From Sulfurovum sp. (GTDB lineage Bacteria > Campylobacterota > Campylobacteria > Campylobacterales > Sulfurovaceae), in the NCBI GenBank assembly GCA_027063305.1, contig JAMORY010000008.1, positions 1 through 64,000 on the forward strand: a DNA stretch of 64,000 nt, written 5' to 3'. How positions within the stretch are numbered: position 1 is the stretch's first letter; every line of letters begins with the position of its first letter. The notes beneath the pieces are model-generated. The model worked only from the letters and a program-made list of their open reading frames with translations. It was not told where the DNA came from and did not search any database. Both the position numbers and the translations under genes were made by a program. This document shows, one piece after another, positions 1-64,000 of the stretch.

Positions 1-85
1 GCAACTGTACCATCGGTTTCATGGCACCGAAGTAGTTCCCTATGTGAAGTTTTCCTGAAGCTTGGATCCCTGTAAGTACGCGCAT
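1..85 (-). CDS. trpS: Tryptophan-tRNA ligase, N-terminal fragment
   Basis: Reverse-strand reading gives MRVLTGIQASGKLHIGNYFG and continues off the window edge. This is the class I aminoacyl-tRNA synthetase start with the HIGH-type signature HIGN, and the GIQ.SGKLHIGNYFGAMK pattern is characteristic of TrpS, which charges tRNA-Trp in the cytoplasm. An AGGA lies about 7 bases before the ATG at 85; an in-frame ATG at 91 is too close to it. Only about 28 codons are present, so nothing can be said about the rest. Confidence 0.88.
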   Translation of the reverse strand, partial: MRVLTGIQASGKLHIGNYFGAMKPMVQL

Positions 86-126
86 AATCATTCCTGCTAA
101 AATTTTTTCAAAATTATAGCAGGAAA

Positions 127-155
127 GCGTTGAGCGTTGAGCGTTGAGTGATGAG
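127..155. repeat. Heptamer tandem tract (locus 1)
   Basis: Three copies of gcgttga followed by the variant gtgatga, all in 7-base register. It lies between trpS and der and is followed about 20 bases later by a palindrome led by GTAG. The same architecture recurs at many gene boundaries between 12.9 and 19.5 kb. Confidence 0.75.
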
Positions 156-176
156 AAAATAGGAATTTTTTCTATG

Positions 177-284
177 GTAGGTCGTATTCTCCTGAATACG
201 ACAAAGTTTTTGTATAGGAATATACCGAATTATATTTGTATTTTGTGTACAGTGTGGTGTCGTATTGAGGACAATACGACCTAC
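177..284. repeat. Pair of inverted REP-like palindromes (BIME-like)
   Basis: Two hairpins face each other: 177-202 reads GTAG followed by a stem GTCGTATT/AATACGAC, and 259-284 is its inverse, ending CTAC. A GTAG tetranucleotide before an imperfect palindrome is the hallmark of REP sequences mobilised by RAYT transposases. The distal GTAG supplies the TAG stop codon of der at 281-283. No RAYT gene is in the window. Confidence 0.65.
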
Positions 285-1687
285 TCCTCGTCGTAACGCT
301 CCCCGCGTTTACGTGCCACAATATCCAATGGTACACCCTCAAAGTCGAACTTGCTTCGGATGTAGTTGGCAAGGTAGCGTTTGTAGCTAAAGTGCAGTCC
401 GTCTGGACGGTTGGTAATAAGGGCGATCTTAGGCGGTTTGGTCTCGTATTGGGTAGCAAATTTGATCTTGACCACCGCACCGTTATGGCTTGGTACATGG
501 TGACGGTTCATTGCCTCCCTTAACGTATCGTTGAGTTTGGAGGTTGGGATACGCTGCTTGTAACGCTCGTAGATCGCTGTGATCTGGTCGAGGATCTTAT
601 GCACGCGCATACCGGTCTTTGCCGAGATGGTAATAAGCGGGGCATAGTGGAGGAATTTGAGTTCGTCACGGATGTCATCGACCATCTCTTCGTAGGTCTT
701 CTCTCCGCGAATATCCCATTTGTTCGCTACAATGAGCGCACCCAGACGGAATTTCTCTATCAGTCCCGCAATACGCTCGTCAAGCTCCAGAACCCCTTCG
801 GTGGAGTCGATCATCAACAGGGCGATATCGGCTTTTTCAAGCATCGCTTCGGTACGTCCGAGTGCATACTTCTCAATGCCCACTATCTTCCCTCGCCGTC
901 TGATACCTGCGGTGTCGACAAAGGTGATCTTGTAATCATTGTACTCGATACTCTCATCGATCGGGTCGATGGTCGTTCCCGCTACATCGGAGACAATGGA
1001 GCGCTCTTGTCCTAAAAGAGCATTGAGCAAAGAGCTTTTTCCTGTGTTGACACGACCGATAATGGCAACATTGATCTCTCTGTCCTCCTCCTCTTCCGTG
1101 GCATTGATATCACTGATGAACTCTCCGAAAGGGTCTGCTTCATCGGCAGCTTCAAGATGGAGTTCGGGTTTTTCTTCACGTGGCGGGATGTGCTCTTCAA
1201 GCCATGCGTAGAAGTCGTTGAAGTAACGGTTATGGCTCACTGATATCGGGAAGGTGTGTGCCGCACCGAACTCATAGAAGTCAAAGAAGCGTTGTTCATA
1301 CTCTTTATCATTGTCGATCTTGTTGACCACAAGTGCAAGCGGTTTGCCTAACTGCTGAAGGTCATAAAAGAGCTTTTTATCCTCTTCATCGGGAATGCTC
1401 TTCCCATCGACCATATAGACAATGATGTCCGCCTCTTTGGCAGCTTTGAGTGAAAAGTCCGCGACTTTGGAGAAGAGCTCGGAGGTGTAGTCTATCCCCC
1501 CGGTATCGAGGATCTCGAAATCTCTGTTCTCACTGATGGTAACAATACGTTTCTTGATATCACGTGTCGTACCGCTGACATCGGAAGTGATGGCATCACG
1601 CTGGCGTGCCAGACGGTTGAAGAGCGAACTCTTCCCGACATTGGGACGACCGAGTATGGCGACTTTTTTAAGATTTTGTTCTTGCAT
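281..1687 (-). CDS. der: Ribosome biogenesis GTPase Der (EngA)
   Basis: A 468-residue protein with two tandem TrmE-Era-EngA-like GTPase domains: P-loops GRPNVGKSS near residue 14 and GRVNTGKSS near residue 210, each with switch motifs (DTGGID, DTAGIR) and NKID/NKWD specificity motifs. The C-terminal KH-like domain follows. Der binds the 50S subunit and is essential for its assembly. The length fits the family. A TATAAT box on this strand at 1754-1749 gives a short leader. The stop codon falls inside a REP-like palindrome, so the last codons may have been reset by that element. Confidence 0.96.
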   Translation of the reverse strand: MQEQNLKKVAILGRPNVGKSSLFNRLARQRDAITSDVSGTTRDIKKRIVTISENRDFEILDTGGIDYTSELFSKVADFSLKAAKEADIIVYMVDGKSIPDEEDKKLFYDLQQLGKPLALVVNKIDNDKEYEQRFFDFYEFGAAHTFPISVSHNRYFNDFYAWLEEHIPPREEKPELHLEAADEADPFGEFISDINATEEEEDREINVAIIGRVNTGKSSLLNALLGQERSIVSDVAGTTIDPIDESIEYNDYKITFVDTAGIRRRGKIVGIEKYALGRTEAMLEKADIALLMIDSTEGVLELDERIAGLIEKFRLGALIVANKWDIRGEKTYEEMVDDIRDELKFLHYAPLITISAKTGMRVHKILDQITAIYERYKQRIPTSKLNDTLREAMNRHHVPSHNGAVVKIKFATQYETKPPKIALITNRPDGLHFSYKRYLANYIRSKFDFEGVPLDIVARKRGERYDEE

Positions 1688-1748
1688 AGTGGTAATTCTT
1701 TCAGATATATTCTCACAGATGGAGAATAGCAGGGTTTAAATTTGCGGT

Positions 1749-1754
1749 ATTATA
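1749..1754 (-). promoter_or_regulatory. Probable -10 box of der
   Basis: TATAAT on the reverse strand, about 62 bases upstream of the der ATG, in the gap between der and the slipin gene. No convincing -35 element is seen, as is usual for sigma70 promoters in Campylobacterota. Confidence 0.5.
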
Positions 1755-1799
1755 CCATAAATCGGGATGGATGTTTGATAGAGTGGATTTAGGATCATA

Positions 1800-1817
1800 G
1801 GCGTGACAAGTCACGCC
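1800..1817 (-). terminator. Palindrome over the slipin stop codon
   Basis: GGCGTGAC-AA-GTCACGCC is a perfect 8-bp-arm hairpin that contains the slipin stop codon. It has no U-tract, so it may be a Rho-assisted end or mRNA-stabilising hairpin and not a strict intrinsic terminator. Confidence 0.4.
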
Positions 1818-2932
1818 TTGTTCCCCGTAAGGTCGATCATACCGTTCATGACATGCTCCAAACCTCCGTAGACATTGAGTGTGCCTACTTTTTGTACGAC
1901 ATTTTCAAGTGCTTCAAGCTCTTTAAGCCGTGCGAGGGCAGGGTTGTCCTTCATCAGCTTGGCGGTATTGAGCAAAGACCGCATAGCGGCAGTCTCTTCG
2001 CGTCTGGCGATGTTGTGTGCCTCCGCTCTTTTGGTCGCTTCGATGACTTGGTTGAAGATCTCTCGCATTTCACCTGGCAAGATGATATCTTTGATGTGTA
2101 CTGCCTCAACCTTGACTCCTACGCTTTCACATATCTTGGTGAGTTCAGCAAGTACGTCATCACTTAACGTATGCTGCATGGAGAGGAGTGCATCGATCTG
2201 TTTGGCTCCCAAATGCCTGCGCACCGCAAACTGCAGTTGTTTATAAAGGTACGCGTAAGGGTCATCTACAGCCGTCAGGTAGGTCATACCGTCCGTTACC
2301 CTGTAGTGCATGGTCACGTTGCATCTGAGTGTTACTTTATCCGCAGAGAGCAGCTCTTGTCCCGTGATCTCCAGCGCTTTGACACGCGTGTCCACTATTT
2401 GCAGCTTAACGTCATGCAGATCGGTGTAGAAGTAGTGTTTCCCTGCACCGAGTACCTCTACGAAGACTTCATCAAGATAGAAATACGCCTCTTCAGTAGG
2501 GGCGACGATATGTTTTTTGATCCCCCTTGGGGTCGCACTATACATATCGATATATTTCATATGATCTTTGGCTACTTTGTGATCTGCTTTGACATTGACT
2601 TTTTCTACGGTGACATCCAGCTCTTTCCAGTAGAGCTTAAGCTCACCAAGGCTTAACATCTCGGTAAAATTTCCGTCAATGCAGATATAGGCTCTCTCTT
2701 GATCGGCGAGATCGACAACGGTAAAGTACTTCTCTACAAGCTCAGGATAGAGCCTATGTAACGTACGGGCTTTTTCGCCGTCAATACCGTGATCTTTGGT
2801 GTCATACCGCTCTACGCGATAGTTTCTAAAAAGATGAAACATCTTATGGGCTCCGACACCAAGAACGTCGATCAATTTCTCATCTTTGTAGAGCAACGCT
2901 TTTTCATTCTCTTTGACTTTGAGTCTAAACAT
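1811..2932 (-). CDS. Soluble slipin / SPFH (band 7) protein of the RNA-repair island
   Basis: This 373-residue protein has an SPFH core (roughly residues 150-300, with VDTRVKALEITGQELLSADK and the VHIKDIILP segment typical of slipins) and an alpha-helical C-terminus rich in Glu/Ala/Lys (EATKRAEAHNIARREETAAMR). Ordinary slipins begin with a membrane hairpin; here there is none. Instead two related beta-rich repeats precede the core (residues 4-40 and 143-175, both reading ..E.a.lY.DE.l.eVLG.G.H..). SPFH proteins build ring or cage oligomers. The gene is downstream of the tRNA-like RNA and upstream stretch shares its strand, so cotranscription is likely. Slipin homologues have been noted near rtcB in comparative genomics; what the cage does there is unknown. 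RBS AAAGGA precedes the ATG. Confidence 0.85.
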   Translation of the reverse strand: MFRLKVKENEKALLYKDEKLIDVLGVGAHKMFHLFRNYRVERYDTKDHGIDGEKARTLHRLYPELVEKYFTVVDLADQERAYICIDGNFTEMLSLGELKLYWKELDVTVEKVNVKADHKVAKDHMKYIDMYSATPRGIKKHIVAPTEEAYFYLDEVFVEVLGAGKHYFYTDLHDVKLQIVDTRVKALEITGQELLSADKVTLRCNVTMHYRVTDGMTYLTAVDDPYAYLYKQLQFAVRRHLGAKQIDALLSMQHTLSDDVLAELTKICESVGVKVEAVHIKDIILPGEMREIFNQVIEATKRAEAHNIARREETAAMRSLLNTAKLMKDNPALARLKELEALENVVQKVGTLNVYGGLEHVMNGMIDLTGNKA

Positions 2933-2948
2933 TGTAAATCCTTTGATA

Positions 2949-2998
2949 AGGTCAGACCTGCAAACGATTCACTACGTAAATCATTTGAGGTCAGACCT
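2949..2998. promoter_or_regulatory. Twin palindromes AGGTCAGACCT before slipin
   Basis: Two identical 11-bp palindromes at 2949-2959 and 2988-2998, 39 bases apart centre to centre, flank an inverted GATT/AATC pair. They lie 17-66 bases upstream of the slipin ATG. They may be a pair of protein sites or two small hairpins at the 3' end of the tRNA-like RNA. No TATAAT box is seen between them and the slipin start. Confidence 0.5.
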
Positions 2999-3019
2999 AT
3001 GATTGTTAACTGCACTACG

Positions 3020-3102
3020 GAGCAGGGTGGAGCATACGGGTCTGTCGGTGCAAGCAGAAGCGCTCTTTGCCGATGTTTCCGTATGCTGCAAGACCCTTGC
3101 TC
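3020..3102 (-). ncRNA. Long interrupted hairpin at the 3' part of the tRNA-like transcript
   Basis: On the reverse strand GAGCA (3102-3098) pairs with TGCTC (3024-3020), GGGT with ACCC, and GCATACGG (3086-3079) with CCGTATGC (3039-3032), enclosing a further TCGG/CCGA stem. This makes one long interrupted helix like the stem of a Y RNA. It is not a tRNA shape and contains no convincing coding sequence. Confidence 0.5.
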
Positions 3103-3149
3103 TGGTAGGTGTAGTCTTTTTATTGTTCAAGATACGCTCTTGAGGGCGT

Positions 3150-3236
3150 TATTGTAAAGTGTCCAAAACACTTTGCCTTACCGCTTGGCTACATACATTC
3201 TTTATGTATGGCGGGATTCGAACCCGCGAATCAATA
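3150..3236 (-). ncRNA. Permuted tRNA-like module B
   Basis: Reading the reverse strand: TATTG, ATTC, a canonical T arm GCGGG-TTCGAAT-CCCGC (3227-3211), acceptor strand CATACAT, loop AAAGA, acceptor strand ATGTATG, TA, a Gln-like D arm GCCAAGCGGTAAGGC (3189-3175), a 6-bp hairpin with loop TTTTGGA, then CAATA, which pairs with the initial TATTG. The acceptor stem is therefore closed by a loop and the molecule opens where the anticodon arm would be. The loop TTTTGGA resembles a tRNA-Gln(UUG) anticodon loop. Confidence 0.65.
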
Positions 3237-3240
3237 GGAT

Positions 3241-3305
3241 GTGATGCTCTAACCGCTAAGCTACATGCCTTTTGGCATGGCAGGAATCGAACCTGCGATA
3301 ATCAC
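3241..3305 (-). ncRNA. Permuted tRNA-like module A
   Basis: Reading the reverse strand: GTGAT, TATC, a canonical T arm GCAGG-TTCGATT-CCTGC (3296-3280), acceptor strand CATGCC, tetraloop AAAA, acceptor strand GGCATG, the usual TA at positions 8-9, a D arm GCTTAGCGGTTAGAGC (3261-3246), and ATCAC, which pairs with the first GTGAT. All tRNA parts except an anticodon loop are present but in circularly permuted order, as in the tRNA-like module of bacterial Y RNAs. Confidence 0.7.
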
Positions 3306-3406
3306 ATGGTGGAATATCACACATATTCTACGAGGTGCATTCTGATACACGCTCGGCATTGCCAAGGCGCAAGTAGGTAGCAGATGAACTACCTTTGCAC
3401 AGTGCT

Positions 3407-3441
3407 ATTATAGGGAGTATTTCGGTCATATTATGTCCGAA
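3407..3441 (-). promoter_or_regulatory. Operator and promoter of the tRNA-like RNA
   Basis: On the reverse strand the imperfect palindrome TCGGACATAATATGACCGAA (3440-3421) is followed after 8 bases by TATAAT (3412-3407). The rtcB promoter has the same palindrome with two or three changes, the same 8-base spacing and the same -10. The palindrome covers the -35 region, so a dimeric regulator bound there would directly affect RNA polymerase. Confidence 0.75.
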
Positions 3442-3454
3442 TGAAATTTGCGCT

Positions 3455-4366
3455 TTAGAGGGCTTCAAGCTTCTTTTTAAGGGTGCGTTTGATCATCTTG
3501 TTGAGGTTTCTTGGAGCGATGATGCGGATCTTAGGCAGCCATTTGATGATGAGCTCTTCGATCTCTCTGGGGTTGGTGATGCGGTAGTGTACCTCAATGT
3601 CACCGTTATCGAAGGTGTGTACCACCTCTTGGGAAGGGAGGTACTTCTTTTTGAGGAAAAATCGTCGGATGTTCACTTCGACACGAAGCCGTACGAGAAC
3701 TTCTTCTTTACCGAACGCCGCCCAAGGGGTCTGGAGGTTTTGAAAAAAGGTGTCGACCTTTTTGTCGATGAAGAAGCACCGTTTTGTGTATTCGACATCC
3801 TCTATCATGGTTACCCTACGATACTCAACATGGTGTTTGGAGCTGTTGATACCCACAAGATAAAAGTTTTCGTTGAGAAAGAGGATCTTGTAAGGCTCGA
3901 AACGGGTTTGAGAGGTGGCGCGTTCGGTACGGTAAGTGAGCTTGATCTCTTTGCGGAACTTGATGGCATGTTCTATCTTTTTGACCACTTCATGGTTTTG
4001 CATATTCTCAAACGGACGCGATTTGAAATCATACACCAGCATCGATTTGTCTATGAGGGCTTGTGTCTGCTCGGAGATGAGACTTTGCTTTTGAGTCACG
4101 CCAAAAAGGTTGACGATGTTTGCAAGTGTCATGAGATCAGTTGCATGCAGCACCTCGTCAAGCAGCACTTTTTTGTACGCCCTGTAACACTCCCCCTCTT
4201 TGGACATAAAGTCGCCGAATAGCTCACGGATCAGCGCAAAGTCACGCCGAACGGTACGGTCGCTCACCCTATACTCATGTGCCAACCGTGTGACACAAAG
4301 CTGTTTGCCGTCATTGAGGCGTTTGAGTATTTCGATGGTGCGGTATAGGCTGGATTTTTGGCTCAT
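3455..4366 (-). CDS. WYL-domain transcription regulator (HTH-WYL-WCX)
   Basis: A 303-residue protein: an N-terminal DeoR-type winged helix (residues 5-60, RLAHEYRVSDRTVRRDFALI recognition region), a WYL domain (about 130-205, with the degenerate core KLTYRTE...RFEPYKILFLNENFYLVGI) and a C-terminal WCX-like extension. WYL regulators such as BrxR, CapW, PafBC and DriD bind palindromic operators as dimers and respond to nucleic-acid ligands or damage signals. The start codon overlaps the stop of the upstream small gene by 4 bases (ATGA), so the two are cotranslated. Lying between the shared operators, it is the obvious candidate for binding them; rtcB operons usually use the sigma54 activator RtcR instead, which is absent here. 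Confidence 0.87.
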   Translation of the reverse strand: MSQKSSLYRTIEILKRLNDGKQLCVTRLAHEYRVSDRTVRRDFALIRELFGDFMSKEGECYRAYKKVLLDEVLHATDLMTLANIVNLFGVTQKQSLISEQTQALIDKSMLVYDFKSRPFENMQNHEVVKKIEHAIKFRKEIKLTYRTERATSQTRFEPYKILFLNENFYLVGINSSKHHVEYRRVTMIEDVEYTKRCFFIDKKVDTFFQNLQTPWAAFGKEEVLVRLRVEVNIRRFFLKKKYLPSQEVVHTFDNGDIEVHYRITNPREIEELIIKWLPKIRIIAPRNLNKMIKRTLKKKLEAL

Positions 4367-4746
4367 TTTGTTTTGCCTATCATCACAAAGTATTCATCTC
4401 TGACATCCTCATCGATGACGACACCTTTGTTCCCGCCATAGAGTCTGTCGTTTTGGTCTTTTCTTGGACCGCTTATCCAGTAGTGTTCTCCGGTATCAAC
4501 ATCGTAATAATTAGCTTTGAACCCCATGCCTTTAAGACTTTGAAATCGTTTGTCTTTGTAGTAGAGACTTTTACCCGATTTTGAAAAGTAGACACGCCCA
4601 ATACGTGCATCTCCTTCAAGACCTCCACCTTTATTTTCAATATACATAATACGCGACTTGAGATTTTTTTTGGAGGGTATGATCCAGCCGTCAGGGGTCT
4701 GTTGTTCCTGTTCGCTTATGGCAGTAGTATTGTTATTTTTATTCAT
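4363..4746 (-). CDS. Small conserved protein upstream of the WYL regulator
   Basis: With the ATG at 4746 (GGGAAG about 7 bases upstream) it has 127 residues; an in-frame TTG at 4764 would add six Lys-rich residues but overlaps the operator. After a polar N-terminus comes a compact conserved-looking unit: YIENKGGGLEGDARIGRVYF, SKSGKSLYYKDKRFQSLKG, FKANYYDVDTGEHYWISGP and VDEDVRDEYF-like end. I recall similar short proteins in many bacteria, sometimes mislabelled as deoxyxylulose-phosphate synthase; they are far too short for that enzyme. No catalytic motif is evident. Overlap with the WYL gene suggests a joint role. Confidence 0.8.
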   Translation of the reverse strand: MNKNNNTTAISEQEQQTPDGWIIPSKKNLKSRIMYIENKGGGLEGDARIGRVYFSKSGKSLYYKDKRFQSLKGMGFKANYYDVDTGEHYWISGPRKDQNDRLYGGNKGVVIDEDVRDEYFVMIGKTK

Positions 4747-4756
4747 CTTTTTCTTC

Positions 4757-4790
4757 CCGGACAAAATATGTCATTGAAATATTGTACCAT
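4757..4790. promoter_or_regulatory. Divergent promoter with third operator copy
   Basis: CCGGACAAAATATGTC (4757-4772) matches the left half of the rtcB operator; the right half is degenerate. On the plus strand TACCAT (4785-4790) can serve the small ORF at 4819 and the gene at 4895. On the minus strand TACAAT (4786-4781) lies 35 bases before the ATG at 4746. Two divergent transcripts could thus share one regulator site, which would autoregulate the WYL gene. Confidence 0.55.
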
Positions 4791-4818
4791 CTTTTCAACA
4801 AAAAACAAGGAGTAGAAC

Positions 4819-4929
4819 ATGACACATACATTCGTAACATGGAACGGACAAACGCAACAGCGAACAAAACAACAAAAGAGAGATAGGAAAAAGGATGAAG
4901 ATCATTTCCAAATTTCAAGACTATTATGA
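4819..4929 (+). CDS. Short ORF overlapping the next gene (36 residues)
   Basis: AAGGAGT lies just before the ATG, and the frame encodes MTHTFVTWNGQTQQRTKQQK followed by a basic stretch and a stop at 4927-4929. It overlaps the start of the 250-residue gene at 4895, so it may be a small protein or a translational coupling leader. Strong RBS and position after a promoter support translation; no homology is recognised. Confidence 0.5.
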   Translation: MTHTFVTWNGQTQQRTKQQKRDRKKDEDHFQISRLL

Positions 4930-5647
4930 CATAGGCATTGCCTATGGGGTAGATGAGAAGCTGAGGTTTAAAAGAGTTAGCAAGGAGATGCCGACAATTG
5001 TACAAGAGCTGCGAAGCATCATCAAGGTGGTTTATCGGAAGCAGTCTCAATACTACAGGATATTATGCAGTTTTAATGTGATGCTTTTTTGCGGCAAGGC
5101 TTATCCTTTGGTTTACATAAGTATAGAGAAGATCAAAAAAGTCAACAAAAAATTCACCTATGAATTGGCAGATGATACTTACTGTTATGATCTGAATGGA
5201 GTGGATGAGTATATATCTGAGCATTATAAACCGCTGGATGAGATCAAAGATGATTACGAGAGACTGGGGTATAGCTGCTGGAACAGAAACACGCTCAAAA
5301 AGTATGTGAAAGAACACTTTACGCAGGATTTTGCACAGTCATTGTCACTATTTGATGTCTATAAAAAACCATACTTTTATTTAGAGTCGATACGTCGGGT
5401 AGATGAAAAAGGATTTGAGCACACAGAGACAAAAACCATTCTTTTGCCGCAACTCAAACAATATAAGTTTGCAAAAACGGTACCGCCGATGCAGGCCTTT
5501 CAGGAGATCAGTATGTATCTGGGAAAATTAGACCTGACAGAAGACAATACGGTGACGATAGATGATAAGTATCTGGCTCTTGGTAAGGGGTTTGATTGCT
5601 ATTCGTTCAAGAAGATGCCTAAGAAAAGAGAAAAGAAGAGGTGTTGA
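4895..5647 (+). CDS. Unknown protein of the RNA-repair island (250 residues)
   Basis: Not assigned to a function. Visible features: N-terminus KIISKFQDYYDIGIAYGVDE, a central FCGKAYPLVYISI strand, a Tyr/Asp-rich middle, and a conserved-looking tail DDKYLALGKGFDCYSFKKMP ending in a very basic KKREKKRC. No signal peptide or membrane segment. The ATG has AGGA about 7 bases upstream (aaaaaggatg region) and overlaps the preceding short ORF. I have the impression of a widespread uncharacterised family with the same opening and closing motifs, but cannot verify it. Its shared promoter site links it to rtcB and the tRNA-like RNA; the basic tail would suit nucleic-acid binding (inference). Confidence 0.8.
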   Translation: MKIISKFQDYYDIGIAYGVDEKLRFKRVSKEMPTIVQELRSIIKVVYRKQSQYYRILCSFNVMLFCGKAYPLVYISIEKIKKVNKKFTYELADDTYCYDLNGVDEYISEHYKPLDEIKDDYERLGYSCWNRNTLKKYVKEHFTQDFAQSLSLFDVYKKPYFYLESIRRVDEKGFEHTETKTILLPQLKQYKFAKTVPPMQAFQEISMYLGKLDLTEDNTVTIDDKYLALGKGFDCYSFKKMPKKREKKRC

Positions 5648-6655
5648 TCACCTTTCTATTGTTTGCCATAGCAAAGATTTTCCGTCTCTTACCCATACTC
5701 CACCACTTGATGAGTTTAAATGTACGCCACACACCCAGTCGTCTATACCATTCTCTTGGATCATATTTATCTCTCCGGAAAGTACTTTCTTTGCATTAGG
5801 CAAGATATCTATTTTGGTCTCTCTCATGGGCAAATTAAATGCATTGGTTTTAATAAGAGGCTTTTTGAGACTTGGTTTTCCAAGATTTTTTAAACGGCTG
5901 AAAAGATAATCATCTCCAACTGTGTCTAAATTATATTTAGCATGGAACTCATAGCCTAAAACGTCACCAATGATTCTTGCACATTTGGGGTGATGTTTTT
6001 GTGCAGATTCCAGTAAAACTTTATCCCAATAGGGCAAACCGGTTTTTATATCAGGATAGCGTAAAAATAAAAACCCTAAAGCTTTTGTCAACAAAAATAA
6101 ATGATTTATGTCGCCATGTAGGTGTTTCAAATACTTTTTCGGAGTAGGTGAAGTTACGGCTTCCCAAGCACCTTTGGCTACAGCTATTTGTTTGTCGGTC
6201 AATGTGTAAGGGGTAGGATGATTTTTTATCTCTTCTGCATGCAGCAGTGCTATTCCCCAAGCTTCTATATCGAAATGTTTTCTCTTGATTGTTTCAAATT
6301 GGTATACTGAAAGCTTTTGTATATCCAGTTCATGGTAAATAATAAGATGTATTATAAAAGCAAGAAGTAGTTGATCCCCCAATCCTGTGCCTATCCATAG
6401 GTTGTAACTATCTGCTGACTTAAAATCATTGAAGTTTGTATAAAAGTCCCTTGCAATTTCATGAAACACTCTTTGCGAATACGGGTCAAGGGTATGCCAA
6501 CTTTTTTCTCTAAATGTTTTCCATGATTTTATGTCAGTATATGTTTTGAGTGCTCCATAGGATAATACGTCATTAAAAATGAGTATTTCCTCTTCCGGTA
6601 TTTCAAATGCTTTTTGAAAAAGAGCAGCTGCAGCTGTTCCGTGTAGTATGTTCAT
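5648..6655 (-). CDS. DUF1835-like protein of unknown function
   Basis: A 335-residue soluble protein. The N-terminus MNILHGTAAAALFQKAFEIP...ILIFNDVLSYGAL follows the DUF1835 pattern (short strand, GD/GT loop, helix, then a strand with D.L..GP-like turn). The middle is helical; the C-terminus KINMIQENGIDDWVCGVHL... has a beta-rich look. The catalytic role of this family is not established. It is convergent with the 250-residue gene (they touch at 5647/5648) and divergent from rtcB. An operator-like site at 6703-6738 is upstream. Codon usage is more A/T-rich than neighbouring genes, which hints at recent acquisition. Confidence 0.7.
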   Translation of the reverse strand: MNILHGTAAAALFQKAFEIPEEEILIFNDVLSYGALKTYTDIKSWKTFREKSWHTLDPYSQRVFHEIARDFYTNFNDFKSADSYNLWIGTGLGDQLLLAFIIHLIIYHELDIQKLSVYQFETIKRKHFDIEAWGIALLHAEEIKNHPTPYTLTDKQIAVAKGAWEAVTSPTPKKYLKHLHGDINHLFLLTKALGFLFLRYPDIKTGLPYWDKVLLESAQKHHPKCARIIGDVLGYEFHAKYNLDTVGDDYLFSRLKNLGKPSLKKPLIKTNAFNLPMRETKIDILPNAKKVLSGEINMIQENGIDDWVCGVHLNSSSGGVWVRDGKSLLWQTIER

Positions 6656-6702
6656 TGTCGACTCTAAATGTTTTTAAACAGTATAGCAAGAAATGAAAGA
6701 TA

Positions 6703-6738
6703 TTTCGAATCAAATATTTCAATGAGATATTGTACCAT
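6703..6738. promoter_or_regulatory. Fourth, degenerate operator-like site
   Basis: The stretch from TCGAATCAAATATTTC to ATATTGTACCAT aligns without gaps to the site at 4757-4790 with the last 12 bases identical. On the minus strand it places TACAAT (6734-6729) about 75 bases upstream of the gene starting at 6655. It lies 50 bases from the rtcB operator. Confidence 0.45.
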
Positions 6739-6787
6739 GTCCCAATAAAATTGAATCTACAGATAAATTGGTATATTGAACATCCTT

Positions 6788-6821
6788 ACGGACAAAATAC
6801 GACCGAAATACCCTCTATAAT
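6788..6821 (+). promoter_or_regulatory. Operator and promoter of rtcB
   Basis: ACGGACAAAATACGACCGAA (6788-6807), then ATACCCTC, then TATAAT (6816-6821). The tRNA-like RNA promoter on the other strand at 3440-3407 has the same layout base for base with few changes, including spacing. This is the strongest evidence that rtcB and that RNA are coregulated. Confidence 0.8.
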
Positions 6822-6851
6822 ATGCCTGATAAAACAAAATAGGAGTAGAAA

Positions 6852-8186
6852 ATGGATCTGCGATCATACGGATTTTTAGAGATCGACCATGAAACGTTCA
6901 AAGCAACGGGTACACCCTACAAAGTCTATGCCGAGTTGCTCGATGAAACTTCGCAGGCACAGTTTGCCGATGTGTTGGAACAACCCTATGTTACTTACGG
7001 GGCGTTGATGCCTGATGCGCATGCGGGTTACACGATGCCTATCGGGGGTGTCTGTGCGACCAAAGATGTAGTCGTGCCGCAGTTTGTCGGTTTTGATATT
7101 GGGTGTGGGATGTGTGCGTACAAAACGGACTTTAGCAAAGAGGAGGTAACGGTATATGCACAAGCGATATATGATGGTATTGTCTCAACCGTACCGCTTG
7201 GCTTTGCTACCCACAAGGATCACCAGTCGTTCAAGTACGATCTGCCGTTGACCGACTTTGCCAAAAAGGTACTGGAGAGTACGGGGCTTAAACAGCTTGG
7301 AACACTTGGTGGTGGGAACCATTTTATCGAAATCGGTTACGGCTTGGATGATAAGGTGTGGATCGTGATCCACTCCGGATCGCGCGGATTTGGGCACAAG
7401 ATAGCATCGCACTACATGGTACAGGCATATTTGCAGGTACATCCGAGTGAAGGAGTGTTGGAGAAGGTGGTGGCAGACTGGGAGGCGCGTAATGTAAAGT
7501 TCAAAGAGGCAAACCCGCAGGGGTATGCAAAGGCACTTCAAAAGTTTACGCTCAAGCAGACGATGGAGATGAACAAACGTATGAAACCCGATAACATCAA
7601 GGGGATCTACGGTTTGCATACCGATACGCTATTAGGGCAGGAGTATGTAAAAGATCAGCATTTTGCTTTGTACTTTGCGCTGGAGAACCGAAAACGGATG
7701 ATCGAAGCGATCCATGCTGTGATGAACAAGACACTTGGCAAACAAAATAAGATCGTGTTTGAGGATGAGATGCGTTTTATCAACCGTAACCATAATCATG
7801 CGGAGTTCGATACCGATAGAGGAGAGTGGATACACCGCAAAGGGGCGACCCATGCCAAAGAGGGAATGATGGGTGTCATCCCCGGCAATATGCGAGACGG
7901 CTCGTTTGTTGTCAAAGGAAAAGGGAATGAGGAGTCGCTCTTTTCATCATCACATGGTGCCGGACGGGTTATGAGCCGTGTCAAAGCCAAAAAGTCCGTA
8001 AGCATGGAGCAGTTCGAACGCTGTATGGAGGGGATCACGGGTACGGTCGATGTCAATACGCTGGATGAATCACCGTTTGCCTATAAAGATATTTTTGAAG
8101 TGATGCGTTTGCAAGAGGATCTGGTGGAGGTGGTAGAACACATCCGTCCGATCATCAATGTCAAAGACAAGCCTAAGCAGCGGTAA
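6852..8186 (+). CDS. rtcB: RNA ligase RtcB
   Basis: RtcB joins RNA 2',3'-cyclic phosphate or 3'-phosphate ends to 5'-OH ends using GTP and Mn2+, and repairs cleaved tRNA and rRNA. The 444-residue protein has all family signatures: MPDAHAGYTMPIGGV (D55, H57), GFDIGCGMC (metal-binding Cys85), GGGNHFIEI, the IHSGSRGFGH loop, NHNHAE, and the SSSHGAGR motif near residue 368 whose His is guanylylated. AGGAG lies 6 bases before the ATG. It has its own regulated promoter. No rtcA cyclase or archease is adjacent. Uma2 follows after 54 bases and may be cotranscribed. Confidence 0.96.
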   Translation: MDLRSYGFLEIDHETFKATGTPYKVYAELLDETSQAQFADVLEQPYVTYGALMPDAHAGYTMPIGGVCATKDVVVPQFVGFDIGCGMCAYKTDFSKEEVTVYAQAIYDGIVSTVPLGFATHKDHQSFKYDLPLTDFAKKVLESTGLKQLGTLGGGNHFIEIGYGLDDKVWIVIHSGSRGFGHKIASHYMVQAYLQVHPSEGVLEKVVADWEARNVKFKEANPQGYAKALQKFTLKQTMEMNKRMKPDNIKGIYGLHTDTLLGQEYVKDQHFALYFALENRKRMIEAIHAVMNKTLGKQNKIVFEDEMRFINRNHNHAEFDTDRGEWIHRKGATHAKEGMMGVIPGNMRDGSFVVKGKGNEESLFSSSHGAGRVMSRVKAKKSVSMEQFERCMEGITGTVDVNTLDESPFAYKDIFEVMRLQEDLVEVVEHIRPIINVKDKPKQR

Positions 8187-8240
8187 TGAGCAGGTTTGTA
8201 AAATTATGTTACAATAATACCAAACAGTTCCAAGGAGCAT

Positions 8241-8795
8241 ATGATGGGTGCACTCAGAGAGGAAGATCTTCCGAACTATACCTATGAAGATTACTTGTTG
8301 TGGGAGGGTGATTGGGAAATGGTTGAGGGTATTGCGTATGCCATGAGTCCTGCACCGACAATAACGCATCAGGAGATCAACGGTAATATCTACTCTGCGA
8401 TGAAAGAAGCACTTCAAAATTGCAAGAATTGCAAAGTGTTACCTGAAGTCGATTGGAAGATTGCAGATGATACTGTGGTGCGCCCCGACACTCTTGTCGT
8501 TTGCAACCTTAAAGATCGAGGTGCGGCTTTAGAGCAGACACCTAGTATTATCTTTGAGGTACTCTCTCCTTCAACCAAAAAGAAAGACAGAAACCTCAAA
8601 TATAACCTTTATGCTTCCCAGAAGGTCAAGTACTACATTATGGTTGATCCTGCGGGGATGTTCGCAGAGGTATATCGACTTAATGAGAACGGCGTTTACC
8701 GTATGGAAGGGGAGTTCAAATCTGAGTGTTACCATTTTGATATCGGTGGATGTGCGTTTGATTTCTCATTTGAAACGGTGTTTGATATAGACTAA
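8241..8795 (+). CDS. Uma2 family protein (PD-(D/E)XK-like, DUF820)
   Basis: 184 residues with the Uma2 pattern: opening YTYEDYLLWEGDWEMVEGIAY, MSPAP.ITHQEINGNI, PEVDWKIADDTVVRPDTLVV and IIFEVLSPSTKKKDRNLK, then YYIMVDP. These supply the acidic and Lys residues of the restriction-endonuclease-like fold. The family is abundant in cyanobacteria and often near mobile elements; its substrate is unknown. RBS AAGGAG precedes the ATG. It follows rtcB on the same strand. Confidence 0.85.
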   Translation: MMGALREEDLPNYTYEDYLLWEGDWEMVEGIAYAMSPAPTITHQEINGNIYSAMKEALQNCKNCKVLPEVDWKIADDTVVRPDTLVVCNLKDRGAALEQTPSIIFEVLSPSTKKKDRNLKYNLYASQKVKYYIMVDPAGMFAEVYRLNENGVYRMEGEFKSECYHFDIGGCAFDFSFETVFDID

Positions 8796-8801
8796 ACTGT
8801 T

Positions 8802-9995
8802 TTATGATTGCGCCGGTTCCGGCAACGACTCCACATAGATACTCTGACTCGGGAAGGCAAAGCTGCTACCGTTTTCCTCAACGATTTTCATGATCTTGAT
8901 ATGAATATCTTCACGTATCTCCAAATATTTCGCCCAGTTCGCCGTAGCGGTGAAGGTGTAGATGAAGATATTGAGCGAAGAGTCACCGAACGAGTCGAAA
9001 TAGACCATGAGCGAGTCTTTCTGACTGATACCCTCATGTTTTTTGAGCATCAGTTCGATGTCGTTCTTAATGGCAACGATCTGTGCTGAAGTCGTGCCGT
9101 AGGTTAATCCGATATGCATCTTAATACGTCTGATACCGCGGCGTGAGAAGTTCTCGATGGGTTTATTGGCTACAAGTTGGTTGGGTACGGTAATAAGCGT
9201 CTTTTGGAATGAGCGTATCTTGGTCGTACGCATACCGACATCTTCGACCACTCCTTCGACACCGCCGACCTTCACCCACTCACCGATACGGATGGACTTG
9301 TCCGCAAGTAGGGCGAAAGAGCCAAAGAGGTTGGAAGCGGTATCTTTGGCAGCCAAGGCGAATGCAAGACCACCCAGACCGAGTGAGGCGATCAGTCCGG
9401 TAACGTTGATACCCCAAACCGTAAGCATCGCCGCAAGTCCGATACCGCCGATGATAATCTTTACGATCGTTAAGATGAAGTTCCCCATCTCTTTGGAGAG
9501 GTCAGGATTGAACTTGGATGTCGCTTTATAGAAGAGGTCTCTAAGCGCTTCGGCAATAGCAAGGATCGCCCAAAAAAGAGTATAGATGACCAAAGTATTT
9601 AAAATATTCTTGATAAACGGGGTCTCTTTAAAAATAAAGAGGAAGAAGAAGTGCAGCCCCATGATGATGAATGCAAAGCGTATCGGCTCTTTGAGTGCGG
9701 AGATAACACGATCATCATAGTAGGTCGATGAGCGCTTTGCCAGTGTCTGGAGCGAACTTAGGACGATATAGGTGAAGAATTTGCGTAAAAGCAGAATAAA
9801 AAGGAAAACGATGATCGCTAAAAGCAGGTTTGCCAAAGGGATGTCGAAGATCGTTTGCTGAAAGATATGCCCGTACTTTGAGGTATAAAGAGGAATAAGC
9901 AGATCTTGTATCTCTTGGGCAAGTCCGAGGTCGAGGTCTTCTATAACGTTTAAGCTTTGGGTCAGGTTTTGTTCGGTGGTGTTTACGTCAGGCAT
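8802..9995 (-). CDS. Small-conductance mechanosensitive channel (MscS family)
   Basis: 397 residues with several hydrophobic segments (about 50-75, 105-135, 140-160, 180-205), the pore helix region LGLGGLAFALAAKDTASNLFGSFALL and the beta domain IGEWVKVGGVEGVVEDVGMRTTKIRSFQ typical of MscS. Located in the inner membrane, releasing solutes on hypo-osmotic shock. The C-terminal mixed domain ends ...SQSIYVESLP. Larger than E. coli MscS owing to extra N-terminal helices. Convergent with uma2. Confidence 0.92.
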   Translation of the reverse strand: MPDVNTTEQNLTQSLNVIEDLDLGLAQEIQDLLIPLYTSKYGHIFQQTIFDIPLANLLLAIIVFLFILLLRKFFTYIVLSSLQTLAKRSSTYYDDRVISALKEPIRFAFIIMGLHFFFLFIFKETPFIKNILNTLVIYTLFWAILAIAEALRDLFYKATSKFNPDLSKEMGNFILTIVKIIIGGIGLAAMLTVWGINVTGLIASLGLGGLAFALAAKDTASNLFGSFALLADKSIRIGEWVKVGGVEGVVEDVGMRTTKIRSFQKTLITVPNQLVANKPIENFSRRGIRRIKMHIGLTYGTTSAQIVAIKNDIELMLKKHEGISQKDSLMVYFDSFGDSSLNIFIYTFTATANWAKYLEIREDIHIKIMKIVEENGSSFAFPSQSIYVESLPEPAQS

Positions 9996-10074
9996 AAAAC
10001 TCCTTCACATTTAATTCACGATATGATAATAGAATCGCAATTATAGCCATTAATTATATTAAGAAGGTCACAAA

Positions 10075-10818
10075 ATGAGTAGAATAAGAAATTTTTTATT
10101 ACTATATATCTTTTTGCAAACGCTTCTCTTTGCCGGTATCAAAGAGATCGATTATCGTGGAACATTCGGTATTTTCGGTACGGTGGGAACTATTAAGAAC
10201 CGTATAGAACGTAAAGAGAAGAGCTACCGTATTGAGACGACCGTTACGTTGGCAGGTATGGCAAAAATGCTTTTGGGTGGACAAACGGAGCATTATCTCT
10301 CGAAAGGACACATCGAGAACGGCTTAATGGTAACGGATTACTACCGGATGGTTACACGAAAAAAAGGCAAAGTAACGACCAAGGAGTATAGTGTAGACCA
10401 TGAGAGTCACAGTATTATAAAGCGCTATAAACGTGTAAAAAAGGGGAAAGTGCTAAAATCCTATACGACAAAGTTGAACTTCTATGCCAAAGATGATCTC
10501 TTAACGCTCTATTTCAATATGGACAGGCATATTCGGAACCATCAAGGACAACACCTCTTTAGGCTAAAAGCAGTTGGGCTTGAGAAGCAAAAAGGGATCG
10601 TGCAGATCACCGTAGCCACACCCAGAGAGGTTCCGGCATATAAGGAGGATCTGGGTAAAAGTGCCAGCTGGTATGCTAAAGCATTGATCGTACAGAAGAA
10701 TTTCCGTAAGAAAAAAGGTGATATTCTACTTTCGGTAGATAAGGACGGTTACATCCGTAAAGCAGTGATAAAAGATATTTTACTTTATGGTGATGCCCAG
10801 CTGGAGCGTGTCAAATAG
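10075..10818 (+). CDS. Exported DUF3108-like protein
   Basis: 247 residues starting with a signal peptide (MSRIRNFLLLYIFLQTLLFAG). The rest is beta-strand-rich and Lys-rich: EIDYRGTFGIFGTVGTIKN, YRIETTVTLAGMAKMLLGG, and LNFYAKDDLLTLYFNMDRHI resemble DUF3108 periplasmic proteins, a family tied to the cell envelope but without known activity. RBS AAGAAGG precedes the ATG. It is convergent with the small gene at 10811, overlapping by a few bases. Confidence 0.65.
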   Translation: MSRIRNFLLLYIFLQTLLFAGIKEIDYRGTFGIFGTVGTIKNRIERKEKSYRIETTVTLAGMAKMLLGGQTEHYLSKGHIENGLMVTDYYRMVTRKKGKVTTKEYSVDHESHSIIKRYKRVKKGKVLKSYTTKLNFYAKDDLLTLYFNMDRHIRNHQGQHLFRLKAVGLEKQKGIVQITVATPREVPAYKEDLGKSASWYAKALIVQKNFRKKKGDILLSVDKDGYIRKAVIKDILLYGDAQLERVK

Positions 10819-11071
10819 GCTTAGCCTTCAGCACGAAGTCAATGACCTTCGCATCGCTCATTTCACAAGGTTTGAGCGTTCCTGATCCAATGGTGGGGTA
10901 GTAGTTCCCGCTGACCACATCGTTTCCGCCGAGTTCATGGGCATAGAGCTTCAATAATCTTCCTTCAAGCAGGGTCTCTTTTCGCAGTAAGTAACGTCTG
11001 TTACGGTACATCACATCATTGGCACCATCAGGTAGCGCTTGTAGTTTCGTGTAAAATTCAGTTTTATTCAT
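10811..11071 (-). CDS. Small conserved hypothetical protein
   Basis: 86 residues from the ATG at 11071 (MNKTEFYTKLQALPDG); an upstream in-frame GTG at 11095 would add eight residues but lacks a better RBS. Contains YRNRRYLLRKETLLEGRLLKLYAHELGGNDVVSGNYY and a C-terminal LKPCEMSDAKVIDFV. It resembles small Campylobacterota proteins of unknown function. Cytoplasmic by composition. Confidence 0.65.
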   Translation of the reverse strand: MNKTEFYTKLQALPDGANDVMYRNRRYLLRKETLLEGRLLKLYAHELGGNDVVSGNYYPTIGSGTLKPCEMSDAKVIDFVLKAKPI

Positions 11072-11247
11072 AGAGATATTGTATCTCGCACCCACTTAGC
11101 CCTAGCTACTGAAAAATATGGTACACTTCGCCAAAAATCAGCTAAAGAATACTCTCTACCAGTATATTTCCCCCTTCTTGCCAAGGGCAAAGCTTTAGTG
11201 AGAGGAATTGAAGTGTGGCTTTGCTGCACTTCATGGAGACAATAATT

Positions 11248-12150
11248 ATGAAAGAACGAATTAAAAATATGGACAGAGGTATCGTATTGATGCTTCTTGC
11301 CTCCCTTACCTTTGCGATGATGGGCGGGTTCGCCAAACTGCTTACCCAGCAGCTTCCCGCGCTTGAAGTAACATTCTTTCGCAATATTTTCGGAGTGGTC
11401 ATCATTGCGCTTGCCATCTGGAAAGTACCGCTCAAACAAAAAGGAGGCAAACCGCTGCTGCTCTTTTTCCGCGGTGCCATGGGTTTTTTAGCGCTGCTTG
11501 CCTACTTTTACATTATGGGGAAGATCCCGTTAGGAGAGGCGATCACCTACAATAAGACATCACCGCTTTTTGTCGCTTTTTTCGCTTGGCTCTTTTTGAA
11601 AGAGAAACTGCATTGGAGTGCGCTTATCGCACTTATTCTCGGGTTTGCGGGTATCGTACTCATCGCTCAGCCCGAAGGCGGTGTGTTCGACAAATACGAT
11701 ATGCTCGGTATCTTCTCCGGGATCGGTGCGGCGCTGGCATACACCTCCATACGGGAGCTTCGCCAGTACTATGATACACGTGCCATTGTGATGAGCTTTA
11801 TGCTGGTAGGGACACTGGGACCCCTGCTTTTTATGGCGATCGGTACGCTTTATGAAGCACCGCAGGGATGGGACTGGATCATCGCACCGTTCGTGATGCC
11901 TCAAGGCGTGCAGTGGCTCTATATTGTAGCCGTAGGGACAAGCGCGACCGTCTCTCAGCTTCTCATGACCAAAGCATATGAGCTGACCAAAGCGGGGATC
12001 GTAGGGACGATCAGTTATACCAATATTGTCTTTGGGATGTTCATTGGGATTGCACTGGGAGATCCTATTCCCTCATTTTCAACCATTTTGGGTATAATCT
12101 TAGTCATTATCTCCGGGCTTATTGTAGCGCTGGTGAAAGAGAAAGGATAA
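11248..12150 (+). CDS. EamA/DMT family permease
   Basis: Ten hydrophobic helices in two EamA repeats ([22 protein letters not shown] and [21 protein letters not shown]). Members export amino acids, nucleobases or other metabolites; the substrate is not predictable here. I chose the ATG at 11248 ([11 protein letters not shown]), preceded by GGAGA at 8 bases; an in-frame ATG at 11215 lies in a region without an RBS. The stop is 2 bases before kdsA, so the two are probably cotranscribed. Confidence 0.87.
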
Positions 12151-12152
12151 CG

Positions 12153-12953
12153 ATGATACTGATAGCAGGTCCGTGTGTACTGGAGAGCCGTGATAATGTC
12201 ATGCGTATTGCCGAGAGTCTCGGCAAGTACCATGATGACTGTACCAAGGAGTTTTATTTCAAGGCGAGTTTCGACAAAGCCAACCGTACTTCGCTGGATA
12301 GTTTTAGAGGCCCGGGTCTTGAAGAGGGACTAAAGATGCTTGCTGAAGTAAAGGAGCAGTTTGGGTACAAGATACTCACTGATGTTCATGACTATACACA
12401 GCCTGCATCTGTTGCTGAGGTGGCGGATGTACTTCAGATCCCCGCTTTTTTGTGTCGTCAGACTGACCTTCTTGTCGCCGCGGCAAAAACTGATGCGGTA
12501 GTGAACATCAAAAAAGGGCAGTTTTTGGCACCTGCAGCGATGGAACACTCGGTCAAGAAAGTGCTTAAAACCCGTGGGTTTGACGGTGAAGCGACTTATG
12601 AGAGTGCGCAGAAGTACAACGTATGGCTCACTGAGCGCGGAACGACATTCGGGTATGGTAATCTGGTTGTCGATATGCGTGGTCTAGTGACCATGCGTCA
12701 GTTCGCCCCGGTGGTATTTGATGCGACCCACTCGGTACAGATGCCAGCAAGCGGCGGTGCAAGCAGCGGTGGAGACAGCAGTTTCGTACCGTACCTTTCA
12801 CGTGCTGCGGCAGCGGTAGGTGTGGACGGTTTCTTCTTTGAAACGCATTTTGACCCGAGCATCGCACTCAGTGACGGCCCCAATATGATCGAGTTGCAGA
12901 AACTGGATACGTTGATAGAACAGATCGATGCGATCAGGTCGATCGTGGAGTGA
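12153..12953 (+). CDS. kdsA: 3-deoxy-D-manno-octulosonate 8-phosphate synthase
   Basis: KdsA condenses arabinose 5-phosphate with phosphoenolpyruvate, giving KDO-8-P for lipopolysaccharide. 266 residues with [52 protein letters not shown], the INIKKGQF motif, and DATHSVQMP...[17 protein letters not shown]. Tightly follows the EamA gene and is followed by ribH and nusB, an order common in Campylobacterota. A hairpin CGTGGA/TCCACG spans the stop codon. Confidence 0.96.
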
Positions 12954-12965
12954 TCCACGGATCGA

Positions 12966-13052
12966 AATGAATAATTAATAATGAATAGTGAATAATGTCG
13001 GTATGCTTTTCTGACGAAAAGCTTCTGTAAGTCGAGGTGTTTCCACCCCGAT
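12966..13052. repeat. Composite repeat (locus 2) between kdsA and ribH
   Basis: Heptamers aatgaat, aattaat, aatgaat, agtgaat (12966-12993), then a palindrome GGTATGCTTTT-ctgacg-AAAAGC (13000-13022), then a second imperfect palindrome led by GTAAG with arms near TCGAGGTGG/CCACCCCGA (13027-13052). Confidence 0.7.
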
Positions 13053-13081
13053 AATTGATTGAATAAAAACAAAGGAAGAAT

Positions 13082-13552
13082 ATGAAAATCGTAGAAGGAA
13101 ATCTCTCAGTAGACAAGAGCAAGAAAGTAGCGATCATCAATGCGCGTTTTAACCACTTCATCACTGACAGATTGGTAGAAGGTGCGAAAGATGCATATGC
13201 AAGACATGGAGGAGATCCAGAAGCGCTTGACCTCATTTTGGTACCCGGAGCGTTCGAGATCCCGTTCGCACTTGACAAAGCACTGGCATCAGGGAAGTAT
13301 GATGCGGTATGTTGTCTTGGTGCCGTGATCAGAGGGGCGACGCCGCACTTTGACTACGTTTCGGCAGAAGCGACCAAAGGGGTGGCGAACGTAACGCTCA
13401 AGCACGGAAAACCGGCAACATTCGGTGTATTGACCGTTGACAGCATCGAGCAGGCGATCGAGAGAGCGGGTACCAAAGCAGGAAACAAAGGTGCTGAAGC
13501 GATGGTCGGTTTGATCGAGCTGATGAATCTCTATGATGCAATGAATAATTAA
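13082..13552 (+). CDS. ribH: 6,7-dimethyl-8-ribityllumazine synthase
   Basis: RibH makes the riboflavin precursor lumazine from ribitylaminouracil and dihydroxybutanone phosphate, and forms 60-mer or pentamer shells. 156 residues with [43 protein letters not shown] (catalytic His region), [37 protein letters not shown] precedes the ATG. The last codons (AMNN stop) are written by the heptamer tract that follows, so the exact C-terminus may vary between strains. Confidence 0.97.
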
Positions 13553-13618
13553 TAGTTAAGGTAGGCATTGCTGGGCAATGCTTTTATTTATATTCTGTAG
13601 GGTAGGCTTTAGCCTACC
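13541..13618. repeat. Composite repeat (locus 3) at the ribH 3' end
   Basis: Heptamers aatgaat, aattaat, agttaag overlap the ribH stop codon. They abut the palindrome GTAGGCATTG-ctgg-GCAATGC (13561-13581) followed by TTTTATTT. A second palindrome, GTAGGGTAGGCT-tt-AGCCTACC, is at 13597-13618. Confidence 0.7.
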
Positions 13619-13646
13619 ATTAAAAACATAAAAGGTAAAACAAAAC

Positions 13647-14039
13647 ATGGCAACAAGACACCAAGCCAGAACCGCAGTTGTAGGGTTACTTTACGCCTAT
13701 GATCTTGGCAATGAGAATATTGCAAAATTCTCCGATGATATTTTGGAAGAGGACAAGATCCGTAACAAACAAAGAGAGTTCTCCCATCAACTCTTTAATG
13801 GAACTATTGAGAACTTGAAGATGATCGACGAGGAGATCGAAAAACATTTGACCGATTGGGATTATGATAGTATCGGTAAAGTTGAAAAAGCGATCTTGCG
13901 TCTGGGATCCTATGAGATCCTTGTAGCAAAGACAGACAGAGCTATCATCATCAATGAAGCAGTGGAACTTGCCAAGGAGTTGGCGGATGACAAGTCACCG
14001 AAGTTCATTAATGGCGTACTTGATGCAATAGGGAAATAG
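13647..14039 (+). CDS. nusB: Transcription antitermination factor NusB
   Basis: 130 residues, all helical, with the family opening TRHQARTAVVGLLYAYDLGN, WDYDSIGKVEKAILRLGSYEIL and NEAVELAKELADDKSPKFINGVLDAI. NusB binds the boxA RNA with NusE (S10) and acts in rRNA antitermination. It follows ribH, a very common pairing. RBS AAAGG precedes the ATG by a usual distance. Confidence 0.96.
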   Translation: MATRHQARTAVVGLLYAYDLGNENIAKFSDDILEEDKIRNKQREFSHQLFNGTIENLKMIDEEIEKHLTDWDYDSIGKVEKAILRLGSYEILVAKTDRAIIINEAVELAKELADDKSPKFINGVLDAIGK

Positions 14040-14052
14040 ATTTCCCTATTGC

Positions 14053-14110
14053 AAATGAGTAATGAGTAACGGAATAATGAATAATTGAGGTATGCGTTTT
14101 TTCAAAACGC
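14053..14110. repeat. Composite repeat (locus 4) after nusB
   Basis: Heptamer-like tract aatgagt, aatgagt, then drifting units up to aattgag, followed by GGTATGCGTTTT-ttc-AAAACGC (14089-14110) and TTTTAATTT. Same order and orientation as loci 2 and 3. Confidence 0.68.
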
Positions 14111-14140
14111 TTTTAATTTAAATAAAAAGAAGGAATAGAT

Positions 14141-14242
14141 ATGTCAATTAATAAAAGCATTTCGCAGAAATGCATACTAACACTATTCACTATTCACTAT
14201 TCACTATTCACTAAAGACACCAGAGGTGTCGCATGCGTATGA
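14141..14242 (+). CDS. Short ORF created around a repeat before mqnC
   Basis: AGAAGGAATAGAT precedes an ATG (14141), a gene-like start. The frame gives MSINKSISQKCILTLFTIHY and a stop at 14240-14242 that overlaps the mqnC start. Most of it is repeat-derived (palindrome plus tattcac heptamers). It may be the remains of an original mqnC start displaced by repeat insertion, or a leader peptide coupled to mqnC. Translation is uncertain. Confidence 0.35.
   Translation: MSINKSISQKCILTLFTIHYSLFTKDTRGVACV
14151..14211. repeat. Composite repeat (locus 5), inverted, before mqnC
   Basis: Palindrome GCATTT-cgcag-AAATGC followed by ATAC (14157-14177), then four perfect copies of tattcac (14184-14211). 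Read on the other strand it is agtgaata-type heptamers, then GTATGC, palindrome, TTTTATT: the same plan as loci 2 to 4 in opposite orientation. Confidence 0.72.
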
Positions 14243-15279
14243 CCATCGACGAAGCGGTCGATCTTATTGAAAATGCCGACCTTAAGACACTGGGGCGTAT
14301 GGCGTTGGAGAAAAAACGGGAACTGCATCCTAAAAAAGTCACTACGTTTGTAGTCGACCGTAACATCAACTACACCAATATCTGCTGGGTAGACTGTAAA
14401 TTTTGTGCATTCTATACGCATGAGAAGAGAGAGGATGCCTACATTCTCTCTTTTGATGAGATAGATCAAAAGATCGATGAACTCATTGCCATTGGCGGTA
14501 CGCAGATACTCTTTCAGGGTGGGGTGCATCCCAAGCTGGAGATCGAGTGGTATGAGGATCTTGTCGCGCATATTCATAACAAATATCCGCAGGTGACCAT
14601 TCACGGCTTCTCTGCCATCGAGATAGACTATATCGCCAAACGTTCAGGGCTTGGCATCAGGGAAGTGTTGAGACGTTTGCAGGCAAAGGGACTCAGTTCC
14701 ATTCCGGGTGCCGGAGCGGAGATACTGAGTGATCGTGTACGTGATATTATTGCGCCTAAAAAGCTTGATAAGGATACATGGCTTGAAGTGCATCGTGAAG
14801 CACACAAACTGGGCATCAAGTCCACTGCAACGATGATGTACGGAACGGTTGAGACCACCCGTGAGATCGTAGAGCATTTTGATCTGGTACGTCAGCTTCA
14901 GGATGAAACGGGTGGTTTTAGAGCATTCATTATGTGGAGTTACCAGAGTGACAATACACAGCTTAAACGTGAACTGCCCACTATCACCAAAACCACTTCC
15001 AACCAGTACCTGCGTTACCTGGCCGTTGCCAGACTCTTTTTGGACAATGTTCCCAACATTCAGAGTTCATGGGTGACACAGGGAAGTTACATCGGTCAGA
15101 TGGCACTGCTTTTTGGCGCCAACGACCTTGGTTCGACCATGATGGAAGAGAATGTCGTCTCCGCCGCAGGTGCAAAGAACCAGATGAATCAGGAAGAGAT
15201 GATACGCCTTATTAAAGATGTTGGTGAGAACCCCGCAAAGCGTAACACGGCGTATGAGATACTTGAACGTTATTACTAA
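14233..15279 (+). CDS. mqnC: Cyclic dehypoxanthinyl futalosine synthase (radical SAM)
   Basis: MqnC converts dehypoxanthinyl futalosine to its cyclic form in the futalosine route to menaquinone, the quinone of Campylobacterota. 348 residues with the radical-SAM cluster CWVDCKFCAF (C-x3-C-x2-C) near residue 50, GGTQILFQGGVHP, and the C-terminal SWVTQGSYIGQMALLFGANDLGSTMMEENVVSAAG that separates MqnC from MqnE. AGAGGTG precedes the ATG. Confidence 0.94.
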   Translation: MRMTIDEAVDLIENADLKTLGRMALEKKRELHPKKVTTFVVDRNINYTNICWVDCKFCAFYTHEKREDAYILSFDEIDQKIDELIAIGGTQILFQGGVHPKLEIEWYEDLVAHIHNKYPQVTIHGFSAIEIDYIAKRSGLGIREVLRRLQAKGLSSIPGAGAEILSDRVRDIIAPKKLDKDTWLEVHREAHKLGIKSTATMMYGTVETTREIVEHFDLVRQLQDETGGFRAFIMWSYQSDNTQLKRELPTITKTTSNQYLRYLAVARLFLDNVPNIQSSWVTQGSYIGQMALLFGANDLGSTMMEENVVSAAGAKNQMNQEEMIRLIKDVGENPAKRNTAYEILERYY

Positions 15280-15285
15280 CGTTTC

Positions 15286-15343
15286 GAGTGAGGAACTAGG
15301 GGTGAGGAGTGAGCAGTGAATGTTTGCGGTGCGGTGGCTCCGC
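15286..15343. repeat. Composite repeat (locus 6) after mqnC
   Basis: Five 7-base units in register, gagtgag, gaactag, gggtgag, gagtgag, cagtgaa (15286-15320), then GGTGCGG-tggct-CCGC (15329-15343) followed by TTTAATTTTA. The heptamer sequence is unlike loci 2 to 5 but the period and the following palindrome are kept. Confidence 0.68.
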
Positions 15344-15367
15344 TTTAATTTTATGGAGGTTTATTGA

Positions 15368-16783
15368 ATGTTATATAAAGTTTTAGTGAAAGTATTTCGA
15401 AGAAATACAAACCGACACTCCTCACTCCTTACCCCAAGGGCACTTGTCCCTTCGGTCGGGCGCACTCCTCACTCCTCACTAAAAATCATTTTAATGATTT
15501 TTCTACTACAAGGATTACTAATGGCAGAGACGGTTGAAAAGATCGACTATAAAGATGTGCAGGTACCTGTGATTTTTGAACAGGGGAACTTTGTTCCTAT
15601 TGTTTCACTTCAACTGGTATTTACAAATGCCGGTCATTTGAGTAATACGAAAGACGCTCAGGCGGATATGACGGCAAAGATCTTGAATGAAGGTACCAAA
15701 AAAGACGGTGCGGTCGGGTTCGCACAGAAACTTGATGATCATGCGGTAGAGTTGGCGGCACACGTAGGACGTGAGAGTTTCGTTATAGAACTCTCTGCGC
15801 TTAAGAGTGAGTTTGCTTACGGGATGGCATGTCTGAAAGAGTTGCTTAGCGACCCTAACTTCACCCCGGAAGCATTAGCTCAGGTTAAGCGTCAGAAGAT
15901 AGGCTGGCTGACACAGAAAAAGGGTGATTTCGACTATATTGCAGGAACCAACTTGCGTCAGATGCTCTTTGCAGGTACACCTTTGGCACGTCCTTATGAC
16001 GGAACGTTGGAGAGTGTGGAGGCGATGAAGCTTGAGGATCTGAGTACATTCATGAAAGAGCGTTTTGGCTATAACAATCTTATTGCGGTCATAGGCGGTG
16101 ACATTGCCTTGGAAGATGCCAAAGCCTATGTCTTAGAGGTATTGCCTCTGCTTCCAAAATCACAGATCCATGCAGTAGGCCCTTTCCGCGCTTCGGACAA
16201 GAATGAGACCAAAGAGATCGCAGAGGAGACACAGCAAGCCTACATCTATTTTGGTGCGCCGTTTGACTACTCCTACAAAGAGCCCGATCAGTACAAAGCA
16301 AAGATCGCCGAGTATCTGCTTGGCGGTGCAGGGTTTGGAAGCCGCCTGATGGAAGAGCTGCGTGTCAAACGCGGACTGACCTACGGTGCCTATTCGGCAC
16401 TTAGACGTGCCAAGTACGGCTCTTACCTGAGCGGCTATTTGCAGACCAAACTTGCTACGCAGGATGAAGCGGTGAAACTGGTAAGGGAAGTGGTGAAAGA
16501 TTTTGTCACACACGGTATTACGGCAGAAGAGCTACAGGCTGCCAAAGACTTTTTGATAGGGAGTGAACCACTGCGTACCGAAACACTCTCTCAGCGCCTC
16601 AACAGAGCCTATACCGAGTATTATTACGGCAGACCGCTAGGTTTCAGCAAAGAGCAGCTTAAAAAGATTGAAGCGGTGACGCTGGAAGAGATGAACACTT
16701 TCATTAAAGCGCACCCTGAACTTGCGGATCTTTCGTTTGCAATAGTGACGAAAGAGAGTGAAAAATTAAAAATTAAAAATTAA
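15368..16783 (+). CDS. M16-family peptidase-like protein, probably inactive
   Basis: Residues from about 52 on form two M16 (pitrilysin/processing peptidase) halves: FVPIVSLQLVFTNAGHLSNTKDAQADMTAKILNEGT in the first and YIYFGAPFDYSYKEPDQYKAKIAEYLLGGAGFGSRLMEELRVKRGLTYGAYS in the second. The zinc motif HxxEH expected in the first half is absent, so this is likely a non-catalytic subunit. A strong RBS (GGAGG) precedes the ATG at 15368, but residues 13-38 are written by a repeat (locus 7); a hydrophobic signal (IILMIFLLQGLLMA) follows. An internal ATG at 15494 would give a plain signal peptide. The last residues (KLKIKN) come from heptamers. Confidence 0.83.
   Translation: MLYKVLVKVFRRNTNRHSSLLTPRALVPSVGRTPHSSLKIILMIFLLQGLLMAETVEKIDYKDVQVPVIFEQGNFVPIVSLQLVFTNAGHLSNTKDAQADMTAKILNEGTKKDGAVGFAQKLDDHAVELAAHVGRESFVIELSALKSEFAYGMACLKELLSDPNFTPEALAQVKRQKIGWLTQKKGDFDYIAGTNLRQMLFAGTPLARPYDGTLESVEAMKLEDLSTFMKERFGYNNLIAVIGGDIALEDAKAYVLEVLPLLPKSQIHAVGPFRASDKNETKEIAEETQQAYIYFGAPFDYSYKEPDQYKAKIAEYLLGGAGFGSRLMEELRVKRGLTYGAYSALRRAKYGSYLSGYLQTKLATQDEAVKLVREVVKDFVTHGITAEELQAAKDFLIGSEPLRTETLSQRLNRAYTEYYYGRPLGFSKEQLKKIEAVTLEEMNTFIKAHPELADLSFAIVTKESEKLKIKN
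15392..15480. repeat. Composite repeat (locus 7), inverted, inside the M16 gene
   Basis: Palindrome GTATTTC-gaa-GAAATAC (15392-15408), then actcctc/actcctt heptamers (15417-15430), a hairpin AAGGG-cacttgt-CCCTT, and a second block of actcctc units (15464-15480). It sits in frame between the first codons and the signal-peptide core of the M16 gene. Confidence 0.65.
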
Positions 16784-16816
16784 AAATGATGGTATGTATC
16801 GCATTGTGATACTGCC
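16752..16816. repeat. Composite repeat (locus 8) at the M16 gene 3' end
   Basis: Four aaaaatt/aaaaatg heptamers spanning the stop codon, then GGTATGTATC...GATACTGCC (16791-16816), an imperfect palindrome with the usual GGTATG lead, then ATTTTA. Confidence 0.66.
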
Positions 16817-16888
16817 ATTTTATGACAATTTGACATCTTTTCTTCTTTTCTCTTCAAAGCTTCGTTATAATCTTTTTATCAAATAAAA

Positions 16889-16941
16889 GCATTGCAAAGC
16901 AATGCATCCGCAATTTTTAATTTTTAATTATTAATTGTTAA
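16889..16941. repeat. Composite repeat (locus 9), inverted, at the recG start
   Basis: GCATTGC-aaa-GCAATGC (16889-16905) followed by heptamers tttttaa, tttttaa, ttattaa, ttgttaa (16914-16941). An in-frame TTG that could lengthen recG lies in the last heptamer. Confidence 0.68.
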
Positions 16942-16958
16942 TTCACAAGCGGAGCGAA

Positions 16959-18872
16959 GTGTTGGAAGAGGCAAAACAGCTGTTTAAAAAACTCAAGATC
17001 TATTCACTGCTCGATCTGGCACTGATAATCCCCACTTCCTACAATGATACCACGCTTTCAACCTCACTTGATGTAGGTAAAACGGTCACTCTGGAAGCGA
17101 AAGTGATCCAAACGGGAGTGCATAACGGTAAGTTACGCGTTACGTTTGAGCTTCCAGCCTTTGGGAATCGTCGGCTCTCATCACTTTTTTTTCGTACGAC
17201 CCCTTATCACTACAAGCTTTTTGAAGTAGGGTCACAACACTATATTCAAGGCAGGCTGGAGGAGTATCGCGGTTATTTGCAGATGTCACAACCACGGTCT
17301 ATAAAGTCTGTAGGAAAAGTCACTCCCAAATATAAAACAGCACTCAAAGAGAGTGAGATACGTTCGCTTATAGAGGCGTATATTACCGAGAAGAATCTTT
17401 TTAACGAGGGACTTGACTCTAAAGAGGTTGCTACATTGATGCATCTGCATTTTCCAAACACTATAGAAGATATCTATAAGAACGGTTCACTCAAAAAAGA
17501 GATACTCCTTGCGCTTAAATTCATAGAAGCCTATAATCATTTAAAAAAACTAAGAGGTAAGCGTGTCGACTTCCCTGCGATCGCATCGCTTCAAGGTGAT
17601 ATCACACCGTTCGTTGAAAATCTTCCCTTTACGCTGACACCTGAGCAGCAACAGGTGATCGCCGATATCAGAAACGATCTTATGCGTGAAGATAGAGCTG
17701 CCAAACGCATGGTGGTCGGGGATGTAGGCTCAGGAAAGACCATGGTCATCCTTGCTTCAGCCATGATGGCATTGCCGCATAAAAGCATGCTGATGGCGCC
17801 TACCTCTTTGTTGGCGTTACAGCTCTATGAAGAGGCGTGTAAACATTTGTCGAAGTCTGTTAAGATAGCATTGGTGATGCAAGGAGGTGACAAGGGAGAT
17901 TATACCCAAGCGGATTTCATCATCGGTACCCATGCTTTGCTTTACAAGGATGACCTACCTAAAGCCGCACTGGTGATGGTAGATGAACAGCATCGTTTCG
18001 GTACGAAGCAGCGGCAGATGTTGGAGCTGCTGGCAGGAACCAGCAGCAGTGTTCAGCGTTCAACGCTTAGTATTGAGGAGAGCAAGGAGGAAGTAGGTCG
18101 GGGTGTCCCAACCCCGACAGATGAATTGCAATCTTCTACCCATTTACGAAAGCCGCACTTCATCCAATTCTCCGCTACGCCTATCCCGCGTACACAGGCG
18201 ATGATGGAGTCGGAACTGGTCGATGTCAGTCTTATAACCACAACGCCGTTTGAGCGAGAGGTAAGTACAACGGTTATTGGCAGACCTGAGTTCCCCGGAC
18301 TTCTTGAACATATCAAAGATGAGATCGCTCAGGAGCATCAGGTACTCATTATCTATCCGTTGGTAGAAGAGAGCAAAGAGATACCCTATCAGTCACTTGA
18401 AGAGAGCAGAGGGTTTTGGGAGGAACGTTTTGAGAATGTCTACGTAACTCATGGTAAAGATAAAGAGAAAGAGGATGTCTTGCTGGCATTCCGGGAAAAA
18501 GGGAGTATCCTTCTGGCAACGACTGTGGTAGAGGTGGGTATCTCACTGCCTCGATTGACACTCATCATCATTGTCGGAGCAGAGCGGCTTGGGCTTGCTA
18601 CACTGCATCAGCTTAGAGGAAGGGTAGGGCGTAACGGTCTGAAGAGTTGGTGTTATCTCTTTACGAATAAACCACAGAACGAACGTTTAACGAAATTCTG
18701 CCAAACGACCAATGGATTCGATATTGCAAAACTCGATCTTCATTTTAGAGACAGCGGTGATATTATCGACGGTACGATCCAAAGTGGGCAAAAGTTCAAA
18801 TGGCTTGACATGGCAGAAGATGAAGAGATCATAGAGAAAGTGAAAATACGTTTAAGGAGTATATCTGTTTAA
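16959..18872 (+). CDS. recG: ATP-dependent DNA helicase RecG
   Basis: RecG unwinds and reverses stalled replication forks and branched DNA. Features in order: N-terminal wedge OB-fold, helicase Walker A VGDVGSGKT, DEQHRFG (motif II), SATPIPRTQ (motif III), and TTVVEVGISLP...HQLRGRVGRNG. GTG at 16959 with GGAG 5 bases upstream is preferred over the TTG at 16935, which falls inside a repeat. Between motif II and III the usual short loop is enlarged by about 35 residues (AGTSSSVQRSTLSIEESKEE to SSTHLRK) encoded by a REP-like insertion that keeps the frame. The loop is surface-exposed in the family, so activity may survive. Confidence 0.93.
   Translation: MLEEAKQLFKKLKIYSLLDLALIIPTSYNDTTLSTSLDVGKTVTLEAKVIQTGVHNGKLRVTFELPAFGNRRLSSLFFRTTPYHYKLFEVGSQHYIQGRLEEYRGYLQMSQPRSIKSVGKVTPKYKTALKESEIRSLIEAYITEKNLFNEGLDSKEVATLMHLHFPNTIEDIYKNGSLKKEILLALKFIEAYNHLKKLRGKRVDFPAIASLQGDITPFVENLPFTLTPEQQQVIADIRNDLMREDRAAKRMVVGDVGSGKTMVILASAMMALPHKSMLMAPTSLLALQLYEEACKHLSKSVKIALVMQGGDKGDYTQADFIIGTHALLYKDDLPKAALVMVDEQHRFGTKQRQMLELLAGTSSSVQRSTLSIEESKEEVGRGVPTPTDELQSSTHLRKPHFIQFSATPIPRTQAMMESELVDVSLITTTPFEREVSTTVIGRPEFPGLLEHIKDEIAQEHQVLIIYPLVEESKEIPYQSLEESRGFWEERFENVYVTHGKDKEKEDVLLAFREKGSILLATTVVEVGISLPRLTLIIIVGAERLGLATLHQLRGRVGRNGLKSWCYLFTNKPQNERLTKFCQTTNGFDIAKLDLHFRDSGDIIDGTIQSGQKFKWLDMAEDEEIIEKVKIRLRSISV
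18051..18137. repeat. REP-like composite repeat (locus 10) inside recG
   Basis: Heptamers gttcagc, gttcaac, gcttagt, attgagg (18051-18078), then GTAGGTCGGGGT-gtccca-ACCCCGAC (18093-18118) and a trailing CTAC at 18134-18137. It matches the trpS-der element in layout (heptamers, GTAGGTCG palindrome, inverted CTAC) and is translated in frame. Confidence 0.72.
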
Positions 18873-18873
18873 A

Positions 18874-18901
18874 CGCTCAGCGCTCAGCGCTGAACGCTAT
18901 A
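18874..18901. repeat. Heptamer tract (locus 11) after recG
   Basis: cgctcag, cgctcag, cgctgaa, cgctata directly after the recG stop, in the gap shared with the convergent hpf gene. Internal AGCGCT palindromes could form a weak bidirectional hairpin. Confidence 0.65.
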
Positions 18902-18903
18902 TC

Positions 18904-19437
18904 TTAATAAAGACCGAATTTCCCATCAGCTCTTTTATACATAACACGCATGTTGCCATCGTAGTCGTTAAATACGATGAATTGACGTTTTTTCTCAGAC
19001 TTCAATGCCTCGATCGCTTCATCGAAGTCAAGCGGTTTATGTAGTTCAAGATCCATAGGTACGATCTCGATCTCATCAGCATCGATCTCTGAAACCGCTT
19101 CTGCCTCTTCTCCTAAGTCTTTAAAGCTCATGATCTTATGATCTTTGATCTTATCCGCATGTCTTCTCAATGCTTTTTTAACACGCTCGATCGCTACATC
19201 GAGTGCTGCATAGACATCTTTATCATGTTGTGTAATAACGATGGTATTCTTATCTTTAAGATTTACAAGAATTTCCGTATTGAACCCTTTCTTACCGTTC
19301 TTCTCATCTGCTGAGATCACGATATTCGCCGAAATAATATCTAGGTGATACTTCTTAAGTCCCTCAAGCAGTGCATCCGCATATGCTTTGATCGCATCGG
19401 TAAGTTCAAAATGTCGTCCGGTAATACTTTTATTCAT
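18904..19437 (-). CDS. hpf: Long-form ribosome hibernation promoting factor
   Basis: 177 residues: an N-terminal S30AE domain (MNKSITGRHFELTDAIKAYA, ANIVISADEKNGKKGFNTEILVNLKDK, HDKDVYAALDVAIERVKKALRRHADKIKDHK) and, after an acidic linker, the C-terminal dimerisation domain KPLDFDEAIEALKSEKKRQFIVFNDYDGNMRVMYKRADGKFGLY. The long form pairs 70S ribosomes as 100S dimers in stationary phase. RBS AAGGAT precedes the ATG. The gene is flanked by repeat loci 11 and 12. Confidence 0.94.
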   Translation of the reverse strand: MNKSITGRHFELTDAIKAYADALLEGLKKYHLDIISANIVISADEKNGKKGFNTEILVNLKDKNTIVITQHDKDVYAALDVAIERVKKALRRHADKIKDHKIMSFKDLGEEAEAVSEIDADEIEIVPMDLELHKPLDFDEAIEALKSEKKRQFIVFNDYDGNMRVMYKRADGKFGLY

Positions 19438-19457
19438 GATAAATCCTTAATGTTGAA

Positions 19458-19486
19458 GTAGAGCCCGACCCTCCGGTCGTTCTCTA
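19458..19486. repeat. GTAG-led palindrome (locus 12) upstream of hpf
   Basis: GTAGAG-cc-CGACC-ctcc-GGTCG-tt-CTCTAT, an imperfect REP-like palindrome in the hpf leader region. Confidence 0.55.
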
Positions 19487-19534
19487 TACTTAATTGTAAC
19501 TTAAGAAGCTTAATAAAGGGTGAATGAAAGGAAA

Positions 19535-20212
19535 TTAAGAGTCTTCCTGCCCGTCAATGTAGGCATAGCCTGTTTCAGGAAGGATAATGATCTTAATATC
19601 GTTAAATGAGTCTGACGTGAATGTGATCTCGCATTGCTTGTTATCGATATAGGTATTGTATGTATTATCGGCACCTCCACTGCCGGAGGTGTCAAGAATC
19701 CCACGATGTGGCCGACCTAAATTATCAAAGGCAATATGTTTTGCATCAGAATCAAGTTCACCATGGCAATCATTGAACGTTACATCAGTAATGTCATAGT
19801 ATTTTGTTAAAAAGACCGTTCTACTTTCATCGCTATCTTCTGTAGCATCTGTTGTAAAAAGGTATTTTTTAGTCAGTGGATCGATAGCAGACTCTTCTTT
19901 GTCTATATTTCCTTCTTGATCCATGTCAGATCCTATTTTGAAGATGATATTGCCGTCATACGATTCAAATCGTATAAGCCATAATCGCTGTAGCCAGTCT
20001 GATGTATCGAAACGATGTTTATTGTCCGTTAAAGCCAAGTGTTGAGTATAGCGTATGGCAGAGAGGATATTGTCTGCTGCTTCTTGCCGTAAGTCTCTGT
20101 TCATTCTTGGTATAGCAAGTGCAACGAGAATACCTAAAATAACAATTACAAAGACAAGCTCAAGTAGTGTAAATGCCGGAATTAGCGTTCGTTTTTTTCT
20201 TTTCATGATCAT
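19535..20212 (-). CDS. MshC-like pseudopilin (GspH type)
   Basis: 225 residues starting with a type IV prepilin signal: basic MIMKRKKRTLIPA, cleavage before FTLLELVFVIVILGILVALAIP with Glu at +5. The soluble part (SAIRYTQHLALTDNKHRFD...) has the GspH/MshC arrangement in which early helix is followed by a beta domain. It is the last gene of the MSHA-like operon and overlaps the previous gene by 4 bases. Expected to be a minor pilin of an inner-membrane-anchored pilus. Confidence 0.82.
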   Translation of the reverse strand: MIMKRKKRTLIPAFTLLELVFVIVILGILVALAIPRMNRDLRQEAADNILSAIRYTQHLALTDNKHRFDTSDWLQRLWLIRFESYDGNIIFKIGSDMDQEGNIDKEESAIDPLTKKYLFTTDATEDSDESRTVFLTKYYDITDVTFNDCHGELDSDAKHIAFDNLGRPHRGILDTSGSGGADNTYNTYIDNKQCEITFTSDSFNDIKIIILPETGYAYIDGQEDS

Positions 20213-20691
20213 ATCTTTTGTAGTGTTCTTTTGTGGTAAGTAATATAGGGTGCATTATCAGGATCGGGATGGTCAGGCTCTTTATATCTGACATAGACAT
20301 CCACAATAAGGTTAAGTGGGGATTTTTCCGTTACTACCGTATCATCCCAAATTCTTGTGGCAGCACAGTTTCCTATAATACCATTTTGACCAATATAGGC
20401 AAGTCTTACATTTACAAGGTAACCGCCATTCTTAGGATCACCTATGGTTGCATCGATATCACTAAGACAGTTCGTTGTATTTCGCTCACCATTTCCCGTT
20501 ACGGCCATAATAGCATATTCTGTATAGCTCTTTGCATAAAGCATCGACTGTTCTCTTTGAAATTGTGCAGTGGTCTCACGGGTCATTTTGGAAGAAAGGT
20601 TCATAACGAATATACCTACACTGGACATTAATACAATAATAATGATCGCCGTAAGGAGTGAAAAAGCCGATCTTGTGTTTTTCTTCTTCAT
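20209..20691 (-). CDS. MshP-like minor pilin
   Basis: 160 residues with the N-terminus MKKKNTRSAFSLLTAIIIIVLMSSVGIFVMNLSSKMTRETTAQFQREQSMLYAKSYTEYAIMAVTG. The prepilin-like segment lacks Glu at +5, as in MshP/PilX-type proteins. A Cys pair (CLSD, GNCAA) could form a disulfide. Start overlaps the MshO-like stop by one base; part of a five-gene operon. Confidence 0.75.
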   Translation of the reverse strand: MKKKNTRSAFSLLTAIIIIVLMSSVGIFVMNLSSKMTRETTAQFQREQSMLYAKSYTEYAIMAVTGNGERNTTNCLSDIDATIGDPKNGGYLVNVRLAYIGQNGIIGNCAATRIWDDTVVTEKSPLNLIVDVYVRYKEPDHPDPDNAPYITYHKRTLQKI

Positions 20692-21527
20692 TAGAATACC
20701 GCCTTTTCTTTACATGAGGTAACGTTATAGTCTTCACTGATCTGTTCTGTTGTACAGAGTTTGAACCTGATAGTATTTCCTGCTCCTTTGAACTTGAATG
20801 TCTTAATATTCTTTGCAAGTCTCTCTTTTGTCTCGCCTTTATCTGATGCGGGAGCTGCATTAAAGTCATAGTAGAGCCAGAGATCACCATCTTCTACCAC
20901 TAATGCATATGAGCTCCATGCAAGTTTGTAGTGTTCATATATCGTTTTTGAATTGGTATCGTTTAGTGTAATCAGGTCATCAGAAGCAGACGCAATAGGA
21001 TAGAATGTTCTATTGGGAAAGTAAACATATGCATCGGAGATATCTTTCCCACTTGGAGAGAGGTTTTGAATGATATTATTGGTTAGCTCCAGGTCGGATC
21101 CGAGTGTCTTGAGATGTGATGTATCAGTTTCTGCATTATCTACATCAATAAATCCACTCCACCCTGGAATACGGTTACTATCGGATGTGATTGCTTCAAA
21201 ACTATTACCATCATAACTTACCCACTGTAATCCCTTATAATCACTCCCTGAACCACTCATTGGGGACTCTAAGGATTCTAAAGTATCATCATTTTTAATA
21301 CGATAGATCGTTCCTGGAATAGCATAGCGTAAGCGATTGGCTACCTGCAGAACGGTAAGTTCTGTTTTGATGGAAGCTCGGTGATGTGCTCTTTGTATAA
21401 TAAAGCTTTCATACGCATTTGCAATGATCTCTGCACCGATAGAAGAGACGATACCTAAGATAATGGTAACAAGAATTAGTTCTACCATAGTAAAGGCAGA
21501 TCTTGCTTTAGAAAGAGGTTGTCTCAT
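20691..21527 (-). CDS. MshO-like pseudopilin
   Basis: 278 residues with prepilin signal SKARSA-FTMVELILVTIILGIVSSIGAEIIANAYESF, Glu at +5. The following LTVLQVANRLRYAIPGTIYR and a C-terminal KTFKFKGAGNTIRFKLCTTEQ fit MshO. RBS and start lie directly after the preceding stop; same operon. Confidence 0.8.
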   Translation of the reverse strand: MRQPLSKARSAFTMVELILVTIILGIVSSIGAEIIANAYESFIIQRAHHRASIKTELTVLQVANRLRYAIPGTIYRIKNDDTLESLESPMSGSGSDYKGLQWVSYDGNSFEAITSDSNRIPGWSGFIDVDNAETDTSHLKTLGSDLELTNNIIQNLSPSGKDISDAYVYFPNRTFYPIASASDDLITLNDTNSKTIYEHYKLAWSSYALVVEDGDLWLYYDFNAAPASDKGETKERLAKNIKTFKFKGAGNTIRFKLCTTEQISEDYNVTSCKEKAVF

Positions 21528-22259
21528 TTAAAAACTCCTTTTCTCAAGCTCATAAGCACCGATATTGCAGACAAAAGAGCGTAAGGTGATCTTTTTTTGA
21601 AGTTCTTCGACATCACTTTGATCGGTTAGCGTAACTTCTATCATTTTTATGTTGGTACTATCGGTATTATTCTGGGTGAATGTATTGAATGTCAATCCCT
21701 CATCAGAACCTGGATCATCATAAGTTCCACCCCCCGGTGAATCATTGATATAATAGACTCTGGTAGTAAGTTCGATCTCACCACTTCCTTCAACATAGTC
21801 ATAAGATGAAGATTCTACTTGGACCAAATTACTTGTACCTATGAAATCATCAACATCATCTTCTCCGGCATCATTGGTATCATTTCCTAGGTTTGATGGT
21901 GAAGTTGCATTGATATTCTTGGTACCATCTTCACGTACAAAAGAGCGGTAACTCTCTTTGGGCGTACCTTTTCTCCATCCACTGTTTTGATAGTTAGAAA
22001 GATTGACATCCCCATCGCTTACGACAAGGATAGGATCAAGATACTCTTCATCTGTATCTCCCTCATCCCAGTGATATCCCATAATAAGGCTGACTTGACT
22101 GGCTACCTCATTGATGGATTCTTGTTGAATTGTTACAAAAGAACTTTGTGTCGCTGTACTAATAAGCATAGGAGCGGACATCAGTGCGATCCCCATAATG
22201 ACGATCGCAAAGATAAGCTCTATCATAGCAATAGCAGGACGTAACACTTTATTATTCAT
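21528..22259 (-). CDS. MshD-like pseudopilin
   Basis: 243 residues; prepilin signal MNNKVLRPAIA-MIELIFAIVIMGIALMSAP with Glu at +4/+5 depending on the cleavage site. A long acidic Asp/Thr/Ser-rich soluble region follows. Placed between the MshQ-like and MshO-like genes, 1 base from each, it is likely the MshD equivalent. Confidence 0.78.
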   Translation of the reverse strand: MNNKVLRPAIAMIELIFAIVIMGIALMSAPMLISTATQSSFVTIQQESINEVASQVSLIMGYHWDEGDTDEEYLDPILVVSDGDVNLSNYQNSGWRKGTPKESYRSFVREDGTKNINATSPSNLGNDTNDAGEDDVDDFIGTSNLVQVESSSYDYVEGSGEIELTTRVYYINDSPGGGTYDDPGSDEGLTFNTFTQNNTDSTNIKMIEVTLTDQSDVEELQKKITLRSFVCNIGAYELEKRSF

Positions 22260-22260
22260 G

Positions 22261-25200
22261 TTACCATCCTAAACGTTTATTCTTTTTGGTGCTACTGTTA
22301 GAATCAAGTACATTTCCTGTTTGACCATACCCTGCCCAATCCATCGTTCCTACGAAATTTACTTGATAGAAAGGATTTGGATCTAAAATATCACTATTTG
22401 GGTTGTAGACCAACCATGAGTTTGTTCCTGTATCAAAGGTGATATTTACTGTGGCTGGAAGTGTTTCCGGCGGCATAACCTCTATATTCTTGTCTATACC
22501 GTTGTTTGTAATGTTAACGGTACTGCTTACCGTACCAATATCTGATTTTAATGTGATATTCCCATCATTATCTTGTGTGGAATGATCAGTTGAGATAAAC
22601 CATTTATAGTCATTGGTCTGACCATTGATCACATCTACACTTGGGCAGTTCTGTGCTGATATCGGCCATTGGTTACAGTATACTTCAACCTTGATCGGTG
22701 TGAATATTACATTGTCTGTAACGTCATCATAGATATCTTTGGTCGCTTTGGCTCGGGCATATACAAATGTAGCATTTTTATCTGCATTGTCACCTCCTGT
22801 TATAGTAGCCACAGTACCACTGCTTGAAGTATAAACAGAAGTTACATTGACATCTATAATCGTTCCATTTACTTCAAATGGATTGATAGGCGTATTATAT
22901 TCTCTCTTATAATTAAACAGTAATCTTTGAGTTTTATTGCTATCATCCCAAGCTATAGTATGTGTACCATTGGCATCACTGCCGCCAAACCCCAATAGTG
23001 CACTTGAGACATTTTTATCTATGACTGTCATATTTCTCTCTGTACCATCAGGGAAAGTCACCGTATATGGCACAGTGATATTAACTTCCAGAGGGTTTTC
23101 ATAGTATTTACTGCCTTTACGGAAGTTCTTGGTTACATCTCCCTTTGCATTGACAGCTTTAATCGTAAGCTCTACATGGGCTGACATATTAAGATCACTA
23201 CTTAGATATGTAAGATTTTGGTCTTTTCTTCTGTTGGTTACATTGACTTCTTTAAGCTCAAAATGATCAGGGATAAATGTAGCATTTTTCTCTCCGCATA
23301 TATAGGTATGAGCATGAGAATCATTACAGTCCATTGGGGTGTCATCATTGTCTACGGCTGCCCAGTTTTTATCATAAACAATAAGCGTAATCAAACCTAC
23401 ATCATCATAACTCACAGGTATAACCTCCTGTGCATTGGCAGGTTCTGTAGCAGTAAAGCTGGATTTTCCAGCAACACTGTAAGCAGTTACCGAAGTATTG
23501 ATATCGACATCACCAAAGAGCAATCCGGAAGTATCAATCGTACCGTCTTTAAAATATTTGGTTGCATTTCCATCAAGATCATTCGTCCAATTATAACTGG
23601 TAATATTGTAATCGCCAGATACACTGTCATCATCATCTTTTGCGGTAAGCGAAAGATTATAATCTTTGCCAGATCTCAAAAGCTCAGGGAAATCAGCGGA
23701 CGAGGTAGATATATCAAATTTATCAGGGCGGATAGCAAAGTTGTCCGAAGAGCATGATCCGGGCATACTTCCCATTGTACATTCGTAACATCCATACGCA
23801 TGATCATACGGTGCATCCCCAACCCCATGATGATTAGGTTTACATGGTTCTCCATTGTTCACTTTACATCTCTGATAGGCTTCCTCTCCGAACGCAAGTT
23901 TGTATTGATGATCTGATGCGACACATTGCGGCATGCCCGGAACGGCATTCCCTCCTGTTGAACTATTTTGTAAACAGGTTGGTCCCCCTTCCAAAATGAG
24001 TTTATTAAAATCAATATATCGCATTCCTATACGAGCTTTGCGAGATATCTTATCTAACTTAAATGCAGGAGTACTTCCTGTTATCTCTCCTTTTTCAATC
24101 ACTGCCATTAGCCATTTTCCGTCAGTATCTTTCAATTTTACAGGATTGTTGCATTCATCATCAAGCAGATAGATAAAGACAGTCATATTTGCGGCATTGT
24201 AGGTCATAGGTGCTGCCGGATCACTATTACCTAAATAAATCACATCAAGACTATACAAGTTTGCATCGGATGAAGTATCAGGAGAATAGGTTTTTTTCGC
24301 CACTCTGGTTTTCAGCCCTTTTCCTGCATCGTAACCGTCTGTTTCATATTTATCAACAGCGTCAACGCTTGTATTGACTTCAAACACCTGATCTGTGATC
24401 TCATCACATTTTTTTAACTCACCTGAATAAAGATGCAGCACGCCGTTTTCATCTTTTTTGATATAGGTACCGACATAGGTACTGCTGTTCAAAAATGACC
24501 CACTTAACTTTGTGTCTGTATAGGTAGAATGTTCATCATCTGGAGCGAAGTCCGGTACAGGGTCGTAGGTGACACTTCTTCCTTGAAACAATCCTCCCAT
24601 ACTCATAAAGCCGGCATCCATCATGTTGCTGTCAGTACACTCACCTGAGCTTTTACGTGATATACCGTCAACGCCACAATCATCAAACATACTGCCGTTG
24701 AACAGCGAGTCAGTTATTAACTGTGTCGAGACATCGGTCAGGTTTTCGTCACTGATATTTCTAAGTGTAATTTGTTTTTCACAGCTTCCTTTAAGAGGTA
24801 TACCTGGTGGAGGGCTTAGTGCTATACTGAAAAAATCACCGATATCTATACATATTGCCGTACCATGTGTGATGGTTTGTGTGTCAGCAATACACATATC
24901 TTCAGCACTGTAGGCATCTTCAATAACACATTTGTCTACTTTGCCGTATTTTTGTGTGCCATCTTCTGTAAAGGTCATATAGATATCAGGATTTGTATTT
25001 CCTATGGAAGCACCAGCACCTTCTACATAGATCGTATGAGCTTGTAGAGCCGAAAAATCTCCAAGCGGATCAAAAATCGTTTCATTTGTAGCAACATTAC
25101 ATTCTGAACCGGTTTTATCGACACCGTCGACGCCGCAGCGGTTGCCGCTTGTCCCGTAGTTCATGCTGATATTGGTGTCCGTGACACTGTGACTGGAAAG

Positions 25201-26100
25201 GTTTCTGAGTTTGATGATTTGCTTACACCCGCTACCACCGACAAAGATGCCGCTGTTAAAACAGCTATCGAGTGCACCACCGCCTTTTGAGTATGTCAAA
25301 GACTCGATACAAACAGGTGGTGTAGCAGATACTGGCGTAGTACTCGGAGCATTGACAGTTACCGTTACCATAGCACTGTCCGTACCGCTGTTTCCGTCAG
25401 AGATACTGTAGTCAAATGTATCGGTACCAGTATAACCATTATCAGGCGTATAGGTGATCGTACCGTCTGCATTGACTGTTGCACTGCCGTGTGACGGACC
25501 ATTGCTTGTTCCCGTTACTGAAAGGGTATCGCCGTCCGCATCGGTATCGTTTGAAAGTACGTTAATAGTAACGGAGGTGTTTTCATCGGTTGATGCCGTA
25601 TCGTCACTGGCTGACGGAGCATGGTTTACAGGGGCACTGTCGTCGTTTTCTATCGTTATGGTAGATGTTTGATCCCCCCATGTGTACTTTTGTGAAGCAT
25701 TTGTCCCACCGTCTTCAATGGTGACCGTAAAGTCCTCATCCGGTTCAACATCCGTATCGCTTTTGATTTGGACAGTGATATCCTGATCTTTGTCGCAGCT
25801 GGAGAGCCATCCTGGAACATCAAATGTAATATCTCCGCTTGCTGATGTGAAATCCGAACCTGATGTAGCGCTTCCGTCATTGGTTTGCCAATGTATTTTA
25901 ATATCTTTTTTGTTAGGGCATTCGGATGCTGAGATTGTCAGTGTGACATTGACTGTTCCCGAATCTCCTTCTGTTTTTGAAACAGATGCTGGGGAGATAC
26001 TGATAGTTGGATTGTTGCTACTGCCCCATCCCGCCCATGCCTCTGTTGTAAATAACAATATACTAAACAATAGCATCAAAAACAACCGTACATTTTTCAT
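22261..26100 (-). CDS. MshQ-like large surface protein with Calx-beta and cadherin-like domains
   Basis: About 1279 residues from the ATG at 26100 (GGAG 7 bases upstream): signal peptide MKNVRLFLMLLFSILLFTTEAWAG; a Calx-beta repeat (ISISPASVSKTEGDSGTVNVTLTI to EDFTVTI); a cadherin-like tandem unit (SDDTASTDENTSVTINVLSN, NGYTGTDTFDYSISDG); Cys-rich repeats (CIESLTYSKGG, CKQIIKLRN); and a C-terminal DUF6701-type region with NFAIRPDKFDIS and FIPDHFELKEV, characteristic of MshQ. A further in-frame ATG at 26166 with GAGGAG would add 22 residues. Reading farther upstream enters the riboswitch and is not coding. First gene of the pilus operon; likely an adhesin or pilus-tip component. Confidence 0.85.
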   Translation of the reverse strand: MKNVRLFLMLLFSILLFTTEAWAGWGSSNNPTISISPASVSKTEGDSGTVNVTLTISASECPNKKDIKIHWQTNDGSATSGSDFTSASGDITFDVPGWLSSCDKDQDITVQIKSDTDVEPDEDFTVTIEDGGTNASQKYTWGDQTSTITIENDDSAPVNHAPSASDDTASTDENTSVTINVLSNDTDADGDTLSVTGTSNGPSHGSATVNADGTITYTPDNGYTGTDTFDYSISDGNSGTDSAMVTVTVNAPSTTPVSATPPVCIESLTYSKGGGALDSCFNSGIFVGGSGCKQIIKLRNLSSHSVTDTNISMNYGTSGNRCGVDGVDKTGSECNVATNETIFDPLGDFSALQAHTIYVEGAGASIGNTNPDIYMTFTEDGTQKYGKVDKCVIEDAYSAEDMCIADTQTITHGTAICIDIGDFFSIALSPPPGIPLKGSCEKQITLRNISDENLTDVSTQLITDSLFNGSMFDDCGVDGISRKSSGECTDSNMMDAGFMSMGGLFQGRSVTYDPVPDFAPDDEHSTYTDTKLSGSFLNSSTYVGTYIKKDENGVLHLYSGELKKCDEITDQVFEVNTSVDAVDKYETDGYDAGKGLKTRVAKKTYSPDTSSDANLYSLDVIYLGNSDPAAPMTYNAANMTVFIYLLDDECNNPVKLKDTDGKWLMAVIEKGEITGSTPAFKLDKISRKARIGMRYIDFNKLILEGGPTCLQNSSTGGNAVPGMPQCVASDHQYKLAFGEEAYQRCKVNNGEPCKPNHHGVGDAPYDHAYGCYECTMGSMPGSCSSDNFAIRPDKFDISTSSADFPELLRSGKDYNLSLTAKDDDDSVSGDYNITSYNWTNDLDGNATKYFKDGTIDTSGLLFGDVDINTSVTAYSVAGKSSFTATEPANAQEVIPVSYDDVGLITLIVYDKNWAAVDNDDTPMDCNDSHAHTYICGEKNATFIPDHFELKEVNVTNRRKDQNLTYLSSDLNMSAHVELTIKAVNAKGDVTKNFRKGSKYYENPLEVNITVPYTVTFPDGTERNMTVIDKNVSSALLGFGGSDANGTHTIAWDDSNKTQRLLFNYKREYNTPINPFEVNGTIIDVNVTSVYTSSSGTVATITGGDNADKNATFVYARAKATKDIYDDVTDNVIFTPIKVEVYCNQWPISAQNCPSVDVINGQTNDYKWFISTDHSTQDNDGNITLKSDIGTVSSTVNITNNGIDKNIEVMPPETLPATVNITFDTGTNSWLVYNPNSDILDPNPFYQVNFVGTMDWAGYGQTGNVLDSNSSTKKNKRLGW

Positions 26101-26111
26101 GATAAAACTCC

Positions 26112-26133
26112 AAAAATCCGGTCGATGCCGGAT
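26112..26133 (-). terminator. Intrinsic terminator in the MSHA operon leader
   Basis: On the reverse strand ATCCGG-catcga-CCGGAT followed by TTTT, between the riboswitch and the MshQ-like ATG. It is placed where an expression platform would be. Confidence 0.65.
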
Positions 26134-26187
26134 GAAATCTGTATGTACATCGAAAAAGGATGCCATAAACAACTCCTCGTCATCTAT

Positions 26188-26260
26188 GGTAGGCAGCCCG
26201 GCTGTCTCGAAAGACCCGTGGCTTTCCGTCCCCGCTTTACAACGGGTTTGGCTTTTCTCC
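26188..26260 (-). promoter_or_regulatory. Class I cyclic-di-GMP riboswitch (GEMM-I)
   Basis: On the reverse strand the leader reads AAGCCAAACC, a P2-like stem CCG...CGG with loop TTGTAAAG, GGGGACGGAAAGCCACGGG, TCTTTCGAGACA, then GCCGGGCTGCC. This reproduces the GEMM-I core (CAAACC, GGGACG.AAAGCC, the second stem, closing strand pairing AGCC/GGCT). It controls a pilus and adhesin operon, a known type of target. A downstream hairpin with a U-tract suggests control by transcription termination; ligand on or off cannot be told from sequence. Confidence 0.85.
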
Positions 26261-26454
26261 ATACAATACTTAAGTAAATATTAACATAATGAAGATAAAA
26301 GTGATATAAAATTGAGATATTTATAAGTTGGAATAATTATTTAACCTATAACTTTATGTGATAAAAAAGTAGTAAACTAAAGTAGTTAACCCGAAATTTA
26401 CACATTTTGAGCTATGATAAGCATTATTAGATTAAACTGTTCAAAGGTTGAAGT

Positions 26455-27105
26455 ATGACAGGGAAGAAGTCACTAATAGTAGCTATGGTTTCCGTAGTAT
26501 TTTTATTAGTTGGTTGTAAAGACAGTAGTGACGTGGCGGAGTTCAATAAACCGGCACTCTACTGGTATAAGAAGATCGCCCAGTATGTTGGACGAAAGAA
26601 CCTTGATAAGGCGGATGAATATTATATCTCCTTAAAAAGCGAACATATGCGTTCTCCACTGATGCCGACAGCGATCATGATGTTGGCACACGCGCATATG
26701 GATAAGGAGGAGTACCTTCTTGCCAGTTATTACTTCGATGAGTTCAATCGCCGCTATGCGGATGAGACGACACGGGAATATACGGAGTTTATGAAGTTAA
26801 AAGCGGCATTCCTTGGTATCAAAGATGTTTATAAGGATCAAAAACTGATCATGGACAGTATTGCCAATGCCAATACCTATCTCTACCGCTATCCGGGTTC
26901 GGAGTATACACCGCTAGTGGGTACGATGCTGATACGTTTGCATATGGCACAATATCTTCTTAATGAAAATATTGCAGCACTTTATGACAGAACCGGGAAA
27001 CCGGAAGCTGCCAAGATATATCGTGCGAAGAACAAAGACTCGATCGTAGAGATGGTAGATATCATACCACCGGAAAAGGGTATTATCGGAGAGATATTCG
27101 ATTAG
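26455..27105 (+). CDS. bamD: Outer membrane assembly lipoprotein BamD
   Basis: 216 residues with a lipoprotein signal ending LLVGC (Cys at about 21) and TPR-like helices: WYKKIAQYVGRKNLDKADEYY, LPMATIMMLAHAHMDKEEYLLASYYFDEFNRRY, NANTYLYRYPGSEYTPLVGTMLIRLHMAQYLLNE. BamD recruits BamA in the beta-barrel assembly complex. In Campylobacterota it commonly precedes lon, as here (132-base gap). Confidence 0.9.
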   Translation: MTGKKSLIVAMVSVVFLLVGCKDSSDVAEFNKPALYWYKKIAQYVGRKNLDKADEYYISLKSEHMRSPLMPTAIMMLAHAHMDKEEYLLASYYFDEFNRRYADETTREYTEFMKLKAAFLGIKDVYKDQKLIMDSIANANTYLYRYPGSEYTPLVGTMLIRLHMAQYLLNENIAALYDRTGKPEAAKIYRAKNKDSIVEMVDIIPPEKGIIGEIFD

Positions 27106-27129
27106 CCGTCGCTGCTGCGTTACCTTCAC

Positions 27130-27150
27130 ATGCTTCCTTCCCGGAAGCAT
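27130..27150. terminator. Hairpin after bamD
   Basis: ATGCTTCC-ttccc-GGAAGCAT, an 8-bp stem without a U-tract, between bamD and lon. Confidence 0.4.
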
Positions 27151-27236
27151 ACACTTACACCACTTTCATTTAATATCTCTTAACCAATCTCTGCTATACT
27201 CTTTCATTAATCTATGGAAATACCAAAGGATTTTAG

Positions 27237-29657
27237 ATGCAATTAAGTGATTATGATGATTTTCCAAGTACATTACCGGTCGTGGTGGAGGATGAGCTTT
27301 TCCTTTACCCATTCATGATCAGTCCTATCTTTTTAACCGATCAAAAGGATATCGATGCCGTAACGGAGGCAATGGAGAAGAACTCACTGCTTTTTGTAAC
27401 CTCTTCTAAAGCGGGGAAAGAGGGGGGCCGTGATTTTGAGTCGATGTATCAGGTGGGGGTGATCGGTTCGATCATGCGTAAGGTACATATTCCTGATGGT
27501 CGTGTGAAGATACTTTTTCAGGGATTGACAAGAGGAAGGATCATTGAGCCTCTCCCTGGGGAGATCAACCGTGCAGTGATCGATGTGGTAGAGAATAGAC
27601 CCTATGAGAAGCTAAGAACCGAAGCGTTGATGGAGATATTAAGAGACAAGATCAAGATACTCTCGAACTTAAGCTCTCATGTTCCTGCGGATCTGGTTAG
27701 AACCATCGATGAGAATGATGAACCGCAAAGGATCGCAGACCTTGTCTCTTCGATGTTGAAGCTTGACAAGGAGATCGCGTATCGTCTCTACAGTGAGCCG
27801 GATATCGAAAACCGTTTGATGGGCTTGATCGATGTGATCAATTCTGAGATCGAATCTGCAAAAGTGCAACGTGAGATCCGTTCAAAGGTCCATAACAAGA
27901 TAGAGCAGACCAATAAAGAGTATTTTCTTAAAGAGCAGCTCAAAGAGATACAGCAAGAGCTTGGTATGGATACCCAACGTGAAGAGGAGATCACGGCATT
28001 TCGGGAGAAGATCGAAGAACTCAAACCTGCAATGAGCGAAGATGCCTATAAGGAGATCAGCAAACAGTTGGATCGTTTTGCACGAATGCATCCTGATTCA
28101 GCAGACGCGAACTTGATCCAGAGCTATCTGGAGTGGGTACTGGAGCTGCCTTTTGGTCGTTTTACCAAAAAGAACCTCTCTGTTGCGGATGTGGCAAGAG
28201 AGCTTGACAAGGATCACTACTCACTCCAAAAACCAAAAGAGCGTATCATTGAGTTCTTCTCTGTACGCGAACTTGCGATGCTAAGGGGAATAGAGAAGAA
28301 AGATACCGCAGGTGCGATCTTATGTTTTGCAGGCCCTCCGGGCGTAGGGAAGACATCGTTGGCGAACTCCATTGCACATGCATTGGGCCGTCCTTTGGTG
28401 CGTATCGCACTGGGAGGGCTAGAAGATGTCAATGAACTTCGTGGACATCGACGTACCTATGTTGGAGCGATGCCCGGACGTTTGGTACAAGGGCTTATTG
28501 AAGCAAAGAGTATGGACCCGGTGATCGTTCTGGATGAGATCGACAAAGTGGGTAGAAGTATGCGTGGAGATCCTACCGCAGCACTTTTGGAGATACTCGA
28601 TCCTGAACAAAACAGCAAGTATCGTGACTACTACTTAAACTTCAATATCGATTTGAGTAAAGCGATCTTCATTGCCACTGCCAATGATGTTGGACGCATT
28701 CCTGCGCCGCTGCGTGACCGTATGGAGTTCATTGGACTTAACTCCTATACGCCAAAAGAGAAGTTCGAGATCGCAAGGCGCTACTTGATCCCTCAGGAGT
28801 TGAAGAAGCATGCGCTAAAGGCAAGAGAGTTCCATATCTCCGATAAAGCATTGCGTATTTTGATAGATGAGTATACCAGAGAGGCAGGGGTGCGTAATCT
28901 TAGACGGCGTATTGCAGGGCTGATGCGAAAAGCCGCACGTATCTTACTTGAAGATAAGCAAAAGCAAGAGGTACGCGTAACGAGAAAAAATCTTGAGAAG
29001 TTCGTCGAGAAGAAGGTCTTTGAGATATCTCCGGTCGATACAAAGCCGCAAGTAGGGGTGGTCTCCGGTCTTGCATGGACAGCGGTAGGTGGAGATGTCT
29101 TGACCATTGAAGCGATCAAGATCAAAGGGAAAGGGGCGCTTCAACTTACCGGAAGTTTAGGTGATGTGATGAAAGAGTCCGTACGGATCGCACATTCGGT
29201 TATTAAGATACTGATCGATGAGCGCAAGTTAAAGATCGATCAAAAGATGATACCGCGTACGGCAAAAGAGAGAGAAGAGAACAGTGTTATTGACCCTAGC
29301 GAGGTCTATAAACGGTATGATCTGCATATCCATGTACCTGAAGGTGCAACACCAAAGGATGGGCCAAGTGCCGGTATTACCATGGCAACTGCGATCGCGT
29401 CGATACTCAGTGGGCAAAAGGTCGATAACCGTGTGGCGATGACAGGTGAAGTGACCCTGACAGGAAAGGTCTTGCCTATTGGCGGATTGAAAGAGAAGCT
29501 GATCGCTGCATACAAAGCAGGAGTGAAGAAGGCATTGATCCCTGTAAAGAACTATGAAAGAGATCTTGATGACATTCCTGAAGAGGTGAAAGAGAATATT
29601 CGAATTATCGGTGTCTCAACGATAGAAGAGGTATTGAAAGAGGCATTGATATCATAA
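27237..29657 (+). CDS. lon: ATP-dependent protease Lon
   Basis: 806 residues: N-terminal substrate-binding LON domain (LPVVVEDELFLYPFMISPI), a coiled-coil region (EIESAKVQREIRSKVHNKIEQTNKEYF), AAA+ domain with Walker A GPPGVGKTSLAN near residue 366 and Walker B VIVLDEIDK, then a peptidase domain with catalytic Ser in KDGPSAGITMA near residue 709 and the Lys of LKEKLIAAYKAG. A cytosolic hexameric protease for misfolded and regulatory proteins. Lies after bamD. Confidence 0.97.
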   Translation: MQLSDYDDFPSTLPVVVEDELFLYPFMISPIFLTDQKDIDAVTEAMEKNSLLFVTSSKAGKEGGRDFESMYQVGVIGSIMRKVHIPDGRVKILFQGLTRGRIIEPLPGEINRAVIDVVENRPYEKLRTEALMEILRDKIKILSNLSSHVPADLVRTIDENDEPQRIADLVSSMLKLDKEIAYRLYSEPDIENRLMGLIDVINSEIESAKVQREIRSKVHNKIEQTNKEYFLKEQLKEIQQELGMDTQREEEITAFREKIEELKPAMSEDAYKEISKQLDRFARMHPDSADANLIQSYLEWVLELPFGRFTKKNLSVADVARELDKDHYSLQKPKERIIEFFSVRELAMLRGIEKKDTAGAILCFAGPPGVGKTSLANSIAHALGRPLVRIALGGLEDVNELRGHRRTYVGAMPGRLVQGLIEAKSMDPVIVLDEIDKVGRSMRGDPTAALLEILDPEQNSKYRDYYLNFNIDLSKAIFIATANDVGRIPAPLRDRMEFIGLNSYTPKEKFEIARRYLIPQELKKHALKAREFHISDKALRILIDEYTREAGVRNLRRRIAGLMRKAARILLEDKQKQEVRVTRKNLEKFVEKKVFEISPVDTKPQVGVVSGLAWTAVGGDVLTIEAIKIKGKGALQLTGSLGDVMKESVRIAHSVIKILIDERKLKIDQKMIPRTAKEREENSVIDPSEVYKRYDLHIHVPEGATPKDGPSAGITMATAIASILSGQKVDNRVAMTGEVTLTGKVLPIGGLKEKLIAAYKAGVKKALIPVKNYERDLDDIPEEVKENIRIIGVSTIEEVLKEALIS

Positions 29658-29660
29658 GTT

Positions 29661-29684
29661 CTCTACTGCTATCGGGCAGTAGAG
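29661..29684. terminator. Hairpin after lon
   Basis: CTCTACTGC-tatcgg-GCAGTAGAG at the end of lon, followed by a second small palindrome (TAGTGTAAAATTACACTA, 29696-29713). No long U-tract on either strand; may stop both lon and the convergent response-regulator transcript. Confidence 0.45.
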
Positions 29685-29735
29685 AGGAGGTAGGATAGTG
29701 TAAAATTACACTACCGAAGGATAGAGATCGTATCT

Positions 29736-30104
29736 CTATTCAGACCACTGGTCTATTTTGGCAAAGAGCGCTTCCTCTTTGACCGGTTTACGAATGAAGT
29801 CATTCGCACCGTTATCGTACACTTCTGTTTTTCTTGTATCATCTGTCGAGAGCACGATTACCGGAACATGCGCATTTGCCATATCCGCTCTAAATATCTT
29901 CAAGAACTCGATCCCATCAACGATAGGCATCATAATGTCAAGCAGGATCAAGTTGATACTTGGATCCTGTTTCATTTTATTCAGTGCATCAGAACCATTT
30001 TCCGCTTCGATGATATCTGTCACTTTAGCATTTTTTTTGAGTAGTGTTTTTAATAACATTCTATTGATCATATCATCATCAACTACAAGTACTTTTAGTC
30101 CCAT
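29736..30104 (-). CDS. Single-domain response regulator (CheY-like)
   Basis: 122 residues: LKVLVVDDDMINRMLL, phospho-acceptor Asp in NLILLDIMMP near residue 57, Thr of VLSTDD and Lys of IRKPV. No output domain, so it likely acts by protein contact or as a phosphate sink. Last gene of a four-gene phosphorelay cluster, 5 bases after the hybrid kinase. Confidence 0.93.
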   Translation of the reverse strand: MGLKVLVVDDDMINRMLLKTLLKKNAKVTDIIEAENGSDALNKMKQDPSINLILLDIMMPIVDGIEFLKIFRADMANAHVPVIVLSTDDTRKTEVYDNGANDFIRKPVKEEALFAKIDQWSE

Positions 30105-30109
30105 ATTAC

Positions 30110-33100
30110 TTATCCTCTATGTGTTTTTATCGCTATTTCTATATCGTTCTTATCTTTAGCATCGGTGATGATAACGACATCACCTGCAGCTGCTTTGATC
30201 TCGTCTGTTACCAATGCAGGGTCTGCAAAGAGAATGTCATATTGACCGCTTGCTAGTTTTTCTCCGAGAAGGCTCATGTTCTCAACAATGTCGTAATCAT
30301 ATCCTAAGTTTTCAATGACTTTGGTAAGTACACGTCTTTCTAGAAGGAATTTTTTTGCGATCAGTATCTTTTTTTGTGTATCTTGACCGTTCTGCTCTTC
30401 AGGAAGAGAGATCGACTCCTCTTCCTGTGTAACCGCAACAGGCTCTTCTTTGGTCTCTACATGTGTAGGTGCTTCTGTTTGAACCTCATTATCGCTTTGA
30501 GTATTCCCGTCCTCTTCACCTCCGGTAGTTACGGTGATCGCTTTATCCGAAAGGAACTTGTTAAGTACATAAAGAAGCTCCGCCGTTTCGATCGGTTTTG
30601 TAATGTACTCATCCATACCCTCTGCAAGGAAACGCTCTCTATCTCCTTTTAGTGCATTGGCTGTCAATGCAACGATCGGTACGTGTGGGATCTCTTCATC
30701 CTCTTCGTAATCGATGATCTCATGGGTTGCTTCAATACCATCCATTACAGGCATCTGAATATCCATGAATAGTAGATCATAGTCATTGTTTCTACGTTTT
30801 TCAAAGGCTTCAAGACCATTGTTCGCAAGTTCGACCGTGATACCGTGATCTTCAAGGACACGTTTGATCAGTTTCTGGTTAATGATATTGTCTTCCGTTA
30901 CCAATACTTTTGCATTGAAGTGTGTTGCTTGTGTCTGTAATGACGCTTCTGTAAGTTCAGGTGCGCTCTCTGCTGTTTTTGTCAATACGGATTTAAGCTT
31001 GGTCAATGTTACCGGTTTGAAGATGACATTGTCTTGTTCGATACCTAAAGAGTCGATCTTGTTACGGCTTGTGACGTTCGCAATAATGATCAGTTTCGAC
31101 TTTTCGATATTGACGATGGCATCAAGGATATTCTGTTTTGTTTTATCGATATCGAGCCAGAAGGTCTTACAGTCACCACTGTCATTCAACTCTTTGAGCT
31201 CACTTACCGATTCGAAGTGTCTTACCTCAGGACCAAAGTAATCGAAGTATGAAGCAAGATAGTTATCAAGTACGGTTGGGATCTCTTCTTGGTATTTACA
31301 GATGGTCATATCTGTAAAGGCATGGTTGTAGTTGACTTCGGTAGATGAGACCTCTTCCAACGGAATAGAGAAGAAGAATGTCGTACCATGATCTTTTGCA
31401 CTTTCAAGTTCGAGTTTTCCACCCATCAGTTCAACGAACTGCGCGGAGATGGTAAGTCCCAGACCGGTACCACCGTATTTTCTTGTAACGGAGACATCCG
31501 CTTGAGAGAAGGCATCAAAGATACGTGCTTGCTGATCTTTGGTCATACCGATACCATTGTCCTGTACCGAGAACTTGATACGGTTGTCACTTCCTTGTTC
31601 TTTCTCGATCTTAAGGTTGATCGTTCCGCCGTAACTGGTGAATTTGATCGCGTTACTTAGAAGGTTAATGATAACCTCTTTGATCTTAGTAGGATCCCCT
31701 TTAAGTTTCGGGCTGATGGTCGGATCCATGTAGAAGTTAAGGTCGATATTCTTCTCTGCCGCACCTACAGCATAGGTCTCAACCGCACTTTCGAACTCGG
31801 CAGCAGAGTCAAAGACGATATTCTCGATCTCGATCTTGTTACTTTCGATCTTGGAGAGGTCAAGAATATTGTTGATAATGCTAAGAAGGTTCTCCGAACT
31901 CTTATCGATAATGTTAAGGAACTCTCTTTGCTCAGCATCGAGGTTGGTACTTCTAAGGATCTCTGTAAATCCGACAATACCGTTAAGCGGTGTACGAATT
32001 TCGTGAGACATGTTCGCCAAGAAGAGGGATTTTGCTTCATTGGCTTGAAGTGCTGTCTGTTTGTCCTCTTTTGCTGTCTCGACAAGGGTCTCAAGGAACT
32101 TATAGGCCTCTTTGGTCCCCTCATGCGTATCAAGGTCGATGTTCTCGATATGTGCTGTATCGGCAGAGAGGTACTGATCACTCTGCTTCATCTCTTCTAC
32201 TGCTTTGTTAAGAACGTCTTCCAACTCTTTAATGTTTCTTGTAATGTCACGTGCCGTGGTGTACCCTAGGTAACCGAGGATCAAACTTAGAAGAAGGATA
32301 CCGGATGCGATCCCAAGTAGCATTAGCTGTTTTTGGAGGAATGCTTCCGATTTGTTCCACAGTGTATTGGATACAACGATCTCCGCTTTACTGTATAGTG
32401 AGATCTTCTGTGTCTCAAGAGAGAACCAATCCATAACGTTCTCGGCATAGTCACCGTTATCGACATCGGTCTGGATAGCCGATGCTGTATCGGCAAGCTC
32501 TTTAAGTAGTGCTTTTGCTTTGGGTGTAGAGAGGATCTTCTCAAGTTCGTGACGGATCTGCTTATCGTTGACCTGAGTGATATCAAAGATATTAGCCTTT
32601 GTTCTGAACTCATCCCAAAGGGCGATCTCATCAAAGCTCATAGAGGCTTTTTTGGTCATGAAGTATGCAACATACCCTCTTTCGATACCGGTATTCTCTT
32701 TAACCGTATAGAGCTGTGAGAGAGTGGAGATGAGTGAAGCGATCTCCGTATCGAGTGCAAAGTTCTTGATCTGCATAAGATTCTGCACGATCGGTAAGGT
32801 CAATGTCTTGGTATAACCGTCAAAAAAGACCTTTTTGAAGTCTGCCGAACCTTTTGCCTCTTTACGGATCTTTCCAAGTTGCTTAAGATTCTTAAGTAGA
32901 AGCTGATACTGTGCTTTATCCAGCTCTGTATTCTCTCCCAGTACTTCAGGTAAAAAAGGAATGAGGTTTCCCGTATCAGTAACCAGCTTTGAACGTAGCT
33001 GTTGTAAGGATCGGTCGGTAGAAGCCTCTTGTTTTTTCAGTAGGTTTCCGTAGGCTTTACGGTCACTACCCATATAAAGAGCCGTAAGTGCTCTCTCTTT

Positions 33101-33271
33101 CCCTAATTCGTCAAGGGATTTACTTAGATAGGCATTGTTACCTAAGGCAGTTTTAAGTGCCTTTGCTTTTTCGTAGTTGATGTATGATGTTACAAAGAAG
33201 TAACTCGACAACAGAAGAAGAAGCATGATCGGTACAAGAGCGATGAGTTTCAGTCTGTTACGTATAGTCAT
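30110..33271 (-). CDS. Hybrid sensor histidine kinase with NIT-type sensor
   Basis: 1053 residues: transmembrane helix (11-30), a long helical periplasmic region resembling the nitrate/nitrite sensing NIT domain (ERALTALYMGSDRKAYGNLLKKQ..., ERGYVAYFM), second helix (about 327-345), HAMP-like and coiled segment, HisKA with phospho-His in NMSHEIRTPLNG near residue 423, HATPase (NLLSNAIKFT, DNGIGM, GGTGLGL). Three receiver-type domains follow: a degenerate one, a canonical one with LLFMDIQMPVMDG near residue 833, and a degenerate C-terminal one (KKILIAKKFLLERRVLTKV). Ligand unknown; NIT homology is by pattern only. Confidence 0.9.
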   Translation of the reverse strand: MTIRNRLKLIALVPIMLLLLLSSYFFVTSYINYEKAKALKTALGNNAYLSKSLDELGKERALTALYMGSDRKAYGNLLKKQEASTDRSLQQLRSKLVTDTGNLIPFLPEVLGENTELDKAQYQLLLKNLKQLGKIRKEAKGSADFKKVFFDGYTKTLTLPIVQNLMQIKNFALDTEIASLISTLSQLYTVKENTGIERGYVAYFMTKKASMSFDEIALWDEFRTKANIFDITQVNDKQIRHELEKILSTPKAKALLKELADTASAIQTDVDNGDYAENVMDWFSLETQKISLYSKAEIVVSNTLWNKSEAFLQKQLMLLGIASGILLLSLILGYLGYTTARDITRNIKELEDVLNKAVEEMKQSDQYLSADTAHIENIDLDTHEGTKEAYKFLETLVETAKEDKQTALQANEAKSLFLANMSHEIRTPLNGIVGFTEILRSTNLDAEQREFLNIIDKSSENLLSIINNILDLSKIESNKIEIENIVFDSAAEFESAVETYAVGAAEKNIDLNFYMDPTISPKLKGDPTKIKEVIINLLSNAIKFTSYGGTINLKIEKEQGSDNRIKFSVQDNGIGMTKDQQARIFDAFSQADVSVTRKYGGTGLGLTISAQFVELMGGKLELESAKDHGTTFFFSIPLEEVSSTEVNYNHAFTDMTICKYQEEIPTVLDNYLASYFDYFGPEVRHFESVSELKELNDSGDCKTFWLDIDKTKQNILDAIVNIEKSKLIIIANVTSRNKIDSLGIEQDNVIFKPVTLTKLKSVLTKTAESAPELTEASLQTQATHFNAKVLVTEDNIINQKLIKRVLEDHGITVELANNGLEAFEKRRNNDYDLLFMDIQMPVMDGIEATHEIIDYEEDEEIPHVPIVALTANALKGDRERFLAEGMDEYITKPIETAELLYVLNKFLSDKAITVTTGGEEDGNTQSDNEVQTEAPTHVETKEEPVAVTQEEESISLPEEQNGQDTQKKILIAKKFLLERRVLTKVIENLGYDYDIVENMSLLGEKLASGQYDILFADPALVTDEIKAAAGDVVIITDAKDKNDIEIAIKTHRG

Positions 33272-33286
33272 TGTCTGATTCCTTTT

Positions 33287-34768
33287 TTATTTTGAGATGA
33301 GTTTGATCTGGTTTTCAAGTGAGAGGAAATGTCCCCAATAGTGTCTTACCAACTCAGGTACTCTATCGATATCGTCATTGAACTGTATCTCATAGAGTGT
33401 ATCTGCAAGTGGTGTGATACGAAGGTTGCTCGATGTCCCCTTGAGTAGGTGTCCTATCTTCTGTACGGTCTCAAGGTCACCTTTACGGTATGCATCGATC
33501 ATCTTTTCGGTCTCTTCATGTGCCTGAACGATAAAGTCGTTGACGAACTCTTCGATAAGTTCTACAGGAAGACTTAGGTCTTTTGCCGCCTCTTCAAGTT
33601 GGAAGTCGAAGTGGATCGGTTTTACATCACTAAGGTCAATGGTCGGTTTAAGTCCGCTCTCTTCCTCTTTGGTCTCTTCCTCCGTATTCTCTGAAGGTTC
33701 GATCGTGAGCACTTCCGTAACAGGTTCTTCGAGTGTTACGGTCTCTTCTTCCTGTGGTACTTTTCCGTCATCGAATTGAGAGGTCGTCAATCTTCCAAGT
33801 GCGGAGAAGAATGCTTCGATCGCACTCTCTTTTTCACTCTCTTGTGCATCTTGGATACGGTTGAGCAACTCTCCGACATATGGAAGGTGAAGTACGTTGG
33901 AGAGATGAAGTAGGGTATTGAGTGCTTCGGTCTTCTCACTTTCATTATTGCTTTGTAGTGCCTCTTCGAACGTGAGTGCAGTATCAATATACTCATTGAG
34001 GAAGAGGTTATAGTCATCAATGGAAATACCGATCTTCTTACTGATGGTCTCAATATCGATATAGATCGGTCTACTCTCTTCTTCTGTCTCTCTCTGAGCC
34101 TCTGCTGACGGTGTAGAGATATCCCCCGTCTCTTCCGGGGCTATCTCTGCGATCGCATTGTCGGCATCGGAAGGAAGGATAAGTTCGAAAAGATCATCAT
34201 CTTGGGATCCCTCTTCTTCTTGAATCGTTAACGTTTCCGGTGTTGTTTCTGTGTCGGAAGGGGTCTCTGATACGTCAAAAAGCTCCATAACAGCATCCGA
34301 TGCAGTCTCTTGAGGAGATTCTTGGATAGGAGTGCTCTCTTGTGTTGTCTCTTCAGGTGCATCGAAAAGGTCGATAGTATCAAGAGAGATCATCTCTTCT
34401 TCGGCAGGCGCTTCTTCTTTGATCTCTTCTTCTGCATCCACTTCATCAAGCAGGTGTTTAAGTGCGCTCTCTTCATCTTCAAGATCGATCAACGGTGAGC
34501 TTTCAAGAGCGTTCTCCTCTCCTTCCTCTGCTTTTAGGCTGATAAGTGTGATCTCACCAAGAACACCTGAAAGCGGATGGGAAGAGGCTTGAAGTCCATA
34601 GATCTTTCCATCCACCGTGATATTGGCATGGGAGTCGATAAGGTCTACCGTGACCTCCTCTAAAATGATCTTTTTATAGAATGTTTCGCTATCGCTGATA
34701 TGAAGATGGTCCAATAGTGCATGGTCGACCGCTACGATCTGGTTCGTTTGATTAATAATGTAATACAT
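33287..34768 (-). CDS. Hpt-domain phosphotransfer protein with acidic linker
   Basis: 493 residues. An N-terminal beta-rich segment (MYYIINQTNQIVAVDHALLDHL, ITVDGKIYGLQASSHPL), possibly PAS-like, then a Glu/Thr/Ser-rich low-complexity linker (about 95-235), a first helical Hpt-like bundle with no HxxKG motif, another acidic linker, and a true Hpt domain with IGHLLKGTSSNLRI; the phospho-His is near residue 440. It would carry phosphate between the hybrid kinase and a response regulator. 15 bases before the kinase gene. Confidence 0.82.
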   Translation of the reverse strand: MYYIINQTNQIVAVDHALLDHLHISDSETFYKKIILEEVTVDLIDSHANITVDGKIYGLQASSHPLSGVLGEITLISLKAEEGEENALESSPLIDLEDEESALKHLLDEVDAEEEIKEEAPAEEEMISLDTIDLFDAPEETTQESTPIQESPQETASDAVMELFDVSETPSDTETTPETLTIQEEEGSQDDDLFELILPSDADNAIAEIAPEETGDISTPSAEAQRETEEESRPIYIDIETISKKIGISIDDYNLFLNEYIDTALTFEEALQSNNESEKTEALNTLLHLSNVLHLPYVGELLNRIQDAQESEKESAIEAFFSALGRLTTSQFDDGKVPQEEETVTLEEPVTEVLTIEPSENTEEETKEEESGLKPTIDLSDVKPIHFDFQLEEAAKDLSLPVELIEEFVNDFIVQAHEETEKMIDAYRKGDLETVQKIGHLLKGTSSNLRITPLADTLYEIQFNDDIDRVPELVRHYWGHFLSLENQIKLISK

Positions 34769-34788
34769 TTTGTTTTATTACTCCTTCC

Positions 34789-35205
34789 TTAGTGTTTCTC
34801 GTTCTCTATCATCTCTCTATACAGGGCAGTACTCTCTTTGACCTCGCTTTCGGATGCAGGTCTTCTTGCTGCGGTATATCCCATAATATTCCCGTCATTG
34901 TCAAATACGGGTGTGATATGAGAGTAGACCCAATAGTATTTTCCATCTTTTCTGAGATTCTTAACGATCCCTGTCCATGCTTTCCCTTCCTGAATAGTAT
35001 CCCATAAGTCTTTGAATGCGGCTTTTGGCATATCGGGGTGGCGAACGATATTGTGATTCTTTCCGGTTAGTTCCTGTTTCGTATATCCTGCGATCTCACA
35101 GAATTTTCGATTGGCGTAAGTGATAATACCTTTCAGGTCTGTAGAACTTACGATCAAGCCTTTCGAAAACCTATACTCTTCATCAATTGGATCGGGCCTT
35201 TTCAT
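34789..35205 (-). CDS. PAS domain protein (Aer-type)
   Basis: 138 residues that are essentially one PAS/PAC unit: FSKGLIVSSTDLKGIITYANRKFCEIAGYTKQELTGKNHNIVRHPDMP..., WTGIVKNLRKDGKYYWVYSHITPVFDNDGNIMGYTAARR. The HNIVRHPDMP signature is that of FAD-binding Aer-like redox sensors. No HAMP, methyl-accepting or kinase domain. First gene of the phosphorelay cluster, so it may feed redox information into it (inference). Confidence 0.88.
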   Translation of the reverse strand: MKRPDPIDEEYRFSKGLIVSSTDLKGIITYANRKFCEIAGYTKQELTGKNHNIVRHPDMPKAAFKDLWDTIQEGKAWTGIVKNLRKDGKYYWVYSHITPVFDNDGNIMGYTAARRPASESEVKESTALYREMIENEKH

Positions 35206-35226
35206 TCTTTTTCCTTGTTTTATAAA

Positions 35227-35243
35227 TTCTTATATTATAAGAA
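35227..35243. promoter_or_regulatory. Palindrome upstream of the phosphorelay operon
   Basis: TTCTTATA-T-TATAAGAA is a perfect 17-bp palindrome just before the PAS gene; the reverse strand within it contains TATAAT. It could be both -10 box and operator. Confidence 0.4.
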
Positions 35244-35331
35244 CTATCTCAATGATAAACTTTATAATAAGTTAACTAAAAATAGAATGAATTTTTTTGA
35301 TAATAGTGAGAAAAAGTGGAAAAAGGATGCT

Positions 35332-37119
35332 TTAAGAAGTCCCTTTGATGATTTGTGCTACTTTTCGGTTGGTCACCTTTGCGATCTCATCATAAGAGGC
35401 ATGGTAGATCGCTTCGAACGTACCGAAATAGTCGAGTAGTTTTTGGACGGTCGCTTTACCGATCCCTTTCTTATCGAGTAGTGAGAGTTGTGTGTCCTCT
35501 TTGCGTTTTCGGGCTTGGTGATAGGTGATGGCATAACGGTGTGCCTCATCCCGCTGGCGTTGTATCCAGTGAAGTCTAGGATCGTTGGGACGTAGCTCCA
35601 AGATCCCGTGTGACGTATAGAGAAGATCCTTTGCCGCACCTTTGGCACGGTGCGCTTTGGCATCCCGTTTTTCTTTCGCGATCGCAATGACATCAAGATT
35701 GACCCCGGCTTCCTGAAGCAGGGTATTGGCAAGATTGAGGTTTGCCTGTCCTCCATCGAGTATCCAGAGATCGGGAGGAGGGGTTTGTGTAAAGTCCGCG
35801 ATACGTCTTGAGAGCATCTCCCGCATCTGTCCCACTTCATCTCTTGCTTTAAGCGTATAGCGTCTATAATGAGACTTGTCCCATTTACCTTCATGCCATA
35901 TGACCATACCACCTACAGTAGCAGCTCCCATCATGTGGGAGTTGTCGAATGTCTCTACTCTGTAAGGGATACAGCTTAGGTCAAGAAGGTCGGCTACACG
36001 TGCTTCGATATCGCTCTCTTGTTTCCCTTTTCTTAATAGCTCTTCCGCATTTTGCAGTGCGAGTGCGGTCAGTTTTGCCTTGGTTCCTTTTTGTGGTGCA
36101 TTGATGGTGATCTTCTTGCCGAAACGTTGTGAGAGGGTCTGTGCTACCTGAGGCATATCTTCGAACGGGTGGGCTACGAGTATCTCTTGTGTTAAAGGAG
36201 GCATATCGGCATGGTAGAATGCCAAAAGAGCTTGCTTATAGGCTTCGGAAGTTTCATAGATATGGGTATGTCTGAAGTAGCTGTGGCTTGATGAGATGAT
36301 CTTCCCTTCTCTCATAAAGAGTTTGACCAATACGCCGCGTTCATCACCGTTTACGATCGCAAAAATGTCGATATCGAGCGTATTGGCAAGGTCGATATTG
36401 GAGTGGAGGGATATCTGGTCGATCGCTTCTATCATATCGCGGGTTGCTGCCGCTTCTTCAAAACGTTCCTGTTCGGCCAGTTGCATCATTCGTGCCTGTA
36501 GTTTCTCAATGAGCGGTTTTCGTTTGGTCAGTGCCTCTTTCGCTTCCTGTACGATCTTTCCGTAGTCTTGGGGAGTGACTTTCCCCTCACAAGGAGCCAG
36601 ACACTTTTTGATCTGATGGAAAAGACAGGCTTTTTGTCCTTGAAGACAGCTCTTTTTCTGTACCAGAGGGAAGAGTTCGTAAAGGGCATTGTAGAGTGCC
36701 TTACCACCGCTTGGGAAAGGGCCATAGTAGGTGATCCGCTTTCCTTTGACTACCTTTCGGGTGATCTCGAACCGTGGAAAAGGAGAGGACTCGTCTATAT
36801 AGATATACGGGTAGGTCTTATCGTCACGGAGAAGGATATTGTATTTGGGGTTGAGCTGTTTTATCAGGGAGTTCTCAAGTATCAGTGCATCCTCTTCGGA
36901 AGAGACGACGATATACTCAAGGTCGACCGCTTCCGAGAGCATCTTGAGGATACGTGGACTTTGAGAGGGGTTTGGATGTAGGCTTGGAGTAAAACGCCAG
37001 TAGCTCTTCACACGTTTCTTCAGGCTTTTCGCCTTACCAACATAGAGCAGTTTCCCTGAGGCATCAAAGTACTGGTAGACCCCGGGTGTATCGGGAAGGT
37101 TCTGTATCAACGATTGCAA
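35332..37119 (-). CDS. uvrC: Excinuclease ABC subunit C
   Basis: 595 residues: N-terminal GIY-YIG nuclease (LPDTPGVYQYFDASGKLLYVGKAKSLKKRV), UVR motif (LQARMMQLAEQERFEEAAATRDMIEAI), RNase H-like nuclease domain (ETFDNSHMMGAATVGGMVIW, LWILDGGQANLN) and C-terminal HhH (LLDKKGIGKATVQKLLDYFG). UvrC makes both incisions in nucleotide excision repair. Confidence 0.97.
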   Translation of the reverse strand: MQSLIQNLPDTPGVYQYFDASGKLLYVGKAKSLKKRVKSYWRFTPSLHPNPSQSPRILKMLSEAVDLEYIVVSSEEDALILENSLIKQLNPKYNILLRDDKTYPYIYIDESSPFPRFEITRKVVKGKRITYYGPFPSGGKALYNALYELFPLVQKKSCLQGQKACLFHQIKKCLAPCEGKVTPQDYGKIVQEAKEALTKRKPLIEKLQARMMQLAEQERFEEAAATRDMIEAIDQISLHSNIDLANTLDIDIFAIVNGDERGVLVKLFMREGKIISSSHSYFRHTHIYETSEAYKQALLAFYHADMPPLTQEILVAHPFEDMPQVAQTLSQRFGKKITINAPQKGTKAKLTALALQNAEELLRKGKQESDIEARVADLLDLSCIPYRVETFDNSHMMGAATVGGMVIWHEGKWDKSHYRRYTLKARDEVGQMREMLSRRIADFTQTPPPDLWILDGGQANLNLANTLLQEAGVNLDVIAIAKEKRDAKAHRAKGAAKDLLYTSHGILELRPNDPRLHWIQRQRDEAHRYAITYHQARKRKEDTQLSLLDKKGIGKATVQKLLDYFGTFEAIYHASYDEIAKVTNRKVAQIIKGTS

Positions 37120-37553
37120 TGGATCAGCTCCTTCGTCTTTTCAAATCTCTCTTTAAGCGCTTCATCTTCTATCTCCAAAGGGAATGTGCCGGTTGCACTC
37201 TCATGGTAGTATGGGATGGTCGAAGGGGTATCTTTCTTGGGAATGATCGTATGGTATTTGCTGGCGAACACCACGACTTTTTCAGCACGCATCATTTGGC
37301 AATCGCTATCGAGAGAGGAAAGCTGTGTTAATACGCTTTTTAATAAATCTCTATTATAATGAAGTTCCATCTTAAAGCCCGGGTGTGTCACCGCTACAAA
37401 AAGTGTGTCGTTCCGTACATAGACGAATGCGATCGCTTTTTGCCACTTCTTTCCAAGAAGAGAGAGATACTTTTGGTAACACTTTTGCCGCTTAAGAACT
37501 TTAAATTGAGGCTGGTTGGTCAAATGCGTAAGAATCGTAGATACATTTTTCAT
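37107..37553 (-). CDS. DciA/DUF721-like protein
   Basis: 148 residues from the ATG at 37553: MKNVSTILTHLTNQPQFKVLKRQKCYQKYL, then WQKAIAFVYVRNDTLFVAVTHPGFKMELHYNRDLLKSVLTQL, which has the KH-like shape of DUF721 (DciA, loader of the replicative helicase). A longer in-frame reading to 37715 overlaps the lipoprotein gene on the other strand and shows no homology, so I reject it. The C-terminus overlaps the uvrC start by 13 bases, suggesting cotranscription. Confidence 0.72.
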   Translation of the reverse strand: MKNVSTILTHLTNQPQFKVLKRQKCYQKYLSLLGKKWQKAIAFVYVRNDTLFVAVTHPGFKMELHYNRDLLKSVLTQLSSLDSDCQMMRAEKVVVFASKYHTIIPKKDTPSTIPYYHESATGTFPLEIEDEALKERFEKTKELIHCNR

Positions 37554-37670
37554 AAAATGATTATAGCATCTCTTTGCTGTATGGTGTTGGCAGGGTGCGG
37601 ACATAAGACCGATCCCGTCTATGTGCCCGATAGTGATACGGGAAAAGAGATCACGCATATGAACCGCTAA
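37524..37670 (+). CDS. Small LptM-like lipoprotein
   Basis: 48 residues: MRKNRRYIFHKMIIASLCCM, lipobox VLAGC, then GHKTDPVYVPDSDTGKEITHMNR. The CG.K.P.Y.P pattern after the lipobox is that of LptM (YifL), a lipoprotein that assists LptD maturation. Its start overlaps the 5' end of the opposite-strand DciA-like gene by 30 bases. nadB follows 19 bases downstream. Confidence 0.68.
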   Translation: MRKNRRYIFHKMIIASLCCMVLAGCGHKTDPVYVPDSDTGKEITHMNR

Positions 37671-37689
37671 GCGGAAGAAGGAAGTTGGT

Positions 37690-39141
37690 TTGAATAAATA
37701 TGATGTACTGATCATCGGTGCGGGGATCGCCGGTCTTTATGCCGCGATGCAACTACCGGCAAGTAAAAAGGTTCTGGTCGTCTGTAAGGATATTCCGTGG
37801 GAGTGTAACACTTTCTATGCTCAAGGTGGAATGGCCACTGCACTGAACGAAGCGGATGTTCCTTTGCATATAGAAGATACAATAGCTGCGGGAGCGTATC
37901 ATAACGATCCTAAGGCGGTCGAGATACTCTCCCGTACTTCGCTCCGCACCACGCAGGAGTTGATCGATGCGGGTATGCCGTTCGATAGGGATGCGCAAGG
38001 GCATATACTCTACACCAAGGAAGCGGCACACTCTGCAAGCCGTATCGTGCATGCCGGTGGGGATGCGACAGGACGTTATATGCACTACTTCATGATGGTG
38101 CAGAACAAGCATCAGCTTCAACGGAACACATTGGTCTATGATCTGCTGATAGAGAACGGACGCTGTTACGGTGTGAAGGCGATGGTGAACTACGAACCTA
38201 CCACGATCTATGCGGATGATGTCATCATCGCATCGGGAGGGGTCGGTTCTCTTTATGCCTATAACACCAATTCTCGTACGGTCTCTGCGGATATTCACGG
38301 TATTTGCGTCGAGAAGGGGATCGCACTAGCAGATATGGAGTTCATGCAGTTCCACCCGACGGTCTTTGTCGATACACCGTATGCCCGGAAACTGCTTTTG
38401 ACCGAAGCACTTAGAGGAGAAGGGGCACATGTGGTTGGTGAGAAGGGGAACCGTTTTCTTTTTGAGTATGACGAACGCGGAGAACTTGCCAGTCGGGATA
38501 TCGTTGCACGGGGGATATTCGACTACAGACGAAGAACCGGAGAGAATGCCTATTTGGACTTCTCGATGTTCGAAGAGAAGTGGTTCCATGAGCGATTTCC
38601 GAATATTACGCGTACTTTTGAAGCTTTGGGTTATCGTTTTCCGCAGGATCGGATATCGATTTCACCGGCATTCCATTATGCCAACGGGGGTATCAAGTGT
38701 GATACCGACGGTGCTATTCCGGGGATGGAGGGCTTGTATGTCATCGGTGAAGCGGCACGTACGGGTGTGCATGGTGCCAACCGTCTTGCTTCCAATTCAC
38801 TTCTGGAGGGGGTCGTCTTTGCCCAACGTGCTGTAGAGCACCTGCTTGGCAAAGGGCATCAGCAGGTAAAAACACCTCTCTTTGAGAAGGATTATGGTAA
38901 CATTCTGCACAAAGAGAACGACAAGCGCTATAAACAGAAACTGCGTCAAGTGATGTGGGATGATATTGGTATTATCCGTACGACCAAAGGCTTGCATGAG
39001 GCGAAGAATCTGATCTTCGATATGAAGAATAGAGAGATAGGGCGTTTGCTTCAGCTACGGCTCAATACCGCTTCGGCGATCGTTGAAGCAGCGTTGGCGC
39101 GTACGGAATCGTTAGGCTCGCACTATATTGAGTCTGACTGA
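37690..39141 (+). CDS. nadB: L-aspartate oxidase
   Basis: NadB oxidises L-aspartate to iminoaspartate in NAD synthesis. 483 residues, TTG start with GGAAG upstream; FAD-binding DVLIIGAGIAGLYAAMQL, CNTFYAQGGMATAL, HSASRIVHAGGDATGRYM, ASGGVGSLYAYNTNSRTVSADIHG, MEFMQFHPT, GEGAHVVGEKGNRF, VIGEAARTGVHGANRLASNSLLEGVVFAQR. A family member of the fumarate reductase flavoprotein type; these motifs favour NadB. Confidence 0.93.
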   Translation: MNKYDVLIIGAGIAGLYAAMQLPASKKVLVVCKDIPWECNTFYAQGGMATALNEADVPLHIEDTIAAGAYHNDPKAVEILSRTSLRTTQELIDAGMPFDRDAQGHILYTKEAAHSASRIVHAGGDATGRYMHYFMMVQNKHQLQRNTLVYDLLIENGRCYGVKAMVNYEPTTIYADDVIIASGGVGSLYAYNTNSRTVSADIHGICVEKGIALADMEFMQFHPTVFVDTPYARKLLLTEALRGEGAHVVGEKGNRFLFEYDERGELASRDIVARGIFDYRRRTGENAYLDFSMFEEKWFHERFPNITRTFEALGYRFPQDRISISPAFHYANGGIKCDTDGAIPGMEGLYVIGEAARTGVHGANRLASNSLLEGVVFAQRAVEHLLGKGHQQVKTPLFEKDYGNILHKENDKRYKQKLRQVMWDDIGIIRTTKGLHEAKNLIFDMKNREIGRLLQLRLNTASAIVEAALARTESLGSHYIESD

Positions 39142-39187
39142 TACAATGTATCGTTATGTTCGAGAACATTTTAATTTAGGAGGATCA

Positions 39188-40519
39188 ATGCACGATCAAT
39201 TACATTTGACGACGACATGGGTGGGGATACTCTCCCTGATTATCTTTTTGGTAGGATACTACTTTATCGCAACGGAAGATAAATATCATATCAATAAGGC
39301 AAAACCTGCACTCTTGGCAGGTACGAGTATCTTTATGCTCATCGGGCTCTACTTCTCCCTGAACGGATTGGACGGACACCATCTTGAGATGGAGATAGAG
39401 AAGCTTATTGTCGAGATCGCCGGGATCTTCTTCTTCTTGCTGGTCGCGATGACCTATATCGAAGCGATGATCGACAGAGGAGTCTTCTCTGCATTGCGCT
39501 ACCGCCTTGTATCGCACGGTTACAGCTATAAGAAGCTCTTCTGGGTAACCGGTCTTTTGGCATTCTTCATCTCTCCTGTTGCCGATAACCTGACAACGGC
39601 GTTGATCCTTTCGACGGTATTGCTTACGATCGATAAAGAGAACAAAAGCTTCCTGGTTCCGGGTGCGATCAACATTGTTGTTGCTGCCAATGCCGGTGGT
39701 GCATGGTCACCGTTCGGTGACATTACGACACTGATGGTATGGGTTGACGGGAAAGGGTCGTTCACTGAATTCCTCTTCTTGTTCCCGGCTGCGTTCATCG
39801 GATGGTTCGTAACGGCACTCTTGCTAAGCCGTTTTGTTCCCGATGGTGAGCCTCCGTTCAATGCGGATGAGAAGAAAGAGGATATCCGTGAGGGTGGTAA
39901 GGTGATCATCGGATTGTTCGCATTTACCATCGCTATGGCGGTACTCTCTCACCAAGTGCTTCATTTGCCTGCGATGTGGGGAATGATGTTCGGTCTGGCG
40001 ATCTTGAAGATCTATGTCTACTACATTAATCAGAACTCAGGACCGACACAGCTGAACGCATTCTCTTGGATCGCGAAGATAGAGAACGATACACTGCTCT
40101 TCTTCTTCGGTATCCTTGCAGCCGTAGGCGGATTGCACTTCCTCGGTTTCTTGGAGTACTTTACTGCACTCTACAGCCAGTTCGGTGCAACGGTCGTGAA
40201 TATCGGTGTCGGGTTCCTCTCTGCTGTGGTCGATAACGTACCGGTCATGTCCGCTGTACTCAAAGCCAACCCTGATATGGGAGCTGACGCTCAGTCTCAG
40301 TGGATGCTTGTGACCATGACCGCGGGAGTGGGTGGAAGCCTTATCTCTTTCGGATCGGCTGCGGGTGTAGGTGTGATGGGTAAGATGCACGGTATCTATA
40401 CTTTCTCTTCTCACATGAAGTACGCATGGACGATCTTGATCGGATATATCGTTTCGATCGCCATCTGGTATGTGCAGTTCGAGATCTTGCATATTGGGGC
40501 GCATCATCTTGTAAAATAG
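39188..40519 (+). CDS. nhaD: NhaD-type sodium/proton antiporter
   Basis: 443 residues from the ATG at 39188, which has TTAGGAGG 5 bases upstream; the longer frame start at 39128 overlaps nadB without an RBS. About 12 membrane helices, with FISPVADNLTTALILSTVLL, INIVVAANAGGAWSPFGDITTLMVW and the late SAVVDNVPVMSAVLKANPDM, which match the NhaD/ArsB-like ion transporter fold. Exchanges Na+ (or Li+) for protons at the inner membrane; fits a marine lifestyle. Confidence 0.9.
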   Translation: MHDQLHLTTTWVGILSLIIFLVGYYFIATEDKYHINKAKPALLAGTSIFMLIGLYFSLNGLDGHHLEMEIEKLIVEIAGIFFFLLVAMTYIEAMIDRGVFSALRYRLVSHGYSYKKLFWVTGLLAFFISPVADNLTTALILSTVLLTIDKENKSFLVPGAINIVVAANAGGAWSPFGDITTLMVWVDGKGSFTEFLFLFPAAFIGWFVTALLLSRFVPDGEPPFNADEKKEDIREGGKVIIGLFAFTIAMAVLSHQVLHLPAMWGMMFGLAILKIYVYYINQNSGPTQLNAFSWIAKIENDTLLFFFGILAAVGGLHFLGFLEYFTALYSQFGATVVNIGVGFLSAVVDNVPVMSAVLKANPDMGADAQSQWMLVTMTAGVGGSLISFGSAAGVGVMGKMHGIYTFSSHMKYAWTILIGYIVSIAIWYVQFEILHIGAHHLVK

Positions 40520-40522
40520 ATG

Positions 40523-40552
40523 AAAAGAGGGTGCCTTAGCATCCTCTTTTTT
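40523..40552 (+). terminator. Intrinsic terminator after nhaD
   Basis: AAAAGAGGGTGC-ctta-GCATCCTCTTTTTT: a GC-containing stem of about 10 bp followed by a T run. Confidence 0.85.
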
Positions 40553-40609
40553 GCGTATTAAAGAGTTTTCACAGGAAGATTCTTTCATACACAAAAAAGG
40601 AAAGTATTG

Positions 40610-42151
40610 ATGAAACACGTACCTATTCTCGTACTCGATTTCGGTTCGCAGTACACACAGTTGATCGCACGTAAGCTAAGAGAGTCCGGTGTCTACACTG
40701 AAGTGGTCCCTTACCGTGAGAAGATCGAAGATATTAAAGCAAGGTCTCCTAAAGGGATCATTCTCTCCGGAGGACCTGCATCGGTCTATGCAGAGGATGC
40801 TTACCATCCGCATGAGGAGATCTGGGATCTTGGTCTTCCGATCCTTGGTATCTGTTATGGTATGCAGTTGATCACACAGCACTTTGGCGGCGAAGTGATT
40901 CCGGCAGACCATCATGAGTATGGGAAAGCGAAGCTACATATTGAAAACGAGAACTCTCCGATCTTCAAAGGGGTCAAGCAGGACTCTACCGTTTGGATGA
41001 GCCATGGTGACCGTGCGGAAAGACTACCTGAAGGTTTTGAAGTGGTAGGTACGAGTGAGAACTCTCCGTATGCCGCTATTGCCGATGAGAACCGTAATAT
41101 CTACGCATTCCAGTTCCACCCTGAAGTACATCACTCTGAAGAGGGTGTGGTAATGCTTAAGAACTTCGCAAAGCACATCTGCGGTTGTGAAAGTACATGG
41201 AACATGGGAAGTTTCGCAAAAGAGAAGATCGCTGAGATCAGAAAGCAGGTAGGTGACAAGAAGGTACTTTGTGGCGTTTCTGGTGGGGTTGACTCTTCAG
41301 TAGTCGCTGCAATGCTCAATGAAGCGCTTCCAAAAGAGCAGTTGGTATGTGTCTTTGTCGATCAAGGACTTCTTCGTAAAGATGAGGCACAGCAGGTACA
41401 GGACATGTTCAAACTTCTTGATATCCCTCTCATTACCATTGATGCCAAAGAGGAGTTCATGAAAGCACTTAAGGGTGTGACCGATCCTGAACGTAAGCGT
41501 AAGATCATCGGAGAGAAGTTCATCGAGGTCTTTGATAAAGAGGCAAGTAAGCATACCGATGTAAGCTTCTTGGCACAGGGTACGCTCTATACCGATGTGA
41601 TCGAGTCGGTATCGGTCAAAGGACCATCAAAGACCATCAAATCTCACCATAACGTTGGGGGACTTCCTGACTGGATGACATTCGAGTTGGTTGAGCCGCT
41701 TCGTGAGATCTTTAAAGATGAGGTACGTAAGCTCGGGCTTGAGCTTGGATTGCCTAAACATATGATCGGACGTCACCCGTTCCCAGGACCTGGACTTGCG
41801 ATACGTGTGATGGGAGAGGTGAACGAAGAGGCGCTTAGACTCCTTCGTGAATCGGATGCGATCATGCAAGAGGAGCTTAGAGCAACAGGATATTACGATA
41901 AAGTATGGCAGGCATTTACCGTACTGCTTAATGTACAGTCGGTTGGTGTGATGGGTGATAACAGAACATACGACAATACCGTATGTGTCCGTATGGTAGA
42001 GTCTGTAGATGGAATGACGGCAACATTTGCACATGTACCGCATGATGTACTTGAAGGGATCAGCCGACGTATCATCAATGAGATCGACGGTATCAACAGA
42101 GTGGTTTACGATATTTCCTCCAAACCGCCTGCAACGATCGAGTGGGAGTGA
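40610..42151 (+). CDS. guaA: GMP synthase (glutamine-hydrolysing)
   Basis: Converts XMP to GMP with glutamine. 513 residues: class I amidotransferase domain with nucleophile Cys in LGICYGMQL and His/Glu in [15 protein letters not shown]-loop ATP pyrophosphatase domain SGGVDSS near residue 225; C-terminal dimerisation domain with [19 protein letters not shown] and EWE end. ATG at 40610, AGGAAAG upstream. Confidence 0.98.
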
Positions 42152-42176
42152 TCCTGCCTCGATACTCTCTTTTGTG

Positions 42177-42194
42177 TATGGCAGATCTGCCATA
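42177..42194. promoter_or_regulatory. Perfect 18-bp palindrome after guaA
   Basis: TATGGCAGA-TCTGCCATA lies between guaA and a small lipoprotein gene. It has no T run, so an operator or mRNA hairpin is as likely as a terminator. Confidence 0.4.
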
Positions 42195-42276
42195 TGTACA
42201 CCTCCTCTCACTTACCTAAATATTTTTTTCTGCTATAATCTTCCTGATATACATATGTATCTAAGGAGAACCCATC

Positions 42277-42606
42277 ATGAAACGTCAAAAGATAATGATA
42301 ATGAGCCTGATAAGTATGTTTGCAATGTCAGGATGTAGTGTGCCGGAGATCACTTCACCGGTCTATAGGGTAGATGACTGTGCTGCGCTTCAGCGTGAAA
42401 TGCGTAAGACCGATCGCTTTATTGCTGAGATCACTCCGATGGATGCTGCATTGGTCGAGGAGAAAATGGATGCACTTCCTGTTCCGTCCATTACTACAAG
42501 TGCAAACAAAATACGTGCTCTTAAAGATGCACAGAAGCATAAAATTGCACTCCAAGAGGAGTGGCAAAGCTCAGGATGTGCTGTAAAAATGGCTGAAAAC
42601 AAGTAA
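42277..42606 (+). CDS. Small lipoprotein of unknown function
   Basis: 109 residues with lipoprotein signal MKRQKIMIMSLISMFAMSGC, then a mature part carrying two Cys (DDCAALQREM and SSGCAVK) and predicted helices. AAGGAG 7 bases before the ATG. No family recognised. Confidence 0.78.
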   Translation: MKRQKIMIMSLISMFAMSGCSVPEITSPVYRVDDCAALQREMRKTDRFIAEITPMDAALVEEKMDALPVPSITTSANKIRALKDAQKHKIALQEEWQSSGCAVKMAENK

Positions 42607-42720
42607 GCTCCCCCTTAAGTTTAGTCAAAACGACTAAACTTTCTTTCAAAAAAACTTGAAATTAATCTAAAAATATACTATAATCCCATAAAATTTATGA
42701 AGATATAGAGGAGAAACTAC

Positions 42721-44583
42721 ATGGCTAAACATCAGTTTCAAACGGAAATCGGGCAACTGCTCAAACTTATGACACACTCTTTGTACTCGAACAAAGAGAT
42801 CTTTTTACGCGAACTTATTTCAAACGCAAGTGATGCAATCGATAAATTCAACTATCTGAAATTGACAGATGAACGTTTTAAAGATGAGGATTGGAGCGGT
42901 AAGATCACCATCAAGCTCGATAAAGAGGATGGTTCGTTGACCATTGGTGATAACGGTATCGGGATGAACGAAGCGGACTTGATGGATAATCTGGGGACCA
43001 TTGCAAAATCGGGGACTAAAGCCTTTATGGAGCAGATGACAGGGGATGCGAAGAAAGACTCCAACCTGATCGGACAGTTCGGGGTCGGGTTCTACTCGGT
43101 CTTTATGGTAGCAGATCATGTCGATGTCATCTCGAAAAAAGCGGGAGAGGAGAAAGCCTATAAATTCTCTACCGATGGAACGGGAGAGTATGAGATCAAT
43201 CCTGTGGTCAAAGAGTCCCACGGAACGGTCATTTACATCAAACTCAAAGAGGATGAGAAAGAGTTCCTGGACAAATGGCGTGTCGAAGAGGTGGTCAAGA
43301 AATACTCCAACCATATCGCCTATCCGATCATGCTCAACTATGAAGATGTAGAGTATGAGGGTGAAGGTGAGGATAAAAAAGAGAAGAAGGTCATCAAGAC
43401 CGAGCAGATCAATGAAGCGACCGCGCTCTGGACACTGCCGAAAAGTCAGCTTAAAGAGGAAGATTATATTGAGTTCTATAAGACCATCGCGCACGACAGT
43501 GAAGATCCGCTGACATATTTGCACAATAAAGTGGAGGGTGCTACGGAGTTTACGACACTCTTCTACATTCCCTACACTGCACCGATGGATCTTTACAGAG
43601 CCGACTATCAGCCAGGAGTGAAGCTCTATGTCAAACGTGTGTTCATCACCGATGATGAGAAAGAGCTGCTTCCGCCGTATTTGAGATTTGTACGCGGTAT
43701 CATCGACTCTGAAGACTTGCCACTGAACGTCAGCCGTGAGATCTTGCAAGAGAACCGTATCTTGGCGAATATTAAGCAGAACTCGGTCAAGAAGATCCTG
43801 ACAGCGATCAAGAAGCTTGAAGGTGAGAAGTTCGACCGTTTCGTTTCTCAGTATAACCGTGTGATCAAAGAGGGTATCTACACGGACTATACCAACAAAG
43901 AGACGCTGCTTGAAATCGTACGTTACAAAAGCTCAAGTCAAGAGGGAATGGTGTCGTTCGAAGACTATATCTCCAGAGCCGACAGCGAGAAGAAAGAGAT
44001 CTTCTATATCATCGGTGAAGATGAGAAGGTACTGAGAAACTCCCCTCTGCTTGAGGTGTATAAGAAGGCGAACATCGAAGTGCTCATCATGGATGACTAT
44101 GAGGTCGACAGTATCGTTACACCGATGATCGGTCAGTATAAAGAGTGGACGCTCAAAGACATTACGACCATCGAAGCGCCTGATTCGAGAACGGAAGAGG
44201 AGAAAAAAGAGATCGAAGAGGAGTTCAAGCCTCTAGTTGAGAAGATCAAAGAGACATTGGGTGAAGAGGTGAAAGAGGTGAAGATCTCGACACGTCTAAC
44301 AGAATCACCCTCATGTGTGATCAAAGACAGCTCAGACCCGATGGCACAAATGGCGGCAATGTTCGCACAGATGGGGCAAGAGGCACCGGAGATCCCGCTG
44401 ATCCTTGAGATCAACCCTGACCATGAGATGATCAAGAAGCTTGAGAAGGTTGAGGATGAGACGACCTTTAAAGATATGGCATGGTTGCTTCTTGATACGG
44501 CAAAACTCTCTGAAGGGCTTGAGCCTAAAGACAAGACTGCATTCGCACAGCGTATTGCAAAACTGGCGACTAGAGCGATCTAG
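42721..44583 (+). CDS. htpG: Chaperone HtpG (Hsp90)
   Basis: 620 residues: GHKL ATPase domain (ELISNASDAIDKFNYL, IGDNGIGMNEADL, LIGQFGVGFYSVFMVAD), middle domain (LYVKRVFITDD, LPLNVSREILQENRI) and C-terminal dimerisation domain. Helps fold cytosolic clients under stress. RBS AGAGGAG precedes the ATG; a TATAAT box lies at about 42679. Confidence 0.97.
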   Translation: MAKHQFQTEIGQLLKLMTHSLYSNKEIFLRELISNASDAIDKFNYLKLTDERFKDEDWSGKITIKLDKEDGSLTIGDNGIGMNEADLMDNLGTIAKSGTKAFMEQMTGDAKKDSNLIGQFGVGFYSVFMVADHVDVISKKAGEEKAYKFSTDGTGEYEINPVVKESHGTVIYIKLKEDEKEFLDKWRVEEVVKKYSNHIAYPIMLNYEDVEYEGEGEDKKEKKVIKTEQINEATALWTLPKSQLKEEDYIEFYKTIAHDSEDPLTYLHNKVEGATEFTTLFYIPYTAPMDLYRADYQPGVKLYVKRVFITDDEKELLPPYLRFVRGIIDSEDLPLNVSREILQENRILANIKQNSVKKILTAIKKLEGEKFDRFVSQYNRVIKEGIYTDYTNKETLLEIVRYKSSSQEGMVSFEDYISRADSEKKEIFYIIGEDEKVLRNSPLLEVYKKANIEVLIMDDYEVDSIVTPMIGQYKEWTLKDITTIEAPDSRTEEEKKEIEEEFKPLVEKIKETLGEEVKEVKISTRLTESPSCVIKDSSDPMAQMAAMFAQMGQEAPEIPLILEINPDHEMIKKLEKVEDETTFKDMAWLLLDTAKLSEGLEPKDKTAFAQRIAKLATRAI

Positions 44584-44596
44584 TCTGGCCATCGAT

Positions 44597-44616
44597 AAGG
44601 AGGATATCCTCCTTTT
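44597..44616 (+). terminator. Intrinsic terminator after htpG
   Basis: AAGGAGGAT-ATCCTCCTT followed by TT: a perfect 9-bp inverted repeat directly behind the stop codon. Confidence 0.7.
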
Positions 44617-44691
44617 GCTTCTTTGTAACGATTAACTTTCTCATGATATAATCACTCTCAATAATATGCTAATTTACGATAGGAAACTCTT

Positions 44692-45636
44692 TTGAATACA
44701 ACACAACCAATGTCTTCGCAAAAAAAAGCTACGGTTGTTTCAACATCGGTAGCGACACTGCTGGTCTTTGTTAAGTTGGCGATCGGTATTGCCAGCGGGT
44801 CGGTCGCGGTACTTGCGTCTGCGATCGACTCAATCTTGGATATGGCCGTATCGATCTTTAACTTCTTTGCGATCAAGAAGTCCGAAGAGGAGCCTGATGA
44901 GTTCTACCACTACGGAAAAGGCAAGATACAGGCGATCGCCGGTGTGATAGAGGGCACGATCATTACAATGTCCGGGCTTTACATTATCTATGTTGCGATC
45001 GAGAAGCTTCGGCTGGGTAAAGAGACGACCCTGCTTCTGCCCTCAATCATCGCAATGGGGATCTCGATAGTGGTCACATGGTTCCTTGTCCGTTATCTGC
45101 TCAATGTTGCCGAAGAGACCGATAATATCGTTATTAAAGCGGATGCGCTGCACTATAAGACCGACCTTTGGAGCAACGCGGCGGTTCTCCTCTCATTGGG
45201 CTTGGTCGTTGCTACGGGATATGATGGTATCGATGCCGTGTTCGGGCTTGGTATCGGGCTTTATATCATCTACTCTGCATATGAGATCATCGTAGAGGGT
45301 GTGGAGATACTGCTGGATAAAGCGCTTGATGGGGAAGTGGTGGCACAGATCGGAGAGATCATCTCCAAGCATCCGGAAGTGACAAGCTACCACTGGTTAC
45401 GCACCCGTACGGACGGAACAACGAACTTTGTCGAGTTCCATATGGTACTACAACCCAATATGCTTCTGATCGAGGCACACCGTATCGCTGAAGAGATCGA
45501 AGATAGGATCATGATGCTTGATAAGAACAAAGGATGGGTCATCACTCCCCACTTCGACCCTTATGATGATGAGGAGATGAATGAGGCGCTTCTTCATAGA
45601 AAACCGCTTCATACGGTACAGGGTGTGGAGGCATAA
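44692..45636 (+). CDS. Cation diffusion facilitator (FieF-type metal efflux)
   Basis: 314 residues from a TTG start (AGGAAAC upstream). Six membrane helices; metal-site residues in DSILDM (helix 2) and ADALHYKTDLW (helix 5), HYGKGKIQAIAGVIEG between helices 2 and 3, and a cytosolic C-terminal domain (HPEVTSYHWLRTRTDGTTNFVEFHMVLQ). Exports Fe2+ or Zn2+ with proton antiport. Its stop overlaps the hemD start by one base. Confidence 0.92.
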   Translation: MNTTQPMSSQKKATVVSTSVATLLVFVKLAIGIASGSVAVLASAIDSILDMAVSIFNFFAIKKSEEEPDEFYHYGKGKIQAIAGVIEGTIITMSGLYIIYVAIEKLRLGKETTLLLPSIIAMGISIVVTWFLVRYLLNVAEETDNIVIKADALHYKTDLWSNAAVLLSLGLVVATGYDGIDAVFGLGIGLYIIYSAYEIIVEGVEILLDKALDGEVVAQIGEIISKHPEVTSYHWLRTRTDGTTNFVEFHMVLQPNMLLIEAHRIAEEIEDRIMMLDKNKGWVITPHFDPYDDEEMNEALLHRKPLHTVQGVEA

Positions 45637-46292
45637 TGCAACGTAAGATATATCTGCTTTCTCCGACATCTAAAGAGGGGACATATGCATTGCCGATGAT
45701 CGATTTCAAGGTTACCGCCGATAGTATCGATCTTTCGTCATGCGATACACTGATGTTCACCTCAAAGCAGGCGGTCAAAGTAGCAGATATGTTAAGCAAG
45801 AGTTGGAAATCGCTCCCCACTATTGCAATAGGAGGTGCGACAAAGGCACAGATAGAAGCACTGGGAGGAGAGGTCATCTACTATCCAAAGCGTTTCTACG
45901 GGGAGTCGTTGGCACAGGATATCGCCTCTTTTTTCCGTGACAGAAAGGTGTTATACCTTCGCCCGAGAGTGGTCTCGTTCGATTCCAAGTCCTATTTGGC
46001 GGCACAGGGGATAGAACTGCAAGAACAGATCATTTATGAGACAGGGTGCATCACTTATCAAGAAGGGTCGGCTCCTGAAAAAGGTGCGATCATCATCTTT
46101 ACCTCCCCTTCAACGATACACTGTTTTTTCAGGCAGTTCAGGTGGGATCCAAGTTATAGCGCTGTGATCATCGGTGAGGCGACACGTGCCCATTTACCTG
46201 AAAATGTAGAGTATGTGGTTGCAGATACACCATTAATTGATTCATGTATCGCAAAAGCAAGGGAGATTTTACTCTCTTCTAACACCAAATAG
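45636..46292 (+). CDS. hemD: Uroporphyrinogen-III synthase
   Basis: 218 residues with the loosely conserved HemD pattern: YLLSPTSKEGTYALPMIDFK, CDTLMFTSKQAVK, IAIGGATKAQIEALGG, VLYLRPR, IIIFTSPSTIHCFF and YSAVIIGEATRAHLPENV. It closes hydroxymethylbilane to uroporphyrinogen III on the way to haem. The family is weakly conserved, so confidence rests on several short motifs. Confidence 0.86.
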   Translation: MQRKIYLLSPTSKEGTYALPMIDFKVTADSIDLSSCDTLMFTSKQAVKVADMLSKSWKSLPTIAIGGATKAQIEALGGEVIYYPKRFYGESLAQDIASFFRDRKVLYLRPRVVSFDSKSYLAAQGIELQEQIIYETGCITYQEGSAPEKGAIIIFTSPSTIHCFFRQFRWDPSYSAVIIGEATRAHLPENVEYVVADTPLIDSCIAKAREILLSSNTK

Positions 46293-46294
46293 GC

Positions 46295-46300
46295 TATAAT
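46295..46300 (+). promoter_or_regulatory. -10 box of the 6S RNA candidate
   Basis: TATAAT immediately after the hemD stop; a start about 7 bases later (46307) is exactly the first base of the closing stem of the RNA. Confidence 0.75.
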
Positions 46301-46306
46301 AACCCT

Positions 46307-46495
46307 AACCTGGGTGGTTCGACCACTGTAATATGGGGTCCAACATTTCGTATTTGCGGGACATGTAGTGAGCGCGGTGTGCGGGTACTTCCGCTTGAGC
46401 CTGGGAACAGGTGAGGATCTACCCCCTAAAGCGCTCCTCTCTCCTGCACCGTTGGCTTTTTAGGGCCGACTTTGTACAGAACGGCCACCTGGGTT
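46307..46495 (+). ncRNA. ssrS: 6S RNA candidate
   Basis: A 189-base structured region between hemD and purD with no credible reading frame. The first 11 bases (46307-46317, AACCTGGGTGG) pair with the last 11 (46485-46495, CCACCTGGGTT). Inside, CTGTA/TACAG, GGTCC/GGGCC and CCAAC/GTTGG continue the helix with bulges, then GGTGTG/TGCACC and terminal hairpins (GCGGG..CCGC, CCTG..CAGG). A long rod with a central bulge, about 185 bases and paired ends describes 6S RNA, which binds sigma70-RNA polymerase in stationary phase. Sequence identity to E. coli 6S is low, so the call rests on length, ends and promoter. Confidence 0.75.
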
Positions 46496-46641
46496 TATCT
46501 GAACGACCGTACAGTAAGGTTTTTTTAAAGTTCTTAAGCGCTTTGGCAATTTTAGGGCTTTTGAAAATCCTCAATTTCAGTGTGGGCAGGCACCGGCACA
46601 AACTTCATAAAGATAAATCAACATAAAGGAAACAGGGCATT

Positions 46642-47919
46642 ATGAAAGTATTGATCATAGGCGGCGGCGGTCGTGAATACTCTATCGGATTGGCACTAAG
46701 TAAAGATGAGAACGTAGAGAAGATATGGTTCGCACCGGGGAACGGAGCAACGGATGAACTGGGGGAGAATCTTGCGATCAGCGATTTCAACGAGTTGGCG
46801 GATTTTGTTGAAAAAGAGGGGATCGACCTTACGATCGTGGGACCCGAAGCTCCACTTGTTGACGGTATCGTCGATGTGTTCCAAGCAAGAGGTCTTACAA
46901 TTTTTGGTCCTACTGCTAAAGCGGCACAGTTGGAGGGATCGAAGATCTTCATGAAGAACTTCCTTGCACGTCATAACGTCCCTACTGCCCGATATATAGA
47001 GACGGACTCTTTGGAAGAGGCATATAAGTTCATCAATACCCTAGATGCACCGATCGTTGTAAAAGCAGACGGTCTATGTGGTGGGAAAGGGGTGATCATT
47101 GCCCAAAGCCATGATGAAGCGAAGAAGGCTGCGGGTGAAATGCTCAGTGGTAACTCATTTGGTGAAGCGGGGACGAAGATCGTTGTCGAGGAGTTTTTGG
47201 ACGGATATGAGCTTTCTGTATTTGCTATTTGTGATGGGAAGGATTATGTTGTGCTTCCTGCTGCACAGGACCATAAACGTCTATTAAACAATGATGAGGG
47301 TCCGAACACTGGAGGTATGGGTGCATATGCACCGACACCACTGGTGAACGATGAGATCTACCGTAAGCTTGATGAGCGTGTGATCAAGCCGACCCTTAAG
47401 GGAATGGAAGAGGAGGGAATGCCTTTTACCGGTGTTCTCTTCATCGGTGTGATGGTCGTAAACGGTGAGCCGATGATCCTTGAGTATAATGTACGTTTTG
47501 GTGATCCTGAGTGTGAAGAGTTGATGCCGCTACTTGATTCTCCTGCAAGTGAACTTTTCTATAAAGCAGCGACCGGGGATCTTAAGAGTGCCAATATCAC
47601 CTTTAAGGAGAAGTATGCGGTCGGTGTCGTTATGGCAAGTAAGGACTACCCGTATAAGAGCTCTCCTGCGGCGGAGATCATCGTTGATGATATCCATCAT
47701 GATGAGCTTAAAGAGAATGCACACATCTCTTATGCCGGTGTAAGCCGTGGAGAAGATGGAAAACTCTATGCTACAGGCGGACGTGTGTTGGTATGTGTTG
47801 GTATGGGGGACACGATCAAAGAGGCGCGGGACCGTGCCTATATGTTGGTAGGGCAGGTACACTTTGCCGGGAAACAGTGTCGTACCGATATTGCCTATCA
47901 GGCGTTACAGGACGCATAA
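46642..47919 (+). CDS. purD: Phosphoribosylamine-glycine ligase
   Basis: GAR synthetase of purine synthesis. 425 residues, ATP-grasp fold: KVLIIGGGGREYSIGLAL, LTIVGPEAPLVDGIVDVF, VVKADGLCGGKGVIIA, FLDGYELSVFAICDGKDYVVLPAAQDHKRL, GPNTGGMGAYAPTP, EYNVRFGDPECE. AAAGGAAAC precedes the ATG. Confidence 0.97.
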   Translation: MKVLIIGGGGREYSIGLALSKDENVEKIWFAPGNGATDELGENLAISDFNELADFVEKEGIDLTIVGPEAPLVDGIVDVFQARGLTIFGPTAKAAQLEGSKIFMKNFLARHNVPTARYIETDSLEEAYKFINTLDAPIVVKADGLCGGKGVIIAQSHDEAKKAAGEMLSGNSFGEAGTKIVVEEFLDGYELSVFAICDGKDYVVLPAAQDHKRLLNNDEGPNTGGMGAYAPTPLVNDEIYRKLDERVIKPTLKGMEEEGMPFTGVLFIGVMVVNGEPMILEYNVRFGDPECEELMPLLDSPASELFYKAATGDLKSANITFKEKYAVGVVMASKDYPYKSSPAAEIIVDDIHHDELKENAHISYAGVSRGEDGKLYATGGRVLVCVGMGDTIKEARDRAYMLVGQVHFAGKQCRTDIAYQALQDA

Positions 47920-48369
47920 ATGGAGCAAACGCTTCCCATCGCATCCAACGGTAGACGTATCTGGTCTTTTATGATTGATGATATGGTCATCAATATACTG
48001 TTGATGATCATCTTCTCTTCCCAACTCTCGGTCTTGATGGCTGAGGTCACGGAGGTGAATGAAGCTTCTGTGATGTTGATCAATCAGTTCATTGTGGATA
48101 ATATTGCTGTGGTCTTTGCAATCAAAGTGCTCTATCATACGGTTTTGATATGGCAAAGCGGTATGACCTTGGGTAAGTATGTGATGAAGATCAAGACCGT
48201 TGATCTTGCAAGCGGTCGTACGCCAAGCTTTATGCAGGCGTTCTGGCGTGCTTCCGTACGACTTTTGAGTGAAATGTTCTTCTATATCGGGTTTGTCTTT
48301 GCATTCTTTTCCCCTTTGCACCAGACCCTGCATGATAAGCTCTCTAACTGTGTAGTGATCGATGCATAA
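47920..48369 (+). CDS. RDD family membrane protein
   Basis: 149 residues starting on the base after the purD stop. R.D.-type RDD pattern: RRIWSFMIDDMVINILLMII, WQSGMTLGKYVMKIKTVDLASGRTPSFMQAFWRASVRLLSE and a C-terminal HDKLSNCVVID. Three or four helices. Function unknown. Overlaps lptD by 8 bases, so the three genes form one operon. Confidence 0.87.
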   Translation: MEQTLPIASNGRRIWSFMIDDMVINILLMIIFSSQLSVLMAEVTEVNEASVMLINQFIVDNIAVVFAIKVLYHTVLIWQSGMTLGKYVMKIKTVDLASGRTPSFMQAFWRASVRLLSEMFFYIGFVFAFFSPLHQTLHDKLSNCVVIDA

Positions 48370-50506
48370 ACAGCTACTGCTTTCTGTTCTTTTGGGAGGG
48401 GTGTTCCTTCACCCCTCGTATGCAGAGGAGACAGACACCTCACGTCTTGAAGTGACCGCCCACACTGTCAGCGCGACAAAAAGCACACTCTATGCCAAGG
48501 GCGGTGTTGTCGTGTATTATCAAAAGAGCTTGATCCATGCGGATAGTGCCCGTTTTAATAAACTAACCCATACCCTGATCCTTGACGGACATGTTGAGAT
48601 GATAGGGTATAAGGGAACAAAAGAGTACACCTCCCACCTTGAGATCAATACGATGGAGAGAGAGGTACGCTTTAAAGAGCTCTTCTTCAGTAGTGAGAAC
48701 GACCTTTGGCTGATCACGGACGAGGGAAACAGTAGTAAAGGTATCTATCACTTTGGTAAGAGTATGCTCTCTAGCTGTGATATTGAGGCTCCTCTTTGGA
48801 AGATGTATTTTTCCCGTTCTAACTATGATACCAATAAAGAGTATATGCAGATATATGATGCAAGTGTCTACTTTAAGGATCTGCCTATCTTCTATGTACC
48901 TTATTTGGGATTCTCTACAAGCAACCAAAGAACCTCAGGATTGCTTTTTCCGCTTTTTGGGTATACACAAAATGATGGTTTTGTTTATGAACAGCCTATC
49001 TATTGGGCGGTCAATGAAAGTATGGATATGGAGTTCAATCCCCAGATACGTACGGAACGAAGTCTTGGGCTCTATACGACATTTCGATTTGCAGACACTC
49101 CATACTCAAGAGGAACGCTACGGGTAGGTTATTTTCAAGATAAGGCAAGCTATGCCGATGAACATCCGCTCAGTGATGATCGTCATTATGGGGTAGAGTT
49201 CCTATATGATTCGACGAATCTGTTGGGTAAGTATCTTCCTGAGAACTATACGGATGGTGCATATGCCAATATAACACTCTTGAATGATATTGACTACTTG
49301 AACTTACAGAAAACGACATTGACCCACTTTGGTCAGGTGCCGTTGCAGGAGTCAAGGGTCAACTACTTCCTTTACAATGATACATGGTATGTGGGGATGA
49401 ATGCCAAATATTTTATCGATACCCGATTGCCAAGTAACGATACAACCCTTCAGACACTCCCTTCCTTGGTCTGGCATAAGTATCTTGATCAGATATTTTT
49501 TGATGGTTTGACCTATTCTGTCGATATGCAGATGAAGCATTTGGAAAGAAAAGAAGGTCCTACTTTGAACCAGATGGAGATATCTCTTCCGATCCGTTAT
49601 GACCTGAGCCTCTTTAATGATTATTTGCATATAGGGCTAGAGGAGTCACTCTATATGGGACGTTTCTATTTTGGGAATGATGATACATTGCTACACGACT
49701 ATTTTCAGTATGACAGTAATGTCCATCAGATAAAGTTATATAGTGACCTCTCAAAGTCCTATGACGGATTTATCCATGTCCTGCAACCTTCATTGCATTA
49801 CTTGAAGCCAGGAAAAGAGATAGAGCGTCCGGTTGATTTTGAATCTGTACTTGAAGATGAGAATGGAGAGGTCAGGGATGATCTAAGTGAACTCTTTTCT
49901 GTGGGGCTACCCGAAGAGGTGTGGACCTTGGCACTGGATCAATACCTTTATGACCAGTCTGCATCACTATTCTTTTTTCAGAGACTTTACCAAAGTTACT
50001 TTCCAAATCGTGACTATCAGTGGGGAGAGCTTGGTAATGAGATGCAATATCAGTGGCATAAGTGGCGTTTCTATAATAATATCCGCTACTCTTTCGAGTA
50101 TGCAAAGGTAAGCGAGTCCTCCAGCCATATCAGTCTAGATGAGGAACGGTACACCCTCTCTTTGGGCCATACCTATAAAAGACAGCTTTTGGAGGCGGGG
50201 GAGCCTATTACCTCGAACGATCTGAACTTTGACTTTACTTATCAGTATGACGACCATCTCTCCTTAGAGGGTGGTGTGATCTACAATATCGAAGAGAGTA
50301 CGGGTAAATTATGGCGTGTAGGGATGAGCTATGCAGAGGATTGTTGGAGTGTATCGGCTGAGGTACGTGCAGACGTACTTCCACGTCCGGCTGATGAAGG
50401 TGGAGCAGGGGTATACACGCAGGAGTACAGCTTTCTTTTCCAACTGAACTTCATCCCATTCACAAGTATCGGATCGGGAGGAGATATGCATGCAAAGTTC
50501 CAGTGA
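48362..50506 (+). CDS. lptD: LPS-assembly protein LptD
   Basis: 714 residues: signal peptide (MHKQLLLSVLLGGVFLHPSYAE), an OstA/LptA-like beta-jellyroll (SRLEVTAHTVSATKSTLYAKGGVVVYYQKSLIHADSARFN) and a large beta-barrel with FYVPYLGFSTSNQRTSGLLFPLFGYTQNDGFVYEQPIYWAVNESMDMEFNPQ, the LptD signature. It inserts LPS into the outer membrane with LptE. The disulfide-forming Cys pattern of E. coli LptD is not evident. Confidence 0.93.
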   Translation: MHKQLLLSVLLGGVFLHPSYAEETDTSRLEVTAHTVSATKSTLYAKGGVVVYYQKSLIHADSARFNKLTHTLILDGHVEMIGYKGTKEYTSHLEINTMEREVRFKELFFSSENDLWLITDEGNSSKGIYHFGKSMLSSCDIEAPLWKMYFSRSNYDTNKEYMQIYDASVYFKDLPIFYVPYLGFSTSNQRTSGLLFPLFGYTQNDGFVYEQPIYWAVNESMDMEFNPQIRTERSLGLYTTFRFADTPYSRGTLRVGYFQDKASYADEHPLSDDRHYGVEFLYDSTNLLGKYLPENYTDGAYANITLLNDIDYLNLQKTTLTHFGQVPLQESRVNYFLYNDTWYVGMNAKYFIDTRLPSNDTTLQTLPSLVWHKYLDQIFFDGLTYSVDMQMKHLERKEGPTLNQMEISLPIRYDLSLFNDYLHIGLEESLYMGRFYFGNDDTLLHDYFQYDSNVHQIKLYSDLSKSYDGFIHVLQPSLHYLKPGKEIERPVDFESVLEDENGEVRDDLSELFSVGLPEEVWTLALDQYLYDQSASLFFFQRLYQSYFPNRDYQWGELGNEMQYQWHKWRFYNNIRYSFEYAKVSESSSHISLDEERYTLSLGHTYKRQLLEAGEPITSNDLNFDFTYQYDDHLSLEGGVIYNIEESTGKLWRVGMSYAEDCWSVSAEVRADVLPRPADEGGAGVYTQEYSFLFQLNFIPFTSIGSGGDMHAKFQ

Positions 50507-50759
50507 GACCATAGCTGAAGCATTGGAGATACTGGATCTTCCTCGTTTCATTACGAAGGAGGATATACGAAGACAGTATCGTTTTCTTGCGAAGAAACAC
50601 CACCCGGATATCGGTGGTGACGCAGCCTATATGGAGCGGCTGAACCATGCATATAAGCTTTTGATGAAGTATATAGAAGATTTTCGTTATACTTTTGATG
50701 AAGATGAGATAAACAGACAATACCCTGGAGTGGATCATGCCGACCGATTTAGACCATAA
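50490..50759 (+). CDS. Stand-alone J-domain protein
   Basis: 89 residues, mostly one J domain: ITKEDIRRQYRFLAKKHHPDIGGDAAYMERLNHAYKLLMKYI, with the HPD tripeptide. It would stimulate DnaK ATPase. The start overlaps the lptD 3' end, hinting at joint expression with envelope biogenesis. Confidence 0.87.
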   Translation: MQSSSETIAEALEILDLPRFITKEDIRRQYRFLAKKHHPDIGGDAAYMERLNHAYKLLMKYIEDFRYTFDEDEINRQYPGVDHADRFRP

Positions 50760-51456
50760 TTACTATTTTGAAGGTAGGGAAGATGCTGTCAAGCAACTGA
50801 TCGATACGCTTCCTTTGGAGTTGCTCAAAGAGAGTGAGACCGTAGTGATCGGTGTTAGTGAAGGCGGAGTGTATTTTGCCGACAAGATCGCACGGGCGCT
50901 CCACGCCCCTATGGATATTCTTCTGACAGAGCCGATCACCGCACCCAACAATCCTGAGGTCGTGATAGCAATGATCTCCGAAACGGAAGAGGTCGTTATG
51001 CATAAAGCGTTGGTGGAAGCGTTTGAGATCAATGAAGACTATGTCTACAGCGAGGCGCAGCGTAAACATGATGAAGAGGTATTGGGATATGTCTACCGTT
51101 ACCGTAAAGGGAAGGATCTCTTTCCTCTTAAGGGAAAATATGTGATCTTGGTAGATGAGTGTATCGAGACCGGTCTTACAATGATGGTCGCGCTCAAGTC
51201 GGTGATCGCAAGAGAGGCGAAGAACGTCTATATCGCAACGCCGATATTGGATCGATCCGTATATGAGAATCTTCTGACCGTTTGTGATGGACTTTTCTGT
51301 CCTCATAAGATTCAAGACTATATTTCGATAGAATACTATTATAAGAACTTTATCCGTTCAGATTTTGATGAGATCGTTCACATGATGCAATATTATGAGA
51401 AGTTTGAGAAAGAGACGGAAAACGAATTAGTACATAAAGGAACAAAAGAGATATGA
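50737..51456 (+). CDS. Phosphoribosyltransferase-family protein
   Basis: 239 residues. PRTase fold: ETVVIGVSEGGVYFADKIARALHAPMDILLTEPITAPNNPEVVIAMISETEEVVMHK, and KYVILVDECIETGLTMMVALKSV, where the PRPP-binding loop keeps the VDECIETG layout. Similar proteins occur in Campylobacterota without assigned substrate. Overlaps the J-domain gene start-to-end and pnp by 4 bases. Confidence 0.8.
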   Translation: MPTDLDHNYYFEGREDAVKQLIDTLPLELLKESETVVIGVSEGGVYFADKIARALHAPMDILLTEPITAPNNPEVVIAMISETEEVVMHKALVEAFEINEDYVYSEAQRKHDEEVLGYVYRYRKGKDLFPLKGKYVILVDECIETGLTMMVALKSVIAREAKNVYIATPILDRSVYENLLTVCDGLFCPHKIQDYISIEYYYKNFIRSDFDEIVHMMQYYEKFEKETENELVHKGTKEI

Positions 51457-53642
51457 ATGAACAGATCATAAAAGTCAATGTCAATAACCTTGATGAGGTA
51501 TTTGAGTGTAATAAGATCGCAAAACAGGCAAGTGGTGCAGTGATGTACCGTCAAGGGAAAGCGGTATTGATCGCAGCGGTCGCTATTGATGAAAAAGCGG
51601 TTGAAGAGGATTTTCTTCCGCTTACGGTACAGTATATCGAAAAAGCATATGCAGCAGCGAAGATCCCAGGCGGGTTTATCAAACGTGAGACTAAACCCGG
51701 AGATTTCGAAACATTGACATCTCGTATCGTTGACCGTTCTCTCCGTCCGCTCTTTCCTGAGGGGTTCCACTACCCGGTCACGATCACAGTAACGGTCGTA
51801 AGCAGTGACAGTGATGTTGATATGCAGGTCGCAGCACTTCATGCCGCATCGGCAGCGCTCTATGTTTCGGATATCCCCGTATCACGCAGTGTGGCAGCCG
51901 TACGTATCGGTAAGATCGAGGAGCAGTTGATCGTAAATCCTTCTTTGTCTCAGCAGGAGGAGAGTACGCTCGATCTTTTGGTTGTTGGTGTAGATAGTGA
52001 TGTGGTGATGATCGAGATGCGTAGTATCGCCTCTGAAGTGATCGATGATATCGAAGTGGAGCCGATCGATCCGATGTTGGGTGCGGCACCATTGCTCCTT
52101 GAACATCAAGAGACCAATGAGATGACGGCAGATACATTGGTCGAGGCGATCGCATTGGCACAAGAGGCGATCGCTAAAGCGAGTGAAGCTTACCGTGAGG
52201 CATTGGCTCCGGCGGTCAGAGAGCCGCTATCTCTGGATCTTGCTGAAGAGAAAGTGGATGAGACATTATATGACTTCATCGCAACACATTACAAAGAGGA
52301 TGTGGAAGCAGCTATTTCACATATGGCAAAATCGGAGCGCTCTACTGAGCTGAAGAAGGTACGTACCAAGATCATGGAAGCACTGGAAGCAGAAGGAAAG
52401 AGCGTAGAGAAAGCATTGGTTTCGAAAGTATTGGAACGCTATAAGAAAGAGGTCGTCAGATCGATGATCTTGGAGAAGGGTGTACGTGCGGACGGTAGAG
52501 CCTTGGATGAGGTAAGACCGATCAGTATCGAGACCAATATCCTTCCATCCGTTCATGGTTCTTGTCTATTTACCAGAGGTCAGACACAGGTACTTGTTAC
52601 GGCAACACTGGGTGATAAGAAAGATGCACAGATGTATGAGCTCATTACCGATAAGCAGACACAATCCGAGCACTTCATGGTGCACTACAACTTCCCTGGT
52701 TATTCTGTAGGAGAAGCGTCTTTCATCGGTGCACCTGGGCGTAGAGAGCTAGGACACGGTAATCTTGCAAAACGCGCATTGGAACCTGCTATTCCTCTTG
52801 ACTATGATGGCACGATCCGTTTGGTATCGGAAGTATTGGAGAGTAATGGTTCCTCTTCTATGGCAACGATCTGTGGCGGTACACTTGCACTTCGCTCGGC
52901 TGAAGTCGATATGACGGCATTGGTTGCAGGTATTGCAATGGGACTTGTTACGGATGGTCAGAAGTATGCGATCCTTTCCGATATTATGGGTCTTGAGGAT
53001 CATGATGGTGATATGGATTTCAAGATCGCCGGTACAAAAGAGGGGATCACGGCACTTCAAATGGATATCAAGTTAGGAGGGATCGACCTCAATATCCTTA
53101 AAGAAGCGCTAGAGCAGGCAAGTCGCGGGAAAGCACATATCCTGAGTATTATGGAAGAGGCTGAGAAGAACATTGTCGAGAGCGAAGCGTTGCCAAGTAC
53201 CGAGCACTTCATGATCAACCCAAGCAAGATCGGTGATATTATCGGTAAAGCGGGGGCAACGATCCGTGACATTATCGAGCGTTTCGAAGTAAGTATCGAT
53301 CTTGACCGTGATGTCGGCGGGGTCAAAGTCTCCGGAGATGATAAAGAGAAAGTCGCTGCGGCAAAAGAGCACATTCAGAAGATCGCGGATGCACCTGTAC
53401 GTAAACAGATGAGCTATGAAGTAGGAAAGACCTACAAAGGGAAGGTTAAGCGTATTGTAGACTTTGGTGTATTTGTTGAGATGCCAGATGGGTTCGATGC
53501 ACTATTACATATCTCCAAGGTAGCGAAAGAGCGTGTGAACGACCTTGACGTACGTTACCATGAAGGAGATGAGATCGATGTTGTCGTGATGGAGCAAAAA
53601 GGCAAGAAGGTAGAGCTGGCAACACCGGAATATCTTGCATAG
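51453..53642 (+). CDS. pnp: Polyribonucleotide nucleotidyltransferase (PNPase)
   Basis: 729 residues: two RNase PH domains separated by a helical domain (MYRQGKAVLIAAV, GFIKRETKPGDFETLTSRIVDRSLRPLFP; GQTQVLVTATLGD, FMVHYNFPGYSVGE), a KH domain (GDIIGKAGATIRDIIERFEV) and an S1 domain (GKTYKGKVKRIVDFGVFVEMPDGFDALLHISKVA). Phosphorolytic 3'-5' mRNA decay. It also degrades damaged tRNA, which links loosely to the RNA-repair island. Confidence 0.97.
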   Translation: MNEQIIKVNVNNLDEVFECNKIAKQASGAVMYRQGKAVLIAAVAIDEKAVEEDFLPLTVQYIEKAYAAAKIPGGFIKRETKPGDFETLTSRIVDRSLRPLFPEGFHYPVTITVTVVSSDSDVDMQVAALHAASAALYVSDIPVSRSVAAVRIGKIEEQLIVNPSLSQQEESTLDLLVVGVDSDVVMIEMRSIASEVIDDIEVEPIDPMLGAAPLLLEHQETNEMTADTLVEAIALAQEAIAKASEAYREALAPAVREPLSLDLAEEKVDETLYDFIATHYKEDVEAAISHMAKSERSTELKKVRTKIMEALEAEGKSVEKALVSKVLERYKKEVVRSMILEKGVRADGRALDEVRPISIETNILPSVHGSCLFTRGQTQVLVTATLGDKKDAQMYELITDKQTQSEHFMVHYNFPGYSVGEASFIGAPGRRELGHGNLAKRALEPAIPLDYDGTIRLVSEVLESNGSSSMATICGGTLALRSAEVDMTALVAGIAMGLVTDGQKYAILSDIMGLEDHDGDMDFKIAGTKEGITALQMDIKLGGIDLNILKEALEQASRGKAHILSIMEEAEKNIVESEALPSTEHFMINPSKIGDIIGKAGATIRDIIERFEVSIDLDRDVGGVKVSGDDKEKVAAAKEHIQKIADAPVRKQMSYEVGKTYKGKVKRIVDFGVFVEMPDGFDALLHISKVAKERVNDLDVRYHEGDEIDVVVMEQKGKKVELATPEYLA

Positions 53643-53651
53643 GAGCACCAT

Positions 53652-54269
53652 ATGGTAAGAGGAATTACGCGAAAGCTTATATCCGTATCTGCTATGGGTA
53701 CAGTATTGCTGTTTAGCGGATGTAGTATGAGCACGACGGATCTGGCTTATCGTAACGATAGGGTGTTACTTCAGTTAGGGCATGCACATATTCAAATGCC
53801 TGCGACCAAAGTAGCCGAGCAGTTGGAAAACTTTGCAACACTCTATGTGACACATACACTGATCCGTTTTCCGACCGGTTCGCTTGCCGTTGTTGACAAG
53901 GCACGTACCGATACCCGTTATGAGTTCAACTATCCTTTAGCACATACGCTAAAGGTCGTATTTGATGCAAAATCGCTCTATCAGATCTACTATAATAGTT
54001 CTTTCTATGTATTCCAGTTACTGCTTGTAGACGGCTCCTATATCAATGTTATGGCAGAGCAGTTGGATGATCAGGGGCTCAATATGGTCTATGGTATGGA
54101 TAATGATACATTACGCACTTTCCTCGAACCATTGATGCAAAATATCAGATCGTTACATCCTGTACGTACGATCAAAGGAAAAGAGGGTGCGATCTTAGGG
54201 CGCTGGACAAGCCGTAAGGTCCATCTTGAACCTTTGGTCATCCCTCGCCGTGATATGACCGGTATTTAG
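53652..54269 (+). CDS. Lipoprotein of unknown function
   Basis: 205 residues. Signal and lipobox LLFSGC near residue 24; mature region with HAHIQMPATKVAEQLENFATLYVTHTLIRFPTGSLAVVDK and a basic C-terminus. No recognised family. Begins 9 bases after pnp with GGAG upstream of the ATG. Confidence 0.75.
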   Translation: MVRGITRKLISVSAMGTVLLFSGCSMSTTDLAYRNDRVLLQLGHAHIQMPATKVAEQLENFATLYVTHTLIRFPTGSLAVVDKARTDTRYEFNYPLAHTLKVVFDAKSLYQIYYNSSFYVFQLLLVDGSYINVMAEQLDDQGLNMVYGMDNDTLRTFLEPLMQNIRSLHPVRTIKGKEGAILGRWTSRKVHLEPLVIPRRDMTGI

Positions 54270-54291
54270 TAGAGTTTTAAACTTATTTGGC

Positions 54292-54440
54292 TATAATTAT
54301 ACCGTTTAACCGAAGTGATAAGTAGGGAAATCCGTTGCATTTATGTGCGGGTTGGCAGTGGTAACACTGTTTACGCTATCCGAACGGGCTTTGGGAAACA
54401 GTCGAAGAGACTTAAAATCTATTTATTCAAAGGATATAAA
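54292..54440 (+). promoter_or_regulatory. atpE promoter and 5' leader
   Basis: TATAAT at 54292-54297 predicts a leader of about 135 bases before the atpE ATG. The leader holds a CAGTG-gtaa-CACTG hairpin and further complementary stretches. No known riboswitch or attenuator is recognised. Confidence 0.5.
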
Positions 54441-54749
54441 ATGAAAAAGTTCTTTCTACTTTTCTTGGCACTAGGTGCTGCTGCATTCGCTGGTGAAGAA
54501 GCTGGTAAATCTATGATCGAAGCATACTCTGTAATCGCTGCAGGTGTTGGTCTTGGTCTTGCTGCACTTGGTGGTGCAATCGGTATGGGGCACACTGCTG
54601 CTGCAACTATCGCTGGTACAGCTAGAAACCCAGGTCTTGGTGGTAAACTTATGACTACAATGTTCATTGCACTAGCGATGATCGAAGCACAAGTTATCTA
54701 TACGCTTGTTATTGCACTTATCGCACTTTACGCGAACCCATTCCTTTAA
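54441..54749 (+). CDS. atpE: ATP synthase F0 subunit c
   Basis: 102 residues. N-terminal signal-like helix (MKKFFLLFLALGAAAFAG), then the two-helix c subunit: EAYSVIAAGVGLGLAALGGAIGMGHTAAATIAGTARNPGLGGKLMTTMFIALAMIEAQVIYTLVIALIALYANPFL. The ion-binding Glu is in MIEAQVIY. An N-terminal presequence is normal in Campylobacterota. It is a lone gene away from the main atp operon, with AAAGGA upstream. Confidence 0.96.
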   Translation: MKKFFLLFLALGAAAFAGEEAGKSMIEAYSVIAAGVGLGLAALGGAIGMGHTAAATIAGTARNPGLGGKLMTTMFIALAMIEAQVIYTLVIALIALYANPFL

Positions 54750-54764
54750 TCAGGAAACTTTAAG

Positions 54765-54796
54765 GTTGTAGTGGTATAATTCCGCTACAACTTTTT
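54765..54796 (+). terminator. Intrinsic terminator after atpE
   Basis: GTTGTAGtGG-tataatt-CCgCTACAAC followed by TTTTT. Confidence 0.85.
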
Positions 54797-54842
54797 GTTA
54801 ATCCCTCATTTAATTTGATAGTCAAACTATCATCTTCTTAAT

Positions 54843-54927
54843 GCGTCAGTGGTGGAACGGTAGACACGCTACCTTGAGGGGGTAGTGCCCTAGTGGTGTG
54901 GAGGTTCAAATCCTCTCTGACGCACCA
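54843..54927 (+). tRNA. tRNA-Leu(GAG)
   Basis: Acceptor GCGTCAG pairs with CTGACGC; discriminator A and encoded CCA follow. D arm region TGGTGGAACGGTAGACAC, anticodon stem CTACC/GGTAG with loop TTGAGGG (anticodon GAG, reads CUC/CUU), a long class II variable arm, and T arm GAGGTTCAAATCCTC. All features are those of a functional tRNA-Leu. Confidence 0.97.
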
Positions 54928-55128
54928 TCTATTAGCTTTTAATCTAAAAATATTCTATTCAACCTTTATAAATCCATCTATTAATATACAGTCTTAATTA
55001 TCTTACAAAAATATCATTTACCAAAACTTTTCTGTAATTCGACTGATTTTTAGTAAAAAATACATAAAAGTCCCTGTTTTTGGGCACTTAGTGGCTTTTT
55101 TTTATGATTGTTTAAGATTAGTTTATGC

Positions 55129-55134
55129 TATAAT
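55129..55134 (+). promoter_or_regulatory. -10 box of the HU gene
   Basis: TATAAT 32 bases before the HU ATG within an A/T-rich upstream stretch (54928-55128) that holds nothing else I can identify. Confidence 0.6.
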
Positions 55135-55165
55135 AGCTTTATCTTAATCATATAAAGGAAGAAGA

Positions 55166-55447
55166 ATGACAAAATCAGAATTTGTTGACTTGGTACAGAA
55201 AAATGGAGAGTATGAGAGCAAAGCAGCTGCAGAGAGAGCAGTAAAAGCATTTATCGACTCTGTTACAGAAGCATTGGTAAAAAAAGAGTCTGTTACTCTT
55301 GTAGGGTTTGGTACATTCTCTACTTCCGAAGTTGCAGAAAAATCAGGAACTGTACCTGGTACGAACAAAACATACACAAAACCTGCACACACAGCACCAA
55401 AGTTCAAATTTGGTAAAACACTTAAAGAAGCGGTTGCAGGGAACTAG
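55166..55447 (+). CDS. hup: DNA-binding protein HU
   Basis: 93 residues: MTKSEFVDLVQKNGEYESKAAAERAVKAFIDSVTEALVKKESVTLVGFGTFSTSEVAEKSGTVPGTNKTYTKPAHTAPKFKFGKTLKEAV. The beta-arm Pro is missing or shifted (GTNKTYTKPAHTAPKFK), but the GFGTF and KFKFGK.LKEAV signatures are clear. Dimeric nucleoid protein. GGAAG upstream of the ATG; own promoter. Confidence 0.95.
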   Translation: MTKSEFVDLVQKNGEYESKAAAERAVKAFIDSVTEALVKKESVTLVGFGTFSTSEVAEKSGTVPGTNKTYTKPAHTAPKFKFGKTLKEAVAGN

Positions 55448-55456
55448 TTTCTCCTG

Positions 55457-55482
55457 TTAGGTTCGGTACTTACCGAACCTAA
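55457..55482. terminator. Strong hairpin after HU
   Basis: TTAGGTTCGGT-actt-ACCGAACCTAA, 11-bp perfect arms about 10 bases after the stop codon. No U-tract. Confidence 0.6.
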
Positions 55483-55594
55483 TGAACTACAAATAGTATT
55501 CAAAATATCTATCTTCACTTCTAAATTTTTTAATATAAAATTATCAAATCTTTTCATTAGCCATATGGTATAATCACGCAAAAAAAGAGTAATC

Positions 55595-56392
55595 ATGGAT
55601 TTAAGAGAAATGATCGGTCTTGGTGTAGCAGGTAACTTTGCACACCATTTGGAACAGGCTGGAGAGTTAGAAGACTTTAAAGATGTTGTAACGGAAGAGC
55701 TGGAAGCACCAAAGGGGATATTCCCCTTTTATCTACCTGGTTCCGAGAGCTTTTTGGGTCTTTACTGTATCGGTACGGATAGGTTGGATCTTCCTTCGTA
55801 TGAGGCTAATGCACAGATGGAGCCTGAGATCGCTTTGGCCTGTGAGATAGTCTATGATGATGCTAATCGCGTAGTTGACCTGATCCCTCAGGCATTTACG
55901 GCATTCAATGACTGTACGATCAGAAAAGAGGGTGCAAAGAAGATCTCTGAGAAGAAGAGTTGGGGAGAGAACTCTAAGGGTATAGGGAATAAGTGGATCC
56001 CTATCGATCGCTTTGAAGAAGGTGGTATCATGGATCGCTATCAACTTTGCTCCTACCTAAGACGTGATGGGGTATTGCATCGTTATGGTGTGGATGCACC
56101 GCTTTGTGGATATAGCTATTTTTATGGTAAGTTGAAAAATTGGCTTATTGTGAAGATGAACGATCAACAAGATTTTGGACCGCTTGAAGATATTTCTGCA
56201 CATTTAAAATCGTGCCAGTACCCTTCTTATGCCCTTATCTCTATTGGTGCAACCGCCTATGCGGAGTTTGGTGAGAAACACTATCTACAACATGGTGATG
56301 AAGTATATGTTGTTGCTTATGATAGAGAGAAAGATAGCGATGGACTAGAGAAGAGTGACAGCAAGATCATCTTGCATCAAAAAGTCTATTGA
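55595..56392 (+). CDS. DUF5718 family protein (fumarylacetoacetase-like)
   Basis: 265 residues beginning MDLREMIGLGVAGNFAHHLEQAGE, GIFPFYLPG and MEPEIALACEIVYDD, the pattern of DUF5718, found mostly in Campylobacterota. The C-terminal part has FAH-like elements (EIALACEI, GDEVYVVAYDREKD), but the metal-binding Glu/Asp triad cannot be confirmed by eye. Function unknown; presumably cytosolic. Confidence 0.75.
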   Translation: MDLREMIGLGVAGNFAHHLEQAGELEDFKDVVTEELEAPKGIFPFYLPGSESFLGLYCIGTDRLDLPSYEANAQMEPEIALACEIVYDDANRVVDLIPQAFTAFNDCTIRKEGAKKISEKKSWGENSKGIGNKWIPIDRFEEGGIMDRYQLCSYLRRDGVLHRYGVDAPLCGYSYFYGKLKNWLIVKMNDQQDFGPLEDISAHLKSCQYPSYALISIGATAYAEFGEKHYLQHGDEVYVVAYDREKDSDGLEKSDSKIILHQKVY

Positions 56393-56433
56393 TTCATGCT
56401 CCACAAGAGAGCGGGGCGTAAAAAAAGGGAGGG

Positions 56434-57567
56434 TTACTTGAACCACCCTTTAATCCGTTCGAATGCCGATTCGAACGTGCTTTTGTGAGGACGGCTTTCT
56501 ACACCGTAGCTCTCTTGGAGTTTTTCAAGAAGATCTCTTTGTTCGTCATTGATCTTCTTAGGCAGTATCATCTTGACCTGAGCGATCAGGCGGCCTTTAC
56601 GTCCTGAATGGACATCAGGGATACCCTCGCCCTCAAAAACGAACTGTTCTCTGTCTTTTGTCCCGGGTTTAAGTTCCAAGTCGAGTTCTCCTTTAAGTGT
56701 AGGAATGGAGATGGTCTCTCCCAAGATCGCTTGGGTGAAGAAAACGGGTACTTCGATGTAGATATCGCTCCCGTTTCGTACAAAGTGTTCATCTTCTTCG
56801 ACAAAGAATGTGAGGTAGAGGTCTCCGCGTCTACCGTCTTTGGCTTCGTTCCCATAGCCTTGAGCACGTAAACGGTTCCCGCTGTCGACACCGGCAGGGA
56901 TCTTGATGGTTACGGTTTCCTCTTTGGTCTCATACCCTTTACCCTGACAGCTAGGACACTTCTCTTCGATCTTTTTCCCGACACCATGACATTTAGGACA
57001 CTCTTGTGTAAAGGTCATAAAACCTTGACGCATCATGATCTGTCCTTGCCCGCCACAATAGTCACAAGTACTTAGTTTACCCTCTTTTGCTCCTGTGCCG
57101 TCACAGTCACGACAGTATGTTTTATAGGTAATATCAATCTTTTTTTCACATCCGAAAACTGCTTCATTGAACTTAAGCGGTAGCTCTATCTCAAAGTCCA
57201 TAGCATACTTTTGGCTTGGATCGCGTCTGCTGCGGCCAAAACCGCCTCCCATACCACCCATACCACCGAACATGGAGTTAAAGATATCCATAATGTCATC
57301 CATGCTGGCATTGCCTCCGAAACCGCCACCCATACCTTGGCCTTGAAGCCCTTCTTTACCATAACGGTCATAGATAGCACGCTTCTCATCATCGCTGAGC
57401 ACCTGATAGGCCTCATTGATGATCTTGAATTTCTCTTCAGCCTCTTTATCGTCCGGATTACGGTCAGGATGGTATTTTAGCGCCAGTTTTCTATATGCTT
57501 TTTTCAGTTCGGCACCGGTACAGTCACGACTGACCTCCAGTACTTCATAATAATCCATTTCGCTCAT
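56434..57567 (-). CDS. dnaJ: Chaperone protein DnaJ
   Basis: 377 residues: J domain with HPD ([36 protein letters not shown]), Gly/Phe-rich linker ([12 protein letters not shown]...), four CxxCxGxG zinc repeats ([32 protein letters not shown]) and C-terminal substrate domain. Cochaperone of DnaK. A stand-alone gene divergent from the Dabb-recR pair. Confidence 0.98.
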
Positions 57568-57613
57568 ACGCGTTGCTCCTCATACGGGATTTTCTTTGGG
57601 CGAATTCTACCAT

Positions 57614-57635
57614 AATTTCGTTATAATGCGAAATT
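57614..57635 (+). promoter_or_regulatory. Palindrome around a TATAAT box between dnaJ and Dabb gene
   Basis: AATTTCG-ttataatg-CGAAATT: a 7-bp inverted repeat encloses TATAAT (57622-57627), 27 bases before the Dabb-protein ATG. Could be a repressor site on the core promoter. Confidence 0.45.
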
Positions 57636-57653
57636 AAAAAAAAGGGTGATCTT

Positions 57654-57950
57654 ATGGTAGTGCATATTGTAATGTTCCAGTTCAAAGATGAGAACAAAGA
57701 GGCGAATTTGATCCAGGCGAAGCAGATGTTGGAGAGCTTGATGGGTAGGGTACCGACACTAAGAAGTATGGATGTGGGGGTGAACTTTTCCCCGGAGGAA
57801 AGAGCGATGGATCTTAGTATTATCACGACCTTTGAAGATAAAGAGGGGCTGGAGTCGTATGCGGTACATCCTGAGCATCTAAAGGTGGTCGATTTTATCA
57901 AGCAGGTGGTCGAGTACTCCAAAGTGGTCGACTATGAAAAAACATTATAG
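57654..57950 (+). CDS. Stress-responsive A/B-barrel (Dabb) protein
   Basis: 98 residues: MVVHIVMFQFKDENKEANLIQAKQMLESLMGRVPTLRSMDVGVNFSPEERAMDLSIITTFEDKEGLESYAVHPEHLKVVDFIKQVVEYSKVVDYE. A typical dimeric ferredoxin-like Dabb fold; HPEH motif conserved. Family roles vary. Followed after 21 bases by recR. Confidence 0.9.
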   Translation: MVVHIVMFQFKDENKEANLIQAKQMLESLMGRVPTLRSMDVGVNFSPEERAMDLSIITTFEDKEGLESYAVHPEHLKVVDFIKQVVEYSKVVDYEKTL

Positions 57951-57971
57951 GGTCAGTATAAAAGAATATTG

Positions 57972-58541
57972 ATGAAAAAATACAAAATAGAAGCCTTTGA
58001 AAATCTGGTAGAAGCATTCGGTGCGTTACCCTCTATCGGGAAAAAGACGGCGATCCGTTTGGCATATCATGCAGTTATGGAGGATGGATTTGCTGCATTG
58101 AAGCTGGCACATGCTCTAGAGGATGCGGTCAATACCATTCAAAAGTGTAGCAAGTGTCACAATATGAGCGAAGATGAGCTCTGTACTATCTGTTCTGACC
58201 CGTACCGTGATACAAGCAAGCTCTGTATCGTACAGAGTGCAAAAGATATTCTAACGATCGAAGAGAGCGGGCAGTTCAATGGTGTCTATTATGTGATATC
58301 CCAAGTTCAGGATATGGATGAATCACATCTTTTCTATGCAGTTGAAGGTGTGGAGGAGATCATTTTTGCCTTTCCTCCGAGTATTGCGACCGATACGATG
58401 ATCCTATATATTGAAGATAAGTTACAAGGGCTCAATATCAAGTTCACAAAGATCGCACAGGGTGTCCCTACGGGTGTAGAGTTGGAGAACATTGATATGA
58501 TGTCACTCTCCCGTGCGCTTGAAGCAAGGGTGAAGATCTAA
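57972..58541 (+). CDS. recR: Recombination mediator RecR
   Basis: 189 residues: HhH segment (VEAFGALPSIGKKTAIRLAYHAV), zinc finger CSKCHNMSEDELCTIC, Toprim domain (CIVQSAKDILTIEESGQFNGVYYVI) and C-terminal KFTKIAQGVPTGVELENIDMMSLSRALEARVKI. Acts with RecF/RecO to load RecA. ATG at 57972, preceded by a weak RBS; the frame could also start at a TTG one codon earlier. Confidence 0.95.
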   Translation: MKKYKIEAFENLVEAFGALPSIGKKTAIRLAYHAVMEDGFAALKLAHALEDAVNTIQKCSKCHNMSEDELCTICSDPYRDTSKLCIVQSAKDILTIEESGQFNGVYYVISQVQDMDESHLFYAVEGVEEIIFAFPPSIATDTMILYIEDKLQGLNIKFTKIAQGVPTGVELENIDMMSLSRALEARVKI

Positions 58542-59905
58542 CTAAAAAGAGGAGAGATAGGCGAATAGGCATCGGTAAGTATCTCAGGATTGTCGATACC
58601 GTATATTTTGTAGAGGGTAGCTGCGATGCTTAGCGGCTCGAACCAGTAGCTTCCCTCTTTGGGCTTAAGAAAGAGGCGGTTCACTGCTCCTTTATCTTCA
58701 AGTATGGTCTCTCCTACTACCCCTTGATGGTTAAAATAGCGTTTCCCTCCCAGTACATAGAGGTTCTGTAAGTTGCCATGGTCCCATCCATAGGCAGCAT
58801 TTAAGTTGACATTCCTACCAAACTCTCCAAAGACCATAATAGAGATCGTATCCTCTTTCCCTTCCGCTTTTAAGTGTGCAATAGCCGAGTTGAGGGCATT
58901 AAAGAGCTGTTCCATCCTTGAAGGATAGTTCTTTGCATCATTATGGTCATCCCAACCTCCCAATCCTCCTGTTCCAATGGTGATGGCTTTGGTATCGGGA
59001 TTCTTAACCAGTAATTTAACGGCTGTTTCAAGTTTTTTGGAAAATGAATCGGTATGGTAAGCATCCTCTCCAAGATCTGGTGTCGGTGCACTTGCGATCT
59101 CATCAAGAAAACGGCTTAAAGAGGCACGTTTATCAAAAGCATCTTTGATCTTTCCTTCAAGGTTCCCCTTTTGTGCAAGACGGTCCATTTTATAAGTAAG
59201 TTCCGGATCGAAACCTCCCTCCTCATCACTTCTATTATAGTTCTCTTCTTCTCTCTCTTCATCCGTGTAGTAGAACCATCTACGTACGTCACGCTTATAG
59301 GGATTATCAAGGTTCTCATTAATACCTACAGGTTTTAAATAACCTGGGAGTGGTGTGGTGAGATCTGTATAGAAGTAGGACTCTCCTTCCATGGTAACAA
59401 AAGGCATGAGGGTCTCTTCATTAATGATATCATGTGCTTGAAGGATGGCGGCAAGATTTGTAAGGACACCTCCTGTATTTTCCTGAAACGTTCCTCTTTG
59501 GTTCTGTGAAGTACAAACTCCATGTGCTTTATTCCCTTCATCTTCACGTACCTGAGAGTAGCAGGTGCGAAAGAGTGTCATATCACCGTTTTGTATGAGT
59601 TTTTCCATTATATCCCCACCAGCTTCTTGCCAACAGCCATGTTCTGTGGGAGTGATATTCCTAAAGTAGCTGTAGTAGCTCTTTTGGGAATGTTTCTCTA
59701 TCTCTTCGAGATTAGTAATGTTACCTGCTAGTTGGCTTGCACCCCCATACATGAAAATAAGTATGGTTTGAGCTTGATTGTCGTTATATTGTGTCTGAGA
59801 GAATGATATAGTATCGATGTCAAGCTCATCTGCATAAGTTGCTAATGGCATCATTATCGCTGATCCAACTACCAATGAGAATTTTAGAAATGATCTTCGT
59901 TGCAT
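58538..59905 (-). CDS. DUF1501 family exported protein (Tat signal)
   Basis: 455 residues beginning MQRRSFLKFSLVVGSAIMMPLATYA, a twin-arginine signal (RRSFLKF), so it is exported folded. The body has ILIFMYGGASQLAGN, HGCWQEAGGDIMEKLIQNGDMTLFRTCYSQVREDEGNKAHGVCTSQNQRGTF, IGTGGLGGWDDHNDAKN and SIMVFGEFGRNVNLNAAYGWDHGNLQNLYVLGG, matching DUF1501 (alkaline-phosphatase/sulfatase-like superfamily). The start codon overlaps the DUF1800 stop (TAATG), coupling translation. Role unknown. Confidence 0.88.
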   Translation of the reverse strand: MQRRSFLKFSLVVGSAIMMPLATYADELDIDTISFSQTQYNDNQAQTILIFMYGGASQLAGNITNLEEIEKHSQKSYYSYFRNITPTEHGCWQEAGGDIMEKLIQNGDMTLFRTCYSQVREDEGNKAHGVCTSQNQRGTFQENTGGVLTNLAAILQAHDIINEETLMPFVTMEGESYFYTDLTTPLPGYLKPVGINENLDNPYKRDVRRWFYYTDEEREEENYNRSDEEGGFDPELTYKMDRLAQKGNLEGKIKDAFDKRASLSRFLDEIASAPTPDLGEDAYHTDSFSKKLETAVKLLVKNPDTKAITIGTGGLGGWDDHNDAKNYPSRMEQLFNALNSAIAHLKAEGKEDTISIMVFGEFGRNVNLNAAYGWDHGNLQNLYVLGGKRYFNHQGVVGETILEDKGAVNRLFLKPKEGSYWFEPLSIAATLYKIYGIDNPEILTDAYSPISPLFS

Positions 59906-61593
59906 TAGTGTACCTCTCTTTGCATATAGGTTAAATCTTTTCTTGAAATATAGTCTAGAATGATATAGGCGATATTTCGTTTATACTCTTCTCTTTTGCG
60001 TTCCTGTTTTTCAGGGTCGTCAAATGTAACGAACATATTGAACTGCCAGTAAAAGAGATCTTTGCCATCTTTTTGGTGGATCATATGATCTCTGAAAAGC
60101 TGTTTCTCTTCATCGGTCGCTTTTTGTGCAATGGTTGATTCAAATAGATAATCGACAAATGAATCAAGACTGGCAACATCATTACTGCTATTGTGATCGA
60201 AATGATCAAAAGAGATGAAGTTATCACTCCAGCCCGATCTTCCCCATGCATAGAAGTCATCTACTTTATCAGGATTGGCATGTTTAAGAAGTACACTACT
60301 GCGAATGTATCGGTGATAGTAGGCAAATGAAAGTGTATCCAAAGGTACGCGTTCTAGTTTTCCAAGTTTATATTTCATCGTTGCTTGATGCATATTCTCC
60401 AAGTTATTTTTGAGTGTACCGAATGTTCTTGCCTGATATAGATAAGAGATCTTCTTTGCAAGAGAGAAGAATGTTTCTTCAGCACTTTTGGGACGTTGGT
60501 TGTCAAGAAGATAGGTTTTTGAGCAGAGTATCTGAAGAAGAATATCCTGCCATGTTTCAGGGTGACTTGAGACGATTGTATCGGCGATATGTAGACGGCT
60601 CCTTTCGTCTTTCATCGGGAAGAAGAAGTCGATCAGTCGTCTTGTGACCCCGATCGTAAAATCATTGGATTTGACAAGCTCTCTGTAAAAGTCATCACCG
60701 TTATAGATAGTCGTACCAAAGAGGGAGAGAGGTTCTTGGTTTTCATTCAGACCCACTTCCAACGTATCATAGTCAGTATTGAGTTTCCAGTTCTGAAGGG
60801 CTTTGGCTGCTATAGGTACATGAGAGTCCTCAGTATCGAAAAGATAGATCTCAAGCATCTCCCTACCGTTATCTTCCGGACTTCTAAAACGTCTCCAGTT
60901 CTCTTCGCTCATCATATGGACATAGGTCATATAACGCATGCCGCTTTCTGTATTGAGCATTGTAACAATTCTGTTATAGACTCTTGAAATATCGGGAGTA
61001 TGAGTCGAATCAAGCTCGTATGCCGGTGAGAACATAATGGTTTGGGTTAGGATGTAGGCGATCCAGTTATGAAAAAAGTACCGATCAAGCTCTTTCATTG
61101 CATAGAAACGGCTTAGGATCGTAATGGCTTGTGGCTGATAGTAGCTGTTATACTGATAAAAGTATGTATCGTCTAAAATATAGTTTTCCAGCCAAGCGAT
61201 ATCGGTACGATCCTCTGTGAGTGCACTCTGTATATCATTGATGAAGTTACCATCAGCTATCATTTTTTTCAGTTCAGGGAGTGGGTATCCGAAAAAGAGA
61301 GAGGTAAGCAGTTTGTCTGCAACATAGAGTTGTTGTGATGGATCTAACTGGTAGAAATCTTCATTAGTCAGAGGAGAGAGCTGGTAGTCGGATGTGGGCA
61401 TATTCTTATAGTAGAAGATCAGGCCCTTATATTCTGAACGGTCGAACTCATCTTCGGGCTGATCATCTTGAGTAACAGTACTTTCCGTATTTGTAGAGGA
61501 GCTACTGCTTCCACCCCCGCAGTTGGTCAAAAAGAGTAACATCGCAACGAAAAGCAGGGTTCTATATAAAATCGTGAACTGTCTGGGCATCAT
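59905..61593 (-). CDS. DUF1800 family lipoprotein
   Basis: About 562 residues; signal FTILYRTLLFVAMLLFLTNC with Cys-GGGSSSSS, i.e. a lipoprotein. Helical body with LSRFYAMKELDRYFFHNWIAYILTQTIMFSPA, LEIYLFDTEDSH and CSKTYLLDNQRPKSAEETFFSL resembles DUF1800. DUF1800 and DUF1501 genes are commonly paired in bacteria. A second start codon (ATG at 61590) follows directly. Confidence 0.83.
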   Translation of the reverse strand: MMPRQFTILYRTLLFVAMLLFLTNCGGGSSSSSTNTESTVTQDDQPEDEFDRSEYKGLIFYYKNMPTSDYQLSPLTNEDFYQLDPSQQLYVADKLLTSLFFGYPLPELKKMIADGNFINDIQSALTEDRTDIAWLENYILDDTYFYQYNSYYQPQAITILSRFYAMKELDRYFFHNWIAYILTQTIMFSPAYELDSTHTPDISRVYNRIVTMLNTESGMRYMTYVHMMSEENWRRFRSPEDNGREMLEIYLFDTEDSHVPIAAKALQNWKLNTDYDTLEVGLNENQEPLSLFGTTIYNGDDFYRELVKSNDFTIGVTRRLIDFFFPMKDERSRLHIADTIVSSHPETWQDILLQILCSKTYLLDNQRPKSAEETFFSLAKKISYLYQARTFGTLKNNLENMHQATMKYKLGKLERVPLDTLSFAYYHRYIRSSVLLKHANPDKVDDFYAWGRSGWSDNFISFDHFDHNSSNDVASLDSFVDYLFESTIAQKATDEEKQLFRDHMIHQKDGKDLFYWQFNMFVTFDDPEKQERKREEYKRNIAYIILDYISRKDLTYMQREVH

Positions 61594-61700
61594 ACATAAC
61601 CTTTGGATTTAGTAATTATAAAATCGTTGTATAGTGTAGGAAGAATTATAGAAGAAGAGTATTAGCTATGTATTACCGGAAAAGAGGGGGGAGAAGTGCT

Positions 61701-62750
61701 TTAGGAAGAGCTCTTCTCATCAATATATTTCTGTACGAACTTACGTACCTCATTGTAGACGAAGGAGTCTTTGTAGCCGTCTATTTTCCCTCCGCTTGCA
61801 TTGGGGTGTCCCCCTCCGTTCCCGATCTGGGCTGCCATCTGCGATACATCCAGTTTGTTATTGCTTCTAAGTGAGAAGTTCCCTCTGAAGTTCACATCCA
61901 TATAGAAGTCATAATCGGGATTATTGACAAGAAAGGTATTTCCGATGATAGAGGTATTCCCGACGTTATATCCGAGAATACCCTTGTAACCTTTATAGTA
62001 AATGGTCAGACGCTCTTTGTCTTTTGTAAGAAGATCGGTGACATAGAAAGCCACGAGGTTGTCTTTGGTATCGTTGATCTTCTGTTTGAAAAAGGCCTTT
62101 TTGATCTGGTGCAGGTCGTCATCTAGCTGGATCGGTGCTTCATGCATCAAGATACGCTCTCTCGCCGCTTCTATCATGAAGAGTTTGAAGGCTCTGTCCT
62201 CATCGGGGAAAAGGATACGGTTGATCTCTCTTGCTCCCGATATCATACCGAGCATGACCTTTCCATATTCAAACAGAGGGTCATCGCTCAGCCAGATGTC
62301 GATCGCATTGATCGCTTTGACGATCACCTCATATTCTCCTTCGGGGTCGAACCGGTAGTGTTGACGAAGCCAGTCATAAGTAATGAGTGTCGCACAGCGT
62401 GAGGTATCAAGGGTATACCACGCAAAACGTTCCGCAGCGTTCGCTCCTGTAGCATGGTGGTCTAGCAGTTGCAGTTTCGCACCGATACGCATAACCTCTT
62501 TCTCGATCCAGTTCGCCTCTTTTGTCGTAAGGTTCAGATCGGTAATGAGGATCAATCGCTCTATCTCCTCTTTTTGGGAGAGGAAGTTGTCCTGTTCGAT
62601 CTGTTTGACGATCTCTTCAAGGCGGGCGGTCACTTCAGGGCCGTAGTTGGCATTGTAGCATTTGATATGTTCGAAACAGCGCTCTGTAAGGTATTGACAA
62701 CCGTAGCCGTCAAGATCGATATGTGAAAGATGGTAGAGATGTTGTGTCAC
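61701..62750 (-). CDS. DHH-family phosphoesterase
   Basis: 349 residues: DHH motifs HIDLDGYGCQYL (I), ITDLNLTTKEANWIEKE (II), LDHHATGANA (III, the DHH signature) and a DHHA1-type end QIGNGGGHPNASGGKIDGYKD. Members hydrolyse nano-RNA oligonucleotides, pAp or cyclic dinucleotides; in a window with a c-di-GMP riboswitch a nanoRNase/pGpG role is attractive but unproven. The missing RecJ OB domain argues against RecJ. Confidence 0.88.
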   Translation of the reverse strand: MTQHLYHLSHIDLDGYGCQYLTERCFEHIKCYNANYGPEVTARLEEIVKQIEQDNFLSQKEEIERLILITDLNLTTKEANWIEKEVMRIGAKLQLLDHHATGANAAERFAWYTLDTSRCATLITYDWLRQHYRFDPEGEYEVIVKAINAIDIWLSDDPLFEYGKVMLGMISGAREINRILFPDEDRAFKLFMIEAARERILMHEAPIQLDDDLHQIKKAFFKQKINDTKDNLVAFYVTDLLTKDKERLTIYYKGYKGILGYNVGNTSIIGNTFLVNNPDYDFYMDVNFRGNFSLRSNNKLDVSQMAAQIGNGGGHPNASGGKIDGYKDSFVYNEVRKFVQKYIDEKSSS

Positions 62751-62768
62751 GGAGTAGCCCTTATTTTT

Positions 62769-63167
62769 TTAGAGAATGTCACTTAGCGTCAGCCCGTTAA
62801 GGAAGTCATCGATACGTGTTTGGAAGTTTGCCAAGAAAGGGGAGATGGCACATGTACCGATAGCACCGTTAGGACAAGTGTGCGAGTAGCTGCTACAGTC
62901 AAAGACCGCCGGTGCTTTCCCTTCGGCGGCAAGGATCACGCTTCGTACGGTGATCTCATCCATTTTCTGTGCCAATACGAATCCTCCGTGTGCACCCTTA
63001 CGGGATTCGAGGATCCCCTCTTTCGCAAGACTCTGTAGGATCTTGGCTAAAAAACTTTTAGGGATGCTAAGCTCATTAGCGAGTTGTTCTGCTCCAATGG
63101 GTTTATCCGATTTGCGAATGGTGTCCAATGAGAGTAGGGCATATTCGCTTGCACGTGTTAATAACAT
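62769..63167 (-). CDS. Rrf2 family transcription regulator
   Basis: 132 residues: winged helix LLTRASEYALLSLDTIRKSDKPIGAEQLANELSIPKSFLAKILQSLAKEGILESRKGAHGGFVLA, then a Cys cluster C91, C98, C106 (DCSSYSHTC, GTCAISP) suited to a 2Fe-2S cluster, with spacing slightly wider than IscR. Likely senses Fe-S status, nitric oxide or redox state. Ends 18 bases before the DHH gene's start, so the two may be cotranscribed. Confidence 0.9.
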   Translation of the reverse strand: MLLTRASEYALLSLDTIRKSDKPIGAEQLANELSIPKSFLAKILQSLAKEGILESRKGAHGGFVLAQKMDEITVRSVILAAEGKAPAVFDCSSYSHTCPNGAIGTCAISPFLANFQTRIDDFLNGLTLSDIL

Positions 63168-63316
63168 TCTTGATCACTGCCTTCGTTTTAATTAAGAGTA
63201 TTTTACTCTAATTAGATTATAGTTTCATTAAGCTTGGAACATAAGGCTTACAAAAGGTTATTATGATATGATTGCAGACTCATTTTTGAGAATAAACTAC
63301 CAATCAGGAGGTCATT

Positions 63317-63586
63317 ATGGCTTTAGATCAGGCGAAAAAAGCAGAAATTATTGCTAAGTACGCAAGAGGCGAAAACGATACAGGTTCAACAGAAGTACAG
63401 GTTGCACTACTTACAGAGAGAATCAAATACTTGACTGAACACCTTAAAACAAATAAAAAAGATCACTCTTCAAGACTTGGTCTTCTTAAACTCGTAGGGC
63501 AAAGAAGAAGATTGATGAGATACTTGAAAAAAGTCGATCTTGAGAGATGGCATACAATTAAAGATGCACTAGGAATTAGAAACTAA
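63317..63586 (+). CDS. rpsO: 30S ribosomal protein S15
   Basis: 89 residues: [89 protein letters not shown]. All S15 signatures are present ([22 protein letters not shown]). Binds 16S rRNA. Strong RBS AGGAGG 5-6 bases before the ATG. Confidence 0.99.
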
Positions 63587-63614
63587 TCCCTCCTTCTCTT
63601 CATAGACCACTACA

Positions 63615-63638
63615 AAATACCGGATCACCGGTATTTTT
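63615..63638 (+). terminator. Intrinsic terminator after rpsO
   Basis: AAAATACCGG-atca-CCGGTATTTTT: a 9-bp stem with a T run. Confidence 0.85.
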
Positions 63639-63725
63639 ATCTTCAAATAAATTTTCTTACTTTTTGCAATTCTAAAAAAAGATGCTAAAATATTTCTATC
63701 TCTTAATTTGGGGGAGGGAGTATGG

Positions 63726-64000
63726 ATGATAAAAATATATTATCGTTTGATCTTAATGGTAATCTTTATATGGAGCTTATCTCTTTATGGGGAAGAGATA
63801 CATCAAGAAACGGTTCCCTCTATTGTTTCGGTAAAGTGGTTACAAACACACTATAAAGACCCATGTTTAGTTATTATAGATGTTCGTAAACCGGAGCTTT
63901 TTGCAAAAGGGCATTTGGAAAGAGCAATTAATATGCCGGTTTTTAGAGATCTTTTTGATCAAAATTTGATGTTACCTAAACTTGATTTTCTTAAAGAGAT
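63726..64000 (+). CDS. Exported rhodanese-domain protein, N-terminal part
   Basis: From the ATG at 63726 (GGGAGG upstream) the frame reads MIKIYYRLILMVIFIWSLSLYG as a signal peptide, then VSVKWLQTHYKDPCLVIIDVRKPELFAKGHLERAINMPVF, the start of a rhodanese fold (VIIDVR..ELFA.GH..GAIN.P). It runs off the right edge before the active-site loop. The overlapping ATG four bases earlier opens a frame that stops early and is rejected. Confidence 0.8.
   Translation, partial: MIKIYYRLILMVIFIWSLSLYGEEIHQETVPSIVSVKWLQTHYKDPCLVIIDVRKPELFAKGHLERAINMPVFRDLFDQNLMLPKLDFLKE

What the first reader, a model, noticed from the sequence alone, without database searches (positions are those of the whole stretch)
1811..8795. 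RNA-repair-like island with slipin, tRNA mimic RNA, WYL regulator and RtcB
Within 7 kb sit a soluble slipin, a noncoding RNA with two permuted tRNA-like modules, a WYL regulator, three uncharacterised proteins, RtcB and a nuclease-fold Uma2 protein. The known bacterial RNA-repair operon uses RtcR (sigma54, CARF) and often RtcA, Rsr and Y RNAs. Here RtcR, RtcA and Rsr are absent and WYL, slipin and extra proteins take their place, with a shared operator tying the parts together. I infer a system that senses broken RNA or DNA and repairs tRNA, with the tRNA mimic as scaffold, decoy or sensor.
Basis: partly seen in the sequence, partly recalled or inferred. Interest (0 to 1): 0.93.

Follow-up and report, generated by a model that had tools for sequence, protein, structure and literature searches.

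The report
RNA-repair regulon with tRNA-mimic RNA
A campylobacterial genome carries a switchable kit that appears to mend broken RNA: an RNA ligase, a ring-forming scaffold protein and a roughly 400-letter RNA containing inside-out copies of transfer RNA, all tied together by one regulator and its DNA binding site; related kits exist elsewhere, but this RNA design and its control are not catalogued in Rfam.

Summary
The locus encodes a soluble slipin, a structured RNA with two circularly permuted tRNA modules, a WYL regulator and RtcB. RtcR, RtcA and Ro60 are absent from the whole genome. The shared operator is real: GGACANNATAYGWCC, exactly 11 nt upstream of a -10 box, in front of the RNA and rtcB, plus a third site at the WYL promoter.

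The RNA's 5' domain occurs in exactly the 6 of 175 family genomes with an intact full-length slipin locus. In relatives the same operator drives rtcB, rtcB2-prfH and a tRNA-Ser, partly on separate contigs. The tRNA modules and a 5' three-way junction covary strongly. Un-permuted, the last module reads as tRNA-Gln(UUG).

Uma2 and the DUF1835 protein are not supported as members; orf250 sits in RtcB2's slot.

The kind is not new: from memory, Burroughs and Aravind (2016) described SPFH/Band-7 modules with a cognate tRNA-like RNA in RNA repair, and I found slipin orthologs behind tRNA-like RNAs in Photobacterium and Subdoligranulum. New are the permuted, concatenated RNA and the WYL operator regulon. 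The job of the RNA (scaffold, decoy or sensor) is inferred, not shown.

The parts
1811..2932 (-). slipin (SPFH/Band-7) protein, 373 aa, no membrane segment, duplicated SPFH1-like N-terminal beta domain
   Evidence: Pfam Band_7 7e-21; max 19-residue hydropathy 1.06; internal repeat E 1e-7; AlphaFold model matches stomatin Z 15 over 159-287 and other SPFH rings
2990..3400 (-). structured noncoding RNA upstream of the slipin (transcript start inferred from the -10 box)
   Evidence: fold z -8.4; aligned in 8 relatives
3335..3400 (-). RNA 5' domain: three-way junction (GUGYA/UGCAC, GGNAG/CUNCC, UUGC.../...GUAU)
   Evidence: 95.2% of cells paired, 27 double-change cells vs 8.3 in shuffles; model R1 finds it only in slipin-positive genomes
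3246..3296 (-). permuted tRNA module 1: T arm, closed acceptor hairpin, D arm
   Evidence: Rfam YrlA 42.6 bits; 13 modules 99.4% paired, 38 double changes vs 10.6
3156..3227 (-). permuted tRNA module 2: T arm, closed acceptor, D arm (3227-3175) and anticodon arm with loop UUUUGGA (3174-3156); mimics tRNA-Gln(UUG)
   Evidence: ARAGORN after un-permuting: tRNA-Gln(ttg), also in L036, L037, L053; ttg in 0-3% of shuffles
3009..3116 (-). RNA 3' domain: long irregular stem with conserved CUUG and CUCCGU segments
   Evidence: conserved columns and similar folds in 8 relatives
3424..3438 (-). WYL-type operator GGACATAATATGACC, 11 nt before -10 TATAAT (3412-3407) of the RNA-slipin transcript
3455..4366 (-). 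WYL regulator (HTH-WYL-WCX), 303 aa
   Evidence: orthologs of 56% identity or more in about 30 family genomes, in several next to rtcB, rtcB2 or a LMW-PTP-like gene
4363..4764 (-). orf133, small protein ahead of WYL in the same transcript (ATG probably at 4746); not conserved in relatives
4759..4773 (+). third operator copy GGACAAAATATGTCA between divergent WYL transcript (-10 TACAAT, 7 nt away: autoregulation) and orf250
   Evidence: same arrangement at WYL | rtcB2 in L046, L047
4819..4929 (+). 36-aa basic leader ORF overlapping the start of orf250; same position as the leader ORF of rtcB2 in most relatives checked
4895..5647 (+). orf250, in the slot held by rtcB2-prfH in relatives; PHROG 4243 (unknown function)
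6790..6804 (+). operator GGACAAAATACGACC, 11 nt before -10 TATAAT of rtcB
6852..8186 (+). RtcB RNA ligase, 444 aa, with GGGNHF, HSGSRG and SHGAGR segments
   Evidence: Pfam RtcB 1e-85; operator-linked rtcB also in L047, L099, L104, L110, L121
5648..6655 (-). DUF1835/DUF3658 protein: lies inside the island but membership not supported
8241..8795 (+). Uma2-fold protein: neighbour, membership not supported (in L089 a 74% relative lies between WYL and der)

Best explanation
This is a WYL-controlled RNA-repair regulon. SHOWN by sequence: one operator sits in place of a -35 box at a fixed 11 nt from the -10 of the RNA-slipin and rtcB promoters, and just downstream of the -10 of the WYL promoter. INFERRED: on a damage signal (most likely a single-stranded nucleic-acid fragment bound by the WYL domain, as in DriD and PafBC) WYL activates the RNA-slipin transcript and rtcB while limiting its own synthesis. 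The slipin oligomerises into a ring or cage and binds the ~400-nt RNA. The RNA carries one to three circularly permuted tRNA modules, in several lineages ending in a tRNA-Gln(UUG) look-alike, which cannot act in translation because their acceptor ends are closed. The RNP then works as a platform that captures broken tRNA-like RNA or the damaging enzyme, and RtcB (plus RtcB2-PrfH in relatives) re-seals 2',3'-cyclic-phosphate breaks. Confidence: operator regulon about 0.85; RNA repair as purpose about 0.75; RNP platform or decoy about 0.5.
For: Operator with fixed geometry: 8 RNA promoters in 8 genomes, found without a spacing constraint, all give exactly 11 nt to a TAYAMT box; tabulated with rtcB and tRNA-Ser promoters. 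With the -10 included: 18 perfect sites in system genomes, 0 in 8 control genomes. Sites outside the RNA loci precede rtcB (G023, G163, G168, G026), rtcB2-prfH (G023, G168) and tRNA-Ser(GCU) (G168). RNA/slipin co-occurrence 6 of 175 genomes, Fisher p 1.9e-10. Covariation: 5' domain, tRNA modules. All slipin loci with intact upstream DNA carry the modules. rtcB2-prfH, shown to protect E. coli from colicin E3 (PMC9223846), lies beside WYL in L046 and L047 and beside the slipin in L035. Distant slipin orthologs sit with RtcR, RtcB or RlaP. WYL activators PafBC and DriD are triggered by ssDNA and PafBC replaces -35 recognition (PMC11804915, PMC12340889).
Against: No expression, binding or repair data. 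WYL orthologs are more widespread than the slipin and RNA, so the RNP is an optional module and rtcB can be run without it. G026 has RNA, slipin and a 1-mismatch operator but no WYL hit at E 1e-20 (draft genome). PafBC was not activated by ssRNA (PMC11804915), so the signal may be DNA damage rather than RNA damage. L046 and L047 lack a clear anticodon arm and L035 reads Gly(UCC), so tRNA-Gln mimicry is not universal. ARAGORN's tRNA call itself is not specific after un-permuting.
Confidence: 0.58

Rival explanations
1. The RNA is a cis-acting leader of the slipin mRNA: its tRNA-like modules bind synthetases, tRNA nucleases or ribosome factors and tune slipin translation, with no separate RNP.
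For: The RNA always directly precedes the slipin in the same orientation, with the ribosome-binding site right behind the 3' domain. No separate promoter for the slipin was seen.
Against: No terminator-like or RBS-sequestering switch common to the set was seen; the conserved architecture is far larger than a leader needs; tRNA modules persist although gene order, regulator (WYL or RtcR) and module order change.
Confidence: 0.25
2. The RNA is a decoy for anticodon nucleases or tRNA-modifying toxins (Gln(UUG)-type in several lineages), and the slipin merely displays or stores it.
For: Gln(UUG) anticodon arm with 5-bp covarying stems and 7-nt loop in window, L036, L037 and L053; tandem copies would raise decoy dose.
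Against: Anticodon arm missing in L046 and L047, different in L033 and L035. [quoted passage not shown]
Confidence: 0.25
3. A general WYL-regulated defence or DNA-damage island in which rtcB and slipin are two of several unrelated effectors.
For: In G163 the operator precedes a 496-codon frame matching PADLOC MkoA models; Uma2 matches a PADLOC candidate family; WYL proteins often regulate defence (PMC4012209, PMC9122601).
Against: Most other operator targets identified are RNA-repair or tRNA genes.
Confidence: 0.2

Closest known systems
SPFH/Band-7 RNA-repair systems with a cognate tRNA-like RNA (Burroughs and Aravind 2016, NAR gkw722; recalled from its abstract, full text not held)
   Same: Band-7 protein, tRNA-like RNA directly upstream, RNA ligase in the same system, lateral spread
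   Different: Whether that paper describes permuted tandem modules, the 5' and 3' domains or a WYL operator could not be checked; RlaP is not among the neighbours here
RtcR-controlled rtcBA / rsr-yrlBA-rtcBA operon (Salmonella, E. coli)
   Same: RtcB; a tRNA-like noncoding RNA; induction logic by a ligand-binding regulator
   Different: No RtcR, RtcA or Ro60 in the genome; WYL and a sigma70-type promoter instead of sigma54; slipin present
YrlA (Rfam RF02553) Ro60-bound Y RNA
   Same: T arm, closed acceptor hairpin, D arm in permuted order
   Different: Score below the gathering cut-off; no Ro60 partner; modules repeated one to three times inside a longer RNA with added 5' and 3' domains; anticodon arm present in several
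PaFlo8 in the P. aeruginosa rtc locus (PMC13086221)
   Same: SPFH gene embedded with rtcB, rtcA and rtcR
   Different: RtcR-type control; its RNA was not examined here
Anabaena TrcR regulon (PMC10272220)
   Same: One regulator controls rtcB, a slipin operon (alr0739-0740) and a tRNA operon, reminiscent of the rtcB, slipin and tRNA-Ser targets here
   Different: TrcR is an RHH repressor relieved by translational stress, not a WYL protein
WYL activators DriD and PafBC
   Same: HTH-WYL-WCX layout; operator replaces the -35 element
   Different: Targets here are RNA-repair genes; ligand unknown
RtcB2-PrfH (PMC9223846)
   Same: Present under the same operator in relatives
   Different: Replaced by orf250 in the window

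Membership tests
SPFH/Band-7 + tRNA-like RNA repair system | full-length SPFH protein of this subfamily | tested here: met
   orthologs full length at 32-36% in Citrobacter, E. coli, Burkholderia, Photobacterium, Subdoligranulum
SPFH/Band-7 + tRNA-like RNA repair system | cognate tRNA-like RNA directly upstream | tested here: met
SPFH/Band-7 + tRNA-like RNA repair system | RNA ligase in the same system | tested here: met
   rtcB under the same operator
SPFH/Band-7 + tRNA-like RNA repair system | RlaP nucleotidyltransferase (present in E. coli and Subdoligranulum loci) | tested here: inconclusive
   none among window neighbours; whole genome not searched
RtcR-rtcBA operon | RtcR activator | tested here: not met
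RtcR-rtcBA operon | RtcA cyclase | tested here: not met
RtcR-rtcBA operon | RtcB ligase | tested here: met
YrlA / Ro60 RNP | Rfam YrlA gathering score | tested here: not met
   42.6 and 27.1 bits vs 69
YrlA / Ro60 RNP | Ro60/TROVE partner | tested here: not met
WYL activator (DriD/PafBC type) | HTH, WYL and WCX domains | tested here: met
WYL activator (DriD/PafBC type) | operator in place of the -35 box | tested here: met
   (position only; binding by this WYL not shown)
WYL activator (DriD/PafBC type) | activation by a single-stranded nucleic-acid ligand | not testable with these tools
   needs protein and ligand in vitro
Vault particle | MVP-like repeats plus SPFH shoulder | tested here: inconclusive
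   model 2-330 on MVP 271-691 Z 10.3, rmsd 7.6, 225 aligned; N-terminal part alone only Z 4.0, resembles SPFH1 more
Vault particle | TROVE protein (TEP1-like) | tested here: not met

The most novel reading that the evidence does not exclude
A bacterial vault-like ribonucleoprotein: the slipin forms a closed shell by stacked SPFH-type domains, packs a ~400-nt RNA made of concatenated, circularly permuted tRNAs, and serves as a damage-induced compartment where broken tRNA or rRNA is held for RtcB, a Ro60-free counterpart of vault RNA/TEP1 and Y RNA particles.
Probability: 0.15. Interest if true: 0.9.

Novelty: new variant of a known kind. Interest (0 to 1): 0.66.

Why it matters
It gives a concrete, testable anatomy to a poorly understood RNA-repair module. 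The operator is defined to the base, so its regulon can be listed in related genomes. The RNA has covariation-supported domains that can be built and bound in vitro. The control by WYL links nucleic-acid-fragment sensing to RNA repair in bacteria that lack RtcR. The RNA itself, tRNA modules kept only in inside-out order with closed acceptor ends, is an unusual case of tRNA mimicry with a clear suggestion (Gln(UUG) in several lineages) of what it mimics. A related slipin-RlaP locus sits in about 30% of complete E. coli genomes (1,624 of 5,426), so the biology can be approached in a laboratory species.

Tried and rejected
Burroughs and Aravind 2016 and Chen 2014 are not held, so prior art rests on memory and citing papers. 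No slipin relative in phages or IMG/VR. R1, the 5'-domain model, finds nothing credible in the Proteobacteria and Clostridia loci, so the 5' domain is Campylobacterota-specific or too diverged; in the phylum sample it is found only in the window genome (1 of 397). No solved structure matches the WYL protein by sequence. The E. coli slipin leader does not fold clearly better than shuffles (z -1.4) and its tRNA-like part is reduced to one T arm by eye. PADLOC gives no system call for slipin or RtcB. Vault reading: N-terminal domain alone gives only Z 4 to MVP. BLAST of the un-permuted module against E. coli hits only tRNA-Gln but at E 2, so it is not counted as evidence. A search for a second tRNA-Ser(GCU) copy in G168 by DNA similarity found only the operator-linked one; a divergent copy cannot be excluded.
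Full report
WHAT IS THERE. The window lies in a 2.03-Mb, 99.96% complete genome of the Campylobacterota. Between der and an mscS gene sit, in order: slipin (1811-2932 -), an RNA (about 3400-2990 -), WYL (3455-4366 -), orf133 (-), orf250 (+), a DUF1835/DUF3658 protein (-), RtcB (6852-8186 +) and Uma2 (+). Whole-genome searches find no TROVE/Ro60, RtcR or RtcA and a single RtcB.

THE RNA. Rfam sees two partial YrlA matches and a tRNA match across their junction. Read out, each module is T arm, acceptor stem closed into a hairpin, D arm: a circularly permuted tRNA. Slipin orthologs were found by protein search in 7 of 175 genomes of the family, in genome contigs and in the order. Every one with intact upstream DNA carries such modules directly ahead of the slipin: three in L033, two in the window, L035 and L053, one or two in L036, one in L037, L046 and L047. 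Over 13 modules, 99.4% of 169 cells pair and 38 cells are double changes, against 10.6 on average and 20 at most in 1,000 shuffles. The last module in the window, L036, L037 and L053 continues into a 5-bp, 7-nt anticodon arm. Un-permuted, ARAGORN reads all four as tRNA-Gln(ttg); L035 reads Gly(tcc); L033 is undefined; L046 and L047 have none. The tRNA call alone is not specific, but ttg arises in only 0-3% of shuffled anticodon segments. L036 and L037 are from one genus, so this is three independent lineages.

Upstream of the modules is a three-way junction of about 70 nt (95.2% of cells paired, 27 double-change cells against 8.3 in shuffles, and 7 or fewer when slid). Downstream is a long irregular stem with invariant CUUG and CUCCGU segments. 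No Rfam family other than tRNA and YrlA covers it convincingly. A covariance model of the 5' domain alone finds 6 of 175 family genomes, exactly those with an intact full-length slipin locus; the seventh slipin is cut off by its contig end (Fisher p 1.9e-10). In a 397-genome phylum sample only the window genome has it.

THE OPERATOR. The palindrome GGACANNATAYGWCC stands exactly 11 nt before a TAYAMT -10 box at all eight RNA promoters and at rtcB in the window and L047, found by a weight matrix without a spacing constraint (tabulated with further sites). It covers the -35 position and no good -35 box is visible, the layout of an activated promoter (inference). At the WYL promoters of the window, L046 and L047 the same box lies 7 nt downstream of the -10, the layout of autorepression (inference). 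In the own genome the only two perfect matches, and a third with one mismatch, fall in this locus. With the -10 box included there are 18 perfect matches in the system genomes and none in eight controls. Sites away from the RNA precede rtcB in G023, G163, G168 and (one mismatch) G026, rtcB2-prfH in G023 and G168, a tRNA-Ser(GCU) gene in G168 (one mismatch) and a 496-codon frame matching PADLOC MkoA models in G163. The later sites were found with the spacing fixed, so their spacing is not independent evidence; their gene identity is. Binding of this operator by this WYL protein is inferred from co-occurrence and position, not shown.

THE GENES. The slipin has no hydrophobic segment and repeats its SPFH1-like beta domain. 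Its model matches stomatin, HflK and prohibitin rings and, more loosely over its whole length, major vault protein; the N-terminal part alone resembles SPFH1 more than a vault repeat. WYL orthologs occur in about 30 of 175 family genomes, more widely than slipin and RNA; several sit beside rtcB, rtcB2 or a LMW-PTP-like gene, and operator copies recur there. WYL therefore looks like a general RNA-repair regulator and slipin-RNA an optional module. orf250 occupies the position of rtcB2 relative to WYL, including the operator and a short basic leader ORF at +60 that overlaps the main gene; it belongs to an unnamed phage and plasmid family. orf133, DUF1835 and Uma2 have no counterpart at the other slipin loci.

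ELSEWHERE. Full-length orthologs at 32-36% identity sit in Citrobacter (RtcR, slipin, nucleotidyltransferase), Photobacterium (RtcR, two canonical-order tRNA-like units, slipin, an RtcB-like ORF), Burkholderia (tRNA-like unit, slipin), Subdoligranulum (a weak WCX/WYL-type protein, permuted T-acceptor-D module, slipin, RlaP) and 1,624 of 5,426 E. coli genomes (slipin, RlaP). RlaP is an RNA-ligase-associated polymerase-beta enzyme described in the work of Burroughs and Aravind (PMC7824862, citing NAR 2016). The regulator (RtcR or WYL) and the order of tRNA parts (canonical or permuted) change; slipin behind a tRNA-like RNA stays.

PRIOR ART. From memory, the abstract of Burroughs and Aravind 2016 names SPFH/Band-7 modules with a novel tRNA-like molecule as scaffolding cofactors of RNA repair. 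The text is not held, so I cannot say how much of the RNA they drew. PaFlo8 lies in the P. aeruginosa rtc locus (PMC13086221). In Anabaena, TrcR represses rtcB, a slipin operon and a tRNA operon (PMC10272220), a striking functional parallel.

HOW IT PROBABLY WORKS. WYL proteins PafBC and DriD are switched on by ssDNA in the WYL domain, and PafBC replaces -35 recognition (PMC11804915, PMC12340889). By analogy this WYL is activated by a nucleic-acid fragment and turns on the RNA-slipin and rtcB. SPFH proteins form rings or cages; the slipin probably holds the RNA, and the RNA's closed-acceptor tRNA mimics bind whatever recognises tRNA: the nuclease, the repair enzyme or the broken tRNA partner. 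RtcB seals 2',3'-cyclic-phosphate ends (family knowledge); RtcB2-PrfH in relatives protects against colicin E3, which cuts 16S rRNA (PMC9223846). Shown: conservation, co-occurrence, structure and operator geometry. Inferred: ligand, activation, RNP formation and substrate.

VERDICT. A real, conserved, unusually well delimited RNA-repair regulon; a new variant of a known kind rather than a new kind.

Noticed in passing
4819-4929 (+): Short basic leader ORF (36 aa) between operator and orf250; similar 25-55 aa ORFs at +60 (+10 in L109) ahead of rtcB2 in L046, L047, L090, L091, L109 and L114, overlapping the main gene. Could be a leader peptide or translational coupling.
   Followed up: partly
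L035:14449-14542 (L123): A lone tRNA-Ser(GCU) gene next to prfH carries the operator and -10 box at the usual 11-nt spacing, as if a spare tRNA were induced with the repair genes.
   Followed up: partly
L120:1501-3032: Operator-driven 496-codon frame behind rtcB2-prfH in G163, matching PADLOC MkoA models: the WYL regulon may include defence genes.
   Followed up: no
E. coli L127:4001-6277: Slipin-RlaP locus in 1,624 of 5,426 complete E. coli genomes, next to a zeta toxin family gene, with a sigma54-like promoter (CTGGCACGCTTCTCGCAAT) and a T-arm-bearing leader.
   Followed up: partly
2951-3000: Window-specific near-palindrome AGGTCTGACC...AGGTCTGACCT flanking a 27-nt inverted repeat between the RNA 3' domain and the slipin start; absent from relatives.
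   Followed up: no
L047:6828-7800: LMW-phosphatase-like 111-aa gene and a 215-aa gene follow WYL in L046 and L047; the LMW-phosphatase-like gene also lies near WYL in L086 and L089.
   Followed up: no

Follow-up and report, generated by a model that had tools for sequence, protein, structure and literature searches.

The locus analysed here raises the question of why a tRNA-like RNA and the RNA ligase gene rtcB, encoded on opposite strands, should carry nearly the same palindromic block in their promoters, and of which regulator would read it. Both lie in a 64,000-nucleotide stretch of Sulfurovum sp. DNA (the window), together with genes for a WYL-domain regulator and a slipin and an ORF here called orf250. 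The elements concerned are the following.

1811..2932, minus: slipin/SPFH (Band_7) protein, downstream of the tRNA-like RNA (PF01145, 7e-21)
3005..3400 (ends approximate), minus: tRNA-like RNA, recognised from Rfam, fold and covariation
3407..3412, minus: -10 box TATAAT of site 1, 10 bp past the 17-bp core operator
3407-3440, minus: whole element of site 1, TCGGACATAATATGACCGAA-N8-TATAAT
3421..3440, minus: operator 1, TCGGACATAATATGACCGAA, promoter of the tRNA-like RNA and slipin
3423-3439, minus: core operator of site 1, 17 bp
3455..4366, minus: WYL regulator with wHTH, helical linker, WYL and WCX (Pfam HTH_DeoR, WYL, WCX)
4363..4764, minus: small ORF ahead of the WYL gene, true start probably the ATG at 4746, no Pfam match
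4758..4774, plus: operator 3, CGGACAAAATATGTCAT, with a weaker right half, between the WYL operon and the divergent gene
4781-4786, minus: TACAAT, which could serve the WYL operon as a putative -10 box
4785..4790, plus: -10 box TACCAT of the divergent promoter, overlapping the preceding TACAAT
4819..4929, plus: short conserved uORF that runs into the start of the 4895-5647 ORF
4895..5647, plus: orf250, related to the gene that ends the rtcB2-prfH-orf250 operon
6788..6807, plus: operator 2, ACGGACAAAATACGACCGAA, rtcB promoter
6788-6821, plus: whole element of site 2, ACGGACAAAATACGACCGAA-N8-TATAAT
6816..6821, plus: -10 box TATAAT of rtcB
6852..8186, plus: rtcB, RNA ligase (PF01139, 1e-85)

A sequence-only reading of the window had reported that the 20-mers before the RNA and before rtcB agree at 17 of 20 positions, and that they stand on opposite strands, each followed by TATAAT after eight bases. 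The sequences, strands and positions are all as claimed. That reading missed a third site, CGGACAAAATATGTCAT-N10-TACCAT, which precedes the 4895-5647 ORF on the plus strand. This site is weaker, has the identical spacing and is oriented divergently from the WYL operon. Three promoters of one design, with an operator, 10 bp and a -10 box, are therefore present in the window. Matches to CGGACANAATANGACCG with at most three mismatches number six in the window versus 1.25 +/- 1.1 in shuffled sequence, and none of 100 shuffles reached six. In the whole 2.03-Mb genome, sites 1 and 2 are the only matches with zero or one mismatch; ten more have two mismatches, among them the third site at 4758-4774 and site 1 read in reverse. 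When N10-TATAAT is included in the pattern, sites 1 and 2 are the sole genome matches at two or fewer mismatches, and the reversed-pattern control gives 0. A palindromic variant, CGAACATAATACGTTCG, is found at 124462-124478 of contig C13 (G000), with no TATAAT at 10 bp.

Comparison with relatives showed that the design is conserved. WYL orthologs were taken from Sulfurovum, Nitratifractor and other Campylobacterales MAGs, and the operator was found 10 bp before the -10 box upstream of rtcB in 14 of 14 loci, upstream of the RNA and slipin in all six loci with intact upstream DNA, and upstream of the rtcB2-prfH operon in 12 of 12, in counts that include some close relatives and are not fully independent. 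It is also found at three orf250 promoters. One apparent RNA-slipin locus without the operator (L062) was discarded, as its contig begins within the RNA. A site orthologous to operator 3, with its -10 box facing rtcB2 or orf250, occurs in 15 loci, and these divergent-promoter sites are probably functional. Seven control starts (Der, Uma2, MscS) had no operator. Chance, or the recent duplication of one promoter, would be the simplest explanation of two matching sites, and the two window promoters do share parts of the 10-bp spacer. Across loci, however, the spacers vary while the operator is kept, and the same architecture recurs at non-homologous genes in many genera. The comparative data refute this explanation, to which we give practically no weight, and the first judgement that chance or a simple duplication is improbable has held.

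The motif also tracks the regulator gene. The full promoter motif occurs in 9 of 78 genomes of the genus (reversed control 0) and in 19 of 398 genomes of the order (control 1), and a WYL relative (E <= 1e-35) in 26 of the 398. Motif and WYL gene are found together in 13 of 398 genomes versus 1.2 expected (P 2.8e-13, shared ancestry ignored), while 6 of the 19 motif-positive genomes have no WYL relative at E 1e-35. In one genome (G103), sites are present and no WYL gene was found, and the contig stops beside the divergent site. Close homologs of the window rtcB, among 100 relatives, are found only in genomes with a WYL ortholog. Targets that are not linked to the regulator retain the site: rtcB and the WYL gene are on separate contigs in G113, as are the slipin and WYL genes in G159. 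As unlinked targets still carry it, the site appears to act in trans. The recognition helix departs from IRRD in two close relatives, being IQRD in L068 (half-site CCGAC) and IYRD in L129/L154 (TTGAC). In these two cases, the joint change of helix and half-site is suggestive of direct reading by the WYL protein. Conservation and co-occurrence thus strongly support a WYL regulon with a shared operator, and we infer that the WYL protein binds this operator directly.

The sequence-only reading had expected copies of the motif to be limited to this regulon. In a motif search of related genomes, nearly all of the close copies for which the surroundings were read stand at rtcB, RNA-slipin and rtcB2-prfH promoters. 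Scattered copies are largely absent, as expected, and one copy at a tRNA-Ser gene and one at an MFS transporter gene extend the set. The former (L060:3115-3258) consists of an operator and TATAAT right before a tRNA-Ser(GCU) gene; reading this gene as a spare tRNA was unsupported, as no second similar copy was found in the MAG. The latter (L150:7732, in G235) is a perfect operator ahead of the transporter gene. Elsewhere, a CCA-adding enzyme gene and an RtcB stand behind an operator (L155:1769-4797), and a CCA-adding-like enzyme, judged by eye, closely follows rtcB in L054 and an rtcB remnant in L057. At L161, L162, L163, L159 and L160, WYL relatives that are more distant (30-36% identity) lie in islands with many TAGACANAATATGNCYA-N10-TANNNT sites. 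The genes near these TAGACANAATATGNCYA variant sites are of defence type (DarT-NADAR, AbiEii-like, a conflict histidine kinase and a PLD nuclease).

The geometry of these promoters is fixed. The block is palindromic (CGGWC-N7-GWCCG), and the spacer between operator and -10 box is 10 bp in 35 of 35 promoters, the next-best spacer reaching 13 of 35 when spacers from 2 to 21 were scanned; some of the rtcB2 sites came from a scan already favouring 10-bp spacing, and most sites from the 17-mer alone. Information content is about 21 bits for the core operator and 4 for the spacer. Taking TATAAT as -12 to -7, the 17-bp operator covers about -39 to -23, over the -35 element, and a -35 hexamer at 17 bp matches 0-2 of 6 consensus positions in all 35 promoters. 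Because TATAAT is perfect at the rtcB and RNA promoters, these probably have some basal activity. The WYL-adjacent sites have a weaker right half (GWCAN versus GWCCR) and weaker -10 boxes, which suggests that the promoters may be graded in strength. A fixed spacing to the -10 box would also be expected if the conserved block were the -35 region of a promoter for an alternative sigma factor. Against this, the block is palindromic, the -10 box is sigma70-like, and the block tracks the WYL gene and changes together with the recognition helix that this gene encodes; we consider an alternative sigma factor very improbable.

The regulator most resembles a known activator. The AlphaFold2 model of the WYL protein (pLDDT 80.6, linker poorly defined) has DriD as its nearest solved structure (Foldseek E 3.7e-16), with PafBC, CapW and BrxR behind. 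DriD also ranks first in VIA-align (Z 15.7 over 191 residues of the C-terminal part, rmsd 3.5) and is the best sequence match in the PDB, though a weak one (E 0.02-0.04). No relative of the WYL protein was found among viral contigs, and NCBIfam has no model for it. In the slot between the divergent promoter and the WYL gene (4363-4764 in the window; L053-L060), unrelated small genes are found from genome to genome, including one with a HEPN/CARF-like match and one with a HEAT-repeat match.

Published complexes of DriD with RNA polymerase showed an activator that straddles a poor -35 at a constant distance from the -10 box, and DriD activates the operon divergent from driD, not driD itself (PMC12340889). 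Together with the structural match, these complexes agree with the earlier proposal that a palindrome over -35 would seat a dimeric regulator in contact with polymerase. Compared to DriD of Caulobacter crescentus, the protein described here has the same domain layout and fold, and the pseudo-palindromic site over a poor -35, the fixed distance to the -10 box and the site in a bidirectional region beside the regulator gene, facing a divergent operon (whose regulation here is predicted), all recur. In contrast, the two proteins share about 18-20% identity, and DriD binds ssDNA and targets DNA-damage genes, whereas the targets here are RNA-repair genes. Activation is favoured because three features of DriD recur, namely the site over a poor -35, the constant -10 distance and the divergent-operon promoter. 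Alternatively, the WYL protein could be a repressor similar to CapW or BrxR, with the operator blocking sigma at -35 until a ligand releases it. The site does overlap -35 beside a good TATAAT, the CapW and BrxR structures also match the model, and WYL proteins that repress defence genes have been described (PMC9122588, PMC9122601). However, a repressor site does not require an exact distance of 10 bp to the -10 box, yet this distance is kept in 35 of 35 promoters; the promoters lack a usable -35; and in structure the activator DriD is closest, followed by PafBC. Repression is therefore unlikely, but it is a serious alternative.

The recognisable predicted targets are related to RNA. The first, rtcB, persists in one relative (L043:11419-11553, G046) as a remnant of the promoter and the last 38 residues. 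The second is the divergent operon, which in relatives encodes an RtcB2 (TIGR03073, 387.7 bits, cut-off 271.8) and a candidate PrfH release factor (TIGR03072, best match 153.4 bits, under the cut-off of 166.65) and often ends in an orf250 homolog; the window locus lacks rtcB2-prfH, and orf250 alone is left. In the leaders of rtcB2 and orf250, the uORF frame has no stops versus 41 and 24 in the other frames (14 loci). The uORF has a Shine-Dalgarno sequence and an ATG 33-36 nt past the start of the -10 box is rich in K, N, Q, T, R and I, and extends over the start codon that follows; it is possibly a coupling or codon-reading leader peptide.

The third target is the tRNA-like RNA, which consists of a 5' hairpin, two permuted tRNA modules, an AAGAG-hairpin and a long 3' hairpin. 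The order within a module is T-arm, acceptor-like hairpin and D-arm, and one to three modules are found per RNA across loci. The best Rfam score is 42.6 bits for YrlA (RF02553), under the 69-bit gathering cut-off, and the tRNA score is 37.8 bits. The RNA folds much better than shuffled sequences (z -6.9), and two-sided changes that keep pairing are found at 30 of 65 consensus pairs in a modest sample of six loci. ARAGORN found no tRNA in the window RNA; a tRNA-His that it called inside the RNA of L153 seems to be an artefact caused by module permutation. The RNA and slipin appear to be transcribed as one unit, because the Shine-Dalgarno sequence of the slipin gene follows immediately on the terminal hairpin of the RNA in L060 and L064. 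Slipin orthologs are found in 4 of 398 genomes, all four with the WYL gene, the RNA and the operator.

Collectively, these results make it probable that the sites are operators of a DriD-like homodimeric WYL activator (3455-4366) that jointly induces RNA-repair targets upon nucleic-acid damage. First, the WYL homodimer would sense a nucleic-acid damage signal. Second, the activated dimer would bind across the -35 position at promoters without a usable -35 hexamer. Third, it would hold sigma70 RNA polymerase at the -10 box exactly 10 bp downstream. A single signal would then induce (1) the tRNA-like RNA and slipin, (2) rtcB and (3) the operon that diverges from the WYL gene, which would ancestrally have been rtcB2-prfH and have been reduced to orf250 at the window locus.

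The signal would probably be broken RNA, such as tRNA fragments, the main alternative being ssDNA as in DriD. If it were ssDNA or DNA damage, RNA repair would form a branch of a DriD-type DNA-damage response; this variant of the activator reading, whose confidence overlaps with that of the reading as a whole, is somewhat doubtful. DriD and PafBC are both activated by ssDNA, and DNA damage leads to tRNA cleavage in Salmonella (PMC7790460). On the other hand, the recognisable core targets are RNA-related (RtcB, RtcB2-PrfH, the tRNA-like RNA, tRNA-Ser and the CCA-adding enzyme), and CGGAC-type sites were not seen at any DNA-repair gene. PafBC was not activated by ssRNA (PMC11804915), so an RNA ligand is not implied by membership of the WYL family. 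We tentatively entertain, at somewhat short of an even chance, that broken tRNA or rRNA is the direct signal of the WYL activator, which would be an independently evolved counterpart of RtcR. The activator's dedicated RNA-repair regulon would comprise RtcB, RtcB2-PrfH and a multi-module tRNA-mimic RNA with a slipin, sometimes with a tRNA gene or CCA-adding enzyme, and the RNA would, without Ro60, act as a decoy, a scaffold or a sensor of damage.

The proposed regulon can be compared to other RNA-repair systems. RtcR does the equivalent job in enterics via tRNA fragments (PMC7790460). The RtcR-run rtcBA and rsr-yrlBA-rtcBA operons of E. coli and Salmonella likewise have an inducible RtcB, a Y-RNA-like tRNA mimic and a nucleic-acid-sensing regulator (here proposed). 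RtcR, however, is a CARF-domain sigma54 activator, whereas here a WYL protein is paired with sigma70-like promoters in a genome in which no RtcR (PF06956; E. coli control positive) and no TROVE/Ro60 protein (PF05731) were found. Bacterial Y RNA such as YrlA shares the permuted order of arms; unlike it, the RNA here has one to three modules, scores below the Rfam cut-off, is joined to a slipin and occurs without Ro60. In Anabaena, one regulator, TrcR, similarly controls rtcB, a slipin and a tRNA array, but it is a ribbon-helix-helix repressor that binds near -10 (PMC10272220). The RtcB2-PrfH rescue operon (PMC9223846) is the divergent partner in relatives, there under a predicted WYL operator. 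The rtc locus of P. aeruginosa also contains a slipin gene, PaFlo8, although its regulator is RtcR (PMC13086221). Most likely, a DriD-like WYL activator replaces RtcR as controller of the RNA-repair regulon.

Each component is known already, whether WYL activator, RtcB regulon, Y-RNA-like tRNA mimic or slipin next to rtc genes. In a literature search with incomplete journal coverage, no report uniting the RNA-repair set under one WYL operator and no paper linking Sulfurovum with RtcB was found. A survey of RNA-repair systems that Burroughs and Aravind published in 2016 may already mention WYL with RtcB. How RNA repair is controlled in bacteria without RtcR is largely open, as is the role of tRNA-like RNAs near rtc genes. 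With one defined operator, both questions become testable, and the members of the repair programme can be listed by sequence. The operator also ties the tRNA-mimic RNA and slipin functionally to this programme, and the WYL protein here may have RNA, not ssDNA, as its ligand.

Follow-up and report, generated by a model that had tools for sequence, protein, structure and literature searches.

The type example of the class I cyclic di-GMP riboswitches (c-di-GMP-I, also called GEMM-I; Rfam RF01051 and RF03167) is Vc2 of Vibrio cholerae, in which positions G20, A47 and C92 contact the ligand (PMC11218506). Bc1 of Bacillus thuringiensis, also of the c-di-GMP-I class, has a long expression platform with two intrinsic terminators and regulates mcpE (PMC11218506). 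The pilM riboswitch of Geobacter is a GEMM-I relative that senses cGAMP and works as a transcriptional ON-switch with a terminator (PMC9262584). On the protein side, the closest described systems are the minor-pilin/tip-adhesin operons, namely mshOPQ of the MSHA system and pilVWX-pilY1, where one large secreted protein is encoded beside several prepilin-like genes.

The locus considered here lies on the minus strand of the window, that is, the whole 64,000-nucleotide stretch of Sulfurovum sp. DNA that was analysed. It shares with Vc2 the aptamer core, the P1-P2-P3 layout and the three ligand-contacting bases, but differs from it in a C21-G46 pair, in an expression platform of its own (P4, segment R and P5) and in the target operon. 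With Bc1 it has in common a c-di-GMP-I aptamer followed by a long expression platform, whereas the two intrinsic terminators and the mcpE target are particular to Bc1. Like the Geobacter riboswitch, a relative of its aptamer, it precedes pilus-related genes; unlike it, it carries G20 and has no convincing terminator. As in mshOPQ and pilVWX-pilY1, a large secreted protein accompanies several prepilin-like proteins. In the window, however, the large gene comes first, hpf follows the operon, and the large protein gives no Pfam match to the MshQ family at E up to 10.

Aptamer and ligand

The minus strand at 26261-26188 matches the Rfam covariance model c-di-GMP-I-GGC (RF03167) with 67.8 bits (cut-off 59, E 7e-14) and c-di-GMP-I/GEMM-I (RF01051) with 66.5 bits (cut-off 35). 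Judged by both cut-offs, this segment is a class I c-di-GMP aptamer. The sequence-only reading had claimed a GEMM-I aptamer here and was borne out; all three aptamer motifs that it quoted are present within 26261-26188. The elements of the leader, in the 5' to 3' direction of the minus strand, are the following:

26278-26286, minus strand: extended -10 element TGTTAATAT, read by eye from orthologue leaders
26262-26269, minus strand: 5' strand of helix P0, GUAUUGUA, at the predicted RNA 5' end; complementary to 26147-26141 and overlapping P1
26257-26263, minus strand: 5' strand of P1, UAUGGAG, pairing with 26192-26185 (covariation; cognate versus permuted pairs, p ~0.01)
26188-26261, minus strand: c-di-GMP-I (GEMM-I) aptamer (RF03167, RF01051), with G20, A47, C92 and a C-G pair at 21-46
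26163-26189, minus strand: anti-P1 hairpin P4, CCATAGATGAC-GAGGA-GTTGTTTATGG, exclusive with P1, with CCATA common to both (covariation, permutation, folding)
26152-26162, minus strand: segment R, CATCCTTTTTC; in relatives it is complementary to the Shine-Dalgarno (SD) region, with weak pairing in the window's leader
26141-26151, minus strand: segment Q, GATGTACATAC, conserved in the alignment; its 3' part is the 3' strand of P0
26116-26133, minus strand: SD-proximal hairpin P5, ATCCGG-CATCGA-CCGGAT, a covarying hairpin in relatives, where it has no U-run
26108-26111, minus strand: SD sequence GGAG, from the sequence; AAAGGUG in relatives

Aptamer positions follow Vc2 numbering and come from our own alignment to the published Vc2 sequence. 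G20, A47 and C92 occur in all 33 of the family aptamers aligned, and so does the C21-G46 pair, which is the inverse of the G21-C46 of Vc2. We infer that the RNA of 26261-26188 binds c-di-GMP. GEMM-I aptamers of the cGAMP type carry A20, in contrast to the invariant G20 of these 33 aptamers, and the window's genome encodes about 18 GGDEF domains. A different cyclic dinucleotide as ligand, for instance 3',3'-cGAMP, which GEMM-I relatives in Geobacter do sense (PMC9262584), appears extremely improbable.

In two relatives (L097:7209-7451 and L090:2143-2385) some 170 nt are inserted into the P3 arm of the aptamer and fold as a single long hairpin (-112.5 kcal/mol, z -11.7), resembling a palindromic mobile element; the core is spared. 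Just upstream of the riboswitch locus of one relative, L090:725-1388 matches group II intron models (RF02005, 88.9 bits; RF00029, 52.7 bits).

The window's genome contains five c-di-GMP-I riboswitches, two of them in tandem. In a sample of the family, 86 of 150 genomes match, with a maximum of 21 per genome. Among the Campylobacterota sampled, matches were found in 43 of 397 genomes and 13 of 68 genera, figures that refute the rarity implied by the earlier statement that few examples are known in this phylum. The tandem pair (L035:4014-4198, on contig C17 of G000; 64.4 and 59.9 bits) precedes a 515-aa secreted glycine-rich protein and is neighboured, as judged by eye, by an asparagine-synthase-like protein and two HprK-like proteins. 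In the same genome, the aptamers at L036:3974-4068 and L037:3985-4077 lie before proteins of 151 and 178 aa that resemble PAS sensors, and in further genomes of the genus, too, aptamers are followed by gene starts similar to those of these PAS-like proteins.

Genes downstream of the leader

The ATG at 26100, 88 bases downstream of the aptamer, opens the gene of a 1279-aa secreted protein. An ORF start called mechanically at 26262, inside the aptamer, was rejected because the signal peptide begins at 26100. Four prepilin-like genes follow, and then hpf:

22261-26100, minus strand: large secreted surface protein of 1279 aa, with signal peptide, Calx-beta and cadherin/Big-like domains and a conserved C-terminal half
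21528-22259, minus strand: prepilin-like protein 1, PilV-like by eye; N-terminal motif, no family match
20691-21527, minus strand: prepilin-like protein 2, TIGR02532 above cut-off
20209-20691, minus strand: prepilin-like protein 3, PilX/GspK-like (weak GspK match; synteny)
19535-20212, minus strand: prepilin-like protein 4, with a GspG/GspH-like N-terminus (family search; synteny)

The prepilin N-terminal motif was thus recognised by TIGR02532 above cut-off in one protein and by pattern and synteny in the others. Homologues of the large protein were found mainly in the window's genus and in Sulfurovum records; the C-terminal half is conserved across them and the N-terminal half differs in its domains. 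The aptamer occurs in the same leader at 24 of the 40 same-genus loci fetched, and nearly all of them have the large protein, the four prepilin-like proteins and hpf in this order. The proposed link between the aptamer and an operon for a surface protein and four prepilins is well supported, and it is conserved across the genus. The label 'MshQ-like', and with it membership of the MSHA system, finds no such support in Pfam: nine homologues gave no match to the MshQ family (DUF6701) even at E up to 10, on the assumption that the model is present in the Pfam copy used, so that the label is one of resemblance alone. Direct control of an adhesin by the riboswitch is presumed. The window's genome also encodes two PilB/GspE-type ATPases and three smaller relatives, read as PilT-like.

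Elsewhere in the window, 46365-46494 matches the purD RNA motif (88.1 bits); a hemD-like gene (45636-46292) lies upstream of it, and a 425-aa ORF at 46642 comes after it.

Alternative pairings in the expression platform

Orthologue leaders have TGnTATnnT in common, a short and constant distance ahead of the P0 strand. Although a simple promoter scan did not list the window's copy, TGTTAATAT at 26286-26278, this shared extended -10 element leads us to expect a transcription start near 26271, upstream of the aptamer. Such a start would speak against the case that the sequence-only reading named as its own refutation, transcription from a point downstream of the aptamer.

Alignment of the leaders reveals five conserved elements after the aptamer: the P1 3' strand, P4, segment R, segment Q and P5. 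In the relatives P1 is formed by UAYGG and CCRUA, the latter being its 3' strand. P4 reuses these 3' bases, since it is CCRUAAGC that pairs with GCUUAUGG. The covariation of P4 was reached by none of 500 shuffles, and P1 covaries at the same 3' columns. Covariation of both helices at shared columns is the direct signature of one strand with two alternative pairings, and a P1 in competition with another structure is what is expected of a c-di-GMP-I riboswitch. When the partner strand of P4 is slid, pairing drops from 88% to 56% or less, and P4 and P5 taken together in a second alignment gave the same covariation outcome. In permutation tests, for which the segments were picked after viewing the alignment, some slices were hand-adjusted and the sequences are related by descent, matched pairs were set against pairs permuted between species: P4 gave p < 0.0001, matched pairs of segment R with the SD sequence (R:SD) were the more stable with p 0.002-0.007, and nine control pairings all gave p above 0.14. 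Folding, which covers nested structures only, prefers the P4 state in the ligand-free RNA, on average by 6.3 kcal/mol, and it is plausible that the binding of ligand could make up this difference.

Segment R has the consensus CAUC..UUU and is complementary to AAAGGUG in most relatives. No column covariation supports R:SD, which is silent in this respect because its base pairs are nearly invariant. For the window's own leader R:SD comes to -3.1 kcal/mol, a weak pairing. Segment Q reads GAUGUACAUAC in the relatives and is complementary to the predicted RNA 5' end, forming P0; this complementarity is conserved across them. Its covariation did not reach significance when the register was held fixed, and P0 as a covarying helix was therefore set aside.

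A covariance model of the platform matches 25 of 175 family genomes, at one site each, which lies at this gene; the exception is G132, where a contig is duplicated. The window's genus accounts for all but one of these genomes, and the window's own genome has a single site. The riboswitch is a good new addition to a known class, and its platform was seen in no genomes but those of the window's genus and one relative. A second type of leader precedes the same gene at L072, L073 and L075, where the aptamer is intact, the platform is different and AGTATAAT is common to all shortly before the start codon.

Two further candidates in this region were set aside. Starting at an ATG at 26166, which is upstream and in frame and has GAGGAG in the loop of P4, the large protein would be 22 residues longer; this frame is not conserved in G102, which indicates that the segment is conserved as RNA and not as peptide. 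A bound-state hairpin of UUAUGUCAUC with GAUGUACAUA is lost in several relatives, and its matched pairs barely beat permuted ones (p 0.06-0.07).

Proposed mode and direction of control

The exchange between P1 and P4, together with an SD-complementary segment after P4, points to a translational switch, and it is probable, sign aside, that such a switch controls the first gene of the operon. Without ligand the RNA would keep P4, and probably also P0, the helix of its 5' end with segment Q. Binding of c-di-GMP would close P1 with bases taken from both P4 and P0, so that both melt. This would free segment R, which in most relatives could then pair with the SD sequence and block ribosome binding; the operon would be turned down by c-di-GMP.

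The sequence-only reading had instead assigned control to an intrinsic terminator, ATCCGG-CATCGA-CCGGAT-TTTT, by which c-di-GMP would attenuate transcription. Part of this stands: a perfect GC-rich 6-bp stem followed by TTTT (4-5 U) is present at 26133-26112 on the minus strand. The hairpin is the window's copy of P5, directly upstream of the SD sequence, which comes immediately after the U-run, and its assignment as an intrinsic terminator does not hold. A terminator scan of the region failed to pick it. Its counterparts in relatives covary and then run through sequences such as AUAAAGGUG, without U-runs, straight into AAAGGUG. Moreover, the predicted folds contain P5 whether P1 or P4 is formed, and folding yielded no anti-terminator or alternative pairing for it, which makes transcription attenuation unlikely, if conceivable in the window's own leader. 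P5 therefore lacks the conserved U-tract and the ligand dependence of a regulated intrinsic terminator, and we regard attenuation at this hairpin as quite unlikely. The sole site that the scan did report is P4 (one found against 0.5 expected by chance). Being exclusive with P1, P4 could in principle terminate transcription in a ligand-sensitive way, CATCCTTTTTC serving as the U-tract. However, five bases outside the U-run (CATCC) separate it from the stem, and relatives such as G143 and G162 have a short U-run or none; this alternative is less likely still.

The sign of a translational switch is harder to assign. In a reading opposite to that given above, P0, P4 and R:SD would together form an H-type pseudoknot that hides the SD sequence in the ligand-free RNA, and closure of P1 by c-di-GMP would turn the operon ON. 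The three pairings use different bases and could coexist, and R lies directly between P4 and the 3' strand of P0. The window's own leader leans this way, since R:SD is weak there and openness of the start codon is 0.83 in the P1 state against 0.35 in the P4 state. c-di-GMP also usually promotes adhesion, which would agree with an ON-switch. On the other hand, the ON reading requires a pseudoknot, which nested folding cannot score, and nested folding over 22 relatives leans the opposite way: openness of the SD sequence is 0.47 in the P4 state and 0.39 in the P1 state (a small difference, p 0.04 uncorrected). The leaders with decayed aptamers also favour OFF. In G116 and G024 P0 is kept and even lengthened (7 and 2, respectively, of 1000 shuffles being as stable) upstream of an intact gene, which under the ON reading would mean a permanently silenced operon; in a third such leader, G112, P0 did not beat shuffles. 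On these grounds we hold the ON-switch to be possible, if short of probable, and weakly favour OFF.

At L108 (G024), L088 (G116), L102 (G112) and L132 (G037) the aptamer core has decayed and parts of the platform are kept before the same kind of gene. They are read as natural loss of ligand sensing.

A more ambitious proposal is that the leader represents a new, pseudoknotted GEMM-I platform. P0 and the anti-P1 hairpin would position an anti-SD strand, and ligand binding at P1 would gate ribosome access without a terminator; the platform would serve one operon and be inherited vertically in the genus. We consider this unlikely as a whole.

c-di-GMP riboswitches abound in this lineage, but in a limited literature collection searched by full text no paper named both a c-di-GMP riboswitch and Sulfurovum. 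The locus also offers a clear test of the direction in which the operon would respond to c-di-GMP. The leader would provide a concrete RNA link from this second messenger to a minor-pilin/surface-protein operon in chemolithotrophs of vents and sediments.
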